Shown one piece after another: positions 1 through 64,000 of a DNA stretch of 64,000 nucleotides. This DNA comes from Candidatus Coprousia avicola. GTDB taxonomy: Bacteria; Actinomycetota; Coriobacteriia; Coriobacteriales; Coriobacteriaceae. The notes beneath the pieces were generated by a model. It ran no database searches, was not told the origin of the DNA, and saw nothing but the letters and a program-made list of their open reading frames with translations. How positions within the stretch are numbered: position 1 is the first letter of the stretch; each line of letters begins with the position of its first letter. The DNA lies in assembly GCA_018715125.1 (NCBI GenBank), contig DVMF01000041.1, forward strand, positions 27,885 to 91,884, given 5' to 3'. The position numbers and the translations under genes are program-made.

Positions 1-1126
1 TCGCCATGGCAAAGGCGAGCGGATAGCGCGCCTTGATATCGGCGAGAATGGGATTGTTCATCGAGAGGTGATGTCGCAGGCGCGTCGCAAGCGGCACGAT
101 ATGACGCGCCAGGTTCATGCGCAGCTCGAGGTCTGAGGAGAAGTCGAAGAGAAAATCGCTCCGTATGCGCTCGACCATCTCCCCCACGACGTTCCAGACC
201 TCGTCCGGTATGACAAGGCCCTCGCCGCCGTCATCCGTTCCGCCGTTGAGCACGCGCTTCCCCGCAAGGTGCATGGTAATGTAGGCAACCTCAGATTCCG
301 GAAGCTCGCACGGCACATCGCGCTCGATGAGGCGGGCGATCCTGTGCGCCACCGGCCATGCGGAAGAGGCGCGCAGCCCCTTGTCGTCAATCCCCCCAAG
401 AGGGACGTAATGGCCGGCGCGTATGCGCATCACGGCGATGCAGACATGTACGAGCAGGTTGCGGTAGAGCAGCGAGTTGATGTGGAAGCTCTCCGCCTCG
501 AGCGCCTCGTCAACGCAACCTGACACCACGTCGAGCAGACGCCTGTCCTCACCCGATTCTCCGAGTCCTATTGTCTGGAGAGCCCCCCGAGCCTCGGGCG
601 ACCTTCGCCTCCCCGCTCCGCCGATGGCGACATCTGCCAAGCAAAGCCGACGCGCCATTTCCGGACCGGTCACGCGCATACCGTAATGCGGGCGCTTCTC
701 GAGCGTCAGGCCAAAGCGATCGAGCGCCTGCTCGACCAAACGCATGTCTGCCGAGAGCGTCGTGCGCGATACGTACAGCATGCCCGACAGCTCGTCGAGC
801 GTAATGTAGCCAGAACGCGATAGCAGGTCGTTGATGAGATAGGAGACCCGCTCGTCGCGCGTCTGAGGCACCGCGCCTTCCACCTCGCCCGCAAGGAGCA
901 GATTACGATAAGTCTGCTCGTCCTCGACAACAAGGTAGTAGCCTGCGCCGCTCTCACCATCGCGCTCATATACGATCTGCGCGGCCGGGCCGAGTTCGCC
1001 ATTGGCATGCTTGATATAGGAGAAGAGCGTCCGTTCACGCACGCCAAGTTGCGCCGTCAGAGCGTCGACTGACGCCGCGGGGTGCTCGGCAAGGTATGCG
1101 ATTAGGGTGCGGTCATGCGTGTTCAT
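1..1126 (-). CDS. BglG/Mga-type transcriptional regulator with N-terminal HTH and PRD domains (3' end truncated by window edge)
   Basis: My own reverse-strand translation from ATG at 1126: MNTHDRTLIAYLAEHPAASVDALTAQLGVRERTLFSYIKHANG..., then a second HTH-like segment (YITLDELSGMLYVSRTTLSADMRLVEQAL) and PRD-like helices; open to the window edge, so absent from the ORF track. Confidence 0.75.
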   Translation of the reverse strand, partial: MNTHDRTLIAYLAEHPAASVDALTAQLGVRERTLFSYIKHANGELGPAAQIVYERDGESGAGYYLVVEDEQTYRNLLLAGEVEGAVPQTRDERVSYLINDLLSRSGYITLDELSGMLYVSRTTLSADMRLVEQALDRFGLTLEKRPHYGMRVTGPEMARRLCLADVAIGGAGRRRSPEARGALQTIGLGESGEDRRLLDVVSGCVDEALEAESFHINSLLYRNLLVHVCIAVMRIRAGHYVPLGGIDDKGLRASSAWPVAHRIARLIERDVPCELPESEVAYITMHLAGKRVLNGGTDDGGEGLVIPDEVWNVVGEMVERIRSDFLFDFSSDLELRMNLARHIVPLATRLRHHLSMNNPILADIKARYPLAFAMA

Positions 1127-1327
1127 ACGGCTCCTCCTCGCTATTCAGCATAAAAAAAGACCGAGGGGTGTTCCATCGCATTCGATGCACCGATGCACTG
1201 CATACAACTTGTACGAAATATCGAGTGTCGTGCGACCCCAACAAGAACGGGAGGGCGGGCGCCCGCAGTTCACAGCTGCAGGCACCCGCCCCCACCAAAA
1301 CGCGCAAGGCGCGATTGTGCGATGAGC

Positions 1328-2632
1328 CTATGCGCGCGGCTCCAGCACGATGAGCGCGTCTCCGGTAAAGGGATGCTGCACCACGCGGGTCGCACCCTCA
1401 TCGACCGTCACCGGCAGATGCGCGACGCGCTTCTGCTCGAGGTCGATGGCCCGCGCGGTGTAGCCATCAAGCGCAACCGAGAGCTTGAGCACCGTTGCGC
1501 GGGGCATGTAGACCACATACGTCGGGCGCTCGGCGGTGTTGTGCGCCACGCGAATCTGCTCGCGGTCGTCGGCGAGCTCGTCTTGCGCCGGCACGAGGCT
1601 GCGGCACGCAAGCGCATCGAGAAGCTGCGGAATCATACCGAAGTCCCACACGCCGGGAAGCTGCAAGGCCTCCTGCCAGCGGAAGGGCGCGTCAAAGCCC
1701 TCGCCGAGCGCCGAGCCGCGGCTCAGCGACGTCTGCCAATTCCAGATGCCGTGCGCACCGTAGGTAACGCCCGCGCACGCACCCGCCAGCATGCCGGCCC
1801 ACGCCGAGGCGCGGCAATTCTCCGCGTTGAAGCGCACGTACACGTGACGGCTCGCGCCCATCATCTCGTAGCACGGCTCCGAGTTGATCATCGGCTTCTT
1901 GGGGTAGGCGGCCGCGATGTCCTGCGGCAGCTTCCACGCCTCGTCCTGCGCGAGCGCGTTGTGACCCGGCTGGTACATATAGAAGTCCAGACGATCGACA
2001 AACGGCTCGGGGATGGTGCGGTTCGCACGGTTGATGTGCATGGTCCTGAGGCGCGTGGGCGCGAGCGCGCACACCGCGGCAAGAGCCGCCTCGTAATAGG
2101 GCAGGCACTCCTCGCTCTTCCAGTCGGTATCGCCCGTCACCACGTAGACCGGCTTAAACTCATCGAGATACGAGACGACGCGCTCCACGTGCCGGCGCAC
2201 CTCGTCGAGGGGCATCGTCGGCGCCCCGAAGCGCTCGGCGATGGCGCTCCCCCACGTGCCGGGCACGTAGTTGCACCACATGAGCACGAGCGCCGGACGG
2301 ATGCCGTGCGCCACCGCCGTGCGGCACATCTCGCGCGCACGCTCCCAATACGCCGCATTGGGGCTCTCCCAGTCAAACGTCGTCCCATCCTCGCTCGCAT
2401 ACGGATAGATGCCGAGGTCGGGACGGCAGCGATCCCACTGCGGCAGCGTGTTGATCTGCAGCGTGTTGATACCCTGCTCCGCGCGGCGGGTCAGATAGTA
2501 GTCCCAGTCCTCCAAGCTGATGCTCGTGAATGCGCTCCAGCAGGTGTCGGCCAGCCAGAACCAGGGCTTGCCGTCGCACAGAAAGCCGTCGCGCGCCTCG
2601 TTAACCGTCAGTGTCCCCAGTGCCATATCCAT
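1328..2632 (-). CDS. DUF4038-type glycoside hydrolase (GH140/apiosidase-like fold)
   Basis: 434 aa; 'DGKPWFWLADTCWSAFTSISLEDWDYYLTRRAEQGINTLQINTLP' is typical of DUF4038 (beta/alpha)8 glycosidases. Confidence 0.65.
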   Translation of the reverse strand: MDMALGTLTVNEARDGFLCDGKPWFWLADTCWSAFTSISLEDWDYYLTRRAEQGINTLQINTLPQWDRCRPDLGIYPYASEDGTTFDWESPNAAYWERAREMCRTAVAHGIRPALVLMWCNYVPGTWGSAIAERFGAPTMPLDEVRRHVERVVSYLDEFKPVYVVTGDTDWKSEECLPYYEAALAAVCALAPTRLRTMHINRANRTIPEPFVDRLDFYMYQPGHNALAQDEAWKLPQDIAAAYPKKPMINSEPCYEMMGASRHVYVRFNAENCRASAWAGMLAGACAGVTYGAHGIWNWQTSLSRGSALGEGFDAPFRWQEALQLPGVWDFGMIPQLLDALACRSLVPAQDELADDREQIRVAHNTAERPTYVVYMPRATVLKLSVALDGYTARAIDLEQKRVAHLPVTVDEGATRVVQHPFTGDALIVLEPRA

Positions 2633-2708
2633 CCTTTCTCACTGCAACGCCAGCCGGCGCCGCCGTTGTTACCGTACCCTAGACGCGCCCATGCGGCGCA
2701 CGAGGACA

Positions 2709-2746
2709 GCGGGCCCCGTCGCCCTCCATGGCGCGACGGGGCCCGC
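2709..2746. terminator. Strong 13-bp hairpin (GCGGGCCCCGTCG / CGACGGGGCCCGC) between PTS and DUF4038 genes
   Basis: Perfect 13-bp inverted repeat, 12-nt loop; no T-tract, so terminator or processing/attenuation hairpin. Confidence 0.45.
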
Positions 2747-2825
2747 AGGCTGCGGGCGGCGCGGTCAGGACGTCCCGCGCGCTACCCGTTCTTCACTCAT
2801 GAGGCATGAGGCTAAAGCCCCTACC

Positions 2826-4280
2826 TTACGCACCCATGAGGGCGCTCTCGTCCTCTTCCTCCATCTCGGCGAGCTCTTCCTTGGTGAAGCCCGTGAGGAA
2901 GACCACCACGGCGGCGATCACGAAGGAAACGGCCATACCGATGATGGCGGCGATGACGTTCCACTGGCCGCCCTGCAGGTAGTTGAGGATGACCATGAAG
3001 TTGGAGGAGCCACCGGCCAGGTAGTAGGTGACGCCGAGGATGCCGGAGAGCACCGCGCCGATGGCGCCGCCGATGAACATGCCGAGCATGGTGCGGCGGA
3101 AGCGCAGCAGGATGCCGAAGAGGGCGGGCTCGGTCACGCCGCCGGCGATGGCGGAGATGACGTAGCCAAGGGCGAGGCCCTTCTCATCCTTGTTCTTCAT
3201 GCGCAGGAACGCACCGAAGGCGCAGCCCCACACCGCGGTCATGGCACAGTTGGTGGAGACGAAGACGAACGGGTCGTAGCCAGCGGCGATAATCTGCACC
3301 TGAGCGAGCAGGATGACGGGCAGGTGCATGCCGGCGACCACGAACAGCTGCCAGAAAGCGCCGAGGATCGCCATGACGATGAAGACCGCGATGCCGCCCA
3401 TGTCGGCGAGGCCGAAGAGCGCGCCGGCGATGCCCTGACCAAGCAGGTTGCCGAGCGGGGCGAGCGCGATGAGCATGATGGGCACTACGACGATGAGCGT
3501 GCAGAACGGGGTGAAGATGGTCGACAGCGTGTCGGGCATGTGCTTGCGGATGAACTTCTCGACCACATAGAGCACCGGCACCGTCAGGATGATGGGCAGC
3601 ACGCTCTGCGAGTAGTTGGCCGCAGTAATCTGGATGCCGTAAACACTCACCACGCCCACCGGGTCAGCGGAGGCAGCGGAGACGATGCTCGGTGCGATGA
3701 GCAGGCCGCCGAGAAGCATGCCGAGCACCGGGGACGCGCCTATCTTCTTAGCCGCTGCATAGCCGAGATAGATAGGCAGGAAGTACATGCCCGCCTCGAA
3801 CAGCGTGGTGTAGAAGAAGGTGTAGACGGGATCGGTCTCGGTCACGATGTTGAGCATCTGCGGGCCGAGGATGACCGCGAAGGTGCGGAACAGACCGGAG
3901 CCCATGAGCAGCGGGATCAGCTGGACCATGGAACCTGACAGGTAGTCGAGGATTTTGTTGCCGACAACCTTCGGGGTGAGCTTCTCCTTGGGCGCGTCGA
4001 GGTTCTCCTTCACCTCGGCGCCGCGGGCGACACCGGAGATGGCGATGAACTCGTCGAGCACCTTGGGCACGTTCTGGCCGATGATGACCTGGAGCTGGGT
4101 GCCGGCGAACTGCGCGCCCAGCACGCCCTTGACCTTCTTGATCTTCTCAACGTCTGCAAGGTTGTTGTCCTTGAGCGTGAGGCGCAGGCGCGTCATGCAG
4201 TTGGTCGCGGTGGTAACGTTACTTGCACCTCCCACCAACTCTAGGACGCTTTGCGCGATTTGCTTGTTGTCTACTGCCAT
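2826..4280 (-). CDS. PTS transporter subunit EIIBC (glucose/beta-glucoside family), no EIIA domain
   Basis: MAVDNKQIAQSVLELVGGASNVTTATNCMTRLRLTLKD (EIIB Cys motif) followed by a multi-TM EIIC; C-terminus at TM end plus an acidic tail. Confidence 0.9.
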   Translation of the reverse strand: MAVDNKQIAQSVLELVGGASNVTTATNCMTRLRLTLKDNNLADVEKIKKVKGVLGAQFAGTQLQVIIGQNVPKVLDEFIAISGVARGAEVKENLDAPKEKLTPKVVGNKILDYLSGSMVQLIPLLMGSGLFRTFAVILGPQMLNIVTETDPVYTFFYTTLFEAGMYFLPIYLGYAAAKKIGASPVLGMLLGGLLIAPSIVSAASADPVGVVSVYGIQITAANYSQSVLPIILTVPVLYVVEKFIRKHMPDTLSTIFTPFCTLIVVVPIMLIALAPLGNLLGQGIAGALFGLADMGGIAVFIVMAILGAFWQLFVVAGMHLPVILLAQVQIIAAGYDPFVFVSTNCAMTAVWGCAFGAFLRMKNKDEKGLALGYVISAIAGGVTEPALFGILLRFRRTMLGMFIGGAIGAVLSGILGVTYYLAGGSSNFMVILNYLQGGQWNVIAAIIGMAVSFVIAAVVVFLTGFTKEELAEMEEEDESALMGA

Positions 4281-4337
4281 GGGGGTCCCCTTTCCCCTAT
4301 CGGGGCCGGACGTCGTCCTGTCCATCCGACCAGCCTT

Positions 4338-4361
4338 TTCAGTAAACGCTTGTTTACTGAA
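4338..4361. promoter_or_regulatory. Operator-like inverted repeat TTCAGTAAA-N6-TTTACTGAA
   Basis: Perfect 9-bp arms upstream of PTS EIIBC; half-site TTTACTGAA recurs at 4476-4484 in the same divergent intergenic region. Confidence 0.55.
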
Positions 4362-4637
4362 TGTTTATAGTTGCAGCTTACCTTGTTTTTATTTTCGACC
4401 TGCATGGATTCCGGTGAACGGTAGGATTTTTCAGATAAACGTGCGATTATTCGCATGAAGCGCAACTTCTTAGCATTTACTGAAGTTTATGCAGCTCAAT
4501 TGACGCAACACTAAGTGTGTGGATTGGTATGTCGGGCACTCGTCGACTCTCCTCAGCTCTCGGTACCTGCCGTTTAACAGGCATTACACTACGTTCACCG
4601 GCTGCTGAACCGTTATGGCATCCACACTCTCGTATAC

Positions 4638-4649
4638 TAAACATGTTTA
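4638..4649. promoter_or_regulatory. 12-bp palindrome TAAACATGTTTA overlapping a TATACT -10-like element
   Basis: Just upstream of the esterase gene start (4674). Confidence 0.4.
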
Positions 4650-4673
4650 TATTCTGTCTTGGAAAGGATTGCT

Positions 4674-6035
4674 ATGGCAGAAACGGATGTCACCCTCGAA
4701 CCCATGTACCGCACCGTCACCACTTTGGGCGACTTCGGGCCCTGGATTTCGCGTCTGGTGCTCGAGCTCCCCGACGAGATCGGCGTAAACGACGTCACGC
4801 CCGCCACGTTCAACGTCTTCTGCACGCGCCGCGAGCGCACCGGCACGGTGCTCATGCGCAAAGAACGCGGTGCCGACCACGCCGCGCCATCGATGGGCTA
4901 CGTCCCGGTGCTCGCCGCCTATCCCGCGACGCCTGAGGGCAAGCGCGCCGAACACGGATCTCACGTCGCTCTCGAGCTGCCCGAAGTGCGCCTCACCAAG
5001 CGCGTCGAGGGCGGCGTCATGGGCTCGCGCAAGATCGACAACTGCTTCCGCATCACCCAGACCGCTACCATCCCCACCGCTACCGACCCGCTCGTGGGCC
5101 TAGTCTTCGAAACCTGCGCCGGTGATATCTGTCCCGCGCTCGACCGCTGGCACGAGGCCGAGATGGCCGAAGCCGTCGACGGCATCAAGATGGAGTACGG
5201 CTACTACGAGCCTGACTTCGAGCCCGCGCCGGCCGGCCCGTTTGGCCCCGCCAAGGCTAAGCCCGAGAAGGCGGCGCTTATCGTCTACCTGCACGGCGCC
5301 GGCGAGGGCAAGGGAGAGAGCGAGGACGGCGGCATCCCCGGCGGCCCGCTCGTGCCCGAGGGTCCGGTGCGCGCCTATACCGGCAACCGCGTGACCGCCC
5401 TCTCGCAGAAGAAGATTCAGGGCTACTTCGACGGGGCTGCCTGGGTACTCGTCCCGCAATGCCCGACGTTTTGGATGGACAACGGGGTCGAGCAGCTCGG
5501 TCATAGCAACCAGAGCATCTACGCACGCGCGCTCAAGGCCCTCATCGACGAGTTCATCGCCGCGCACGCCGACCGCATCGACACGAGCCGCATCATCGTG
5601 GGCGGCCTTTCCAACGGCGGCTTCATGACGCTGCGCATGTGCCTCGATTACCCCGGCTTCTTCGCTGCCGGCCTGCCCTGCTGCGCCCCCTGGTTCGACG
5701 CCACCGCCGAGGATGTCTCCGGTCTCTCCCAGACGCCGCTGTGGTTCACCCATAGCAAGGGCGACGAGCTCGTCGACCCCAAGGAGACCGTGCTGCCGCT
5801 CCGCCGCGCCCTCGCCGCCGCCGGCGCCATGGTGCACTGCACGTACTTCGACCACGTCGAAGACCTTACCGGCGTCTATCGCGAGGCCGACGGCTCGCCC
5901 AAGAAGACCTTTAACCACGGTGTCTGGATCCATGTGTTCAACGACTTCTGCCGCACCGACATCGACGGCACGAACGTCATGATCGACGGCGAGCCCGTAG
6001 GCATGTGGGAGTGGGCGGCGCGCCAGCGGGCGTAG
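4674..6035 (+). CDS. Alpha/beta hydrolase (esterase / prolyl-oligopeptidase-like)
   Basis: 'LIVYLHGAGEGKGES', 'IIVGGLSNGGFMTLRMCLDYP' (G-x-S-x-G-G nucleophile), 'THSKGDELVDP' (Asp region). Confidence 0.75.
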   Translation: MAETDVTLEPMYRTVTTLGDFGPWISRLVLELPDEIGVNDVTPATFNVFCTRRERTGTVLMRKERGADHAAPSMGYVPVLAAYPATPEGKRAEHGSHVALELPEVRLTKRVEGGVMGSRKIDNCFRITQTATIPTATDPLVGLVFETCAGDICPALDRWHEAEMAEAVDGIKMEYGYYEPDFEPAPAGPFGPAKAKPEKAALIVYLHGAGEGKGESEDGGIPGGPLVPEGPVRAYTGNRVTALSQKKIQGYFDGAAWVLVPQCPTFWMDNGVEQLGHSNQSIYARALKALIDEFIAAHADRIDTSRIIVGGLSNGGFMTLRMCLDYPGFFAAGLPCCAPWFDATAEDVSGLSQTPLWFTHSKGDELVDPKETVLPLRRALAAAGAMVHCTYFDHVEDLTGVYREADGSPKKTFNHGVWIHVFNDFCRTDIDGTNVMIDGEPVGMWEWAARQRA

Positions 6036-6075
6036 CGGCCGGACGCACCGTAAACGTGAAGATGAAAGGGCTCAG

Positions 6076-7608
6076 ATGACCTCGTCCGAAACCAAACCGC
6101 GGGTAATCGTGACAACCGATCTTGAGGTTGATGACATGAACTCGCTCATCCACCTCGCCCTCTACCTCAACCTGCTCGACGTCGAGGCGGTGGTGACCAC
6201 CGCGTCGCAGTACCATTTCTTGGGTGACGGCGCGCATACGCTCGGCGAGGTCACGCCGCATTGGCGCACCAAGGGCGTCCGCTCCTACACCTGGAAGGTC
6301 GTCCCCCACGAGCCCGACCCCGAGGCCGGCGCGCTCACGAGCTACCGGCCCTTCCCGCGCACCTGGGTCCAGGACCTCTGGACCCATGAGTACGCCGAGG
6401 CGTGGACGCACCTCAACGCCAACGCCGCCGCGGCTGGCGAGCCCGCGTTTCCCACCCCCGGCGAGATGCTTGCCCGCACCTTTGAGGGCAATGTGGCGTT
6501 TGAGGGGGACGTGCGCGCCGACACCCCCGGCTCCGACGTCATCAAGCAGGCCGTCTTAGACAATGACCCGCGTCCGCTCTGGCTGCTCTCGTGGGGAGGC
6601 ATGAACACCATCGTCCGCGCTCTCATGGCCATCGCCGACACCTGGCAGGACACGCCGGAATGGGGCGCGGTCCGCGCACGCGTCTATGCGAAGGTGCGCG
6701 TCATGGGGGTCATGAACGGCGTCGGCCAGGACAACAGCTGGCTCGACCACGGCGCGCCGCTCTTTCCCGATCTCGTCTTTCTGCGCGCCCCGTTTGCCTA
6801 CGGCGGCTACGTCGACGCCGTGGCGGGCCAGCCCGACACCCTCGACCTGTTCCGCGCCCCGTGGCCCGAGGAGCGCCTCACCCGCGGCAACGGCCCGCTT
6901 ATGGCACGCTACATGCTCTACGGCGACGGCAAGGTCTATGAGAACGAACCCGAGCGGTTCCAGTTCGGCAAGACCGCGACGCTCGACTGGGGGCTTGACG
7001 GCATGGAGCCCATCCAGTTTACCCCGGGCGACTTCATGGCGGAGGGCGACTCGATGACCTACATTCCGCTCATCCCCTTTGGGCTGCGCGGCGTCGGGGC
7101 AGACGGCACCACGGACCCCGGCTTCGGGACCGTGCTGGGCCCGCTGTTCCGCGACCGCATCGACGACGCGGATGCGGGCCCGAGCTTTGCCGATCTGGGC
7201 AGGGCCTCCGACGAGAACCCCAATCCCTACCTGCGCGCCTACCAAGAGGATTTTGCCGTGCGCGCCTCCTGGTGCGCCCACGAGCCCGCCGCCTGCAACC
7301 ACCCGCCCCGCATCGAGCATGTCACCGCGGACGCAAGCGCACGCCCGGGAGAGGAGGTCGCGCTCAGCGCCTGGGTGTCGGACCCCGATGGCGACCTCAT
7401 CACCTGCGTCTGGTTCGCCGACGTGCCGACCTGCTCCTACGAGGGCGCCGTCGACCTGGCCGCTTGGCGCGGCAAGGGCGCGAGCGTCGTGTTTGCTGTG
7501 CCCGCCGACGCGCGTCCCGGCGACCGCTTCACCCTCACGCTGCGCGCGCAAGACGTCGCGGAGCGTCCCTGCACGCGCTACGCGCAGGCCGCCGTAACCG
7601 TCGCGTAG
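6076..7608 (+). CDS. DUF1593 / Sde182-like protein (nucleoside-hydrolase-like domain)
   Basis: 'KPRVIVTTDLEVDDMNSLIHLALYLNLLDVEAVVTTASQYHF...' typical of DUF1593, plus a C-terminal Ig-like region. Confidence 0.75.
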   Translation: MTSSETKPRVIVTTDLEVDDMNSLIHLALYLNLLDVEAVVTTASQYHFLGDGAHTLGEVTPHWRTKGVRSYTWKVVPHEPDPEAGALTSYRPFPRTWVQDLWTHEYAEAWTHLNANAAAAGEPAFPTPGEMLARTFEGNVAFEGDVRADTPGSDVIKQAVLDNDPRPLWLLSWGGMNTIVRALMAIADTWQDTPEWGAVRARVYAKVRVMGVMNGVGQDNSWLDHGAPLFPDLVFLRAPFAYGGYVDAVAGQPDTLDLFRAPWPEERLTRGNGPLMARYMLYGDGKVYENEPERFQFGKTATLDWGLDGMEPIQFTPGDFMAEGDSMTYIPLIPFGLRGVGADGTTDPGFGTVLGPLFRDRIDDADAGPSFADLGRASDENPNPYLRAYQEDFAVRASWCAHEPAACNHPPRIEHVTADASARPGEEVALSAWVSDPDGDLITCVWFADVPTCSYEGAVDLAAWRGKGASVVFAVPADARPGDRFTLTLRAQDVAERPCTRYAQAAVTVA

Positions 7609-7708
7609 AGGCAAGGGCCCCTACGCCCTTGAGGGCTCCCGCGGGGAGGTCTATACACGCCTCCCTGCCGATTTGATGCCCACTTGGCAAGCGAGCCCCC
7701 TAGACACG

Positions 7709-7743
7709 CAAAAGGCGGGAGCCGGGGAAACCCGACTCCCGCC
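7709..7743 (-). terminator. Intrinsic terminator of PTS EIIBC (7771-9216)
   Basis: GGCGGGAG-n-CGGG-GAAA-CCCG-n-CTCCCGCC hairpin followed in minus-strand sense by TTTTGCG. Confidence 0.65.
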
Positions 7744-7770
7744 CTGAGGGGCTTACCGCATGTATGCGCC

Positions 7771-9216
7771 CTAGGCCTCGATAGCCTCGAGGTTCTCCTC
7801 GTCCATCTCGGCGAGCTCCTCCTTGGAGAAGCCGAACATGAACGTCAGCACCGCGGCGATGACAAACGCCACGACCGAAGAGATCACCATGCAAACGAGG
7901 TTGCCCGTGCCCTCCTGCAGGTACGCCAGAATGTAGAGCAGATTGGACGAGCCGCCCGCGATACCCGCAGTGCAGCCGAGGATACCGGCGAGCACGCCGC
8001 CGATGGCACCGCCGATAAGCACCGGCGGAATAGTGCGGCGGAAGCGGAGAAGCAGACCGTAGAGCGCGGGCTCGGTAACGCCACCGGCAAGAGCCGCGAC
8101 GAAGTAGCCCCATGCCAGGCTCTTCTCGTCCTTGTTGCGCAGACGGAGGGCGGAACCGAGCACCATGCCCCAGACCGCAACCATGGCGATGTTGGAGGCG
8201 ACGAAGATGAACTTATCGGAACCGACCGAGAGCAGCGTCACCATAGCGGGCATGATGATCACGCCGTGCATACCGGTGATGACGAAAAGCTGCCAGAACG
8301 CGCCCACGATGCCCATGGCGATGAGGTAGCCGATGCCGCCCATGTCAGCGATGCCGTACAGGAACATCGAGAACACGTTGCCGAGCTCGTTGCCGATGGG
8401 CGCGAGCACCACCAGCGCGACGGGGACCATGATGACCATGGTGCAGAACGGGGTGAAGATGGTCGAGAGCACATCGGGCATCACGCGCTTGATGGCCTTC
8501 TCGACAAAGTACAGCGCCGCCACCGACAGAAGGATCGGCAGGACGGACTGCGAGTAGTTGAGCGCCTGGATGTGGATGCCGTACACCACGAGCTCGCCGC
8601 CGTCGGTTGCGAGCTGCACGATACCCGGCGAGATGAGCACGCCGCCCATCATCATGCCGAGGGCCGGGCTGGCGCCGAGCTTCTTGGCCGCCGAGTAGCC
8701 CAGGTAAATGGGCAGGAAGTACATGGCGGCATCAAAGAGGTAATTGTTAAAGAGCAGGTAGGTGGGATCCTCAGCCGAGACCAAATTGAGCAGGGTCGGG
8801 CCGATGACCACGGCAAACGTGCGGAACAGACCGCCGGCCATAAAGAGCGGGATGAGCATCGCGATCGAGCCGGACAGATAGTTCAAGATGTTGTTGCCGA
8901 TCACCTTGGGCGTCAGCTTCTCCTTGGGCGCGTCGAGGTTCTCGTCGATGGCGGCGTGCTTGGTAAAGCCGCCCATAGCGCAGACCTCGTCGTAGACCTT
9001 GGGCACGTTCTGGCCGATGATGACCTGGAACTGGCCGCCCGACATCTGCGCGCCGATAACGCCCTTGAGCTTTTTGACCTTCTCGATATCAGGGATGCCG
9101 TTGTCCTTCAGCGTGAAGCGCAGGCGCGTCATGCAATGCGTGACGTTGCTGACGTTCTCGATACCGCCCACGGCGGCCAGAACGTCTTCGGCGATCTTCT
9201 TGTTATCGACTGCCAT
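7771..9216 (-). CDS. PTS transporter subunit EIIBC, no EIIA domain
   Basis: MAVDNKKIAEDVLAAVGGIENVSNVTHCMTRLRFTLKD... EIIB followed by EIIC; paralogous to 2826-4280. Confidence 0.9.
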   Translation of the reverse strand: MAVDNKKIAEDVLAAVGGIENVSNVTHCMTRLRFTLKDNGIPDIEKVKKLKGVIGAQMSGGQFQVIIGQNVPKVYDEVCAMGGFTKHAAIDENLDAPKEKLTPKVIGNNILNYLSGSIAMLIPLFMAGGLFRTFAVVIGPTLLNLVSAEDPTYLLFNNYLFDAAMYFLPIYLGYSAAKKLGASPALGMMMGGVLISPGIVQLATDGGELVVYGIHIQALNYSQSVLPILLSVAALYFVEKAIKRVMPDVLSTIFTPFCTMVIMVPVALVVLAPIGNELGNVFSMFLYGIADMGGIGYLIAMGIVGAFWQLFVITGMHGVIIMPAMVTLLSVGSDKFIFVASNIAMVAVWGMVLGSALRLRNKDEKSLAWGYFVAALAGGVTEPALYGLLLRFRRTIPPVLIGGAIGGVLAGILGCTAGIAGGSSNLLYILAYLQEGTGNLVCMVISSVVAFVIAAVLTFMFGFSKEELAEMDEENLEAIEA

Positions 9217-9234
9217 AAGACCTCCTCAGGTCTT
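9217..9234 (-). promoter_or_regulatory. RBS-loop hairpin AAGACCT-GAGG-AGGTCTT abutting the PTS start codon
   Basis: Perfect 7-bp stem, 4-nt loop (GAGG) containing the Shine-Dalgarno core, directly 5' of ATG (9216). Confidence 0.55.
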
Positions 9235-9328
9235 GGTGCACCGCGCGTGCGGTGCGAAACGTAAACACCGTCGCCCGGCCGCGGGCGCCACGCGCCGTGC
9301 GGCCTCAGGCCGGTTTACCTGCGCCCCC

Positions 9329-10189
9329 TTAAGCGGACGCCTCGTGGCGAGTCCTCCCCACGCGCACGATGTGCAGCAGCAGATAGAGCTTCTCGCTATC
9401 TGAAAGCTCCGCGCCGCACCGCTCGCGCAACAGAGCGCACGCCTCATCCAGACACTCTCCGGACCGATGCACCTGCTCTCGCATCGCTTCGTACATGCCC
9501 GGCGCGGACTCGGTAAGATGCTCACCCGTGCGCAGGCGCTGCAGCAGATAGCGCACGTGCGTCGCGAAGCGAGCGTATTCGAAGCCCTGCCGGTCGACGG
9601 TTATGCCGTACCTCCTCTCGATAATCCGAGCGATGTCCTCGATCAGCGCATCGTCTTCGCGGGCGAGATCGGTACCACCGTCCGCGCCCTCGGGAGTGCT
9701 CATGGCGTTTATCAGGCACATGGCGATGCCCACGGCCTCGGATGAGGGGAGCTCGACGTTGAGGTCGCGCGAAATCTGCGCGACGGCGCGGCGGCCGAGC
9801 GCGAGCTCCACGGGATAGAGCTGATTCACGTCGTATGCGAGCGGCATCACAACGGAGATGCCGTGGCGATGGCGTTCGAGCGCAAACGAGATGTGGTCGG
9901 CGAGCGCCAGCGCCACATTGGGCGAGAGCTCGTACGGCAGCTCGTTGCGCGCATCGTCCGCAAGGTCGGCGGCGAGCGAGAGCACCTGCGGTTTGATCTC
10001 GTCAAGCAGCTGCAGGTAATGGTCGTCGATATCGTAAAAGGTGCGCTCGATGGCCTTCAGCGGAAGCTCGTCGGAGTCTTTGGGGAGCGCAAACGCGATG
10101 CCCTTGCCAAACGCCACGACCTGTCGGCCGGACGAATCGACGCACATCACCGCGTTATTGTTGAGTCGTTTGAGAACCTTCACGAGCAT
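9329..10189 (-). CDS. BglG/LicT-family transcription antiterminator (CAT-RBD + two PRDs)
   Basis: MLVKVLKRLNNNAVMCVDSSGRQVVAFGKGIAFALPKDSDEL (CAT RNA-binding domain) followed by PRD repeats. Confidence 0.85.
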   Translation of the reverse strand: MLVKVLKRLNNNAVMCVDSSGRQVVAFGKGIAFALPKDSDELPLKAIERTFYDIDDHYLQLLDEIKPQVLSLAADLADDARNELPYELSPNVALALADHISFALERHRHGISVVMPLAYDVNQLYPVELALGRRAVAQISRDLNVELPSSEAVGIAMCLINAMSTPEGADGGTDLAREDDALIEDIARIIERRYGITVDRQGFEYARFATHVRYLLQRLRTGEHLTESAPGMYEAMREQVHRSGECLDEACALLRERCGAELSDSEKLYLLLHIVRVGRTRHEASA

Positions 10190-10313
10190 CGCCCCTCGAG
10201 CAGACCATTCATATGCGGGCACTACCACCTGCCGACGCCGCCGGGGCGCCTTGTCTGCCAATCCGCTCGCTCATGCCTCGTGAAGAGTCGCACGCAAGTC
10301 AAATAGCCAAGTT

Positions 10314-10342
10314 ATTGTAGGATGCACGGGCACCTTTCGCAA
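10314..10342 (-). promoter_or_regulatory. Predicted sigma70-type promoter for the BglG-family gene
   Basis: Minus-strand TTGCGA-N17-TACAAT. Confidence 0.5.
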
Positions 10343-10410
10343 ACGGTTCACGGCGAGCGGCTGCTCTGCGCCTGCAAACGGCTGCATGTTTGTCCCTCAA
10401 AGAGTGCGGA

Positions 10411-10440
10411 CCCCTCCCGCTCGCCATCGAGCGGGAGGGG
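10411..10440 (-). terminator. 12-bp perfect hairpin downstream of ROK gene
   Basis: CCCCTCCCGCTC-GCCATC-GAGCGGGAGGGG. Confidence 0.55.
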
Positions 10441-10504
10441 CCGAGAACGCTATCCGTATGCAGCCGAAGCGCGGCACGCGCCCGCCTGCGCGCGACGGGG
10501 CGCC

Positions 10505-11425
10505 TTACGCCTCGACGAGGCGCTTGGCCTCGAGCACGGCGCCGTAGATGTTGGCGTCGTTGCCGAGCTGCGCCCGCTTGATAACCGGACGGGGGAAGCC
10601 CGCGAGCATACCCGTGAATCCGCCCAGCGCCGTGTCCATCTGACGCTCGAGCGCCTCGAAGAGCTCCGGATGGCAGCTGATGCCGCCTCCGATGGCGAAC
10701 ACCTCCGGATCCAAGACCGCCTGCAGGTTGATGAGCCAGTTGTCGAACGCGAGTGCGTAGCGGTCAAGACCCGCCTGGGCCTCCTTGTCACCGTCCTCGA
10801 TCCACTTGAAGAAGATGCGCCCGTCAACGGCCTCGTCCACCTCCTGGCCCTTCTCGGCAAAGATGTAGGCGCGCAGGGCCTTCCAGCTCGCCGTGTTGGC
10901 CCAGATGTTCTCGAAGGCGACGGGCTGGTTGCAGTTGTTGTTCAAGAAGCTGAACTCGCCCGCAAAGCAGTGTGCGCCGCGCAGGGCCTTGCCATCGATG
11001 ACGATGCCGCCCGCGATGCCCGTGCCGATGCCGATGGTCACGCCAAAGCGCGTGCCCTTGAGGGCGCCGGCGGCGTACTCGCCCAGCGCCGCGCACTTGC
11101 CGTCGTTGTTGACCGCGACGGGCATGCCAAAGCGCTCGCGCATGATCTTTGCGAGCGGGCACTGGTCCATGTAGGTGAGGGCGCCTCCGCGGTGCACGGT
11201 GCCGTCCGGGTCGTCCTCCATGATGGAGCCCGGCACGCTCATGCCGATGGCGGCCACCTGGTCGCGGTACGGCTCGACGAGCGAGGCGAAGGCGTCGACC
11301 GCCTCGTCCGCCGACGAGAAGTCCGTCTTGATGGACCCGCGCTCCCCTACAAAGTGGAAGTCCTCATCCATGATGGCCCACTTGACCTCGGTGCCACCCA
11401 CGTCGATGCCGAAGAACTGCTTCAT
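10505..11425 (-). CDS. ROK family sugar kinase / glucokinase-like
   Basis: 'MKQFFGIDVGGTEVKWAIMDED', 'GVTIGIGTGIAGGIVIDGKALRGAHCFAGEFS'. Confidence 0.85.
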   Translation of the reverse strand: MKQFFGIDVGGTEVKWAIMDEDFHFVGERGSIKTDFSSADEAVDAFASLVEPYRDQVAAIGMSVPGSIMEDDPDGTVHRGGALTYMDQCPLAKIMRERFGMPVAVNNDGKCAALGEYAAGALKGTRFGVTIGIGTGIAGGIVIDGKALRGAHCFAGEFSFLNNNCNQPVAFENIWANTASWKALRAYIFAEKGQEVDEAVDGRIFFKWIEDGDKEAQAGLDRYALAFDNWLINLQAVLDPEVFAIGGGISCHPELFEALERQMDTALGGFTGMLAGFPRPVIKRAQLGNDANIYGAVLEAKRLVEA

Positions 11426-11691
11426 CTGTTGCTCCTCAAAAAAACGGGTACTTCATAGCTGGCGGACGATGACGCATGCCGCCCGATACGTGACGAGCAC
11501 GCTCGCCCCGGGCGACGGGGCCCTACATCCACCTCTTAGGGTATGCCCCCTCCCCTTCCCTTCATCGCCTGAAAAGAAAAGATGCGAGGTTAATCGGGGA
11601 ACGGTATTAACCGCCGGGCGCGGTGTGGGCGGAGGGGCGTCTCCCGCCCAAGCAATCAAACCGCCCACAACCGCCTTGGGGGGGTGCGCTC

Positions 11692-13953
11692 CTACGCGGC
11701 GCAACCGAAGCGGTGCGTGCCGCCCGCCACCTCGAGCGTCGTGCCGTCGGGCAGCACTACGTCGGCCATAACACCGTCCGGTACGGTGCATTCGAGGTCA
11801 AAGCGGCCGTCCTCGCAGCGCCAGAACACCTCGATGCGCCCTTGCACCGACTCGTAGGCACAGCGCGCCCACGTGATGCCCTCGCCTGGGCGCGGGGCGA
11901 TGCGCACGCGCGCATAACCCGGCTCCGCCGCGGAGATGCCGCCGATGACCTGGTAGATCCAGTCGCACACCGCACCGAGCGCGTAGTGGTTGAAGCTCGT
12001 CATATCGCCGGGGTTGATGGAGCCGTCGGGCAGCATCGAATCCCAGCGCTCCCACGTGGTGGTCGCGCCCATGCGCACCGGGTAGAGCCAGCTGGGGCAC
12101 GTATCCTCAAGAAGCAGCCGGTAGGCCTCCTCCACATGGCCGTTCTCAGAAAGCGCCCACGTTACATACGGCGTGCCGGCAAAGCCCGTCGACACGGTGT
12201 AGCCGCTCTCGCGCACGAGCTCGGCCAGACGGTTAGCCGCTGGCTGCACCTCATCGGCCTCGAAGAGCCCGAAGTGGAGCGCCAGCGCATACGCGGCAAC
12301 AGCATCCGACGTCAGGCGGCCGCCCTCGAGCACGTACGCCTTGCGGAACGCCGCGCGCGAGCGGTCGGCGAGCTCGTGCCAATGTGCCTCGTCATCTGTC
12401 CTGCCCAAGATGTGCGCGGCCTCGGCGGCGATGCGGGAGCTCCGGCAGAGGCATGCCTGCGCGATGAGGTACTTGTCGGTCTTGCCGTCCATCGGCGCCT
12501 CGGGCGGCGCCGCCGGATCGAGCCAGTCGCCCAGCTGCAGGCCCGTGTCCCACAGGCCCGTCGGCGAGAGGCGCCCCTCAACGGCGCGCAGGTGCATCCC
12601 CATGGCGGGATACTGCGCCGCGAGTGCGCCCCGATCGCCGTACGCCTGCCAGAGCGTCCACGGCACCCAGCAGCAGGCGTCTCCCCACAGCGCGAGCTCG
12701 CCCACCGTCTTCCAGAAGTGGTCGCTGTACTTCACCACGTCGGGCGCCACCACGGGCACGCAGCTGAGCTCGTTGTGCGCCGTCTCGGCCATGAGCGTCT
12801 GCATCCAATCGCCCAAGAAGGCGGAGCAGTCGTATTGGAAGGCGGCCGTGGGGGCAAACACCGCGATGTCGCCCGTCCAGCCCATGCGCTCGTCGCGCTG
12901 CGGGCAGTCGGTGGGGATGCTCACAAAGTTATCGCGCTGGCTCCAGAGCGTGTTGGACACGAGCTTGTTGACATCGTCGTTGGAGCAGGTGAACCAGCCG
13001 GTGCGCGCGAGGTCGGAGCTTATGGCGATGCCCTCGATGGCGTCGGGGGAAAGCTCGCCCGGCCAACCGGTGACCTCGGCATAGCGGAAGCCGTGGAACG
13101 TCATCGTAGGCTCAAACACGTCGTCGCCGCCGGAGAGGATAAAGGTGTCGGTCGCTTTGGCTGCGCGAAGGGGGCGCACGCCGAGCTCGTCCGCCTCGAG
13201 CACCTCGGCATGGCGGACGACCACCTCGGTGCCCGCGGGGCCCGAGACATGCACGCGCGTCCAGCCCACGATGTTCTGCCCAAAGTCGACAAGCGTCTTG
13301 CCCGCCGGGCTCGTCCAGATGCGCACCGGGCGGAGCGTCTCGACACGCCGCACCGGAGGCATCGCCTGATCGTACAGCGTGGAGGGGTTGAAGGCGACCT
13401 CGCGCACCGCGAGCTTCTCGGCGCGCGGCGCGATCCGGGCATCGATGGTCTCGCCGTTGTAGAGCGAGTTTTCCACCACGGGCGTCGCGTAGGCCTGCGC
13501 CGTGCCATCGGCCGCCGTCAGGGCCACCTGCCGCGAGCCGTCGGCGTACGCGATCTCGAGCGCTCCGATAAAGCCGAGCTCCTGGCCGTAGTCGATCTTC
13601 ATGAGGTCGAAGCCGAGCGCGCCGCGCCACCAGCCGTTGCCCAAAACGACCGAGATCTGCGCCGCGCGGCCGCCCGCGCGCACGAGCTCGGTCACGTCAT
13701 ACTCCTGCACGGGAAGGCGCCATTCGTACGCCGTCCAACCGGGGCTCAGCACCGCGTCGCTCACGGGGCACCCGTTGATGCTCGCCTCGTATATACCGTG
13801 CGCCGTCGCCACCAGGCGCGCCGAGACGACCGCCGTCGCCGGCCCCTCCAGTGCCACGTCGCACGTGAGCTCGATCGCCTGACCGCGCGGCGCATCCGCA
13901 CCGATCATCTGCGCGCCGGCGAGCAGCTCGGTTGCCGAAACCTGTTCTGCCAT
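11692..13953 (-). CDS. GH78-type alpha-L-rhamnosidase
   Basis: 'VSARLVATAHGIYEASINGCPVSDAVLSPGWTAYEWRLPVQEYDVTELV', 'SIPTDCPQRDERMGWTGDIAVFAPTAAFQYD', 'TTTWERWDSMLPDGSINPGDMTSFNHYALGAVCDWIYQVIGGI'. Confidence 0.9.
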   Translation of the reverse strand: MAEQVSATELLAGAQMIGADAPRGQAIELTCDVALEGPATAVVSARLVATAHGIYEASINGCPVSDAVLSPGWTAYEWRLPVQEYDVTELVRAGGRAAQISVVLGNGWWRGALGFDLMKIDYGQELGFIGALEIAYADGSRQVALTAADGTAQAYATPVVENSLYNGETIDARIAPRAEKLAVREVAFNPSTLYDQAMPPVRRVETLRPVRIWTSPAGKTLVDFGQNIVGWTRVHVSGPAGTEVVVRHAEVLEADELGVRPLRAAKATDTFILSGGDDVFEPTMTFHGFRYAEVTGWPGELSPDAIEGIAISSDLARTGWFTCSNDDVNKLVSNTLWSQRDNFVSIPTDCPQRDERMGWTGDIAVFAPTAAFQYDCSAFLGDWMQTLMAETAHNELSCVPVVAPDVVKYSDHFWKTVGELALWGDACCWVPWTLWQAYGDRGALAAQYPAMGMHLRAVEGRLSPTGLWDTGLQLGDWLDPAAPPEAPMDGKTDKYLIAQACLCRSSRIAAEAAHILGRTDDEAHWHELADRSRAAFRKAYVLEGGRLTSDAVAAYALALHFGLFEADEVQPAANRLAELVRESGYTVSTGFAGTPYVTWALSENGHVEEAYRLLLEDTCPSWLYPVRMGATTTWERWDSMLPDGSINPGDMTSFNHYALGAVCDWIYQVIGGISAAEPGYARVRIAPRPGEGITWARCAYESVQGRIEVFWRCEDGRFDLECTVPDGVMADVVLPDGTTLEVAGGTHRFGCAA

Positions 13954-14082
13954 GCTATCGCCCTCCTCAGGCCCTGCGCGCGGCCCCGCGCGCTCGTCTT
14001 TTCCAACACCCCGCCGCACAGCCCGGGCGGCCCGGACGCCTTTGCCGGACCACCCCGCACTGCGCCGCGGGGTCTCACGCCT

Positions 14083-15621
14083 CTACGCGGCGGCCTCGAC
14101 CGCCTTGATGTGCAGCAGCATGTACTGACGGCTCGGCAGCTCCACGCGCACCTGGCCCGTGTACGTGCCGGGCAGCGTCTCCACTGTCATGTTCCAGGTG
14201 TCCACCACATCGATGGTGTACTCCTTGCCCTCGGGCAGCGTAAGCTCGCGGTACGCCGGACGGAAGAAGCCAAAGTACATCACGACGTCGTCGGTACCCT
14301 CGCTCCAGTTGTTGGCCATGCAGGCGATGTCCCAGTTCATGGTGCCCAGGCAGAACCCGCGGTCGTACGGCACGAGGTCCATGTCCTCCGGCAGGCTCTC
14401 CATAAACGCGCGGCAGAAGGCGATGCGCTCGGGGCTCTCGCCGTACAGCTTGCCGCCGTGCGCCCACCAGATCTTGGGGCCGCGGTCCACGTAGGTCTCG
14501 CCATGGGTGACGTACCCGCCGCGCAGGCACCCCTCCCAGAAGCGGCGCACCTCCTCCTGGGCGGTCAGGTTGCCCCAACCCCAGGTGACGTTGCCCTCAT
14601 AGCCGACCTCGTCCACCAGCACCGGCTTGTGGTACTGCTCGCGCAGCTCCGTCACGCACTCCGCCGTCTTCTGCAGATCGCAGCGCTGCCAGCTCACATG
14701 CGTGATCCACGGGTGGCTGTGATCGAAGATCGTACGGCAGTTGTGGATGCTCCGCAGGTGGCCGTACGGGTCGTTTGCCATAACGATGCGGGCGTACGAG
14801 TCCCAGTCCTCCACCGACTTCCACGGCATGAGGTCGAACTCGTTGGCGAGGCTCCACCAGACGTTGCGGAAGGCGCTGTAGCGCCGCGCCACGTACGCGA
14901 GATAGAACGCATCCTCCTCGCGCGTCATCTTCGAGAAGCCCCACTCCGGCTTGTCGTAGGGGTGGAGCAAGATGATGTCCGCCTGGATGCCGAGCTCGTC
15001 GAGCTGAGCGAGGCGATGGTCGAGGTTCTCCCAGAACGGCTCAAAGAACCGCGTGTGGTCAAAGCCGTCCTTAAGCGAGCCCTCAAAGGCGTACATGGCC
15101 GGATCATCGGTGTTGAAGTCGTAGAACTTGGGGAAGATGCACATGCGGATCTTGTTGAAGGGCGCCGCCGCGAGGGTCTTGACCGTCTCGTCCTGGCACT
15201 CCGGCTCCTGGTTGGTCCACGCGTAGGCCGTCGTGCCAAACGGCAGGAAACGCGTGCCGTCCTCGTAGGAGAACGTGTTGTCGCCGCGCGTGTCAAAGGG
15301 CACGTCGCTCCGCTTGACATCCTTTGTCAGCAGCACGCGGCCGTGGTTGCCCTCGGATGCCGGAGTGACCTCGACTTCGCCCGTGATACCCGCGAGCGCC
15401 GGGTCGTTGGAGGAGGTGCGGTAGGTCCAGGTTCCGGCGGAGCGGGGCATGAAGCGGATGCCGTAGCGACCCGCACCGCGGTAAAAGCCGCGCACCTCGA
15501 CGGCGTCCGTGCCATCGGCGCGCTCAAACTGCGCCGTCAACGTGATATCGACATAGGGGTTGCCCTCAGAGGTTCCCTCAAGCACCAGATCGAGCACGCG
15601 GTACTGTTCAACAGTCTGCAT
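14083..15621 (-). CDS. DUF5060/DUF4038(-DUF5605)-type glycoside hydrolase
   Basis: N-terminal Ig-like DUF5060 ('VEVRGFYRGAGRYGIRFMPRSAGTWTYRT'), TIM-barrel segment ('FLPFGTTAYAWTNQ...FNKIRMCIFPKFY', 'VWWSLANEFDLM'), C-terminal beta domain. Confidence 0.75.
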   Translation of the reverse strand: MQTVEQYRVLDLVLEGTSEGNPYVDITLTAQFERADGTDAVEVRGFYRGAGRYGIRFMPRSAGTWTYRTSSNDPALAGITGEVEVTPASEGNHGRVLLTKDVKRSDVPFDTRGDNTFSYEDGTRFLPFGTTAYAWTNQEPECQDETVKTLAAAPFNKIRMCIFPKFYDFNTDDPAMYAFEGSLKDGFDHTRFFEPFWENLDHRLAQLDELGIQADIILLHPYDKPEWGFSKMTREEDAFYLAYVARRYSAFRNVWWSLANEFDLMPWKSVEDWDSYARIVMANDPYGHLRSIHNCRTIFDHSHPWITHVSWQRCDLQKTAECVTELREQYHKPVLVDEVGYEGNVTWGWGNLTAQEEVRRFWEGCLRGGYVTHGETYVDRGPKIWWAHGGKLYGESPERIAFCRAFMESLPEDMDLVPYDRGFCLGTMNWDIACMANNWSEGTDDVVMYFGFFRPAYRELTLPEGKEYTIDVVDTWNMTVETLPGTYTGQVRVELPSRQYMLLHIKAVEAAA

Positions 15622-15729
15622 GGACTGCTCCTTTCTTTGCACATCCGGTATAGCAAGCGGGCACGTCGGCACGTCCGGAACCCGGAGCAACCGGCGTGCC
15701 CGCAACGCCTGCGCCAAGCGCGGCGGAAC

Positions 15730-17013
15730 TTACTTGACCTTCTTCACCATCATAATGAAGACGACGCCGCCCAAGATAAGCGCGATGGCGACCGGGAACG
15801 TCAGGAAGTACGAACCGGTCGAGGCGACGATCGCCGAGGTGACGGCGGGGGCGACGGCCTGGCCCAAGGTGTTGGCGAGGTTCTGGATGCCCATGTCCTT
15901 GCCGGCCTCCTCCTTGGAGGGCAGGACGTCGACGTTCAGGGCCTGATCGACGGCGGAGTAGATGCCGTAGCCAAAGCCGGAGAGCGCAGCGAAGATATAC
16001 ATGCTCTCGGCGGTGCGTATGAGCCACGGAGCCGCGAAGGCGATGCAGATGATAAGGGAGGACACGGCGATGAGCGGCTTGCGGCGACCGATCTTGTCGG
16101 AGATGACGCCCGAGATGAGCGAGGTCACGAGCGACACGACCATGATGATGACCGACATGGTGGAGAGCACCGCGGCGGCGTTGACGTCGTCAAGACCGAT
16201 GTAGCGCTGCAGGATGTAGAGCTGATAGCCGGTGATGACGAAGTAACCGAAGATGAAGAGCAGGCGGCCGACGAGGGCGACGTAGAAGTCGCGGCAGTTC
16301 TTGGTGGGCGGCACGAAACTCTTGAGCAGGCGAACGATGCTGAAGGCCTCTCCCGAGGTCTCGTCCTTAGCGGACTTCTCGCGCGGCCAGATGAGGAGCA
16401 CGATGATGCCCGTGAAGAGCCAGGAGACGGTGCCAAAGAGGAAGCCGGGGATGGGGTTGGTGATGAAGGCGGAGCCGATGATGGTGCCGAGGGACTGACC
16501 GCAGGTGGCGCCGGCGCCGTAGAAGGCGGAGATGGTGCCGCGGCGGTTCAGGGGCACGCGGTCGGAGAGGACGGCCACAGCGGGCGCGAGCATGCAGTTC
16601 AGACCGACCTGGAGCGCGGACCAGCCGATGACGATACCCGAGACGGTCGTCTGCACCGAGGTGAACCAGAAGGCCGCACCGGTAAAGATACCGCCGATGG
16701 CGATCCAGGGCGAGCGGCGGCCAAAACGCGAATGGCACGCATCGGAAAGGGCGCCGAAGACGAGGTTGGAGATGAGCGCGAAGATGCTGCCCGCAGCCTG
16801 CATGGAGCCGAGGACGGCCTCGGAGTTTCCGGGGAACAGATCGTTGAAGCGCTGCGGAAGCAGGACCGCAGAGCCGATGGTGCCGGACATCATCCACATA
16901 ACGCCGAAGATGATGAAGCCGATGCAGAACCGGTAGAACGTGGACTTGGACATCGGCTTGCCGGTGTCAGGTGCGATGGTGTTGGGATCCACCGCTGCTG
17001 TGGCGTTGGCCAT
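15730..17013 (-). CDS. MFS transporter
   Basis: 12-TM pattern; 'GALSDACHSRFGRRSPWIAIG' and 'GVISDKIGRRKPLIAVS' motifs. Confidence 0.85.
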   Translation of the reverse strand: MANATAAVDPNTIAPDTGKPMSKSTFYRFCIGFIIFGVMWMMSGTIGSAVLLPQRFNDLFPGNSEAVLGSMQAAGSIFALISNLVFGALSDACHSRFGRRSPWIAIGGIFTGAAFWFTSVQTTVSGIVIGWSALQVGLNCMLAPAVAVLSDRVPLNRRGTISAFYGAGATCGQSLGTIIGSAFITNPIPGFLFGTVSWLFTGIIVLLIWPREKSAKDETSGEAFSIVRLLKSFVPPTKNCRDFYVALVGRLLFIFGYFVITGYQLYILQRYIGLDDVNAAAVLSTMSVIIMVVSLVTSLISGVISDKIGRRKPLIAVSSLIICIAFAAPWLIRTAESMYIFAALSGFGYGIYSAVDQALNVDVLPSKEEAGKDMGIQNLANTLGQAVAPAVTSAIVASTGSYFLTFPVAIALILGGVVFIMMVKKVK

Positions 17014-17128
17014 AGCCTCTCCCTCCTTCGGGCGGGCACGCTGCCCGCGTTGCGCGAGAGACGGGCGGGGCGGCACACGGCGAGGGGACGCGCTGCGTGC
17101 CGTCCCTCCCTCTCTCACAGGAACACTG

Positions 17129-17152
17129 ATTACTTACTAACTAGTAAGTAAT
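17129..17152. promoter_or_regulatory. TetR-type operator ATTACTTACTA-AC-TAGTAAGTAAT
   Basis: Perfect 11-bp arms in the MFS/TetR divergent intergenic region; related sequence TAGTAACCAGTAAT at 17232-17245. Confidence 0.65.
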
Positions 17153-17317
17153 TTCGTCTGCGATTATGCACCGCAAAGGGCAGACCGTCCGCCCCTCTGC
17201 GGTGAACGGTCGCGTTCTGTCGGTTAATGGTTAGTAACCAGTAATAACTTGGGGAGGTGCTACCCTTTTCATAAACGGTTCTTAACCGTACTCAAACGAC
17301 CGTAAGGACTGACGCCT

Positions 17318-17959
17318 ATGGCAGACCTGAAAAAACAGCCGGTCATCGCGGCGAAGAAGCGCAGCCAGGCGGCCGAGGACCGCCTGCATGAGATTGTGCT
17401 CGCCGCTGTCGATATCATCAATGAGCGCGGCTACAACGGCATGTCGCTGCAAGCCGTCGCCAACCGTGTAGGCATCACGCAGGCAGGTGTCCTGCATTAT
17501 GTGGGTAACAAGGAGGGCCTGCTCTTTGAGGTTATCGAGCACTATTACGACCGCTCGAGCACAGCAGAGGACTATCTCTCGCTTTTTAAGGTGGGCGGCC
17601 CGTTTGCGGGCAAGCGCCCCAAGATCCCCGAGTACATGCGCCTTCTGGTGGCAGAAAACGCGCACCAGCCCGAGATGGTCATGCTCTTTCAGATGCTCAA
17701 CACCGAGGCCATCTCCAAGACGCACCCCGCGCACGCCTACTTTACGGACCGTACCCGACGGGCCACCGAGCGCGACAAGCATGTTTGGAGCGTGCCTGCG
17801 GGCGTCGACCCACAGCTCACGCTCTCGGTGGCACTTGCCGCGATGTACGGCCTCGAGGGCCGCTGGCTCGCACGTCCCGACGAGATCGACTACGAAGCCG
17901 AGTGGGCGCGTTTTGAGGACGTGCTCTTTCCCCTGCCGCTGTGGGAGGGGTATCGCTAA
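17318..17959 (+). CDS. TetR family transcriptional regulator
   Basis: 'RLHEIVLAAVDIINERGYNGMSLQAVANRVGITQAGVLHYVGNKEGLLFEVI'. Confidence 0.85.
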   Translation: MADLKKQPVIAAKKRSQAAEDRLHEIVLAAVDIINERGYNGMSLQAVANRVGITQAGVLHYVGNKEGLLFEVIEHYYDRSSTAEDYLSLFKVGGPFAGKRPKIPEYMRLLVAENAHQPEMVMLFQMLNTEAISKTHPAHAYFTDRTRRATERDKHVWSVPAGVDPQLTLSVALAAMYGLEGRWLARPDEIDYEAEWARFEDVLFPLPLWEGYR

Positions 17960-18069
17960 GGGCGCTGCGAGGGGGATATCGCTAGAAGCAACCAAAAAAG
18001 CGCACGTCAGGGACGATCGCGGGGCGGCTGTGCCACCCCGCTTCATGCTACCCCACGAGCAATGTTCAT

Positions 18070-18189
18070 CAAGGTAAGGAATTCACGTCGTCCCGCAAAG
18101 CAGGCACTTTATAGGCACATTTTCTACCTGCAGGTTTAATGCGGGCAAGTCCGTGCTGCTTGCCAAAGTTTCTGGAATTCCTTACCTTG
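18070..18189. repeat. 120-bp imperfect palindrome with 15-bp perfect terminal inverted repeats (MITE-like or large bidirectional hairpin)
   Basis: CAAGGTAAGGAATTC (18070-18084) / GAATTCCTTACCTTG (18175-18189); inner AAGCAGGCAC / GTGCTGCTT; central ACCTGCAGGT; all centred on about 18130. Confidence 0.7.
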
Positions 18190-18301
18190 GCGCATGTTTC
18201 ACCACGGTGCTATGCCCCTAGCGCCGAAACATGAACAGATGCGGCACATTCCGTCGCCAGATCAGGCGAATCGCCATGACCTGGCGACAAGCCCGCGCCC
18301 G

Positions 18302-19793
18302 CTACCCTGCGAAGGCGATAGCCGCCTTGACGGCTCGGCGCCAGCCCTTGATGCGCGCGGTGCGATCGTTCTCATGCATCTTGGCGTCCCAGCCGGCACG
18401 CGGCGCCACGCTGCGCGCGACGTCTGCCGGATAGATCCCCAGCGCGATGCCCGCCGCCCATGCGGCACCGAGCCCGCTCATCTCGTCGTTGCCGGCAGCC
18501 ACGATGGGAACGCGGAGCATATCCGCCAAGAACTGCATGAGATAGGGGTCGCGCGTGGGGCCGCCGTCGACGCGCAGCTCGGCCAGGTTCACGCCTGAAT
18601 CGCGCTGCATGGCATCTGCCACGTCGAAGATCTGGAAGGCGATGCTCTCGACGGTCGCCCGCACAAACTCTGCGCGGCCCGTCGTGCGCGTCATGCCAAA
18701 CACGGCCGCGCGCGCCTCGGAATTCCAGTGCGGCGCACCAAGGCCCGTGAAAGCGGGCACGAGGTATACGCGGCTCGCCGGGTTGGCGGCATAGGAGAGG
18801 TCGGTGGTCTCCGCCGGGCTCTCGATCATCTCCATGTCGTCGCGCAGCCACGTCTTGACGGCGCCGGCGTAGTTGATGTTGCCCTCGAGCACGTAGACCG
18901 TCTCGCCGCCCATACGCCAGCCGAGCGAGTTGGAAAGGCCCGTGTGAGAGCGCGAGAGCTCGTGGCCGACGTTCATCATCACGCTGGAACCCGTGCCGAG
19001 CGTCGCCTTGGCCTGTCCGGGCGCGTAGCAACCCTGGCCAAAGAGCGCGGCATGGCTGTCGCCGAGCACGCCGTGAATGGGCACAGGGGTCGGCAAGAAG
19101 CCGTCGAGGTCCGTCATGCCAAAGCACGCATCGGAGTCCGTCACCTCGGGCAACCATGCGGGGTCAATGCCAAACAGGCGGCAGCAGCGCGTGGACCAGT
19201 TGAGCTTCTCGATATCGAAGAGCTGCGTGCGGCTCGCGTTGGAGTAATCGCAGCGGAACTCGACGCCATGGGTGAGCGTCCAGACGACCCAGGAGTCGAT
19301 GGTGCCGAGATGCAGGTCGCCGGCACGGGCGATATCGCGCGCCTCGGGCACGTTCTCCATGATCCACGTCATCTTGGCCGCCGGGTAGTACGGCGAAAGC
19401 GTGAGGCCCGTGCGCTCGCGGATGACCTCGGGTGCGCCCTCGCGCTGTGCGATGCGGTCGCAGACCTCCTGAGCGCGCGAGCACTGCCACACGATGGCGT
19501 CGCACAGCGGCTCACCGGTGCGCGCGCTCCACGCCACCGTGGTCTCGCGCTGGTTGGATATACCGATGCCCGCGATATCCGCCGGATCGATCCCCTGCTC
19601 CTCCACGACGGCGCGCGCGACGGCCAGAACGTTCGCGGCGATCTCGGCGGGGTCATGGCTTACCCACCCCTCCTCGTTCACCTTCTGCTCATGAGCGCGG
19701 TCGGCGCGGTGGATAAGCCGGCCCGCCTCGTCGACAAGCAGGGCCTTGGTGCCCTGGGTGGACTGGTCGATGCCGATGATGTAGCGAGCCATG
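18302..19793 (-). CDS. FGGY-family carbohydrate kinase (glycerol-kinase-like)
   Basis: 'MARYIIGIDQSTQGTKALLVDE', 'GIGISNQRETTVAW', 'LGDSHAALFGQGCYAPGQAKATLGTGSSVMMN'. Confidence 0.85.
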
Positions 19794-20023
19794 GGAACTC
19801 CTCGATTGCAGCCCGATACGGCACGCGCGCCGCGGCGTGCGAGCTGCCGGCGCGGGCGGTGTGACGGGCGGTTGTGGTCAAAATCGCGTTCGGGCAGATA
19901 TGACGATTGAAATCGGACGTTAGCGCGACTTCGTCCGAGTCTGCCCAGAACGCGTTGGCGATGGAGCGGGTCCGGCCGCCCAGGCGGCGGGGGAGATGCG
20001 GGCACGCTCCTTTTGCTCTCGGG

Positions 20024-20968
20024 TTACTTGCGGGCGATCACCGCGCGCGCAGCGTCCGCGATGCCGGCGGCATCGAGCCCGTAATGGGCAAAGACCTCAG
20101 CCGACGTACCGGTGATAACGGGCGCATCCGGAAGCGACAGGCACGTGAGCGGGCACGGGCACTGGGCTCCCAGCACCTGGGCGACCATGGAGCCAAGGCC
20201 TCCGAAGGGCGAGGCCTCCTCGACGGTCACAACGGCACCGGCGCGCTCCGCGGCGCGCACAACGGCGTCCGCGTCGAGCGGCTTCACGCAGTACATGTCG
20301 ATCACGGTCGCCTCGACGCCCTCGGCCGCGAGCGCCTCGGCGGCGTCGAGGGCGGGGCGCACCATCTCGCCGCAGGCGATGATCGCAACGTCGGAGCCCT
20401 CGCGCACCCAGGTGGCGCGGTCCATCTCAAAGGGGCAGTCGTCCTCGGTGTAGACGTCCGCCACGGCGTTGCGGCCCACGCGGATGTAGGCAGGCTTATC
20501 GTCGGCGAGAAGCGCGGCGGCGAGCTTGCCGGACTGCCACTCATCGGAGGGCAGGTAGACGCGCATGTTGGGGATCGCGGCCATGGCGGCGATGTCCTGC
20601 GCGGAGTGGTGGCTCATGCCGAGCGCGCCGTAGGAGACGCCGCCGGAGACGCCGAGCAGCTTGACGTTGGTGTTGGAGTAGGCGCAATCGACCTTGGCCT
20701 GCTCGTAGCTGCGGGTCGAGAGGAAGCACGCCGGGGATGCGACCCACGGCTTCTTGCCGCACGCCGCCATGCCGGCCGCCATGCTGACAGCGTCCTGCTC
20801 GGCGATGCCGGCCTCGACGGCCTGCTCGGGATACGTATCGAAAAACGGCGTCATGGACGCGGAGCCGCGGGAGTCGGAGCACACGACCACCACGTCGCGG
20901 TCGCCCGCGGCGGCGGCCTCCATCAACACCTCGCAGATAACCTGCTTGTTCGCTTTCGTCTTCGCCAT
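20024..20968 (-). CDS. Transketolase, C-terminal (pyrimidine-binding/C) subunit
   Basis: 'VVVVCSDSRGSASMTPFFDTYPEQAVEAGIAEQDAVSMAAGMAACGKKPWV'. Confidence 0.9.
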   Translation of the reverse strand: MAKTKANKQVICEVLMEAAAAGDRDVVVVCSDSRGSASMTPFFDTYPEQAVEAGIAEQDAVSMAAGMAACGKKPWVASPACFLSTRSYEQAKVDCAYSNTNVKLLGVSGGVSYGALGMSHHSAQDIAAMAAIPNMRVYLPSDEWQSGKLAAALLADDKPAYIRVGRNAVADVYTEDDCPFEMDRATWVREGSDVAIIACGEMVRPALDAAEALAAEGVEATVIDMYCVKPLDADAVVRAAERAGAVVTVEEASPFGGLGSMVAQVLGAQCPCPLTCLSLPDAPVITGTSAEVFAHYGLDAAGIADAARAVIARK

Positions 20969-20973
20969 GGCGC

Positions 20974-21948
20974 TTAGGCCTCCTTAGCTTGAGGATTGAC
21001 CGGGCAGTCGGCCGCGGGCGCAGGCGCGGTGGCGCCGGCGCGACCCGCGAGCGCGGCGACGGGCGCCGTTGCCTCGGCGCGGCCGCAGGCAAAGTCGAGC
21101 ACGGGCACGTAGGCCTCACCCTGAGCGGCGGCCTGCGCATGCGCGGTAAGGTCCGCCGTGATCTGCGCGTACTCCTCGTCGTTGGGCAGATGATGATGCC
21201 AGCCCGCCTTGTTCTCCATCACGGGGCTGCCGAGACCCTTGACCGTATCCATGATGATGGCGGTCGGGCGGCCCTTGGTGGCGGCCGCCTCGGCAAATGC
21301 CGCCTCGAGCGCCGCGAGGTCGTTGCCGTTCACGCACACGGTGTGCCACCCAAAGGCCTGCCAGCGCTCCTCCTGGCTGTCGGCGCGCATAACGTCCTCG
21401 GTGTTGCCCGAGATCTGCAGGTGGTTGCGGTCGATGATGGCGCAGAGGTTGTCGAGCCCGTACGTGCCGCCGGCCATGGCCGCCTCCCAGATGGAGCCCT
21501 CGGCAAGCTCGCCGTCGCCCATCACGACATACGTACGGTACGCACGCCCGTCCATCTTGCCGGCAAGCGCCATGCCGGTGCCCACGGGAAGGCCGTGGCC
21601 GAGCGAGCCGGAGTTCATCTCGATACCGGGGAGCTTGTTGTTGGGATGGCCGATGTAGGGGCTGCCGAACTTGGAGAAGCGCGCCTTGACGTCGGCAAGG
21701 TCGAGGTAGCCGTAGTGGCAGAGCACCGCGTAGTACGCCTCCATGGCGTGGCCCTTGGAGAGGAGGAAGCGGTCGCGGTCCGGGTCATCGGTGCGGTCGG
21801 CCGCCACGTTCATGACCTTGCCGTACAGGAGCATGAGGGCGTCCATCACGCTCATGTCGCCGCCGATGTGACCGCCGCCGCCCGCCACGATGATGTCGAC
21901 GGCATCCTGGCGCAGCTGCCAGCGCAACTGCTCGAGATTCTCAGTCAT
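20974..21948 (-). CDS. Transketolase, N-terminal (TPP-binding) subunit
   Basis: 'HIGGDMSVMDALMLLYGKVM', 'GSLGHGLPVGTGMALAGK', 'GDGELAEGSIWEAAMAGGTYGLDNLCAIIDRN'. Confidence 0.9.
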   Translation of the reverse strand: MTENLEQLRWQLRQDAVDIIVAGGGGHIGGDMSVMDALMLLYGKVMNVAADRTDDPDRDRFLLSKGHAMEAYYAVLCHYGYLDLADVKARFSKFGSPYIGHPNNKLPGIEMNSGSLGHGLPVGTGMALAGKMDGRAYRTYVVMGDGELAEGSIWEAAMAGGTYGLDNLCAIIDRNHLQISGNTEDVMRADSQEERWQAFGWHTVCVNGNDLAALEAAFAEAAATKGRPTAIIMDTVKGLGSPVMENKAGWHHHLPNDEEYAQITADLTAHAQAAAQGEAYVPVLDFACGRAEATAPVAALAGRAGATAPAPAADCPVNPQAKEA

Positions 21949-21964
21949 TATGCCTTCCCCTTTC

Positions 21965-23383
21965 TCACTCGCCGCGCAGGTAGGCGCGCACGTCTTCCTC
22001 AATGGGGTCGTAGAAGTCGGGCGTAACGCCGATGTACTTGCACGCCTCGTAGAGCACCGGCACCACGTTCTTGTGGATGCCCACCACGTGGTGGATGTAG
22101 GGGCCCTCGACGATCTTGGCCTCGAGGCGCTTCAAGTTCTCGACCTCGATCCAGAGATAGGTGCCCATGCCCTTGGGGCCGTCGATGCCGCGGGCGTTGC
22201 CCAGAAGCAGCGAGTACTCGCCGTTATCACCGTCAAAGCGGGCGAGGGTGAGCTCGCCGTGCTTTGCCTCGGCCGTCAGCGCGCCGGGGTAATCGAACGC
22301 GAGCGGGTAAGTGAGGCGCGGCGTCTCGCACGCCACCGAGCACGGCCAGGGGCCGCAGTGCTGCAAAAGCTCGCCGTTCTCGTTGTCGGGATGACGAACG
22401 GTCCAGTCGGCAAAGAAGCTGCGCGTCTCCCCCATGCCGGCCGCCTCGACCATAAGGGCCGAGATGGCGCCGTGGATGTCGGTCTCGCAGACGACGGGGA
22501 TCCCCATCTCGTTCAGGATGGCGTTGGCGGCGCAGGGCATGATGCCGAGCTCGTCTTGGAGCGCGTTCCAGCACTGGATGGCGCCGGCGTTGCAGCCGTA
22601 CTTGTCAATCAGCGCCTTCATGCCGTTCGCAAGCGCCGCAACGGTGCGGGTCTGCTCCGTGGTGGTCTCAATCTTAAAGTGATCGGCCATCCAGGCGAGC
22701 GTGTCGTTGAGGTTGGCCTCGTCGGCCTCGGCGGCGCGCACGGCCTGGATGAGCTCGGTCATGGGCACCGGCGCAAGCTGGATGTTGAATTTCTCGAGCA
22801 GCTCGCCCTCGTTGACCATCGTCGTCCAGAAATCGAAGGGACGCGTGGACATCTGCAGGACGCGGATGTGGCGGAACGTCTTGACGACGTTGCAGACCGC
22901 GAGGAAGTCGCGGACGCCGCGCTCGAACTCCGGGTCGGTAAGGCGGCAGTTGGTCATATAGGTAAACGGCACCTGGAAACGGCGCAGGACCTTGCCCGTG
23001 GCGAACAGGCCGCACTGCGTGTCGCGCAGGCGCGTGCCGTCCGGCTCAGGGCGCTCGTCACGCGGGCCCCAGAGGAGCACGGGCAGGCCCATCTCGCGCG
23101 CAAGGCGGGCGCAGAGGTACTCGGTGCCAAAGTTGGCGTGGCAGAGCATGATGCCGTCGACGCCCGCAGCGCGGAACTTGTCGACGATGGGCTGGATGTG
23201 GCTATCGTCGAAGAGCAGGCCCTCCTCGTTGATGTCATCGATATCCACGAAGTCGACGCCGAGCTCGCGCAGGCGATCGGCCGTGAGCCCGCGGAACTTG
23301 ATGGCGTCGGGAGCGGAGAAGATGCTCCGGCGCGTGGGCACATAGCCCAGCTTGATGTGCGGTTTGGCTGCGGTAACGTTCAT
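21965..23383 (-). CDS. L-fucose/L-arabinose isomerase-fold protein
   Basis: FucI/AraA-superfamily-like: 'GVDGIMLCHANFGTEYLCARLAREMGLPVLLWGPRDE', 'NAGAIQCWNALQDELGIMPCAANAILNEMGIPVVCETDIHGAISALM'. Confidence 0.75.
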   Translation of the reverse strand: MNVTAAKPHIKLGYVPTRRSIFSAPDAIKFRGLTADRLRELGVDFVDIDDINEEGLLFDDSHIQPIVDKFRAAGVDGIMLCHANFGTEYLCARLAREMGLPVLLWGPRDERPEPDGTRLRDTQCGLFATGKVLRRFQVPFTYMTNCRLTDPEFERGVRDFLAVCNVVKTFRHIRVLQMSTRPFDFWTTMVNEGELLEKFNIQLAPVPMTELIQAVRAAEADEANLNDTLAWMADHFKIETTTEQTRTVAALANGMKALIDKYGCNAGAIQCWNALQDELGIMPCAANAILNEMGIPVVCETDIHGAISALMVEAAGMGETRSFFADWTVRHPDNENGELLQHCGPWPCSVACETPRLTYPLAFDYPGALTAEAKHGELTLARFDGDNGEYSLLLGNARGIDGPKGMGTYLWIEVENLKRLEAKIVEGPYIHHVVGIHKNVVPVLYEACKYIGVTPDFYDPIEEDVRAYLRGE

Positions 23384-23457
23384 GACGCTCCCCTTCTGAC
23401 ACGGGCCGTGCGCACGCGCGCGGCCCACCGGTCCCATCGTCGCCTATACTGTCTACT

Positions 23458-23474
23458 AAACGTTTTACACGTTT
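23458..23474. promoter_or_regulatory. LacI-type operator AAACGT-TTTAC-ACGTTT
   Basis: 6-bp inverted arms upstream of the isomerase gene, next to the lacI-type gene. Confidence 0.5.
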
Positions 23475-23530
23475 CAATGACCATTATGCCAATAATTAAG
23501 GTAAACGGTCGTATAAACAGGATGAACGGT

Positions 23531-23571
23531 AAAAGAAAAAGCGGATGGTATCCAGACGATACCATCCGCTT
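23531..23571 (-). terminator. Intrinsic terminator of the LacI-family gene
   Basis: AAGCGGATGGTATC-CAGAC-GATACCATCCGCTT (14-bp stem); minus strand continues CTTTTTCTTTTACC. Confidence 0.85.
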
Positions 23572-23657
23572 ACCTCGTGCACGCCAACGCGCCCCACGGA
23601 GCAGGCGCCTGTCTCGCGAGCGCGCCGCCTGCGAAGGCGCAGACGACTCTGCGCGCC

Positions 23658-24668
23658 CTATCGGTCGCACACGCTCTTGCGCTCCACAAAGTAGGTGCTC
23701 ACCAGCGTCTTGCAGGTATAGTTCTTGGGGTTGTTGACGTTGCCGATCAGACGCCGCACGGCGATCTCCCCCACCTCGTGCTTGAGCACGTGCACCGTGG
23801 TCAGCGGCGGTGTGGAGAACGCACCGAGCGACAGGTCGTCGAAGCCCACGATCGAGACGTCCTCGGGAACGCGAATGCCCGCCTCCGTCAGCGCGCGCAT
23901 GGCGCCCACGGCCAGCACATCGTTATCGGCGAAAAACGCCGTCGGCAGGCTATCGCGAGACACACGGGAAAGCCATGCGGCCATATCCCCGTACGCGCGC
24001 TCAAGCGTCGTCCCCAACTCCACGCGCCACCTCGGATCGAAGCCGAGGCCCCCTTCTTCCAAGCCGCGGAAGAAGCCCCGCTCGCGCGCGCGGAAATTCT
24101 GGATGCGGAAGTCGCCCGACAGATAGCCGATGCTGCGATGGCCGCGCTCGACGAGATACTGCACCACGCGCAGCACCGACCCCTCGTTTGCCATGACCAC
24201 GGCGTCGAAGTCGAAGCGGTCGCTCCAACCGTCGAGCACCACCATGCGGGCCGGGCAGGAGCGGAAGAGCTCGTAGTCCTCCTCGCCGAGCTCGGTGCCC
24301 AAAAGCACCACCGCCGACGAGGGGTCGCCCACCAGCTCCGCCACCTGCGGGCGCACGGCATCGAGATCGGAGAAATCGAGCGAGACAAAGGCGGTGCCCA
24401 TGCCGTGGCGGCGCGCCTGACGCTCCACGCCCTCGATGACGGAGGGGTGGAACGTGCTGTCATCCACGATAGCGCCGGTCTTGCGCGCAACCACGAATTT
24501 AATGGCATCGAGCTGCGAGGGGTGCTGGTACCCAAGGGATTTTGCCACCGAGCGAATCTTCTCGGCGGTCTCCTCGCTCACGTTGCGCTTATGGTTGAGC
24601 GCGTTGGAAACCGTCGCCGGGGAGAAGCCGGTCACCCGGCTGATCTCACGTACACTGACCTTGTGCAT
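23658..24668 (-). CDS. LacI family transcriptional regulator
   Basis: 'VSVREISRVTGFSPATVSNALNHKRNVSEETAEKIRSVAKSLGYQ'. Confidence 0.9.
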   Translation of the reverse strand: MHKVSVREISRVTGFSPATVSNALNHKRNVSEETAEKIRSVAKSLGYQHPSQLDAIKFVVARKTGAIVDDSTFHPSVIEGVERQARRHGMGTAFVSLDFSDLDAVRPQVAELVGDPSSAVVLLGTELGEEDYELFRSCPARMVVLDGWSDRFDFDAVVMANEGSVLRVVQYLVERGHRSIGYLSGDFRIQNFRARERGFFRGLEEGGLGFDPRWRVELGTTLERAYGDMAAWLSRVSRDSLPTAFFADNDVLAVGAMRALTEAGIRVPEDVSIVGFDDLSLGAFSTPPLTTVHVLKHEVGEIAVRRLIGNVNNPKNYTCKTLVSTYFVERKSVCDR

Positions 24669-24896
24669 AGGGCACCTCGCACCTAAACAGATTGCTAGAA
24701 TGTTTACTTATTCGTTTATACCATGGCGTGACGGGCTGTATGCGCGCCCGGGGTATCGGCGAACGGCCGATTAAGGTATGCGAACGGTCGCGTGCGGCGC
24801 GCACCGCCGATGCCGGGCGGGCGCCAGCGGGCGCATGGACCGGGACACCGCCCGGCCCTACCCCGTTAGCGGTGCAGATGACAGCAGCAGGTGAGC

Positions 24897-25490
24897 TTAG
24901 AGGGCGCGGCGCGCCTCGATGGCGCGACCCAGCGTGAGCTCGTCGGCGTATTCGAGGTCGCCGCCCACGGGCAGACCGCTCGCCAGACGGCTCACGGCAA
25001 TGCCCAGCGGCTTGATGGTGAGGGCGAGGTAGCTCGCCGTGGCCTCCCCCTCCACGTTGGGATTCGTGGCGAGGATGACCTCTTGGGTCCCCTCTTCTGC
25101 CAAGCGCGCCAGCAGCTCGCGCACGTGCAGCTGATCGGGGCCAATCTTGTCCATGGGGCTGATGACGCCGCCCAGGACGTGGTAAAGCCCCCGATACGAG
25201 CCCGTGCGCTCGATGGCGGACACGTCGCGCGGCTCGGATACCACGCAGATGCGCGTGCGGTCGCGCGTCGAGTCCTGGCAGATGGGGCATTCATCGGCCG
25301 TGGCGTAATTGAAGCAACGGCGGCAGAAGTGGACCTCCTCTTTGACCTCGAGGATGGCCTCGGCCAAACGCCGCGCCTCCTCGGCGTCGGCCTCCAGAAG
25401 ATGATAGGCGATGCGCTGGGCGCTCTTGGGGCCGATGCCCGGCAGGCGCCCCAGCTCGTCGAGGAGTTTCTGCAGACTCTGGTTTGCCAC
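24897..25490 (-). CDS. recR: Recombination mediator RecR
   Basis: '[27 protein letters not shown]', '[23 protein letters not shown]', Toprim '[25 protein letters not shown]'. Confidence 0.97.
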
Positions 25491-25507
25491 GGCGCAACCG
25501 TCCCGTC

Positions 25508-25828
25508 TTAGAACGGCATGCCGGGAATGTTGAGGCCGCCGGTGATGGCGCTCATCTGGCGGTTCGCCTGCTCGGCAACGCTGCGGTGCGCCTCGTTGAC
25601 GGCGGCGACGATCATGTCCTCAAGCATCTCGACGTCGGCGGGATCGAGCGCCTCGGGATCGATCTTGATGGAGGTGAGCTGCATCTCGCCGTTCATGGTC
25701 ACCTTGACCATGCCGCCGCCTGCAGACGCGTCGACGCTTACCTGGGCGAGGTTCTCCTGCGCGGCGGCAAGCTGCTCCTGCATCTTGCGGGCCTGCTTCA
25801 TCATCTGCTGCATGTTCATATTGGGCAT
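25508..25828 (-). CDS. YbaB/EbfC family nucleoid-associated protein
   Basis: '[77 protein letters not shown]'. Confidence 0.95.
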
Positions 25829-25902
25829 GAGAGCTCCTTGTAGGTAGGGGACGCGCATACGGCGCCCTATGCGGTGCCCGTGAATCGTACCACGAGCGCG
25901 GG

Positions 25903-28566
25903 CTACTCCTTATGAACGATGACACCGGACCCAAAAACGCTATCGAGCAGCTTCATGGCGTCTTCCGAAGTCTCCGGAACCTCCGCGGGCGGCGCATCAT
26001 GGTTGAAGACTGCCGCCGGGTCGAAGGAGGGGGACTTCGCCACCGCGGGGGATGCGGCCGGGCGCGGGGCAGCAGGAGCAGCAGAACCCTCGGCTGCCGG
26101 GACGTCCGAACCGCCGGCAGCAACGGGCGCGGGCGCCGCCGGAGGCTCGAGGGGCATATCGAACGGAGGCAGGTCCTCCTCCGCCTCGTATCCCGCGATG
26201 AAGGCGTCGTCGTACGGGACGACCTCGTCCTCCCACGCGCGGCGGTCCTCCTCGACCGAGGGCTCCGAGATCACCGTGGGGCCGCTCGTCTGATCGGCCG
26301 CCGGCGCCGGCGCTGCCGGAGCGGAGGCCGCGGGCGAAGCGGGGGTCGCGGGTACCGATGCCTCGCTCGTAAACGGCACGAAGCCGGGCGACACCTGCGC
26401 AGGGGCGGGGGCCGCTGGTTTTACCGCGGCCGCCGGAGCGGGCGCCGCGGCTTCGCCGGACCGGGGTGCCGACTCGGGCGCGGGGGCGGTAGCCGGGCGC
26501 GGCGCGGGCGCGGCCGGTGCGGGCGACGCGGACGCAGCCGCCTCAGGAGCAGATACCGCCGGGGAGGGCGCGGGATCGGGCTGCGGTTGGGGGGCCTGCG
26601 CCGCCCGTGAGGGGGAGGCGGGCGCGGGGGCGGCAGGGCGCGCGGGGGCGTCGCCCATCACGTAGTGCACCTTACGAGTACCGAAGACCTCGGCGACGAC
26701 CGGATGGATAGCCGCCTCGGAATCGGCGCGCCCCAGCATCTTGATGGCAAACCCCGACCCCGCCGGGAAGGCGACTGTCAGCGTGTCGCCGTCGTCCGTG
26801 CGGGCGCGCGAGCTCTGCAGAAGCGCACCGCGCGAGGGCTGGGCAGCAGTGACGCGGCGCACGACCTCGGCCCACCGGCGCTGCAGGTCGCCCTCGTCAG
26901 TCACGGGAGCAGCCGCGGGAGCGGGGGCGCCGGCGGGAGCGGCCTCGTTCTTCTGCGGTACGGGTGCAGCGGCGGACTCCTGCGGCGCGGGCTTCTGAGC
27001 GTGCGCGACGGCAGGCGCGGGGGCCGGAGCCGCGGCAGCCTCAGAGACGGGAGCACGCCCGGGTGCCGGGGAGACGGGCCTCTCCGGAGAGGCCCGGACC
27101 GGCGACGGGGCCGGTGACGGGGCAGAATCTTGCACGGGCGCCGGGGCGGAAGCGGCGACGGCGGATCGTGCCGGACCGGGCGCTGCGCTCGGGGCGGGTG
27201 CCTTGCGCTGCGGCGCAGGCGAGGCGGAAGCATCCCACGGCGCCGCCGCATGCGGACGGGCGACGGCCGCATGCGCGGGGGCAGAGACCGGTGCCGCGGG
27301 CGGCGCCGCCTCCTGCCGTGCCGCGGGCGCCGCGGCGGGTCTGCCCATCAGGCTCGACGCCGCGTCCGCATCAAGCGGGGCGGACGGCACGCCGGCGGCA
27401 AGCTGCGCCTCGATGCGGTCCAGCCGGTCGGCCAGCGCCTCGAGCGTAAGGTCTGATGCGGGGCGCGCCAGGCGCGTGAGCGCGATCTCGAGCACCAGAC
27501 GCGTGTCCGCGGCGTTGCGCATCTCCAGCGCCGCGTCGTCAAGCACGGTCAGCATCCGCGCCACGCGGTCGTTCCCCTCAAACAGGGCTGCCTCGGCCGA
27601 GAGCGCCTCGAGCTCCTCCGGCGTCGCGTCCACCACCTCGCGCGCCGCACCCGCAACGCGCACCATATAGACATCGCGCAGATGCGCGATGAGGTCCCGG
27701 GTAAGCTCCATCAGGTCGTTGCCCTCGTCGACCTGCGCGCGCACCAGCGAGAAGAGCGTAGCGACGTCGCGCGCGGCGAGGGCACGGGCAAACTCGGCGA
27801 GCACCGAGCTCGCCACCTCGCCCAGCAGGGCGCGGGCGTCATCGGCGCGCACCGCCCCGCCGCCAAAGACCGAGAGCTGCTCCAGCGTCGACAAGGCGTC
27901 GCGCATGCCGCCGCGTGCGTGCTTGGCAACGATCTCAAGCGCCTCGGCATCAAAGGCAAAGCCCTCTTGCTCGCAGATGTAGGCGAGGCGACCCTCGATA
28001 TCCTCGTTGCCGATGCGATGGAAGTCGAAGCGCTGGCAGCGCGAGAGAATGGTCTCGGGAATCTTCTGCGGGTCGGTGGTGCACATCACGAAGACCACGT
28101 GCGCCGGCGGCTCCTCGAGCGTCTTGAGCAGCGCGTTGAAGGCCGCCACGGTGAGCATGTGGACCTCGTCGATGATGTAGACCTTGTAGGCCCCGCGCAC
28201 GGGGGCGAAGTTGACCGACCCGATGATCTCCTCGCGCACGTTGTCCACGCCGGTGCGGCTCGCGGCGTCGAGCTCGTACACGTCCGGGTGGATGCCGTCG
28301 GCGATCTGCGTGCACTCAGGGCACGTGCCGTCCGGCATGCAGCCGCTCGCCCCCTCCGCGCGCGCCGCCTCGGCCTTCTGGCAGAGCAGCGCCTTGGCGA
28401 GGATGCGCGCCATCGTGGTCTTGCCCGTGCCGCGCGGCCCGCAGAAGAGGTACGCGTGGGAGAGGCGCCCCTCGGTGACGGCGTGCTCGAGCGTCGAGAC
28501 GATGTGCTGCTGGCCCACGACGCTCTCAAAGGTGAGCGGGCGATATTTACGGTACAGCGACTCCAT
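25903..28566 (-). CDS. dnaX: DNA polymerase III subunit gamma/tau with long Ala/Pro-rich C-terminal region
   Basis: 'YRKYRPLTFESVVGQQHIVSTLEHAV', 'YLFCGPRGTGKTTMARILAKALLC', 'YKVYIIDEVHMLTVAAFNALLKTLEEPPAHVVFVMCTTDPQKIPETILSRCQRFDF'. Confidence 0.97.
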   Translation of the reverse strand: MESLYRKYRPLTFESVVGQQHIVSTLEHAVTEGRLSHAYLFCGPRGTGKTTMARILAKALLCQKAEAARAEGASGCMPDGTCPECTQIADGIHPDVYELDAASRTGVDNVREEIIGSVNFAPVRGAYKVYIIDEVHMLTVAAFNALLKTLEEPPAHVVFVMCTTDPQKIPETILSRCQRFDFHRIGNEDIEGRLAYICEQEGFAFDAEALEIVAKHARGGMRDALSTLEQLSVFGGGAVRADDARALLGEVASSVLAEFARALAARDVATLFSLVRAQVDEGNDLMELTRDLIAHLRDVYMVRVAGAAREVVDATPEELEALSAEAALFEGNDRVARMLTVLDDAALEMRNAADTRLVLEIALTRLARPASDLTLEALADRLDRIEAQLAAGVPSAPLDADAASSLMGRPAAAPAARQEAAPPAAPVSAPAHAAVARPHAAAPWDASASPAPQRKAPAPSAAPGPARSAVAASAPAPVQDSAPSPAPSPVRASPERPVSPAPGRAPVSEAAAAPAPAPAVAHAQKPAPQESAAAPVPQKNEAAPAGAPAPAAAPVTDEGDLQRRWAEVVRRVTAAQPSRGALLQSSRARTDDGDTLTVAFPAGSGFAIKMLGRADSEAAIHPVVAEVFGTRKVHYVMGDAPARPAAPAPASPSRAAQAPQPQPDPAPSPAVSAPEAAASASPAPAAPAPRPATAPAPESAPRSGEAAAPAPAAAVKPAAPAPAQVSPGFVPFTSEASVPATPASPAASAPAAPAPAADQTSGPTVISEPSVEEDRRAWEDEVVPYDDAFIAGYEAEEDLPPFDMPLEPPAAPAPVAAGGSDVPAAEGSAAPAAPRPAASPAVAKSPSFDPAAVFNHDAPPAEVPETSEDAMKLLDSVFGSGVIVHKE

Positions 28567-28622
28567 GGGGAATCTCCTATCTATGCACTCGGTCGGGCGG
28601 AGCGGGTCTCGGCGAAACGGGT

Positions 28623-28817
28623 CTACAGCCCGTGCGCGGTCAGGCGCCGATCGATGTCTTTGAGCGTGATGCGCGTCGCGAAGAGCTGGCGGTACGTGGC
28701 GGTCTTGACCTTGTTCTCGGCACGCAGGACCTCCATGCGCTCAGAAACGTCCCCGAGCTCCGCCCGTACCTCGGCGGCAAAGGCCTCGTACGCGGCCAAG
28801 CGCTCAGCATCGCCCAT
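28623..28817 (-). CDS. Small hypothetical protein (about 64 aa)
   Basis: MGDAERLAAYEAFAAEVRAELGDVSERMEVLRAENKVKTATYRQLFATRITLKDIDRRLTAHGL; upstream of dnaX, same strand. Confidence 0.55.
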   Translation of the reverse strand: MGDAERLAAYEAFAAEVRAELGDVSERMEVLRAENKVKTATYRQLFATRITLKDIDRRLTAHGL

Positions 28818-28958
28818 CGTCCATCCCCTCACTTTTGCCCGCAGGCGTCGCATCGACGGTCCTACCATCATACCCGCCGGCGCGGACGAAGCGGCGGGGC
28901 GTGGTATGATGACGAAAAACCATGGCCCACACGAACCAGAACCGCACCAGGATTCGCC

Positions 28959-30857
28959 ATGACACGCTTCTCATCCCATAGGCGCCCCGCGCCCGACGCC
29001 GCGGCGCGCCCGCACGCGCCCTCGCCCGCCGAGACGGGAGCCGCCATGCTCGCCGACGCCCCCGCCCCCGGCGCGGCCGCCACCGCGCTCCTCAAGCGCT
29101 ATCGACCGCTCGAGACGCGCGGGGGCGGTACGTTCGGCACCGTCGAGATCTGCCTCGACGTCCGCCTGAAGCGGCGCGTCGCCATCAAGCGCATGCCGCT
29201 CGCCGACGAGGGGGCCTCCGCCGACGTTCCGCTCGAGACCTACGCCACGGCGCTTGCCGAGGCGCGCACGGCGAGCATGCTCGCGGCCAGCCACATCGTC
29301 CAGGTCATCGATTTCACCTACGACCGCGGCTACGCCTACCTGGTGATGGAATACGTGGACGGCATGTCGCTCGAGGAGCTTCTCGCCGCCGTGGACGGGC
29401 ACTCCCTCACCTACGACGAGACCGCCGCCGTTGCCGACGCGCTCGTGCAGGCGCTCGCCTTCGCGCACGACAACGGCGTGCTCCACCTGGACGTCAAGCC
29501 CGCCAACGTGCTGATCGACCGCACCGGCAACGTCAAGCTCGCCGACTTCGGCATGGCGAAGCTCTCGCGCGCGACCGGCTACGGCGACGCTCGGGGCGGC
29601 ACCATCGGCTATATGCCGCCCGAGCAGCTCATCGGCGCCGATGTGGACGGGCGGGCGGACCTCTTCGCCCTGGCCGCCGTCCTCTACGAGGCGCTGTGCG
29701 CCGAGGCCCCCTTCCGCGCCGAGTCGGCCGCCGCCTCCATCGAGCGCATCCGCGAGGGCGCCGAGGACCCGGCGGAGGTGCTGCCCGGCATCCCCGAGCT
29801 TGCGGACGAGGTCCTGCTCGCGGCGCTCTCCTCCGCCCCCGAGGACCGGCCGGAGAGCGTCGAGGCCTTCGGGGAGCGCTTTCTCGCCGACCTGGGCAAC
29901 CCGCGCGCCGGGCGCCGCAGCCTCGCGAACCTCATCGCCGAGCTCACCGCCGACGAGGACGATGCCGACCTCGCTCCCGAGGCTGCCAAGCCCACGGTGG
30001 AGGTCGACCCGGCCGAGGGCTGGCTCGGCAGCCGCACGCCGCGCGCCCGCGCCCTCGTCACCGGCGGCATCGCGGGTGCGGGCGTCGCCGTCGCCGCCGC
30101 ATACGTGCTGGGCATGACGGGGGTTTCGAGCCCGGTGGCAACGCTTGCCGTCGCGCTCGCCACGGGCGGGGCCTCGGTGGCCGCGCCGCAGCTGGGAAGC
30201 GCCCTGGTGGCCGCGGGCCTCATCTGCGCCGTCGCCCCCGCCACGCCGCTTCTGGCGCTTCTGCCCGTGCTGCTGCCGCTGATAGCGCTCCTTACCAGCT
30301 GGTGGTACGTCTGGGGCCGCACGCAGCCCGCCGCCTCGGCCACCTTTGCCGCCATCCTCGCCGCCGGCGCGCTCACGGGCAACCCGTGGCTTCTCGCCGG
30401 ACCCATCGCCGTGTGGTGCGGCTACCTCAGCGCGCCGGGCTCTGGCGCGGCGACGGTCGGCCTCGGCGTCCTCACCTCGGCGCTGTTCAACACCGCCCTG
30501 GGGGCGGCGGGGGCGCTGCCGGCAAGCGCTGCGTGGACCGCCATCGCCGACGGGCACCTCATCGCCGGCGCCGCCGGGGCCGCCGCGACCGCCGCAGTCG
30601 TGTCGGCGATGGGCTCGCGCCTGTGGGAGCGCTTCTCCGCCGGCGGGGGCACGGGGCTCAACATCGTCTGTGCGGCCTCCGGCGGAATTATGGTTGTTTT
30701 GCAGCTCTGCCTTGCAAACCCTGTGGAAAATACCAGCTCGCAGACCCTACCCTTTGCCGTTGCTTTAGGGATGGGCGCGCTTTCCTCTATAATCTGGCTC
30801 ATCTGTACCTATGGGCTCGGCTATCGAAAAGAAACGGCGGAGGGTGATCGTCCGTGA
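28959..30857 (+). CDS. Membrane Ser/Thr protein kinase, atypical HLD (non-RD) catalytic loop
   Basis: 'GTFGTVEICLDVRLKRRVAIKRM', 'VLHLDVKPANVLI', 'LADFGMAKLS'; C-terminal hydrophobic multi-TM region. Confidence 0.85.
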   Translation: MTRFSSHRRPAPDAAARPHAPSPAETGAAMLADAPAPGAAATALLKRYRPLETRGGGTFGTVEICLDVRLKRRVAIKRMPLADEGASADVPLETYATALAEARTASMLAASHIVQVIDFTYDRGYAYLVMEYVDGMSLEELLAAVDGHSLTYDETAAVADALVQALAFAHDNGVLHLDVKPANVLIDRTGNVKLADFGMAKLSRATGYGDARGGTIGYMPPEQLIGADVDGRADLFALAAVLYEALCAEAPFRAESAAASIERIREGAEDPAEVLPGIPELADEVLLAALSSAPEDRPESVEAFGERFLADLGNPRAGRRSLANLIAELTADEDDADLAPEAAKPTVEVDPAEGWLGSRTPRARALVTGGIAGAGVAVAAAYVLGMTGVSSPVATLAVALATGGASVAAPQLGSALVAAGLICAVAPATPLLALLPVLLPLIALLTSWWYVWGRTQPAASATFAAILAAGALTGNPWLLAGPIAVWCGYLSAPGSGAATVGLGVLTSALFNTALGAAGALPASAAWTAIADGHLIAGAAGAAATAAVVSAMGSRLWERFSAGGGTGLNIVCAASGGIMVVLQLCLANPVENTSSQTLPFAVALGMGALSSIIWLICTYGLGYRKETAEGDRP

Positions 30858-31939
30858 ACTTCCTGAACATCTTCGAGGACCACGTGGCGGGTATCTTTGG
30901 CGCCAGCCGGGCACCGTTCTCCTTTAAAAAGCTCGCCAAGCAGGCAGTGCGCGAGATGGAGGACCAGACACTCGTCATCAACGGCGTCAACACGGCGCCC
31001 GCGCTCTACACCATTCTCATCGCCGCCGACGACGACCCACTCATGGCGCCGTACTATCCGCAGCTCACGCGTGAGGTCGCCGAGTTTGTGAAGGCGCATG
31101 CGGAGAAGAAGGCCTATATCTTTGTGGGCGAGCCGCTCGTCCGCTTCATGATCGACCCGCAGCTCCGCGCCGGCAAGTTCTCCGTCTTTGCCGAGAACGT
31201 CGACGCCCCCACCCTGGGCCGCCTCTACGAGGAGGAGCGCGCCTACCAGCAGGGGCTCTCGCAGAGCCTCACCGGCCCCGCGGCCCCGCGGCCGAGCGAG
31301 CCCGCACCGGCGCCCGCCGCACCGCAGACGCCGACGCCCCGCACCCGCCGCGAGCCCGCCCCCGCGCCCGAGCCGGCGCCGCGCGCGAGCCGCGTGCCCG
31401 ATATCGCTGCTCAGGCACCTGCCGCCGTAGCGGGCGCCGCAGCGGGCGCCGCAGCGGGCGCCGCCGTCGCCGGAGCCTTTGCCGAGCGCGACCCCTTCGC
31501 GCCGCTCGCCGACGCCGCCGCGCCCATCCCCGTCCCCAAGACGGTCACCCGCGCCCAGCTCGACGGCGTGGGCGGTGCCGCCGCCACGGGCGGCGCCCGC
31601 GTGGGCGCGAGCGTTGCCAACAACATGGTGAGCTCCCGCGCCCAGGTGGCGCTCCCGCCGCTCGCCCAGCTCATCGACGTCGTCACCGGCGACGTGCACG
31701 AGGTCACCGGCCAGACGTGCGTCATCGGCCGCGAGCGCGCCGCAACCGACGTGACGCTGCGCGACCCCAACGTCAGCCGTCGCCACGCCCAGCTCACCTA
31801 CACGGGTCAGGACTGGTCCATCGAGGACCTCAACTCCACCAACGGCACGCTCGTCAACAACCGCCGCATCACCCGCTGCCCCCTGCGCAGCGGCGATATG
31901 GTGACCTTCGGGCTCTCCACCTTCGAGTTCAGGGGCTGA
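30854..31939 (+). CDS. FhaA-like protein: DUF3662 N-terminal domain, Ala-rich linker, C-terminal FHA domain
   Basis: N-terminus 'MNFLNIFEDHVAGIFGASRAPFSFKKLAKQAVREMEDQ'; FHA 'CVIGRERAATDVTLRDPNVSRRHAQLTYTGQDWSIEDLNSTNGTLVNN'. Confidence 0.9.
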   Translation: MNFLNIFEDHVAGIFGASRAPFSFKKLAKQAVREMEDQTLVINGVNTAPALYTILIAADDDPLMAPYYPQLTREVAEFVKAHAEKKAYIFVGEPLVRFMIDPQLRAGKFSVFAENVDAPTLGRLYEEERAYQQGLSQSLTGPAAPRPSEPAPAPAAPQTPTPRTRREPAPAPEPAPRASRVPDIAAQAPAAVAGAAAGAAAGAAVAGAFAERDPFAPLADAAAPIPVPKTVTRAQLDGVGGAAATGGARVGASVANNMVSSRAQVALPPLAQLIDVVTGDVHEVTGQTCVIGRERAATDVTLRDPNVSRRHAQLTYTGQDWSIEDLNSTNGTLVNNRRITRCPLRSGDMVTFGLSTFEFRG

Positions 31940-31946
31940 TGGCCTT

Positions 31947-32360
31947 ATGATCGACATCATCCTGTTCATCGGGCGCATCGTTCTCGTCGCCATCCTCTAC
32001 ATCTTCCTGTTCGCCGTCATGAAGACGGGCGTGGGGCTCGTGCGCGGTCAGCGGCGCGACTCCGCCATCTGGACCATCGACGTCGACAAGGGCCCCCGCG
32101 GTATCCGCGGCATCCACGTCGACATGCTCGGCCCCGTCATCGTGGGCCGCTCGCCGTCGTCCGACATCTGCATCAACGAGCCCTTCGTCTCGGCGAGTCA
32201 TGCGCGCTTCTCCCTGCAGGGCCCGGCGCTCGTCATCGAGGACCTGAACTCGCTTAACGGCACGCTCGTCAACGGCCGCCCGCTGGTAGAGCCCGCCACG
32301 CTGCGCGAGGGCGACGAGGTCCAGATCGGTGACGTCGTCATGAAAGTGAATCGCCGATGA
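31947..32360 (+). CDS. FhaB-like membrane-anchored FHA domain protein
   Basis: N-terminal TM then 'VIVGRSPSSDICINEPFVSASHARFSLQGPALVIEDLNSLNGTLVNG'. Confidence 0.9.
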   Translation: MIDIILFIGRIVLVAILYIFLFAVMKTGVGLVRGQRRDSAIWTIDVDKGPRGIRGIHVDMLGPVIVGRSPSSDICINEPFVSASHARFSLQGPALVIEDLNSLNGTLVNGRPLVEPATLREGDEVQIGDVVMKVNRR

Positions 32361-34003
32361 CGGCCGAGGAGCTCCATAACGCCGAGATGCCGCTCGACGC
32401 CGACCGCGCGCCCATCGGCGCCCACGCCGCACCGAGCGCCCCGGTTGAGGACGAGGCGGACGACCCCCGCGAGGACGCGCTCTTTGCCGAGCGCCTGACC
32501 CCCGCGCGCGGCTCGGCCGAGCACGCGGACGCCCCACTTGCCCCCGAGGCAGGCCCCGCTGACGCCGCGTCGGACGCGCCTCAGGCGTCCCCGCTCCCCG
32601 GTGCGCCCGAGACCGCGGACGCCGATACGGCCTCTGCGGCACCAGCAGAACCCGCCGAGCCCGTATCGCCCGCGACCACGGCAGAGATCGACGTCGACGA
32701 GGTCGAGGCGCGCCTCGCCGACCCCGGCTCGACGCAGAGCTTCCAAGCGATCCCCGAGGACCGCATCGACACCGACTCGACCTACGACGCCGGCACCACC
32801 GTCAACCTCATGTGGGGCGCGCGCTCCGACGTGGGCTGCGTGCGCACGCACAACGAGGACTCCTACCTCGTGCAGTCGCCGCTCTTCTGCGTGTCCGACG
32901 GCATGGGCGGCCATGCTGCCGGCGAGGTCGCCTCGTCCATCGCGGTCGAGACCATCGCCCAGCACGCCCCCACCTCAGCCGACCCCGCCCAGCTGGCGCG
33001 GGCCGTCGAGGCCGCCAACGCCGCCATCATCCGGGCGGCAGCCGAGGGCGTCGGGCGGCCCGGCATGGGGTGCACCGCTACCGCGGCCTATATCGAGGGC
33101 ACGCAGCTCGCCATCGCGCACGTGGGCGACTCGCGCGCCTACCTCGTCCACGAGGGCACACTCATCCGCGTGACGCGCGACCACTCCTATGTGGAGGAGC
33201 TCGTCGACGCCGGCGAGATCACCGCCGACGAGGCGCGCGTCCACCCCAACCGCTCCGTCATCACGCGCGCGCTCGGCTCCGATCCGGCGATGTACGCCGA
33301 CCACTTCCAGCTCAATATCGAGGAGGGCGACCGCCTCATCCTCTGCTCGGACGGCCTCTCGTCCATGATTCCCGACGGCGAGATCGAAAATATCGCCAAC
33401 CAGTCCCCCACCGCGCAGATCTGCGTCGACAACCTCGTCGACGCCGCACTTGCCGCCGGCGGCTCGGATAACGTCACGGTGGTGGTGGTCGACGTGGTGG
33501 ACGACGGCCGGCTGCGCGAGGCGCTCAGGCGCCGCAAGCGCAACGTCCTCATCGCGGTGGTCGCCGTTGTCGCCGCGCTTGCCATCGCCGCCTTCGCCAT
33601 CATGAACACCATCGCAAACTCCTTCTACCTCGGCATCGAGGACGGCCGCGTGGCCATCTACACCGGAGTTCCCGGCTCGTTCATGGGCATCTCGCTCAGT
33701 CAGCTCGAGGACGACAGCGAGATCGAGGTGACCGACCTGCCCGAGGACACCCAGCGCCGCCTCCAAGAGGGCATCACGCAGCACTCCATCGAAGAGGCGC
33801 GCAACGTCCTCAACGAGTACCGCCGGCAGATCTTTGCCGAGCAGGCACAGCGCTCTGAGACGGCCCGCGCCGCCGAGAACGCTGCCGGCGACGCCGCCGA
33901 TACGGGCGGCGGGGACGCCGCGGCAGACGAGGGGGCCGACGCCTCCACGCTTGCCGACACCGTCGCTCCCACCCAAGATGCCGAGGAAGGAGGCGCCCAG
34001 TGA
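32357..34003 (+). CDS. PP2C-family Ser/Thr phosphatase with N-terminal low-complexity extension and TM
   Basis: '[40 protein letters not shown]', '[16 protein letters not shown]', '[12 protein letters not shown]', '[13 protein letters not shown]'. Confidence 0.92.
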
Positions 34004-36915
34004 GCCGCCGCACCACCGAACTTCTGCTTCTCATCGCCGCAGCGTTTCCGGTAACGCTGCTCTACGCCCTCTATGTCGCCAACACGGGCACGGCCATCAC
34101 CTTCTCCACCCTCGCCGTCCCGCTCGGGCTCTTCGCCGCCTTTGCCGCGGCGCACATCGCCGTGCGCATGCTCGCGCCCGGCGCCGACCCCGCCATCCTC
34201 CCCATCGTGTTCGTGCTCTCGGGCATCGGCATCACGTTTGTGACGCGTCTCGCGCCCGACCTCGCCATGAACCAGCTCGTATACCTCTTCGTATCCATCG
34301 CGCTCATGGTCGCCACGCTCGCCGCGGTGAGAAACCTCGACGTGGTGGCGCGCTATAAGTACACGTTTGGCATCGCGGGCATCGTGCTGCTCATCCTGCC
34401 CATCTTCATCGGCACCGAGCAGGGCGGCTCCAAGCTCTGGATCAACTTCTTCGGGCTCTTCACCATCCAGCCCGGCGAGTTCGCCAAGGTGTTCATCGTG
34501 CTGTTCCTGGCAGGCTACCTCGCCGAGAACCGCGAGCTGCTCGCCGCCTCCAACCGCACCATCTTGGGCCTCAAGATCCCGCGCCTGCGCCTTTTGGCGC
34601 CGCTCTTTGTGGTGTGGGGCGTCTGCCTCATCATCGTCGCCTTCGAGCGCGACCTCGGCAGCGCGCTGCTCTTCTACACCATCTTCCTCATCATGCTCTA
34701 CGTTGCGACGGGGCGCTTCTCGTATGTGCTCATCGGCATCGTGCTCTTTGCGATCGGCGCCTTTGGCATGTACCAGGTGATGTCCCACGTGCAGACCCGT
34801 GTCGCCATCTGGCTCGACCCGTTCAGCGATGCGCAGAACACCGGCTACCAGCTCGTGCAGTCGCTTTACTCGCTCGCCGACGGCGGCCTGGTGGGCACGG
34901 GCATCGGCCGCGGCCTCTCATCTAACATCCCGGTAGTGGAGAGCGACTTCATCTTCGCCACCATCGGCGAGGAGATGGGGCTGCTCGGCGCCTCGGCGGT
35001 GCTTCTGCTCTTCATGCTCTTCGCGGTGCGCGCGCTCACCACGGCCGCCCGCGCCAAGAGCGACCTCGCAGCCTTTAGCGCCGTGGGCCTCACCGCCTCC
35101 ATCTCGTTCCAGGCGTTCCTTATCGTGGGCGGCGTGACGAGGCTCATCCCGCTCACGGGCGTGACCCTGCCGTTTATGAGCCAGGGCGGCTCGTCGCTTC
35201 TGGCAAGCTTTATCGTGGTCGCCCTGCTGCTGCGCGCGGGCGACGAGGCGACCGGCCGCGAGACGGAGCTCACCGGCACGGGCGTGATGGAGGCGCTCCC
35301 CGCCCTCGGCGAGGTCCGCGCCCAGGGCGCCCCGGGCGTCACCGGCGTGACCAAGGCGGGCACCCGCATCTTCTCGCGAAGCGCGGCGAGCGCTGCCGCT
35401 CCGGGCGGCTCGCACGCGCGCCCCGGCTCCCGTATGCGGCGGCGTCTGCTCGATACGCCGGAGTCCGGCGTGCTCGGCCGCGTCGCGCTCGCCAAGCGCC
35501 TGACGCGCACCGTCTTCTTCTTTACGGCGCTCTTTGCCGTCCTCATCGGCAACCTCACCTATATTCAGGTCATCAAGGCCGATGAGTACCAGAACATGAC
35601 GGGCAACAACCACACCATCACCCGCGCCGCCTACATCCAGCGCGGCTCCATCATCACCTCGGACGGCCTCACGCTCGCCGAGTCCATACGCCAGGAGGAC
35701 GGCACCTACACCCGCTCCTACCCCAACGGCAACCTCGCCGCGCACACCGTGGGCTACTACTCGACGCAGTACGGGTCCACCGGCATCGAGAACTCGATGA
35801 ACGATACGCTGACCGGTTCTGAGGACTACTCGAGCTGGGAGAACGCCATCGAGTCGCTCGCCGGCATCGCCCAGCCGGGCAACTCGGTGCAGCTCACCAT
35901 CGACTCGCGCATTCAGGCGGCTGCCGAGAGCGCGCTCGAGAACTCCGGGCTCTCCGGTGCGATCGTCGTGCTCAACCCCTCGACCGGCGCCGTGCTCGCC
36001 CGCGCGAGCAACCCCACCTACGACAACGCCAACCCCGCGGGCGCCATCACGGGCGAGGACGCCTCCGCCTCGCTTTTCGACCGCGCGACGCAGGCGCTCT
36101 ACACGCCCGGCTCCACGTTTAAGACCGTCACGCTCTCCGCGGCGCTCGAGTCCGGCGCGGCGACGCTCGACACCACCTATAGCGCTCCGGCCGAGATGGA
36201 GATCGGCGGCGCTCCCGTCACCAATGCCGACGACATCGGCTACGGCACCATCTCGCTCCGCCGCGCGTTTGCCGTGTCGTCTAACGTCGCCTACGGCCAG
36301 CTGGCCCGCGACCTCGGCGCCGAGACGCTCGTCAACCAGGCGAACGCCTTTGGGTTTGGCCAGTCGCTCGGCCAGGATTTCTCTACCACGCCCTCCATCA
36401 TGCCCGACCCGTCGGTGATGACGGAATGGGAGCTCGCCTGGGCGGGCGCCGGACAGCCCGTCGGCCAGGGCCACGAGCCCGGCCCGCAGGTCACGTGCAT
36501 GCAAAACGCCGTGATCGCAGCTGCCATCGCCAACGGCGGCATCGCCATGAACCCCTACGTCGTGGGCCAGATCCTCGCCCCCAACGGCACCGTCATCAGC
36601 ACGACCCAACCCCGTTCGCTCGGCCAGGCCGTGAGCGCGGGCACCGCCGAGCAGGTCCGCGAGGCGATGCTCGACGTCGTCGAATCTGGTACGGGCTACG
36701 AAGCGCAGGTGCGCGGCGTGGAGGTTGCCGGCAAGACGGGCACGGGCGAGACGTCGAAGGAAAACGCCAACTCGACGTTCATCGGCTTTGCGCCGTACGA
36801 CTCACCCGTCGTCGCCATCTCGGTCGTGATCGAGAACTACTACGACCACGAGATCACGGCGGCGTCCATCGCCGGCCGGGTGCTCGCCCAAACGCTCAGC
36901 ATCCTGGGGGTGTGA
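34000..36915 (+). CDS. FtsW/RodA (SEDS) fused in frame to a penicillin-binding protein (PbpA-like transpeptidase)
   Basis: SEDS motifs '[21 protein letters not shown]', '[12 protein letters not shown]', '[11 protein letters not shown]', '[14 protein letters not shown]', '[10 protein letters not shown]'; then TM and PBP motifs STFK (SxxK), SSN (SxN), KTG ('[10 protein letters not shown]'). Single uninterrupted ORF. Confidence 0.93.
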
Positions 36916-37012
36916 GAACGGTGAGGGCATAAGCGACACTCCGCAAACGGTAACCCTAAGGGCACGTCGCCCTTAACTGAGATGAAGCACAGACGCAGAT
37001 GAGGAGCAAGTA

Positions 37013-38953
37013 ATGGAACAGCAGGTGCTCGGGGGAAGGTACCTCCTTAAAGATAGGGTGGGCACGGGCGGCATGGCGACCGTCTACCGCGCTCAGGACC
37101 AGGTGCTCGACCGCACCGTCGCCGTCAAGATCATGCTGCCGCAGTACGCGGCCGACGCCACGTTTGCCGCGCGCTTCAAGCAGGAGGCGCAGGCCGCCGC
37201 GGGCCTGCAGAGCCCCTACATCGTGGGCGTGTACGACTGGGGCAAAGACGGCGACACGTACTACATCGTGATGGAGTTCCTGCGCGGCACCGACCTCAAG
37301 AGCGGCATCCGCGCCCACGGCGCCCTCGACCCCAAGAAGGTCGCCCAGATCGGCAGCCAGATCTGCGGCGCGCTCTCCGTCGCGCATAAGCACGAGATCA
37401 TCCACCGCGACATCAAGCCGCAAAACATCATGGTTCTGCCCGATGGCAACATCAAGGTGATGGACTTTGGCATCGCCCGCGCCAAGAACAGCCACCTGAC
37501 GCAGGACAACAACGTCCTCGGCACGGCGCACTACGTCTCCCCCGAGCAGACGCGCGGCCAGGAGCTCGGCCCCACCTCGGATATCTACTCGCTCGGCGTG
37601 GTGATGTACGAGTGCGCAACCGGCCGCGTGCCCTTTGACGGCGACGATGCCATCTCGGTGGCGTTGAAGCAGGTGAACGAGATTCCCGTCCCGCCCTCGC
37701 AGGTGAACCCGAGCGTCGACGCCGACCTCGAGCGCATCATCCTGAAGTGCATGGAGAAGGACCCTGCCATGCGCTTCCAGTCGGCCGACGAGCTGCGCCA
37801 GGTCCTCAACAACTACCTCGCGGGCCGCACCGTGGATGTGCCGGAGCCCACGCGCGTCATCGCGGGCGCGGCCGCAGTCCCCGGCGCCGGCGCGACCGAG
37901 ACGCGCGTCATGAGCGACGCGACGCGCGCGATGGTGCGCCCGGCCGTGGAGGCGCAGCGCACGACGTCTACCCCGCGCCCCGGCAACCTCGGTAACACGG
38001 GCTCCTATACCCAGGAGGAGAAGAAGGGCGGCAAGGGCAAGATCGTCGCCGCGGTGATCGGCGCCATCGCGGTGATCGGCATCGCAGCCGCCATCGCCAT
38101 GAGCATGCTCGGCGGGGGCAGCACCGCGACCGTCCCCAACGTGCTGGGCAAGACGCTCGACGAGGCGCGCGCCGAGATCGAGGCGGCGGGCTTTGAGGTG
38201 GGCGAGATCACCCCCGGCTATAGCGACGAGTTCGAAGAGAACGAGATTATGGGCCAAACGCCTTCGGGCGGCCTGCAGGAGGCAGAGGGCACCAAGATCG
38301 ACCTCACGGTGTCGCGCGGCGAAGAGCCGGTGGAGAAGGTGAAGGTCCCCAATCTGGTGGGCAAGACCGCCGAGGAGGCGGAGCAGCTGCTGAAGGACGC
38401 CGGGCTCGTGGGCATCCCCACCGAGGAGGCCAACGATGCCGACGAGGGCACCGTCTTTGAGCAGACGCAGGAGGCAGGCACCGAGGTCGATGAGGGCACA
38501 TCCATCTCGTACAAGGTCTCGACGGGCCCCGATACCGTGGCCGTTCCCGACCTGCGCGGCTACGACGAGGCGACGGCCAAGCAGATGCTCGACGACTTGG
38601 AGCTCTCCTACACGACCACAAGCAGCTATGACGACACGATGGGCGCCGGCAATGTCATCAGCTACAACCCGGGCGGCAACGTCGCACCGGGTACGACCAT
38701 CGAACTCGTCATCTCGCTCGGGCCCCAGCCCACGCCTACGGGAACGGTCCCCGGCGTGACGGGGCAGACGGAATCGAGCGCCCGCAGCATGCTGGAGAAC
38801 GCCGGCTTCCAGGTGCAGGTCGAGTACCAGACCAGCACGACGGTGGCTGAGGGCACCGTCATCAGCTACAGCCCCACCGGAACGCAGGACCTCGGAACCA
38901 CCATCACCATCGTGGTCTCCGGCGGACCGGGCGCGAGCGCCGGGAACGAATAG
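37013..38953 (+). CDS. PASTA-domain Ser/Thr protein kinase (PknB/StkP type), four PASTA repeats
   Basis: 'GTGGMATVYRAQDQVLDRTVAVKIM', 'EIIHRDIKPQNIMV', 'MDFGIARA'; TM; four tandem 'VPNVLGKTLDEARAEIEAAGF'-like repeats. Confidence 0.95.
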   Translation: MEQQVLGGRYLLKDRVGTGGMATVYRAQDQVLDRTVAVKIMLPQYAADATFAARFKQEAQAAAGLQSPYIVGVYDWGKDGDTYYIVMEFLRGTDLKSGIRAHGALDPKKVAQIGSQICGALSVAHKHEIIHRDIKPQNIMVLPDGNIKVMDFGIARAKNSHLTQDNNVLGTAHYVSPEQTRGQELGPTSDIYSLGVVMYECATGRVPFDGDDAISVALKQVNEIPVPPSQVNPSVDADLERIILKCMEKDPAMRFQSADELRQVLNNYLAGRTVDVPEPTRVIAGAAAVPGAGATETRVMSDATRAMVRPAVEAQRTTSTPRPGNLGNTGSYTQEEKKGGKGKIVAAVIGAIAVIGIAAAIAMSMLGGGSTATVPNVLGKTLDEARAEIEAAGFEVGEITPGYSDEFEENEIMGQTPSGGLQEAEGTKIDLTVSRGEEPVEKVKVPNLVGKTAEEAEQLLKDAGLVGIPTEEANDADEGTVFEQTQEAGTEVDEGTSISYKVSTGPDTVAVPDLRGYDEATAKQMLDDLELSYTTTSSYDDTMGAGNVISYNPGGNVAPGTTIELVISLGPQPTPTGTVPGVTGQTESSARSMLENAGFQVQVEYQTSTTVAEGTVISYSPTGTQDLGTTITIVVSGGPGASAGNE

Positions 38954-38981
38954 CCCTCAAGGCTCACGCAGCGTCCCACAC

Positions 38982-39022
38982 AAGACGGCTCGTTGGCGCT
39001 ACTGCCGACGAGCCGTCTTTTT
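38982..39022 (+). terminator. Intrinsic terminator of the PASTA kinase gene, overlapping the 3' end of the convergent AraC gene
   Basis: AAGACGGCTCGT-N14-ACGAGCCGTCTT + TTT. Confidence 0.85.
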
Positions 39023-40054
39023 GTGGCCGCGGTGCTCGTCTCGGTAGGCGGCGGGCGTCGCCCCATACGCACCGCGGAACTTGCGGTAGAAAAACGTCAG
39101 GTTCTCGTATCCCACCTCGTGCGCAACCTCCTCAACGGGGCGGTCGGTATTGCGCAGAAGGCTTGCCGCATGGCCCAGGCGCTGCGCCTGCACCGCTTGC
39201 ATAAACGTCATGCCCGTATGGCGCTTGAGCAGCACCGAGACGTAGTTGGGACTGATGGCGAAGTGCCGGGCGACGCCCTCCTGCGTGGCGTCGCGGTAGT
39301 GCTGCTCGATATAGCGCACGAGATCGAGCGCCGATACCGCGCCGCCCGCGGTGGCACGCTGCTGATAATCCGCCTCGTATACACCGATGAGCTCGGCAAA
39401 AAGCAGCTGCAGGAGGTTCATGATGATACGGTCGGCGTTGCTCGAGGGGTCAAAGTACTCGCACATGAGCTCCTGAAAATAGCGGCGTACGCGGCGGCTG
39501 CCCTCGGAATGAAAGCGCACGTATCGGTTGTGGTCCGCCTGATCGTTTAAGGCGTTGACCAAAAACTGCGAAAGGATACCGTCGTGGGCGAACGTGTCGA
39601 GCAGGTTCTCGCGCAAAAAGGAGCGGTCGAGCACGAGGCTCATCATGATGTCGCCCGCGCCGAGCTCCCCAATGGCATGGGGGCAGTTGGTGTCGAGCAG
39701 CAGCACCTGATTCTCCTGCAGAGTGAGGGCGCGGCCGTCGATCGTCTGCGGGCACGTGCCGGCGTATACATAGCTGATCTCGATGTGGCGATGGACATGC
39801 TCCGGCACGGGATTGAAACGCGAGTTGCGCCGGAGCGCAACACTTCCCGCCAGCGGCGGGGTATCCGGCACGACGAGCGCTCCGTCGTGCCGGGTCGACG
39901 CAGGCGCCGCCTCGTGCGACATCACGTACACCGGCCGACCTTCAAACGACGCCTGCCTATGAGTCGCCTCCCAGTCAAACGCTTCACCCCGCTGGTAGCG
40001 GCGCTCACTCGGCGACAACGTCGCCAGTCTGCGGTTGAGCTCAGCGATCTCCAT
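38999..40054 (-). CDS. AraC family transcriptional regulator (cupin + AraC HTH)
   Basis: 'SALDLVRYIEQHYRDATQEGVARHFAISPNYVSVLLKRHTGMTFMQAVQAQRLGHAASLLRNTDRPVEEVAHEVGYENLTFFYRKFRGAYGATPAAYR'. Confidence 0.9.
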   Translation of the reverse strand: MEIAELNRRLATLSPSERRYQRGEAFDWEATHRQASFEGRPVYVMSHEAAPASTRHDGALVVPDTPPLAGSVALRRNSRFNPVPEHVHRHIEISYVYAGTCPQTIDGRALTLQENQVLLLDTNCPHAIGELGAGDIMMSLVLDRSFLRENLLDTFAHDGILSQFLVNALNDQADHNRYVRFHSEGSRRVRRYFQELMCEYFDPSSNADRIIMNLLQLLFAELIGVYEADYQQRATAGGAVSALDLVRYIEQHYRDATQEGVARHFAISPNYVSVLLKRHTGMTFMQAVQAQRLGHAASLLRNTDRPVEEVAHEVGYENLTFFYRKFRGAYGATPAAYRDEHRGHKKTARRQ

Positions 40055-40277
40055 AGGCGTCCCTCTCGTGCGGTCTTGCCCACCCCATCGCCCCCTGTCC
40101 CGTCCATCTTGCAGAGTGTGGGGATATGGTCAGTGTCTTTAGCATGATTCCGATATTAGCGCATTGCCCCGCACGGCATACCATAGTCTCACGATGCGAT
40201 TGCTGGGCGTGTTTACACCCTCGAACCGTCCGCACGGTAAGCAACGCGATGGGTCCCGCCCATCAGAAAGGAGTGCC

Positions 40278-43037
40278 ATGCCCACCCGCTCAGAAGCCGT
40301 TATGAACGGCACCTACGACAACCACCTCCTCCCCTTCCTCTGGATGAAGGGCGAGGACCGCGCCACCATCACCGCCTATCTGGAGAAGATCGCAGGCGCC
40401 GACATCCACGAGGTCTGCCTCGAGAGCCGGACCCATCCCGACTTCTGCGGTGACGGCTGGTGGCGCGACCTGCGCTTCGTCATCGACGAATGCAAGCGAC
40501 TCGGCATGAAGATCTGGATCTTGGACGACGCGCACTTCCCCACGGGATACGCCAACGGCCAGGTGAAGGAGCATCCCGAGCGCGCCAAGGTGGTGCTCAC
40601 GCACCGCACCTATGACGTCGCGGGGCCCGCGCGCGGCCTTTCCGTGCCCCTTAACGACCCTCTGGACCCCACCTCGCAGTTCGTGGGTATCGCAGGCCTC
40701 ACCGACGACGGGCCCGTCGCCATCGATTACCGCGTGGTGCCCGCCCGCCCCATCGAGCGCGCCGAGGAGGATGCCTCCGCCGCAGCGGAGGCCGCGAGCG
40801 GCAACGCCACCGCACAGGGAATGAACGCTATGTTTGCCTCCCTCGCCCAGCTCAATAAGACCGCGCCCGCAGAGCTCGACCGCTTGGTCTTCGACGTGCC
40901 CGCCGGCATCACCAAGGTGTACGCCCTCTCCACGAGCAAGCGCACCGACTACAATCCCGACTACATCAACATGGTCGACAAGGAGTCGTGCGACACGCTT
41001 ATCGAGGCCATCTACGAACCGCATTGGGAACATGTGGGCGACGAGTTTGGCAAGACGATCCTCGGCTTCTTCTCGGACGAGCCGGGCTTTGCCAACGAGA
41101 AGAGCGGCAAAGACGCCGACGGCGGCTCCGACAGCCTCATCGGCAAGGCGACGATGCCGCTCCCGTGGTCCGCTGAACTCGAGCGCCGTCTGCGCGCACG
41201 TCTCGATTGCGCCGATGACACCGCCTTCTGGGGTGCCCTCGCCCAGCTTTGGGACCGTGCTGAGACCGGCGCCCGGACCCGTCACGCCTACATGGACGTG
41301 GCGACCGAGCTCTACCGGGAGTGCTTCGACGAGAACATCGGCTCTTGGTGCCGCGCGCACGGGGTCATGCACATCGGCCATGTGATCGAGGATAAGGGCG
41401 CGCACGAGCGGCTGGGATCGGGCGCCGGCCACTTCTTCCGCGCCATCGGCGGACAGGACATGGCGGGCGTCGACATCGTCATCAACCAGCTCGTCCCGGG
41501 CGTGGACGACGGCTACCACAGCTACGGTCGCGGCCTGTGGGATATGGCGTTTTTCAACTACATGCTCCCCAAGATGGGCAGCTCGGCGGCGCACCTCGAC
41601 CCCAAGAAGCAGGGGCGCTGCATGGCCGAGGTCTTTGGCGCCTTTGGATGGCACGAGGGCCTGCGTGAGATGAAGTGGATCGCCGACCACTTCCTCGTCC
41701 GCGGGGTCAATTACTTTGTGCCGCACGCGTTCTCGATGGATACGTTTCCCGACGGAGACTGCCCGCCGCACTTCTACGCCCATGGCAACAACCCGCAGTT
41801 CCGCCACTTTGGGCACCTGATGACCTACCTGAACCGTATGGCCACGCTGCTCTCGGGGGGTACGGCGCATCCGGTCGCCGCCGTGCTCTACGACGCCGAC
41901 GCCGCATGGGCGGGGGACGCGCAACCGGCCCAGCGCGTATGCCGCGCGCTTACCCGCGCGCAGATCGATTTCGATATCGTGCCCGAGGAGGCGTTCGCCG
42001 ATGCGGGGCGCTATGCGCTGGACGTCTGCCCTGATGGCCATGGTTTCTCGATCAACGGCCAGCGGTATCGCTGCCTGGTGATTCCGGCGCGCGCGTTTGT
42101 GGGCGCGGCAACGCTTGCGTTCTGCCAGCGCCTCGTCGCCGCGGGCGTGACAGTTGTCGCCGTGGACGAGCTGCCGTGCTGCACCTACGACGGCGACGGC
42201 GCGCGCGATACGGGCGCCGCGGCCATCGACCCTGCGGCATGGGAGGGCGCCAACGTGGTTGCACTCGACGCCCTGGCCGCCACCGTGCGCGATGCCCGCC
42301 TGGACGATGTGCGCAGCACCGCCGACGTGCCGTGGCTGCGCGTCTACCACTATACCGGCGCGGCCGCCACAGGCGAGGCGCCCGAGGAGTACTACTTCTG
42401 CGTAAACGAGCACCCGCGCACCGCACTTGCCACCGAGCTCTCGGTACGCGGCGCCGATGGCGAGCTCACGCCCCTTACCGGCGTGCGCCATGACGTGCTG
42501 AACGGTGGAAGCGTCGCGTTTGACGGCACGCTCGCGCTCGCCCCGTACGAGTCTTGCCTCATCGTCGCCGGCGCCACGGCGGATGTCTCCGCCGCAGACG
42601 CCGCCGCGCCCGGGGCAGCGCCCGACGCCCTCGGCATCGCGGGCCCCTGGCACGTCGCCCACGCGAGCGCCCGCGCTTACCCCGCCTTTGGCGCCGAGCA
42701 ACAGCTCGCCGAGCTGGCAGACCTCGACCAGGAGGCCTTCCCCGGCCGCGTGGGCACGTTCCGTTACCGCACGACGTTCACCCTTGCCGCGGATCGCACC
42801 CAGATCACGCTTGATTTGGGCGACGTATACGAAACTGCCGAGGCGTGGGTCGATGGCGCCGCGCTCGGCGTGCGCATCGCACCGCCCTACACCTTTGCCG
42901 CAGGCGACCTTCCCGCCGGCGAGCACGAACTCGTGGTGGAGGTGATCAATACCGTCGACCACCAGATGTGCGATTACTTCTCGATGAGCGAGCCCACGGA
43001 GCCGACGGGCATCTTGGGTCCGGTGACCCTGCGCTAA
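40278..43037 (+). CDS. Large glycosyl hydrolase, GH106-like / jelly-roll-fold containing
   Basis: 'ADIHEVCLESRTHPDFCGDGWWRDLRFVIDECKRLGMKIWILDDAHFPTGYANG' and C-terminal 'TTFTLAADRTQITLDLGDVYETAEAWVDGAALGVRIAPPYTF...GEHELVVEVINT' (GH2/GH106-type beta-sandwich). Confidence 0.7.
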   Translation: MPTRSEAVMNGTYDNHLLPFLWMKGEDRATITAYLEKIAGADIHEVCLESRTHPDFCGDGWWRDLRFVIDECKRLGMKIWILDDAHFPTGYANGQVKEHPERAKVVLTHRTYDVAGPARGLSVPLNDPLDPTSQFVGIAGLTDDGPVAIDYRVVPARPIERAEEDASAAAEAASGNATAQGMNAMFASLAQLNKTAPAELDRLVFDVPAGITKVYALSTSKRTDYNPDYINMVDKESCDTLIEAIYEPHWEHVGDEFGKTILGFFSDEPGFANEKSGKDADGGSDSLIGKATMPLPWSAELERRLRARLDCADDTAFWGALAQLWDRAETGARTRHAYMDVATELYRECFDENIGSWCRAHGVMHIGHVIEDKGAHERLGSGAGHFFRAIGGQDMAGVDIVINQLVPGVDDGYHSYGRGLWDMAFFNYMLPKMGSSAAHLDPKKQGRCMAEVFGAFGWHEGLREMKWIADHFLVRGVNYFVPHAFSMDTFPDGDCPPHFYAHGNNPQFRHFGHLMTYLNRMATLLSGGTAHPVAAVLYDADAAWAGDAQPAQRVCRALTRAQIDFDIVPEEAFADAGRYALDVCPDGHGFSINGQRYRCLVIPARAFVGAATLAFCQRLVAAGVTVVAVDELPCCTYDGDGARDTGAAAIDPAAWEGANVVALDALAATVRDARLDDVRSTADVPWLRVYHYTGAAATGEAPEEYYFCVNEHPRTALATELSVRGADGELTPLTGVRHDVLNGGSVAFDGTLALAPYESCLIVAGATADVSAADAAAPGAAPDALGIAGPWHVAHASARAYPAFGAEQQLAELADLDQEAFPGRVGTFRYRTTFTLAADRTQITLDLGDVYETAEAWVDGAALGVRIAPPYTFAAGDLPAGEHELVVEVINTVDHQMCDYFSMSEPTEPTGILGPVTLR

Positions 43038-43066
43038 CCGCCGCCCCTGCAACCACCCCTTTGGCC

Positions 43067-43288
43067 AGGTATACGCAAACGCACGGTTTGTGTATACCTG
43101 GGCCCCCCGGGTATACACAAGCGTTTGGTTCACGTATACCTAAGCGATCTGGGTATACACAAACACCGGGCTTACGTATACCTGAGCGGCCTGGGTATAC
43201 ACAAGCGCTCGGTTCGTGTATACCTGAGCAGTCTGGGTATACACAAACGCCGGGCTTACGTATACCTAAGTGACTTGTGTATACCCAA
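43067..43288. repeat. Tandem 42-bp palindromic repeat array (five full units plus partial sixth), 11 GTATAC cores
   Basis: Units at 43067, 43109, 43151, 43193, 43235 (each 42 bp), partial at 43277; GTATAC at 43069, 43092, 43111, 43134, 43153, 43176, 43195, 43218, 43237, 43260, 43279, spaced 23/19 bp alternately. Confidence 0.95.
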
Positions 43289-43373
43289 CTAAGGGGTTCT
43301 TTCTATATCGCAGTTCTATTTCCGCAGGTACAGAGCTTGCTTAATACAAATTGATGCCTGTGGGAGGTCGGCT

Positions 43374-43426
43374 AGGTATACACAACTTTCCCAAGTACAC
43401 GCAAATCGGAAACTTGTGTATACCTT
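43374..43426. repeat. Outlying diverged copy of the array unit (AGGTATACACAA ... TTGTGTATACCT)
   Basis: GTATAC at 43376 and 43418 (42 bp apart) with a degenerate core (AAGTACACGCAAA) between. Confidence 0.8.
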
Positions 43427-43464
43427 GGTCCCCAACCTACGTCCAGCCGAGGGGCGCGCGTGCG

Positions 43465-44085
43465 CTAGCGAATGAAATTCGTCTGCGCACGGTGCACGCG
43501 GCCCGGATAGGGGTGCCCGGCTGCCGCGCCATCTTTGATGCACGCGATGAGCCATGCCATATTGCGGCCCAGTTGACGCATGGTCGCGAGGCCCTCCGCG
43601 TCCTGGGCGGCCTCTTCCGGCGTGTTCCCATAGAGCTCGTTCCAGTAATACGAGCTCACAATCGGCATGCCCGTGATGGTGAAATACTTGTTGAGCTGAT
43701 CGAATACCGCCGTCTCGCCGCCGCGCCTGCAGTTGACCACCGCAGCACCCACCTTACCGGACCAATCGACCGCACCGGTATAGAACAGCCGGTGCATGGC
43801 GCTCGTCACCTGGCCGGTCGCCGCCGCATAATGCGTCGGCGAACCAATGACGATGCCGTTGGCTTCCCGCGCTTTGGGAATGAGCTCGTTCACGACATCA
43901 TCCACCACGCACCGGCCAATCTCGCGGCAGCGACCGCACGCCAAGCAGCCAGAAATCGGCTTCGCGCCGAGCCAGGCGATCTCCGCCTCGCACCCGCCCT
44001 CGGCAAGACCCTCGGCCACCGTCTCCAAAGCCAGATTAGTAACGCCCCGCTTGTGCGGGCTTCCGTTGATGAGCAGCGCCTTCAT
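43465..44085 (-). CDS. Flavodoxin/NADPH-dependent FMN reductase-like protein
   Basis: 'MKALLINGSPHKRGVTNLALETVAEGLAEGG', 'CLACGRCREIGRCVVDDVVNELIPKAREANGIVIGSPTHYA'. Confidence 0.85.
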   Translation of the reverse strand: MKALLINGSPHKRGVTNLALETVAEGLAEGGCEAEIAWLGAKPISGCLACGRCREIGRCVVDDVVNELIPKAREANGIVIGSPTHYAAATGQVTSAMHRLFYTGAVDWSGKVGAAVVNCRRGGETAVFDQLNKYFTITGMPIVSSYYWNELYGNTPEEAAQDAEGLATMRQLGRNMAWLIACIKDGAAAGHPYPGRVHRAQTNFIR

Positions 44086-44245
44086 GCGATTCCCCTCTCG
44101 TGAGCGCCTGACTGTACGCACGCCTTTATACCCTATCGAACCGATAACAGGCGCGGCGGCGTCCTAAGGCAGATAGCCCCAGAGCGCCGCCGCGTCAGAA
44201 CGCGAGACAGATTAGCGTGCAACGGAACGGGCCGGCGCGCTTGTC

Positions 44246-46513
44246 CTAGGCCTCCCTTACCACCGAAACGCCCCTGCGTGTCGCAAGATTGCTCATATCC
44301 AGCTCGATCCCCTCGGGCGCCATGACCGCAACCTCAATCCCGTCCGCCGTGCGGCGCCACCGCACCGCAACGCGTCCGTGGGGCGTCTGATACGAGCAGG
44401 ATACGGCGTCGGTCGCCGACGAGAAGTAGGGGTCGATCACCACGCGGTTCGCCGCCACGGCGTCGTCCGCGATGCGGATGCCGCCCAACGTCTGCATGAA
44501 CCACTGAGCGTAGCTCGTAAACATGGCATGGTTGAAGCTCGAGAGGCTCTCGGTAAACTGCTCGGCAAGCGCGCCGTTACCGCTCGCAAGCATATCGAGC
44601 AGGCTCGGGTGCTCGGTGCGGGTGAGCCATGCCTCCACCACGTCGTTATGCCCCGTTCGATCAAGCAGGTCGAAGGCGAGCATCGTGCCGAAAATGCCCG
44701 TGGTGAGGATGCCGCCGCGCGCCCGGAAATCTGCCACGAGCAGCTCTGCCTGCTGCGACGCGTCACCGAGCCCCAACGCCCCGGCAAAGGCGCAGGCGCT
44801 CTGCGTCCCGTCGCCAAACGATCCGTCCTCATGTGCGAAGCGCGCGCGGATCTCGCCGCGCAGGCGCTCCGCCGCCTCGGCAAAACGACTACCGTCACGA
44901 CCCGCGCGCTCACCCGCCTCGGCAAGGCACGCGAGGTTCCAGAGCTGAGCGCACCAACCCAGAAACTCCTTGTCGGGGGTGCAGGTGCCAAAGCCCGCCG
45001 ACTCATCGGTCAAGATGGAGCCGTGGTCGCCAAGGCAGTGCTCTGCGAGCTCCGCAGGATCGAATGAGAGCAGGTAGTTACCAAAGCGCGTGAGGCCCGG
45101 CCACTCGCGCTCGATAAGGTCGCGCCGCCCATAGTAGCGGTCCGCCTGCACGGCAAGGTGCGGATAGGCGAGCTGCCACAGAAGCGGCCCCTCGCGATAG
45201 GCCGGCCCATTGGACCCGATGCCCATGAACGGCGCCGTCTCGGGAAGGCCGCCGCGCTCGGTCTGGTCGCGTGCAAAGTCGGCGAGCGTGCGGTCGAGCA
45301 GGCCCTCCTCATCAAAAAGCAGGAGGTTGGAGTTCATAAGCGAGACCATGTCTCCGCCGTACCCAAAGCGCTCGCGCGAGCAATCCTCCCACACGTCGTG
45401 CACGTTATTGAGCTTCGTGCGGGCCGCGGCGCCCATCAGGCGGTCGAAGTCGGCGTTTCCGCACGAAATCTCGCCCGTGCGCGCTACATCAGTATGGACG
45501 TACACCGCCTCGATACGCGTAAGGGCGTTCTCTTCGAGCCCCTTGATGAGAACGTAACGGAACGAATGGTACGTAAAGGTGCTCGCGTAGGCGTTTTCAC
45601 CCGCGCGGCAAAGAAGCACGTCGTGCTGGATAGCCGGGCTGGGCGCCCCCGGTCCGCCCGGGCACACGCCGCGCGGCGTGGCCTTACCCACCAAGCCGGC
45701 AACGTTGGAGTCGGTGCGGATGCGGTCGTTCTCGGCAATCTCGGCGTATACGAGCTCCACGCGGTCGCCCTCAGACGCCGTAAACGCCATGTCAACGATA
45801 CCGGAGACCATCTCGCCAAAATCGACGAGCACACCCTCCGGCGTCGCGACCGTGCGCACCGGTGCCACCGACCCCGTGCGACGGATGGGGGGAACGGGCG
45901 CCGGCGCGAGCGCGCGGTCACAGCCCCGGCCGCGGACCGCAACCGGCCCCTCGTCCGCCTGCTCATAGGCCAGATCGCACACCTCGCCGAGGTACATGTT
46001 GTTGAAGAGCAGCATACCGCGACTCAGCCGCCAGCTATCGTCTGTGCGGACCAGTACCTCACCGTCGCGCGCAAGCACCGCGGCAACAGCCGGCGTGCCG
46101 ACCTCGGCCAAGCGCTCGCGCAGATTATACTTACCAAAGAGCGTCAGGGGCGCCGGATTGTAAAAGCCGTTGCCGAGCTCGATCGCGAGCGTGTTGCCAC
46201 CCTCGCGCACCAGCGCGGACACGTCAAAGACGTCGAAGTACACCGCCTTGTCATACCTCGTCCAATGGCCCAAGAGCTCGACCGGAAGCGCGCAGCCGTT
46301 GACCTTCACATGCGCCAGGCCGAGCACGGCGAGCGCGAGCTCAAAGGGGGCGCCGGCCAGCTCTTCGGCCTTGACCTCAAACGTGGTGCTCACCACATGC
46401 GTGCGCAGCGTCTCGTCGTCCGTCGCGTAATACCCGGCGTCATCTGCGCCGTAGTCATACGCAGGCCCACTCACCCAAGCGGCCGCACCAAGCTTCCCCG
46501 CCGCATCCCTCAT
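44246..46513 (-). CDS. GH78-type alpha-L-rhamnosidase (second, divergent copy)
   Basis: 'FELALAVLGLAHVKVNGCALPVELLGHWTRYDKAVYFDVFDVSALVREGGNTLAIELGNGFYN', 'DVWEDCSRERFGYGGDMVSLMNSNLLLFDEEG', (alpha/alpha)6-like region. Confidence 0.8.
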   Translation of the reverse strand: MRDAAGKLGAAAWVSGPAYDYGADDAGYYATDDETLRTHVVSTTFEVKAEELAGAPFELALAVLGLAHVKVNGCALPVELLGHWTRYDKAVYFDVFDVSALVREGGNTLAIELGNGFYNPAPLTLFGKYNLRERLAEVGTPAVAAVLARDGEVLVRTDDSWRLSRGMLLFNNMYLGEVCDLAYEQADEGPVAVRGRGCDRALAPAPVPPIRRTGSVAPVRTVATPEGVLVDFGEMVSGIVDMAFTASEGDRVELVYAEIAENDRIRTDSNVAGLVGKATPRGVCPGGPGAPSPAIQHDVLLCRAGENAYASTFTYHSFRYVLIKGLEENALTRIEAVYVHTDVARTGEISCGNADFDRLMGAAARTKLNNVHDVWEDCSRERFGYGGDMVSLMNSNLLLFDEEGLLDRTLADFARDQTERGGLPETAPFMGIGSNGPAYREGPLLWQLAYPHLAVQADRYYGRRDLIEREWPGLTRFGNYLLSFDPAELAEHCLGDHGSILTDESAGFGTCTPDKEFLGWCAQLWNLACLAEAGERAGRDGSRFAEAAERLRGEIRARFAHEDGSFGDGTQSACAFAGALGLGDASQQAELLVADFRARGGILTTGIFGTMLAFDLLDRTGHNDVVEAWLTRTEHPSLLDMLASGNGALAEQFTESLSSFNHAMFTSYAQWFMQTLGGIRIADDAVAANRVVIDPYFSSATDAVSCSYQTPHGRVAVRWRRTADGIEVAVMAPEGIELDMSNLATRRGVSVVREA

Positions 46514-46619
46514 GGCTTACCCTTTCTATTCAAAGGGGTGAGGAACCCTCCTGGGAACCCCACCCCGTCGATGCGATGTTCTCTTCCCGCGCGCATCGCG
46601 GGGGCTCAGGCAGCGCCGC

Positions 46620-48095
46620 TTACTTGGCAGCCTTCTTGGAGCCGAGATAGCAGCCGTCGTCGTGGTAGGTCGCGAGCGTAAAGACGAAGGCGGCGACCAT
46701 AAGGACCGCGAGGATGGCGGCGTAGGCGTACATGCAGTAGGCGTCGTTGGTCGCAGGGTCAACGAAGCTCGGGAGGCTGAAGAAGCCCATGCCGCCGTTG
46801 ATGAACTGCTTCACGCCAAAGATGCCGCAGAGCAGGCCGCCGATGGCCGAGAAGATGATGTTCTGCACGTAGATGAACTTCGTGGGGATCTGGATGCCGT
46901 AGAGCAGGGGCTCGCCTACACCGCAGAACTGAGAGACGAGACCGGGGATCGCGATGGCGCGACGGCGGGCGTCCTTGGTACGGATGGCAACCGCGAGGCA
47001 CTGACCGAGCGCGACGAAACCGCCGATGCCGGAGCCCACGAGCGGGTCATAGCCGAGCTGCGCCATGTTGTTGAGCGAGATCGGCATCATGGCCCAGTGC
47101 AGGCCGAACATAACGAGGGTGGAGAAGCCGCCGCCGATGATGAGGCAGCAGAGCGGGCCGCCGATGGTCGGGATCGCGTAGACGGAGCTCACGATGAAGG
47201 TGATGAGGCTCGTCAGGAGCGATGCCACAGGGCCGATGATGAGGTACTGGACCACAACCATGACGGCGAACACGATGACCGGCGTCGCGAAGTTGCGGAT
47301 GAGCTCCGGCAGGCTGCGACGCAGGGTGCGCTCGAGCTTGGAGGCGAAGTACGTCGTGATGATGATGGGGAACACGCTCATGGTATAGCCCGACAGCGGG
47401 TAGATGATGGGGATACCGAAGAACGTGGAGTAGTAGCTCATCTCAAACGCGCTGCCCGCGAAGAGCGTGCCGAGCGCCTCGCCCGACGAGGGCAGGGCGA
47501 CGAGCGCCGGATAGAGGTATGCGGCGCCGAGCACCATGCCGGTCAGCTCGTTGCAGCGGAAGTGCTTGGAGGCCGTGTAACCGAGGATAATCGGCAAGAA
47601 GTAGAAGAATCCATCGCCCAGGCCGTAGAACAGCTGGTAGGCGCCGTCCGTAGTCGCCAAGAGACCGAGGGAGGCGCAGAACGCCACAAGGCCCTTGATC
47701 ATACCGGCGGCCGCCATGGGCATAAGCACCGGGCCCATGACACCGGAGATGGTGCTCATAAGCGCCGCAAGCGGGCCCTTCTTCTCACCGCCGTCGGCAG
47801 CGGCGGCATCGTCCTCGTCGGCGTCGACCTCACCGAGACCCGGCACCTTGAACTCGCCGAGCAGCTCCTCGTACAGGTCATCGACCTTGGCGCCCACTAC
47901 TACCTGATACTGACCGCCGGCCTGCATCACCTGGATGACGCCGTCGAGACCCTCGAGCACCTCCTCATCAGCCTTGCCCTCATCCTTCAGGCGAAAGCGC
48001 AGACGCGTGATGCAGTGCGTCAAACTCTCGACATTTGCGAGTCCGCCGACGTGTTCCAGAATGTCGGCAGCGAGATCATGGTACTTTCCAGCCAT
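46620..48095 (-). CDS. PTS transporter subunit EIIBC, no EIIA domain
   Basis: 'MAGKYHDLAADILEHVGGLANVESLTHCITRLRFRLKDEGKAD' EIIB followed by EIIC. Confidence 0.9.
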   Translation of the reverse strand: MAGKYHDLAADILEHVGGLANVESLTHCITRLRFRLKDEGKADEEVLEGLDGVIQVMQAGGQYQVVVGAKVDDLYEELLGEFKVPGLGEVDADEDDAAAADGGEKKGPLAALMSTISGVMGPVLMPMAAAGMIKGLVAFCASLGLLATTDGAYQLFYGLGDGFFYFLPIILGYTASKHFRCNELTGMVLGAAYLYPALVALPSSGEALGTLFAGSAFEMSYYSTFFGIPIIYPLSGYTMSVFPIIITTYFASKLERTLRRSLPELIRNFATPVIVFAVMVVVQYLIIGPVASLLTSLITFIVSSVYAIPTIGGPLCCLIIGGGFSTLVMFGLHWAMMPISLNNMAQLGYDPLVGSGIGGFVALGQCLAVAIRTKDARRRAIAIPGLVSQFCGVGEPLLYGIQIPTKFIYVQNIIFSAIGGLLCGIFGVKQFINGGMGFFSLPSFVDPATNDAYCMYAYAAILAVLMVAAFVFTLATYHDDGCYLGSKKAAK

Positions 48096-48198
48096 GTTCT
48101 CTCCCCTTCTCTTAGCACCTTTTCCTCTCACATGCCCCTTGGGTGCAAGAGACATGAGATTACCTTGTTGCTAACCGTATCTTATGTGACATACTCAC

Positions 48199-48226
48199 TA
48201 TATAGGTGCCATTTGACCTCATACAA
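48199..48226 (-). promoter_or_regulatory. Predicted promoter for PTS EIIBC (divergent)
   Basis: Minus-strand TTGTAT-N16-TATATA. Confidence 0.4.
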
Positions 48227-48241
48227 TGTCATTACTATACT
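48213..48241 (+). promoter_or_regulatory. Predicted sigma70-type promoter for AraC-family gene
   Basis: TTGACC-N17-TATACT. Confidence 0.65.
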
Positions 48242-48244
48242 TAG

Positions 48245-48283
48245 TGACTATCATTATCTTGTTCGCTCAAATAATGATAGTCA
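48245..48283. promoter_or_regulatory. 13-bp perfect inverted repeat at the transcription start / 5' leader of the AraC-family gene
   Basis: TGACTATCATTAT-N13-ATAATGATAGTCA immediately downstream of the TATACT -10. Confidence 0.75.
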
Positions 48284-48305
48284 TTGCATGAGGAAGGATA
48301 GTCTC

Positions 48306-49289
48306 ATGAAGCCTGGGGACCTCGCACGCGCGCTCGACGATGTCATCTGTCGCGAGGAAAATCACACCTATGAGGAGATCGTCGAGCACCTTAACGAGAA
48401 ATACGACCTGATCTCCCACCATGGCCGCGAGGTCTATCTCTTCACCAACGAGCGCAGCTTCGGTAACAAGAAGCACATCGCGTCGTTCCACATCGGCCCC
48501 TCCGGGGCCATACCCGAGCATATCTACCAGTATGTCCTGCTCACCTACTGCTACCGCGGCGTCTTCCCCATGACGCTCGACGGCACACCCGTAACCCTGC
48601 ATGAGGGCGACTGCCTTATCGCCGACAGGCACTGCCCGCATGCCGTTGACGAGCTCGCACCCGGCAACCTCGCCGTCAATATCGTGCTAAACGACCGTTT
48701 CTTTGAGAAGCGGATGCTCGCCGACCTCAACCGCCTCGGCTCGAGCTTTGGCCTTGCGCTCGCGACGCACGGTGCGGACCACGCCGGATGGCGCGTTTAC
48801 CACGCAACGGACGCGCTCAGCCGCTCCTGCATAGACCTCCTGCTCTGCGAGCATCTCGACGATCACGTGGGGTCAGACGATATCATCGACGACCTCTGCG
48901 CCGCCCTCATCACCCATCTCATCAGGTCGAACGAACCCGACATCGCCTCGCAGGAGAGTATCAAAAAAGATTCGGAGCTCGTGGGGCGCATACACGAATA
49001 TGTGGCGCAGCACTACCGAGAGGGGCGCTTGAGCGCCCTTGCCGATGAACTCGGCTACGACACGTCCTACTTGAGCGCCTACATCAAACGCGAAACGGCG
49101 CGCACGTTCAAGCAACTCGTCAACGAGGAGCGCATGCGCCACGCGATCCGCATGCTCCGAAACTCCCAGGAGCCCATCTACAAAATCGCCCAGAACGTCG
49201 GGATTTCCAACCTCACGCAGTTCTATCGGCGTTTCCACGAGTATGCGGGGATGACCCCTCAGGAATATAGAACCTCCCCGCTGCGATAA
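48306..49289 (+). CDS. AraC family transcriptional regulator
   Basis: Real gene is the 3' part of the 46662-49289 ORF; RBS AGGAAGG upstream of ATG 48306; 'GRIHEYVAQHYREGRLSALADELGYDTSYLSAYIKRETARTFKQLVNEERMRHAIRMLRNSQEPIYKIAQNVGISNLTQFYRRFHEYAGMTPQEYR'. Confidence 0.9.
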   Translation: MKPGDLARALDDVICREENHTYEEIVEHLNEKYDLISHHGREVYLFTNERSFGNKKHIASFHIGPSGAIPEHIYQYVLLTYCYRGVFPMTLDGTPVTLHEGDCLIADRHCPHAVDELAPGNLAVNIVLNDRFFEKRMLADLNRLGSSFGLALATHGADHAGWRVYHATDALSRSCIDLLLCEHLDDHVGSDDIIDDLCAALITHLIRSNEPDIASQESIKKDSELVGRIHEYVAQHYREGRLSALADELGYDTSYLSAYIKRETARTFKQLVNEERMRHAIRMLRNSQEPIYKIAQNVGISNLTQFYRRFHEYAGMTPQEYRTSPLR

Positions 49290-49332
49290 TGGTGCAAAGC
49301 GCATGCGGCATAGAGGAAGCGGCTTAATACCA

Positions 49333-49360
49333 AAGACCCCCGCCGGACGGCAGGGGTCTT
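49333..49360. terminator. Terminator-like hairpin between convergent araC-type gene and rhaD
   Basis: AAGACCCC...GGGGTCTT with inner GCCG/CGGC pairing. Confidence 0.6.
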
Positions 49361-49412
49361 AGTACTGGCTTGAGCAGAGCGGCGGCGCGTCGCTGTCACG
49401 ACGGCTGCCCGG

Positions 49413-50240
49413 CTAGTCCAAAAACGCCTCGTTGAGCTTCACGCCGAAGTCACGGGCGATGGCGCGCAGGCTGTCGTCCTCGATGGTCTGCAGGATGGGC
49501 CGACCGGTCGAGAGCACCTTCACGTAAATCTCAGCGCTCTTCTCGATGGTGTGCGCGAGGCCAAACGTCGTGTCGAAATCCGGACCCGACGCGAAGAGGC
49601 CGTGCTGCGACCAGACCGCCGCCTGATAGGTCTCCATGAGGACGCTCGTCGCCTTGGCGATGTCGACCCCGCCGGGAACCATCCACGGCACCACGCCCAC
49701 GCCCTCGGGGAAGACGACCGGGCACTCCGTGGCGCTCTGCCAAAGCGGGCGGGTGAAGTCGCGGTCCGTAAGCGGCAGCACATAGGTGAGCGCGATCACG
49801 TTGGTCGCGTGGCAGTGGTAGATCACGCGGTTGGCACCGTCGGTCACGCGCTTGCGCACGCTGTGGTTCATAAAGTGGGTCGGAAACTCGCTCGTGGGCA
49901 CGGCGCCGTCCTCGAGGCCCCACACGATGCGCCAGGCGCTGCCCGCCTCGTTGATCTCGACGATGCCGATATTCTTCGCGGGTGCGAGCGGGACGTTGCG
50001 GAAATACTTGCCCGAGCCGGTGGTGATGAAGTATTCACCGGCGAGGTTCTCGCAGGTGACGCCCATCTCGTGCCACTCGCGGGGCTCCTCGGTAAACGCC
50101 GGGCGCGCCGCCTCGACATCGCCCTCGGTCATACGGTAGGTGAGGTTGCCGCCGTTGCGCTCGTGCCAGCCCTGCAGCCAGCCGTCCTCGCACATGCGGA
50201 TAAAGCCCTCAAGCGCCGGCGTCTTCAGAATGTCCGTCAT
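49413..50240 (-). CDS. rhaD: Rhamnulose-1-phosphate aldolase
   Basis: 'EGFIRMCEDGWLQGWHERNGGNLTYRM', 'GSGKYFRNV', 'HCHATNVIALTYVLPL', 'AAVWSQHGLFASGPDFDTTFGLAHTIEKSAEIYVKV'. Confidence 0.95.
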   Translation of the reverse strand: MTDILKTPALEGFIRMCEDGWLQGWHERNGGNLTYRMTEGDVEAARPAFTEEPREWHEMGVTCENLAGEYFITTGSGKYFRNVPLAPAKNIGIVEINEAGSAWRIVWGLEDGAVPTSEFPTHFMNHSVRKRVTDGANRVIYHCHATNVIALTYVLPLTDRDFTRPLWQSATECPVVFPEGVGVVPWMVPGGVDIAKATSVLMETYQAAVWSQHGLFASGPDFDTTFGLAHTIEKSAEIYVKVLSTGRPILQTIEDDSLRAIARDFGVKLNEAFLD

Positions 50241-50295
50241 GGTTGTTCCTCTCTTCTGGTCTCTTGTCTATAGGGATGGATGGGACCCGCTCCCC

Positions 50296-50365
50296 TGATG
50301 ACTTTTGGTGATGACTTTTGGGACGGGGTCGTTTTGAGGAAAATGACCTGTAACGACCCCGTCCC
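50296..50365. repeat. Intergenic repeat: tandem 13-mer TGATGACTTTTGG x2 abutting a 14-bp perfect hairpin
   Basis: TGATGACTTTTGG at 50296 and 50309; GGGACGGGGTCGTT (50320-50333) / AACGACCCCGTCCC (50352-50365). Confidence 0.8.
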
Positions 50366-50385
50366 CAAATGACCCAAATGAACTA

Positions 50386-51852
50386 TTACCGGCAGACGAC
50401 CTCGACGGGCACGTCCAGAATCTTCGCGACCTTGAGAATCGTATCCGTATGGCTGCCGAGAGCCGCCGCCATGTGGTGCGTGGGGCCGGTCTCGTTCCAG
50501 CGGTTCATAAACGCACGCGCGCCGATCGAGAACTTCATGCGCATGTTGGTGTCACCGAACGTGAAGATCGGGCCCTCGACGTTCTCTCCCTCTGCCACCA
50601 CAAATTTAAAATGACCGTCGCCGTCCTGCGTGATACCGAGGAACGTCACCGTACCGAGCCCCGGATAGAATTGCGTGAGGTAACCGCCGCCGGTCTTGCC
50701 GTGAAACACCGGCACCACCTTGAGGGTGGGCTTGCGCGCGGTGGAGATCGCCGCATCGCCGGAACCCGAATGCCCGATGATGACGATGTCCTCGGGGAAA
50801 TCGATGGAATACATCTCCGAGAGCTGCCCCGTGCCGGCGATGGTCTTCAAGATGCTCATGGCAACGGCGACCTTCATGTCGCCCTCGACCGCACAGGCCG
50901 TCCCCTGCTTGATGAGCATCGAGAACGCGGGGATGAGCATGGAGTCCAGGACGCCGGCCTGTCCCTGCGCAAAGCCGTCGTAATGGCTTGCCACCAGACC
51001 GATCTCCTCGTCTTTGACCCACCGCTCGAACGCGAGCACGTAGCGCGCCATCTCCTGGATGGGCTCGTCTGAGACGCTGGCGCCGCCCTCGACATCAAAG
51101 GTGTTCAAGATATCGGCCGCTTTGGCGTCGATGGCAGCCTGGTCGTTCACGTCGTCGGCGATGGCCCACATCTTCTCCCAGTCGAACTGCTTGGTGTAGA
51201 GTCCGAGACGGTTGTAGAGGTTGGTCTCGTCGATGTAGAGGTCCATCATACCCGGGTAGGGACGCCCAATCTGGGCGATGTTGGTGCGGCGCAGACGGCG
51301 GCGCACCTGCGCGGCGCGGCACCATGCGTCGATCTCGCGCGCGACCTCCGGGTCGCCGCCCTCGACCACGCCGGTGATGACGGCATGGCGCTTGCCCGCC
51401 CGGTTGAGGTCCGCCACAACCTCGCCCGGGGCGCCGCACGCGTAGAGGTCGCCCAGCCAGGTGGGGATATCGGTCGCGGCGTAGTCGGGCTGCGCCCTCT
51501 TCTGCACGTTCACCACCACCACGGGCACGTTGAGGTCGCGCACCGCGGGCAGAACGTTGTAGGACGTGGCATAGGTGAGCATCTGAAGGATGACGAGGTC
51601 GACGTCGGCGGCGCGGAACATATCGCCCGCCTCCTGGGCCTGCTCCTTGGTGGTCACCATGCCGCCGTCGATAAGGTCGACCGTCGTCGGCAGCGTTGCC
51701 TTGAACGCGGCGTACTGCTGCTCGAAATTGGGGACGAGCTCGGGAAACTGCGGCAGGTACGCGCCGAGCGCGATGGAGAACACACCGATCTTGGCGCGGG
51801 TCTCCACCAGCGGCGCGAGGGGTGCTGCTGCGCTGTGCGGGGTTGCGGACAT
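50386..51852 (-). CDS. L-arabinose/L-fucose isomerase-family protein (candidate L-rhamnose isomerase by context)
   Basis: 'LVILQMLTYATSYNVLPAVRDLNVPVVVVNVQK', 'DEEIGLVASHYDGFAQG'; sits between rhaD and rhaB. Confidence 0.75.
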   Translation of the reverse strand: MSATPHSAAAPLAPLVETRAKIGVFSIALGAYLPQFPELVPNFEQQYAAFKATLPTTVDLIDGGMVTTKEQAQEAGDMFRAADVDLVILQMLTYATSYNVLPAVRDLNVPVVVVNVQKRAQPDYAATDIPTWLGDLYACGAPGEVVADLNRAGKRHAVITGVVEGGDPEVAREIDAWCRAAQVRRRLRRTNIAQIGRPYPGMMDLYIDETNLYNRLGLYTKQFDWEKMWAIADDVNDQAAIDAKAADILNTFDVEGGASVSDEPIQEMARYVLAFERWVKDEEIGLVASHYDGFAQGQAGVLDSMLIPAFSMLIKQGTACAVEGDMKVAVAMSILKTIAGTGQLSEMYSIDFPEDIVIIGHSGSGDAAISTARKPTLKVVPVFHGKTGGGYLTQFYPGLGTVTFLGITQDGDGHFKFVVAEGENVEGPIFTFGDTNMRMKFSIGARAFMNRWNETGPTHHMAAALGSHTDTILKVAKILDVPVEVVCR

Positions 51853-51895
51853 CGTTTTCCTCATTTCTGGTCGTCAGGTTGCTGGTCCGGGCGCG

Positions 51896-53326
51896 TTACC
51901 GCGCGGGCTCGATACGGCGCACGTCGAAGCTGCGCGCCACGCAGGCGCGCGCCTCAGAGAGGTCGGCGAACTCGCCGGCGGCGATCATCTGCGCCATTAG
52001 GTTGCCGAGGGCGGTGCCCTCGGTGGGCCCGGCAAAGACGGGGATGCCGCAGGCGTTGGCGGTCGCCTGGTTCATATAGCGGTTCTGGCTGCCGCCGCCC
52101 ACGATGTTGATACAGGTGCGCGGCGTGCCCGTGAGCTCGCCGAGCTCGATGACGGTACGGGCGTAGTCGGCCGCCAGCGCATCGTAGATGCAGCGCACGA
52201 GCTCACCCGGCGTCTCCGGCACGGGCCCACCCGCCTCGCGACATGCGGCGCGAACCTCCTCGACCATCGATGCCGGCGCGAGGAAGCGGTCGGCGTCCAC
52301 GTCGAGCACGGGGAAGTCGCCACGCGCGGCGAAGGCCTCGTCGATAAGCGTATCGAAGCTCGGCAGCTTGCCGTCGTCACGCGGCCCGAGCTCGCGGCGG
52401 ACGCTCTGCACCATCCACATACCCATGATGTTCTTGAGGTAACGGTAGGTACCGTACGCGCCGCCCTCGTTGGTGAAGTTGGCCTGCGCGCTCGCTGCGC
52501 CCGTCAGGGGCTCGGTGTTCTCGCAGCCGAGCAGGCTCCACGTGCCGCTGGAGAGATAGGCGGCGGCAGGGTCGGACGCGGGCACGGCAAGCCACGCCGA
52601 ACCGGTATCGTGCGTCGCAGGGAGCACGACCCGGCAATCGAAGCCCACGCGCTCGCGTATGGCGGGCGCGAGGCGACCGAGCTCATGCCCCGGCTCGCTG
52701 ATGGGCGGGAAGATTGCGCGCGGCAGGCCCAGGCGCGCGATGAGCTCGTCATCCCACGTGCGCGTGCGCGCGTCCACGAGCGCCGTCGTCGAAGCGTTGG
52801 TGTACTCGTTGGCGACCTCGCCCGTCAGGACGTAACCCAGGTAGTCGGGAACCATGAGGAACGTCTTGGCGCGCTCGAGCTCCTCGGGGTGCTCGTGCTT
52901 GTGCGCCACGAGCTGATAGGCGGTGTTGAAGCGCTGGAACTGGATGCCCGTGCGCTCGTAATGCTCCGCGAATGTGACGGTGCCCGTGCGCTCGAGCTCT
53001 TCGCGGATGCCCTCCGTGCGCCCGTCACGATAGGCGACCGCATCGCCGATGCGCTTGCCCTCCTCGTCGAGCAGCACATAGTCGACCGCCCACGTGTCGA
53101 TGCCCACCGTGTCGGGCGTCAGGCCCTGCTCGTGCGCAGCGGCGAGCCCCTGGATCACGTTCTCGGCGAGCGCATCGATATCCCAGCAGAGATGCCCGTT
53201 CTTCTCGACGAGCGTGTTGTCGAAGCGGTATACCTCGGTCAGCCGGATCTTGCCGTCTACCACCTCGCCCACGATATGACGCCCGCTTGAGGCGCCGATG
53301 TCAACTGCTACGTGACGCATTCCCAT
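51896..53326 (-). CDS. rhaB: Rhamnulokinase
   Basis: 'HVAVDIGASSGRHIVGEVVDGKIRLTEVYRFDNTLVEKNGHLCWDIDAL', 'VGIDTWAVDYVLLDEEG', 'INIVGGGSQNRYMNQATANACGIPVFAGPTEGTALGNLMAQMIA'. Confidence 0.95.
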   Translation of the reverse strand: MGMRHVAVDIGASSGRHIVGEVVDGKIRLTEVYRFDNTLVEKNGHLCWDIDALAENVIQGLAAAHEQGLTPDTVGIDTWAVDYVLLDEEGKRIGDAVAYRDGRTEGIREELERTGTVTFAEHYERTGIQFQRFNTAYQLVAHKHEHPEELERAKTFLMVPDYLGYVLTGEVANEYTNASTTALVDARTRTWDDELIARLGLPRAIFPPISEPGHELGRLAPAIRERVGFDCRVVLPATHDTGSAWLAVPASDPAAAYLSSGTWSLLGCENTEPLTGAASAQANFTNEGGAYGTYRYLKNIMGMWMVQSVRRELGPRDDGKLPSFDTLIDEAFAARGDFPVLDVDADRFLAPASMVEEVRAACREAGGPVPETPGELVRCIYDALAADYARTVIELGELTGTPRTCINIVGGGSQNRYMNQATANACGIPVFAGPTEGTALGNLMAQMIAAGEFADLSEARACVARSFDVRRIEPAR

Positions 53327-53505
53327 ACCGCCCTCCTCTATGCGCCCCCCCAGACACCGGCTGCCGATACTCACGCACCGCCTGCCAGCCCGCCATCCAC
53401 TCCGGAGCGCAACCTTGTATGCTTGCAGTATATTTTTGGAGAAGAATACGCTCCATACTCATTATTCGCTTTGTCGCTTCGAGATATCGCACACAGGGGG
53501 TAGTC

Positions 53506-54375
53506 ATGCTGACCTATAAGCTCGACGTGGAGGAACGCAGCACGTGGATCCGCACCACCCCCGGAGAGCACGAGCTCGCCCAGCCTTTCTGGGCGACGGA
53601 GGAAGGGGCGTTCTACGCCCATCGCGAGTTTTTTACCGAGCGCACCGAAAAGGACAGCTACGAGCTCTTTTACACCTTCGATGGCGAGGGCACGCTCGAG
53701 CAGAACGGCCGCACCGTCACGCTGCGCCCCGGCTCCGCCCTGCTGATCGACTGCCGCACCCCGCAGCGCTACCGCACGCGCGCAGGCGCCGAGCGCTGGT
53801 ACCATCTGTGGGCGCACATCGACGGCCCCGGCGTCGCCGCCATGGCCGCCACGCTCGACGTGGGCACGCCGCGCCCTGTCGATCTGGCCGAGCCCGTCGC
53901 CCGACGCCAGTTTGCCGCCATCGCCACCAACTTGGAGCTGCCCGGCATCCTCCCCGCCACCGTGGTGGGCCTTGCCATCCACACGCTGCTCGCCGAGATG
54001 GTGGGCGCCGCGCAGGCGGGCTCCGAGTCCGCTCTCGGCGACGAGGCCGTGCGGCGCGCCTGCGAGCTCATCGAGCGCGCCTACGCCGAGCCCCTCACGC
54101 TCGACGACCTCGCGCGCACGGCGCAAGTGAGCAAATCCTACCTGCTCAAGCTCTTCCGCCAGAACCTCGGCACCACGCCCTACGATCATCTGCTGCGCTA
54201 TCGCATCACCCGCGCCAAGGAGCTTCTGGCCGAGACGGACTACAAGGTGGGCAAGATTGCGTCGCTGGTGGGCTTTAACAGCGAGAGCAACTTCTCGTAC
54301 CGCTTCTCGCAGATGGTGGGGCAAAGCCCCCGCGCCTATCGCGAGAGCTGCCCTGTTGCCCTGACCGCCCGCTAG
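53506..54375 (+). CDS. AraC family transcriptional regulator
   Basis: Cupin-like N-terminus; 'RACELIERAYAEPLTLDDLARTAQVSKSYLLKLFRQNLGTTPYDHLLRYRITRAKELLAETDYKVGKIASLVGFNSESNFSYRFSQMVGQSPRAYR'. Confidence 0.92.
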   Translation: MLTYKLDVEERSTWIRTTPGEHELAQPFWATEEGAFYAHREFFTERTEKDSYELFYTFDGEGTLEQNGRTVTLRPGSALLIDCRTPQRYRTRAGAERWYHLWAHIDGPGVAAMAATLDVGTPRPVDLAEPVARRQFAAIATNLELPGILPATVVGLAIHTLLAEMVGAAQAGSESALGDEAVRRACELIERAYAEPLTLDDLARTAQVSKSYLLKLFRQNLGTTPYDHLLRYRITRAKELLAETDYKVGKIASLVGFNSESNFSYRFSQMVGQSPRAYRESCPVALTAR

Positions 54376-54418
54376 CCGCCGCAGAAATCCCCACCCGCGG
54401 TGCGCGGCACCGCCCTCC

Positions 54419-54682
54419 TTACTGGCGGCCCGCATCGCGCGCCTCGCCCTCGATCAGCTCCTCAAAGCCCTTGAGCGCTGCAAACGGTATGAACAGCCGT
54501 CCGCGCCCGCTGTCCGCGCACGGGCGACGCGGGCCGTCCCGCTCGATGCGCTTGCGTATATCCCGCAGAACGGCCGTGCGCCGCGCCCGCTCATCAGCCG
54601 GCAAGCCCGACCAGGCATCCGCCCCCGGAAGCGCGGAGAGAAGCTCTGCGCGGCGGCGCGCATCCCCGCGCCCCTCACGCAC
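54419..54682 (-). CDS. Small protein in the polymerase operon (start codon uncertain, possibly GTG)
   Basis: '...VREGRGDARRRAELLSALPGADAWSGLPADERARRTAVLRDIRKRIERDGPRRPCADSGRGRLFIPFAALKGFEELIEGEARDAGRQ'; overlaps the 3' end of the polymerase gene. Confidence 0.5.
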   Translation of the reverse strand: MREGRGDARRRAELLSALPGADAWSGLPADERARRTAVLRDIRKRIERDGPRRPCADSGRGRLFIPFAALKGFEELIEGEARDAGRQ

Positions 54683-55964
54683 GATGTCCCCCAATCTGAC
54701 GGTTCCGCTCGCGCGCGTTGGCCTCGGGCCGCAGACTCGTACCCCGCAGCAGGGCATTCGGGCCAAAGCGGCGGCGCACCCGCACCGCCGCGCGCGCCAC
54801 CTCCTCATCGCGCGCGAAGGCCTGAGCATCCCCAAACAGCGAGAGCTGGCCCGTACCCGCCGGCACGACCTCGCCGAGCGCGATGCACACGCGCCGGATC
54901 TGCGCCCGACGGCTCACCGTCCCGTCGTAGAGCGCCAACAGCACGCGCGCGATCTCGCGCTCGGAGGCCGTCGGCTGCCGCAGGCGGCGCTCGCCGCCCC
55001 CGTGCAGCACTGCCACCCCTTCTACCATAAGGTCCTCCGGCCGGGCGAGCATGCCGCGGGAGTATCCGACGTACAGCCCCACCGACCCGCAGGCACACCC
55101 CTTCTCCGCCAGGTCGAGAGCGCTGCCGAACACCATCTCACGCACGATGGTGCGCGCCTCGTCAAACGAATAATCGCGCATCAGCACCTGCCCGTTGGAG
55201 AGCGACCGCGCCTGGGGCACGTAGCCCCGTATATCAGCGATGGTGGCCGGCTCGAGCCCCCATGCATGATCGATAAGGGGCTCGGCGTTTTTACCAAACA
55301 GGCGCCTGAGCACAGCCGGGTCCTCGGCGCAGATGCCCGCCAAGTCGTAGACGCGCCTCTCCGCAAGCCGTCGCGCAATGCCGTGACCGATGCCCCAGAT
55401 ATCGGTCAGGGGGTGATGGAACCAGATGTCGCGCATAAATGTCGCCTCATCGAGCATCCCGATGCCGTCGTCGGCATGCTTGGCGCATATGTCGAGCGCC
55501 ACCTTGCAGAGAAACAGGTTGGGGCCGATGCCCGCCGTCGCCGCAATGCCCGTCTGATCCCGCACCGCCCCCATGAGCGTGCGCGCGAAGGCACGGGCGC
55601 CAAGCTGGTAGCGCCCCAAATAGGGCGTGGCATCGATGAAGCACTCGTCCACGCTGTAGACATGGATATCCTCCTGTGCCACGAAACGCAGGTATATGCG
55701 GTAGATTTCCGCCGACACCTCCATATAGCGGCGCATGCGCGGCACCGCCGTCAGGTAGGGCAGCCCCACGGGAATCTCGCGCACACGGCAGCGGTTGCGG
55801 ACCCCCTTGGCCTTGAGCGCCGGGGTGATGGCGAGGCAGATGGTGTTGGCGCTGCGCTCGGGATCGGCCACCACCAGATCGGTCGAGAAGGGATCGAGCC
55901 CCCGGTCCGTGCACTCCACACTGGCATAAAAACTCTTGAGGTCGATGCAGAGATAGGTCCGCAT
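54675..55964 (-). CDS. Y-family DNA polymerase (UmuC/DinB-like)
   Basis: 'MRTYLCIDLKSFYASVECTDRGLDPFSTDLVVADPER', 'VYSVDECFIDATPYLG', 'IAATAGIGPNLFLCKVALDI', 'DIWGIGHGIARRL'. Confidence 0.92.
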   Translation of the reverse strand: MRTYLCIDLKSFYASVECTDRGLDPFSTDLVVADPERSANTICLAITPALKAKGVRNRCRVREIPVGLPYLTAVPRMRRYMEVSAEIYRIYLRFVAQEDIHVYSVDECFIDATPYLGRYQLGARAFARTLMGAVRDQTGIAATAGIGPNLFLCKVALDICAKHADDGIGMLDEATFMRDIWFHHPLTDIWGIGHGIARRLAERRVYDLAGICAEDPAVLRRLFGKNAEPLIDHAWGLEPATIADIRGYVPQARSLSNGQVLMRDYSFDEARTIVREMVFGSALDLAEKGCACGSVGLYVGYSRGMLARPEDLMVEGVAVLHGGGERRLRQPTASEREIARVLLALYDGTVSRRAQIRRVCIALGEVVPAGTGQLSLFGDAQAFARDEEVARAAVRVRRRFGPNALLRGTSLRPEANARERNRQIGGHRA

Positions 55965-56060
55965 CGCGCCTTGCGCGCGCCCACCGCTGGCTACCCGCCC
56001 TTTTAGGGTGCTCGCACCCTGCCCGCCGTTCTCCATACGTCCCCCGCTCTACCGTAGTAA

Positions 56061-56072
56061 GAACATGTGTTC
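56061..56072. promoter_or_regulatory. LexA/SOS-box-like site GAAC-ATGT-GTTC
   Basis: GAACATGTGTTC, matches GAAC-N4-GTTC; about 100 bp upstream of the Y-family polymerase. Confidence 0.7.
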
Positions 56073-56164
56073 CGTACTGTTGTTCTATCATCGCGTGCGG
56101 ACATAGAAAGTGTCCGGCCCCGCTTCGCCATGCGGATTTCACGTCATGTTCGATTGCCAGACAA

Positions 56165-56176
56165 GAACGGATGTTC
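56165..56176. promoter_or_regulatory. LexA/SOS-box-like site GAAC-GGAT-GTTC
   Basis: GAACGGATGTTC, 14 bp upstream of ATG 56190. Confidence 0.7.
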
Positions 56177-56189
56177 GATACTGATAGAC

Positions 56190-56555
56190 ATGGAGTACCG
56201 GACACTGACAGATGGGACGCGGGTGCGCGTGCACCGCGTGGACGTAGATGTCGTGGCGCATTTTGGGCGCGACGGCACCCTGCTCCCCGTGTGCGTGCAG
56301 TGGATCGACGGGCGCTCGTTCACGATTGACGAGGTACTCGACACCATGCCCTTCGGCACGCCGCTCCGCGGGCGCGAGACGGCGCGCTACCGCGTGCGCT
56401 TCGGCCGGCACGAGACGGACCTGTACCTCGAGCGGCGCCTCCCCCGCCCCGAGGTCGCCGAACCCGAGCGTCTCATCTGGTGGGTCTACGCGACCGATGT
56501 GACCAAGCAGGGCAGCGCCCCCAAACGGCGCGCGCAGACCGCCGCCGGCGCCTGA
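56190..56555 (+). CDS. Hypothetical protein (121 aa), predicted SOS-controlled
   Basis: MEYRTLTDGTRVRVHRVDVDVVAHFGRDGTLLPVCVQWIDGRSFTIDEVLDTMPFGTPLRGRETARYRVRFGRHETDLYLERRLPRPEVAEPERLIWWVYATDV... Confidence 0.75.
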   Translation: MEYRTLTDGTRVRVHRVDVDVVAHFGRDGTLLPVCVQWIDGRSFTIDEVLDTMPFGTPLRGRETARYRVRFGRHETDLYLERRLPRPEVAEPERLIWWVYATDVTKQGSAPKRRAQTAAGA

Positions 56556-56574
56556 CAGGGGGCGTCGTCCACGC

Positions 56575-56610
56575 AAAAAAGCAGGCTGGGAAGCAACGCC
56601 CCCAGCCTGC
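56575..56610 (-). terminator. Intrinsic terminator downstream of tRNA-Arg
   Basis: GCAGGCTGGG-N10-CCCAGCCTGC then TTTTTT in minus-strand sense. Confidence 0.85.
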
Positions 56611-56620
56611 CGACACGTCA

Positions 56621-56696
56621 TGGTGCCCCAGATTGGATTCGAACCAACGACACCCGCTTTAGGAGAGCGGTGCTCTATCCCCTGAGCTACTGAGGC
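56621..56696 (-). tRNA. tRNA-Arg (anticodon CCT)
   Basis: Minus strand GCCTCAGTAGCTCAGGGGATAGAGCACCGCTCTCCTAAAGCGGGTGTCGTTGGTTCGAATCCAATCTGGGGCACCA; cloverleaf pairs; CCA encoded. Confidence 0.95.
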
Positions 56697-56798
56697 ATAT
56701 GCAACGGTTCATTGTAGCAGAAGTGGGCGCCGGCACACCTACCGCGCCCCTTCTCCACGCCGACGCGCCCCCTCCAAAGCGGGGCACGCGCCAAAAAG

Positions 56799-59216
56799 CT
56801 AGAGGGTCATGTTGGGATCGGCATCGACGGAGAAATCGGAGAAATCGCCCTCAGCGAACTTGCGACGCGCCACCTCGGCGATCATCGCCGCGTTGTCCGT
56901 GCAGGCGTTTCGCGGGGGCAGCGTCACGCGGACACCGCGCCGGCCGAGTTTGTCGACGAGCATCTGGCGCAAGTGCGGGTTGGCCGCCACGCCGCCGCCG
57001 AGGCAGTATTCGCGCGCGCCCGTCTGCTTGAGCGCATCCCATGCCTTCTTGAACTGCACGTCGAAGACGGCCGCTTCGAACGATGCCGCGAGATCGGGCA
57101 AGTGGATGGTGCGCCCCGCCGCCGTCTCCTGCTCGATGTAGGTCACGACCGCGGTCTTGAGGCCCGAGAGCGAAAAGCGGTAATCATGGCTGTGCATCAT
57201 GGCACGCGGGAACGCGATGGCCTGAGGGTCCCCCTCTTCGGCCAGGCGCGAGATGACAGGACCGCCCGGGTAGCCGAGACCGAGTGCCTTGGCCACCTTG
57301 TCAAACGCCTCGCCGACCGCATCATCGAGCGTCTCCCCCAACACCTCGTAGTCGCCCCAGGCGCGCACGTGGACGAGCATGGTGTGCCCGCCCGAAACAA
57401 GCGTGAAGATGAAGGGCGGCTTGAGGTCGGGCTGGGCGAGCAGGTTGGCAAACAGATGCCCCTCGAGGTGATTGACCGTGATGAGCGGCTTTGCGGCACC
57501 GTATGCGAGGCCCTTGGCAAACGCCACGCCCACCACCAGCGCGCCGACGAGCCCCGGACCCTGCGTGACACCCACGGCCGCAAGCTCGGCAGGCGCGAGC
57601 GCGCCGCCCGTCAGGCCCAAGGTGGCCGCCGCCTCCTCGAGCGCCTCATCGACCACGCCCACGATGACCTCGACGTGCTTGCGCGAGGCGATCTCGGGCA
57701 CCACGCCGCCGAAGCGCGCATGGAAGTCGATCTGCGTCGAGACCTTGTTGGCAAGAAGGCGCCCCTCAGCGTCGATGATGGCGGCCGCGGTCTCGTCGCA
57801 CGAGCTCTCGATAGCGAGAATGGGCTTGCAGCGCGCAAGCTCCGCCTGCTCGTCGGGCGTGCGGGCGGGCGCCGGCTGCGGCCAAGCGCGGCGCACGGCG
57901 GCCGTCGGCTCCGGCGATGCGGCGTCAACGGGCAGCACGAGCGGCAGCGGTGCCGTCATGACCACGGCGTCCGCCCCCGGTCCGTAATAGTTGCGCCGCA
58001 CGCCCGCCTCAGTGAAGCCGAGCGCGGCGTAGAGCCGGCGAGCGGGCTCGTTGCCCGCCTCGACCTCAAGCGACGCCGTCGTGCAACCGAGCATCTGCGC
58101 ATCGTAGCTCACTTGGGCGAGAAGCCGTCGGGCGATTCCCGCGCGACGGCGCGCGGGCGCGACCGCCACATCGAGAATCTGCACGTCGCGATCGACGATC
58201 ATGCCGCCGGCGATACCGATGAGCTCGCCGTCATCATGGGCGACCCACCAGCTGCGCGGCACCGCGGCCGCCGGCGAGAGCTCCTCTAGAAACTGAGCGG
58301 CCGTCCAAGGCGTATGCGCCGCCCCCGCAAAGCACGCGGCCTCGAGTGCCGCCGCCGCCTCCGCGTCGGCCGCCCCGAGGGGGCGGTACTGCAAATGACG
58401 CCCCGCAAGCTCATCTGCCACGCCCGTCGCCTGCGCCGACGGGCTCTCGGCAAGCCCCAGGCGCTTGCGCTCGTTTTCCTCGGCATCCGAGAGACGCGTG
58501 TAAATGGGCAGCACGAGCGCCGGGTCACCATCGCCGAGCGCCGCGGGGCCGCCCGCCGCCGCAGCCGCGCGCACGATGCCCTCACCCGTCGGCCACCAGA
58601 GGTCGCGCTCGAGGGCATGCTCCATCAGGCCCGCCTCGTGGAACAGCTTGCCATAGCGCACGAGGCCGTCCCCCGTGAGCTGGAGCTCCTCGGCATCGGG
58701 GCGCGCCGCCCAGACGGCCGCGGCATCAGCCGCCTTGACCACCTGCTCGCGCTCGAACAGACGCGTGACGCCGGCATCCTCGATGCGGTACAGCGCCGGA
58801 TACACCTCGCCGCGCATGGCATCTGCCGCAACGGCCACCAGACCGCGCGCCCCCGCGCACCACGCGCGCCACGCCGTCGCATCCAACGTCGAGACGCCCG
58901 CCAGCGGAACCATCGCCCCGCGCGCCAAGCCCTTGGCGGTCGAGATGCCGATGCGCACGCCGGTAAACGACCCCGGGCCGCGACCCACCAGCACGGCATC
59001 GATATCCCCCAGCGCCAGCCCCGCCGCGGCGAGAGCGGCATCCAGCGACCCGATGAGCTCGACATTCGCATGGCGCCGGCATAGATGGTCGCCCGAGGCG
59101 AGCACGCGCACCGCCGGCACCGCGGCGCCGGTCCCGTCCAACTCCGCCACGCATACCGCCAGCATGTCCGTCGACGTGTCGATTGCCGCCACGCGCATCC
59201 GTTTGCTCATCACCAT
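56799..59216 (-). CDS. TsaB-RimI-TsaD triple fusion (t6A biosynthesis + ribosomal-protein N-acetyltransferase)
   Basis: TsaB '[20 protein letters not shown]...[22 protein letters not shown]'; GNAT '[50 protein letters not shown]'; TsaD '[19 protein letters not shown]...[16 protein letters not shown]...[23 protein letters not shown]...SGGHTMLV'. One continuous 805-aa ORF. Confidence 0.95.
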
Positions 59217-59237
59217 GTATCGACTCTTTCCTGCCTG

Positions 59238-59744
59238 TCAGCTTGTCGCGCGAACCACGGCATCATCGATGGATGCCGCTAGCGCCTCCGCTCGCGCGCC
59301 GTGGGGTTCAAGCGCGATAGTGCGCGCCTCCGGCTTGTCCGGCACGCGCGAGATCACGACGCCAAGATAGGCGTCGGTAAGCTCGTCCTGAAACTGCTCG
59401 CCCCACTCGAGCAGGCAAACCCCCTCGTACCCAAGCACGTCATAGATGCCCGTGTCCTCCAGCTCATAGGCGTGCTCCAAGCGGTACAGGTCAAAGTGAA
59501 ACAGGGGGATCCGCCCGCCGTCGTGCACCGCCATCAGGGCAAACGTGGGGCTCGTCACCGGATGCCCGTCGCCGAGCCCCCGAGCCACGCCCTTGGTGAG
59601 ATGGGTCTTGCCCACCCCGAGGCCGCCGGTAAGCACCGCGACGTCGCCCTCGGCAAAGCAGGGCGCCATGAGCTCGCCCAGCCGCTCCGTATCGGCCGCG
59701 GCGCCACTCTGATAGACGCCCGCCGCCGAGCGCACGAGCGCCAT
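59238..59744 (-). CDS. tsaE: tRNA t6A biosynthesis ATPase TsaE
   Basis: 'VAVLTGGLGVGKTHLTKGVARGLG', 'PLFHFDLYRLEHAYELEDTGIYDVLGYEGVCLLEWGEQF'. Confidence 0.95.
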   Translation of the reverse strand: MALVRSAAGVYQSGAAADTERLGELMAPCFAEGDVAVLTGGLGVGKTHLTKGVARGLGDGHPVTSPTFALMAVHDGGRIPLFHFDLYRLEHAYELEDTGIYDVLGYEGVCLLEWGEQFQDELTDAYLGVVISRVPDKPEARTIALEPHGARAEALAASIDDAVVRATS

Positions 59745-59745
59745 G

Positions 59746-60417
59746 TCACTCACCAACCCGGGGCAGATGCTCTGCAGGGGCGTCACCGGCCGATTCCGCC
59801 ACGGCGGGAGCCGTGCCCGCAGGATGGCGCATCAGATAGTCGCCGAGCATGCGGAAGTCCGCCTCAAGGAGCTCTTGCCACTTGGGGTTGCGGAGCGCCG
59901 CCGCGGGGTGGAACGTGGGCATGACCACGAAGCGCCCCATCTGGTGGAAGCGTCCGCGCAACCGCGTGATGCCGATCTCGGTCTTGAGCACGAAATGCGT
60001 TGCCGGGTTGCCGAGCGTCACGATGATATCCGGCCAGATGCTGCGAATCTGCTCGCGCAGAAACGGCGAGCAGGCGAGCACCTCGTCGGGCTTGGGATCG
60101 CGGTTTCCCGGAGGACGGCACTTCAGCACGTTCGCGATATAGATATCCTCGCGGCGCAGGCCCGCGAGCGCGAGTATGCCGTTGAGGTTCTCGCCTGCCC
60201 GGCCCACAAACGGCTCTCCCTGGAGATCTTCGTTCCGCCCGGGCGCCTCCCCCACAAACAGCACCCGCGCGTGCGGGTTGCCCACGCCAAACACGATATT
60301 CGTGCGCGTTTGGCAGAGCTCGCAAAGACGGCAGTCGCCCAAAACCGCTCGGATCTCGTCAAGCGACACCTCGCGCGGCCCCTGATGCTCGTGACCGGGA
60401 ATATGCATGACGCCCAT
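59746..60417 (-). CDS. Uracil-DNA glycosylase, family 4
   Basis: 'CRLCELCQTRTNIVFGVGNPHARVLFVGEAPGRNEDLQGEPFVGRAGENLNGIL', 'VLKCRPPGNRDPKPDEVLAC'. Confidence 0.95.
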   Translation of the reverse strand: MGVMHIPGHEHQGPREVSLDEIRAVLGDCRLCELCQTRTNIVFGVGNPHARVLFVGEAPGRNEDLQGEPFVGRAGENLNGILALAGLRREDIYIANVLKCRPPGNRDPKPDEVLACSPFLREQIRSIWPDIIVTLGNPATHFVLKTEIGITRLRGRFHQMGRFVVMPTFHPAAALRNPKWQELLEADFRMLGDYLMRHPAGTAPAVAESAGDAPAEHLPRVGE

Positions 60418-60444
60418 GCGTCCTCCTCTCGCCGCCGCGCGGCG

Positions 60445-61596
60445 CTACACGTACACCTTCTCGAGCCGCATCCCAAAGCCGCAGGCAACCTCGTAGTTGA
60501 TCGTCCCACGGAGCGCGGCCATCTCATCCATGGTGATCTCGGCGTCGCCGTCCCGGCCGATGATGGTCATGAGGTCGCCGTGCTCGGCCTCGGGCTGCGG
60601 ATGCGCCGGGTTCTGCTGAATGGCGACCATGCACTGGTCCATGCAGATGTTGCCCACCTGGCGCTGACGGCGTCCGCGGTAGAGCACCTCCATGCGATTG
60701 GAGAGCGTGCGGGCGAGACCGTCGGCATAGCCGATGGGCAGGGTGCAGATCTGAACCGTCGTGCGCGGCACACGGTAGGTAAAGCCGTATCCCACGCCCT
60801 CGCCCATCGCAGGATGCGTCGTGCGCGTCACGCGCGCCCGCACGCTCATGACGGGTGCGAGCTCGATGCGGCCGCGCGCGCTCTCGCAGGGCGCGAGTCC
60901 GTAGAGGCCGATGCCCACGCGCACCATATCATAGTGAGATGCCGGGTCGAAGATGGTTGCCGGGGTGTTGTCGCAGTGCACGGTACCGCATGCGAGCCCC
61001 GCGTCCTTAAGGGCGCCGACGGCCTCGTCGAAACGCTTGCGCTGCAACTGGTAATCCCAGCCGTCCGGATCATCGGCCGTGGCGAAATGAGTGAATACGC
61101 CGTCGCAGGCGAGCCCGCGATGGAAATCGATGCTCCGACGGAACTCCACCGCCTCCGTACAGGGCACGCCGATGCGGTTCATGCCCGTTTCGATAGCGAG
61201 ATGGTACCGCCCGACGGTACCCGCCTGCACGGCGCACTCACCATAGGCGAGGGCGAACTCCACCGTATAGACCGTGGGCATGATGGCATGCGAGAGCAGC
61301 GCCGGAATCGCCTCGATCGGCGGCTCGGCCAACACGAGAATTGGCTGCGTGATACCCGCCTCGCGCAGCTTGATTCCCTCCAGCACCGTGGCGACGGCGA
61401 ACATGTCCGCTCCCGCCTGTGCCATAATCTGGCAGCATTCCGCTGCCCCATGGCCATAGGCGTCGGCCTTAACCACGCAGCACAGACGCTCGCGCCCGCG
61501 CAGCAGCCGCCGAAAGGCGCGCACGTTTTTACGGAGCGCCCCGCGATCGACCTCGACCCACGCCCAGCGCGTCTCAGGCTCCCTACACAGCGCCAT
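60445..61596 (-). CDS. alr: Alanine racemase
   Basis: 'CCVVKADAYGHGAAECCQIMAQAGADMFAVATVLEGIKLREAGI', 'MSVRARVTRTTHPAMGEGVGYGFTYRVPRTTVQICTLPIGYADGLAR'. Confidence 0.95.
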   Translation of the reverse strand: MALCREPETRWAWVEVDRGALRKNVRAFRRLLRGRERLCCVVKADAYGHGAAECCQIMAQAGADMFAVATVLEGIKLREAGITQPILVLAEPPIEAIPALLSHAIMPTVYTVEFALAYGECAVQAGTVGRYHLAIETGMNRIGVPCTEAVEFRRSIDFHRGLACDGVFTHFATADDPDGWDYQLQRKRFDEAVGALKDAGLACGTVHCDNTPATIFDPASHYDMVRVGIGLYGLAPCESARGRIELAPVMSVRARVTRTTHPAMGEGVGYGFTYRVPRTTVQICTLPIGYADGLARTLSNRMEVLYRGRRQRQVGNICMDQCMVAIQQNPAHPQPEAEHGDLMTIIGRDGDAEITMDEMAALRGTINYEVACGFGMRLEKVYV

Positions 61597-61601
61597 GTCC
61601 C

Positions 61602-63224
61602 CTACGCCTCCTTGGCTGACGAGGCGACCTCGTTCTCAAGACCGCCGATCACCTCTTCTGTCATGAGGCGCATGGCGTCCCCGATGCAGTCAATGAGGTC
61701 GGTTGCGATCAGGCTTTTCTCACCAAAACGCTCGGCCGCGGCAAAGCCCGTGTAGGAGTGAAGGGCCACCGCATAGGATGCGAGCAGCTCCCACGCCTCG
61801 ATACGGTCGCGGTTGAGCGCGGTGGCACCGGCGATGATACCCGCCAGCACATCGCCCGAGCCGGCCGTGGCGAGCGATGCCGGCCCCGAGAGCGGGAGGA
61901 GCACCTTCTCGACGCCGACAACGGCTGTCGTCGGGCCCTTCGCTACCACAATGAGGTTGTCCGACCCAACGCCCCACACGATACGCTGCGCCGCGTCCAT
62001 CGCCTCCGCCAGATTCCCGACCGCGTCCTCGTGCACGAGGCGGGCGAGCTCACCGTAATGCGGGGTCATGATAAGGGGCGCCTCGCGGCGGTATAGCTCC
62101 GGCGTGGCGTCGATGCCGTCGATGGCAACGGCAGCCAGGCAGTTCAGGGCATCGGCGTCGAGCACCAATGGCACATCGAGCGCCAAGAGGCTCGTCACCA
62201 CGCCCATGGCGCCTGCCGACGTAGTCATACCCGGACCGCAGAGCACGCAACCGTACCGGGAGGCGAGCTCGCTTACCTGCATCGGCGCCGCAGCGCCAAA
62301 GGCCCCGCGAGAGTCGGCGGGCATGGCGAAGACCGGCACCGAGGGCAGCGCCAAGCGAATGAGGTTCGCGCACGGCTCGGGAGCGGCCACGGCCACATAG
62401 CCCGCACCGGCGCGCGCAGCCGCTTTGGCGGCCATAATGGCAGCTCCGGGGTACTGCGCCGAGCCGGCGACCACAAGCACCGAGCCCCTCGTGTACTTGT
62501 TGATATCCGAGGGGAGCGGCTCCAGATAGTCGATGAGATCGTCAGCGTCGACATGCTCCGCCGCATGAGAAACGTCTCCGATGACCTCGTCGAGCTTCTC
62601 GTAGAGCTCGCCGCACACCACCTCGCCCGCAAAATCTGGACCAGAGGCGCTGAACAGGCCGATTTTTGGTGCAAACATCGTGGCGGTCACATCGGCGCGC
62701 ACGCAGGTACCAGCCACCGCGCCCGTCTGCGCATCAAGGCCCGAGGGCACGTCCACCGAAACGACCGTTGCCCCCGCCTCGTTGAGAGCGTCGATCCAAA
62801 TATTGAAGGGCGGACGCAGCGCTCCGTGAAACCCGGTGCCCAAGATCGCATCGAGAACGACATCGGCCTTGAGAATCAACTCAGAGAGCTCATCTCGCGA
62901 GGGACCGACGTACACGGTGACGTCTCGGCCTGCCGTGCGCCGCGCAACGTGGCGCGCAAGTGTCGCCGGAATCTCATCGGGCTCAACGGGAGACACCACA
63001 TCGACGGCAATCCCCTTCTGAGAAAGGATATCGGCCGCAACCCAACCGTCTCCCCCGTTATTGCCGAACCCCGCAAGGACCAGCACATGCTTGGGGGAGA
63101 GCCGCTCGACCTGTGCGGCGGCGAACTCGCCCGCAAGCTCCATGAGCTCGGCTTTAGAGGTTCCCTGCTTCTCGATGATATCTTCTAGCTCGCGAACTTC
63201 ATCACAGCTGAGAATCGGCTTCAT
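61602..63224 (-). CDS. Bifunctional NAD(P)H-hydrate epimerase / ADP-dependent NAD(P)H-hydrate dehydratase
   Basis: 'VLVLAGFGNNGGDGWVAADIL' (epimerase) and 'LMTPHYGELARLV...VVAKGPTTAVVG...TAGSGDVLAGIIAGATA' (dehydratase). Confidence 0.95.
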   Translation of the reverse strand: MKPILSCDEVRELEDIIEKQGTSKAELMELAGEFAAAQVERLSPKHVLVLAGFGNNGGDGWVAADILSQKGIAVDVVSPVEPDEIPATLARHVARRTAGRDVTVYVGPSRDELSELILKADVVLDAILGTGFHGALRPPFNIWIDALNEAGATVVSVDVPSGLDAQTGAVAGTCVRADVTATMFAPKIGLFSASGPDFAGEVVCGELYEKLDEVIGDVSHAAEHVDADDLIDYLEPLPSDINKYTRGSVLVVAGSAQYPGAAIMAAKAAARAGAGYVAVAAPEPCANLIRLALPSVPVFAMPADSRGAFGAAAPMQVSELASRYGCVLCGPGMTTSAGAMGVVTSLLALDVPLVLDADALNCLAAVAIDGIDATPELYRREAPLIMTPHYGELARLVHEDAVGNLAEAMDAAQRIVWGVGSDNLIVVAKGPTTAVVGVEKVLLPLSGPASLATAGSGDVLAGIIAGATALNRDRIEAWELLASYAVALHSYTGFAAAERFGEKSLIATDLIDCIGDAMRLMTEEVIGGLENEVASSAKEA

Positions 63225-63795
63225 CGGCTTCCTCCAGATCCCCCGCGGGCGCAACATCACCCGTCACTTCGTCTGCCTCAGTGAGTACATCAAGCGTTTC
63301 AAGCTGTCCAGTCTGCAAACGTTCTAGCTCATCCAAAACAGAACGCGCTTCTTTAAAGGAGCGCGCGAGCTGAGCGCGCTCGTCATCACCGCGACGCTTT
63401 GGGACGGGCCGAGCGTCCTCGGTGATCGTCATGGCATTCGCGACAGCGAGCCCTGCCGTGTGCGAGAGCGATAGGGCGATCTCGACGATACCAAGCTCTT
63501 CCGCAACCTCCCGCGCGCGCCCGGAAAGAACCGCAAGGGGACGGCCCTGGGCGTCGCGAGTGACTGACACGTCAGCCAAGCCAATGCCCTGAGAAAACCC
63601 TGTGCCGAGAGCCTTGAGAACCGCCTCGCGCGCAGCAAAGCGCGCAGCATAATGAACCGCAGGCCGAGAGCTGGCCTCACAGTACGTCCGCTCTTCCTCC
63701 GTGAAGACGCGTCGCACAAACGAGGGCGTCTTTTGTATAACGCGCTCCATGCGTGCGATCTCAACGATATCGACTCCGATACCCGCCTGTGCCAT
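63202..63795 (-). CDS. acpS: Holo-[acyl-carrier-protein] synthase with about 70-aa C-terminal extension
   Basis: 'GIGVDIVEIARMERVIQKTPSFVRRVFTEEERTYCEASSRPAVHYAARFAAREAVLKALG', 'VEIALSLSHTAGLAVANAM'; acidic C-terminal tail overlaps the nnrE/D start. Confidence 0.92.
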   Translation of the reverse strand: MAQAGIGVDIVEIARMERVIQKTPSFVRRVFTEEERTYCEASSRPAVHYAARFAAREAVLKALGTGFSQGIGLADVSVTRDAQGRPLAVLSGRAREVAEELGIVEIALSLSHTAGLAVANAMTITEDARPVPKRRGDDERAQLARSFKEARSVLDELERLQTGQLETLDVLTEADEVTGDVAPAGDLEEADEADSQL

Positions 63796-63908
63796 ACGAC
63801 CGTCCTCCCCTCTGAAGCGCAACCACAAACTACCAACGATAGTGTAGCTGCAAAGCGCCCCCCGCGGGGCCGGCTCCCCGGGAACCACACGGCCCCGGTA
63901 TACGCGAA

Positions 63909-63928
63909 AGGGGCCCCGGAGGGCCCCT
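63909..63928. terminator. Terminator-like hairpin AGGGGCCC-CGGA-GGGCCCCT
   Basis: Perfect 8-bp stem, 4-nt loop; weak T/C-rich flank, orientation uncertain. Confidence 0.5.
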
Positions 63929-64000
63929 CTTCAGCGCTTCTGTCGGACGGCCCGGTGCCGTCCACCGGTCAGCGGCGCCCTGCTCTCCCACGGGCTAGCC

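Follow-up and report, generated by a model that had tools for sequence, protein, structure and literature searches.

The window analysed here, a 64,000-nucleotide stretch of the Candidatus Coprousia avicola genome (G000; 2.42 Mb, 93 contigs), harbours a carbohydrate locus between positions 38999 and 49289, which comprises a PTS EIIBC-like gene and hydrolases resembling GH106 enzymes and rhamnosidases, is delimited by AraC-type regulators at both ends, and carries in its middle the repeated element described below. The genes on either side of this element are convergent, as the first-pass annotation had stated, although their naming needs revision: the GH106 assignment of the left neighbour is weak (26.2 bits, below the cut-off of 29, E 3.5e-6), and the gene called flavodoxin-like encodes an FMN reductase. 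The following features were delineated:

40164-43037, plus strand: left neighbour, GH106-like hydrolase, stopping 31 bp short of the element
43068-43424, no strand assigned: whole element, consisting of an expanded left array, a core and a short, identically phased right arm, a plan common to 12 genome loci
43068-43285, no strand assigned: left array of 11 GTATAC half-sites in 23/19-bp phase, with a 42-bp tandem unit
43275-43385, plus strand: conserved asymmetric core with two inner inverted half-sites (TTGTGTATACC ... GGTATACACAA), 111 bp, with 97 bp from GTATAC to GTATAC
43286-43321, plus strand: core left arm (AGGGGTTnTTTCTATnTCGC...), homogenised among the copies of this genome, as judged by pairwise identity and alignment
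43322-43339, plus strand: central motif CCGCAGGTACAGAGCTTG, also present in sister species
43340-43374, plus strand: core right arm, constant in length and variable in sequence, with 46 bp from motif end to inner end in nearly all elements
43375-43386, plus strand: right inner half-site GGTATACACAAC
43395-43400, plus strand: degenerate half-site GTACAC, read from the sequence, with the 19/23 phase kept
43413-43424, minus strand: right outer half-site GGTATACACAAG
43465-44121, minus strand: right neighbour, NADPH-dependent FMN reductase (PF03358), with its 3' end toward the element

Eleven GTATAC cores stand at 43069, 43092, 43111, 43134, 43153, 43176, 43195, 43218, 43237, 43260 and 43279, exactly where the first-pass annotation had placed them, and the measured core-to-core steps within the array alternate between 23 and 19 bp without exception, confirming the strict phasing that it had described. 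Tandem Repeats Finder (TRF) resolved the array as a period of 42 (4.7 copies) and a period of 84. Overall, the window contains 22 GTATAC sequences against 3.2 expected, and 15 matches to GGTATACRYRAA with no more than one mismatch against 0.40 expected (shuffle maximum of 2). Beyond 43279, a distance of 97 bp leads to GTATAC at 43376, a further 19 bp to the degenerate GTACAC at 43395, and 23 bp to GTATAC at 43418; since these three sites are in phase, the phased feature extends to 43424. The array noticed earlier is therefore real, but it forms only a part of the 43068-43424 element, whose core and right arm had been missed. The head-to-head pairing claimed for its half-sites likewise holds as an alternating orientation within the array, but not for the half-sites at 43255 and 43274, the last pair before the core, which are direct and share the same orientation. 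Isolated single half-sites with no array were also observed, at 63897-63908 of the window and at L038:9959-9970 on contig C60 of the same genome.

A search of the host genome with the half-site pattern returned 61 matches, and none in the control. Strict paired palindromes number 38 and are grouped at about 12 loci, distributed over contigs C5, C17 (the window), C32 (three loci), C41/C49, C42, C44, C64, C65, C73 and C78, with the C41/C49 locus being a single array interrupted by an insertion sequence (IS) and the C65 copy being degenerate. Despite their differing sequences, ten of the 12 loci retain an intact core with exactly 97 bp from GTATAC to GTATAC. The left arm and the central motif are similar among these copies, whereas the right arms are often dissimilar (core identity mostly 58-87% for left arms and 20-83% for right arms). 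A palindrome that arose by chance and was duplicated neutrally in tandem would agree with the plain 42/84 periodicity of the window array and with the readiness of palindromes to slip; nevertheless, the recurrence of this core and spacing at twelve dispersed loci, together with the relatives across the genus, refutes this reading, to which we attach next to no probability. The first-pass annotation had held that an array unique to one strain and bound by no protein would be neutral; copy searches in the genome and in related Coriobacteriia recovered both the 12 loci and simpler relatives across the genus, so that uniqueness to one strain does not hold.

The paired array form was detected in two of 400 genomes of the class, namely the host and its nearest relative compared, G002. 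The sister species, which include Collinsella sp. An7 (G001), Collinsella sp. An307 (G003) and uncultured isolates, contain a simple form, in which two inverted TTGTGT-RYRSY-GAAAC half-sites per side enclose a core with the central sequence CCSCAGSTAnAGaGCTTG. This half-site/core/half-site plan is common to G001, G003, G006, G007 and G008, while the patterns used revealed no element in G004 and G005. Sister-species elements are 135-218 bp long, end in inverted half-sites and are non-coding. Among 84,980 species genomes, the double half-site pattern had no match outside the genus, the inspected hits being such elements, and the element pattern had no match in phages, plasmids or viral contigs. 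The array of the window is a lineage-specific swelling of one arm; what is conserved is the central core with its inverted half-sites. Within the half-site spacer, the RYRSY purine-pyrimidine pattern is kept while the bases change, a type of conservation that resembles shape readout. Clusters of half-site-like 11-mers in the same direction and lacking a core were additionally noticed at L171:18590-18946, L179:17170-17428 and L180:2624-2882, with spacings that are alike in G003 and G006.

With distances counted from the central motif, the right arm is 46 bp long wherever that motif is clear, the exceptions being L047, which has a 1-bp deletion, and the degenerate L040, while the left arm spans 46/47, 56/57 or 67 bp. 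The inner totals of 99, 110/111, 120-122 and 131 bp follow a periodicity of roughly 10.5-11 bp (p of about 0.002 with the modal groups fixed, to be read as indicative since the groups were defined after the data had been seen). The left-arm steps of one DNA turn are an indicative signature of DNA turns, and parts that keep helical phase with one another speak for a nucleoprotein complex. The same stepping argues against an RNA role, which the first-pass annotation had mentioned as an alternative. A structured RNA gene or leader would find some basis in the inverted half-sites, which would pair as a long outer stem, and in the two small inner hairpins predicted by RNAalifold; however, the covariation term was unfavourable (+0.75, with both partners altered in only two of 24 pairs), the orientation of the core flips, and Rfam contained nothing at the element (an attI/aminoglycoside-leader hit with E = 1 sits within an inserted IS), making such an RNA very unlikely. 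As a separate observation, a match to a T-box leader that stays below threshold (34.5 bits, E 1.3e-4) lies upstream of an ilvD-like gene in G003 (contig C1, L063:1959-2152).

Comparison of orthologous positions revealed that the occupancy and form of the element differ among relatives. Flanks in G002 are roughly 85-96% identical to those of the host, and at five loci common to both genomes G002 carries the element in full, degenerate or stub form. In particular, the G002 stubs at the window, L039 and L041 loci have lost the core and inner units and kept the outer units, and the junction at the window locus is consistent with a deletion between two direct GGTATACACAA copies. Element-free sites were found at the C5 locus in G002 and G001, at locus V in G003 and at the L041 locus in G003, and comparison of three such sites yielded no clean target-site duplication. 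At the window locus, G003 has no element; a pair of genes resembling a Phd-like antitoxin and a PIN-like toxin, families named by sequence reading alone, lies there between the GH106-like and FMN reductase genes (L327:14900-15930, contig C12). The partition or anchoring role proposed in the first-pass annotation finds no support, given the two of 400 class genomes with the array form, the sisters with none or few simple elements, and the loss of the core at the window locus in so close a relative as G002.

Other orthologous loci are occupied in several species: X in G000, G003, G007 and G008; Y in G000, G002, G003 and G006; P in G001, G003 and G007; and further Q, R, V and W. Relative to G003 and G006, G007 has an inverted core at locus R (over 78 bp, 26% direct versus 65% inverted identity), with flanks in the same orientation and 95-98% identical; transposition to a new place was rejected here, as the flanks indicate the same place with an inverted core. 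Loci Y and P, as well as R in G007, show a divergence of the element far in excess of that of the flanks; Q, V and the comparison of G003 with G006 at R do not, and because the excess is confined to some loci, no general hypermutation is claimed.

The element might alternatively be a host-beneficial architectural or regulatory one, selected rather than mobile, such as a BIME-like site for gyrase or a nucleoid protein, or a terminator-side insulator. Its persistence at the orthologous loci X, Y and P in different species despite diverged arms, its location almost always close to gene 3' ends, and the conservation of the central motif and lengths speak for such a role, as does the binding of E. 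coli REP/BIME by DNA gyrase, IHF and DNA polymerase I (PMC1525189). Among 30 element copies, 21 lie between tandem, eight between convergent and one between divergent genes (simple ORF calls, with each orthologous copy counted). On the other hand, G004 and G005 lack the element by the patterns used, occupancy differs among close relatives, and several cores are lost in G002, so that a selected function of this kind appears possible but rather unlikely.

At two loci, pairs of elements in direct orientation bracket gene blocks. In G007, two elements with 93% identity at locus X enclose 6.6 kb encoding a transporter, a rhamnosidase, an MFS transporter and an AraC regulator, whereas G003 and G008 have a single element between the same neighbours. 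In G006, two 131-bp-type elements at locus Y enclose 9.7 kb (MupG, ROK, AraC, PTS EIIC and GH1), whereas G003, G000 and G002 have a single element, and none was detected there in G004, G005, G007 and G008. As read from these genome comparisons, recombination between like elements would explain the gain or loss of the blocks, whether site-specific or homologous. Locus X of G000 was also considered as a cassette insertion between two elements and proved to be a single array into which an IS had inserted, with GTC duplicated (3 bp). Three arrays carry an IS insertion (C5, C41/C49 and C78): two different IS3-like elements lie inside 13-bp array linkers, at C5 (4-bp duplication CCTG) and C41/C49 (3-bp GTC), and the C78 array terminates in the same IS as C41/C49.

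L031:9564-11105 (contig C5); L034:5500-6577 / L037:1-131 / L042:10009-10139: IS3-like insertions in linkers

These IS3-like elements may target palindromes, as do IS1397 and ISKpn1 of the IS3 family, which prefer REP palindromes (PMC1525189).

The bracketed blocks lend themselves to a further reading, in which the elements would be attachment-like sites for site-specific recombination, as in an integron-like cassette system, with arm sites and a central crossover site: at these scattered, phased arm-core-arm sites, multi-gene sugar-use blocks with a site in direct orientation on either side would be inserted, swapped and lost and the core could flip, with the integrase encoded remotely. The direct pairs around blocks, the imperfect central dyad GCAGGT-N5-GCTTGC, the inverted core at locus R, and arms that seem to assort separately (right arm 0.83 and left 0.58 in the L033 pair) are in its favour. 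It is weakened by the lack of attC-type R/L boxes and by locus Y, where a clean half-swap at the core was rejected since both arms of element B match those of the single element. Moreover, no tyrosine recombinase common to all element carriers was found beyond XerC/XerD-like ones: a 313-aa enzyme occurs in G002, G003, G007 and G008 and is absent from those listed for G000, and G006, which carries a bracketed block in a genome 81% complete, has two PF00589 proteins only. Both the attachment-site reading and its remote-integrase form are regarded as improbable. A RAYT-like protein was not seen in a crude motif scan of a partial DNA set, and an origin of the half-sites from IS21 ends was rejected, as no such repeats flank the 20 IS21 hits from the genus.

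Among known systems, the REP/BIME sequences of enterobacteria and pseudomonads are alternating intergenic palindromes with regular spacing, found in variable-copy clusters and targeted by IS3-family insertions (PMC2817692, PMC1525189). The present element is similarly intergenic, alternating, regularly spaced (23/19), variable in copy number, hit by IS3-like elements and located beside strain-variable genes. Unlike REP/BIME, it lacks a GTAG/GTGG head, its half-sites starting with TTGTGT or GGTATAC, occupies about 12 loci (38 strict paired palindromes) rather than occurring in hundreds of copies or more than 100 per genome, and has a conserved asymmetric core, a fixed arm length and, by the crude scan, no RAYT. 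It resembles MITEs such as RUP and Correia in its size of about 150 bp, inverted ends, dispersal, non-coding nature and presence or absence among relatives; it differs from them in having two half-sites per end, variable spacer bases and a helically phased central motif, in showing no clean target-site duplication at the three sites compared, and in having ends that were found on no IS (those of IS21 differ). The BOX elements of Streptococcus pneumoniae are composite interspersed repeats with a short tandem module of variable copy number (PMC3049150). BOX places end modules round a tandem middle, whereas in the present element the tandem arms enclose a unique middle. In lambda-type attP, the centre is an imperfect dyad, flanked at fixed helical phase by arm-type sites. 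The element shares this layout on both sides of its dyad, but its arms are symmetric, it is present in many copies per genome, and no integrase is adjacent. Its half-site ends, GTTTCRS / SYGAAAC, differ from the R/L boxes of integron attC (GTTRRRY / RYYYAAC), and a parS-like partition site would lie near the origin and be widely conserved, the latter in contrast to two of 400 class genomes. Since the defining features of REP, MITE (a cognate IS) and attC are absent, the element is assigned to none of them; the most fitting description is an interspersed element that resembles BIMEs and MITEs and is laid out like an att site.

Taken together, we favour, with a probability of about 0.55, a genus-restricted, intergenic, palindromic-ended family of BIME/MITE-like elements that is mobile or recently mobile and is predicted to act as a helically phased scaffold for protein assembly. 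Its dispersal, the plan shared across the genus, the spacer pattern of the half-sites, the element-free sites, the deletion and inversion of cores, the bracketing, the IS insertions in three arrays, the near absence of copies between divergent genes and the phase all count for this mobile-scaffold reading. A DNA-binding recombinase, transposase or architectural protein would assemble on each element, with the two inverted half-sites per side gripping the ends and the central motif, at fixed helical phase, nucleating or bending the complex. One protein or complex would probably bind half-sites and core together, and the same protein may have moved the elements, their mobility being provided in trans. 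In this lineage, slippage during replication, or template switching, between the palindromes likely generated the 42-bp units, which would mainly supply more binding sites, and recombination between like elements would let gene blocks come and go. Against this scaffold reading, the incomplete searches above found no enzyme, the site comparisons gave no clear target-site duplication, and inversion, array growth and deletions could all reflect passive palindrome instability. The earlier suggestion of a DNA-level protein platform or an unrecognised mobile repeat is supported by the many related copies and the helical phasing, and its view that the array is neither a terminator, nor a CRISPR, nor an operator is likewise supported.

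The element adds an interspersed-repeat family to the Coriobacteriia, one in which both the birth and the decay of arrays are visible, being simple in the sister species, swollen in the host genome and partly deleted in G002. Its architecture of inverted half-site pairs, a right arm of fixed length, a left arm quantised in DNA turns and a central motif lends itself directly to tests of a nucleoprotein mechanism. Should the link to the bracketed sugar-use blocks prove true, the family would help to explain the swapping of carbohydrate loci in this gut genus.
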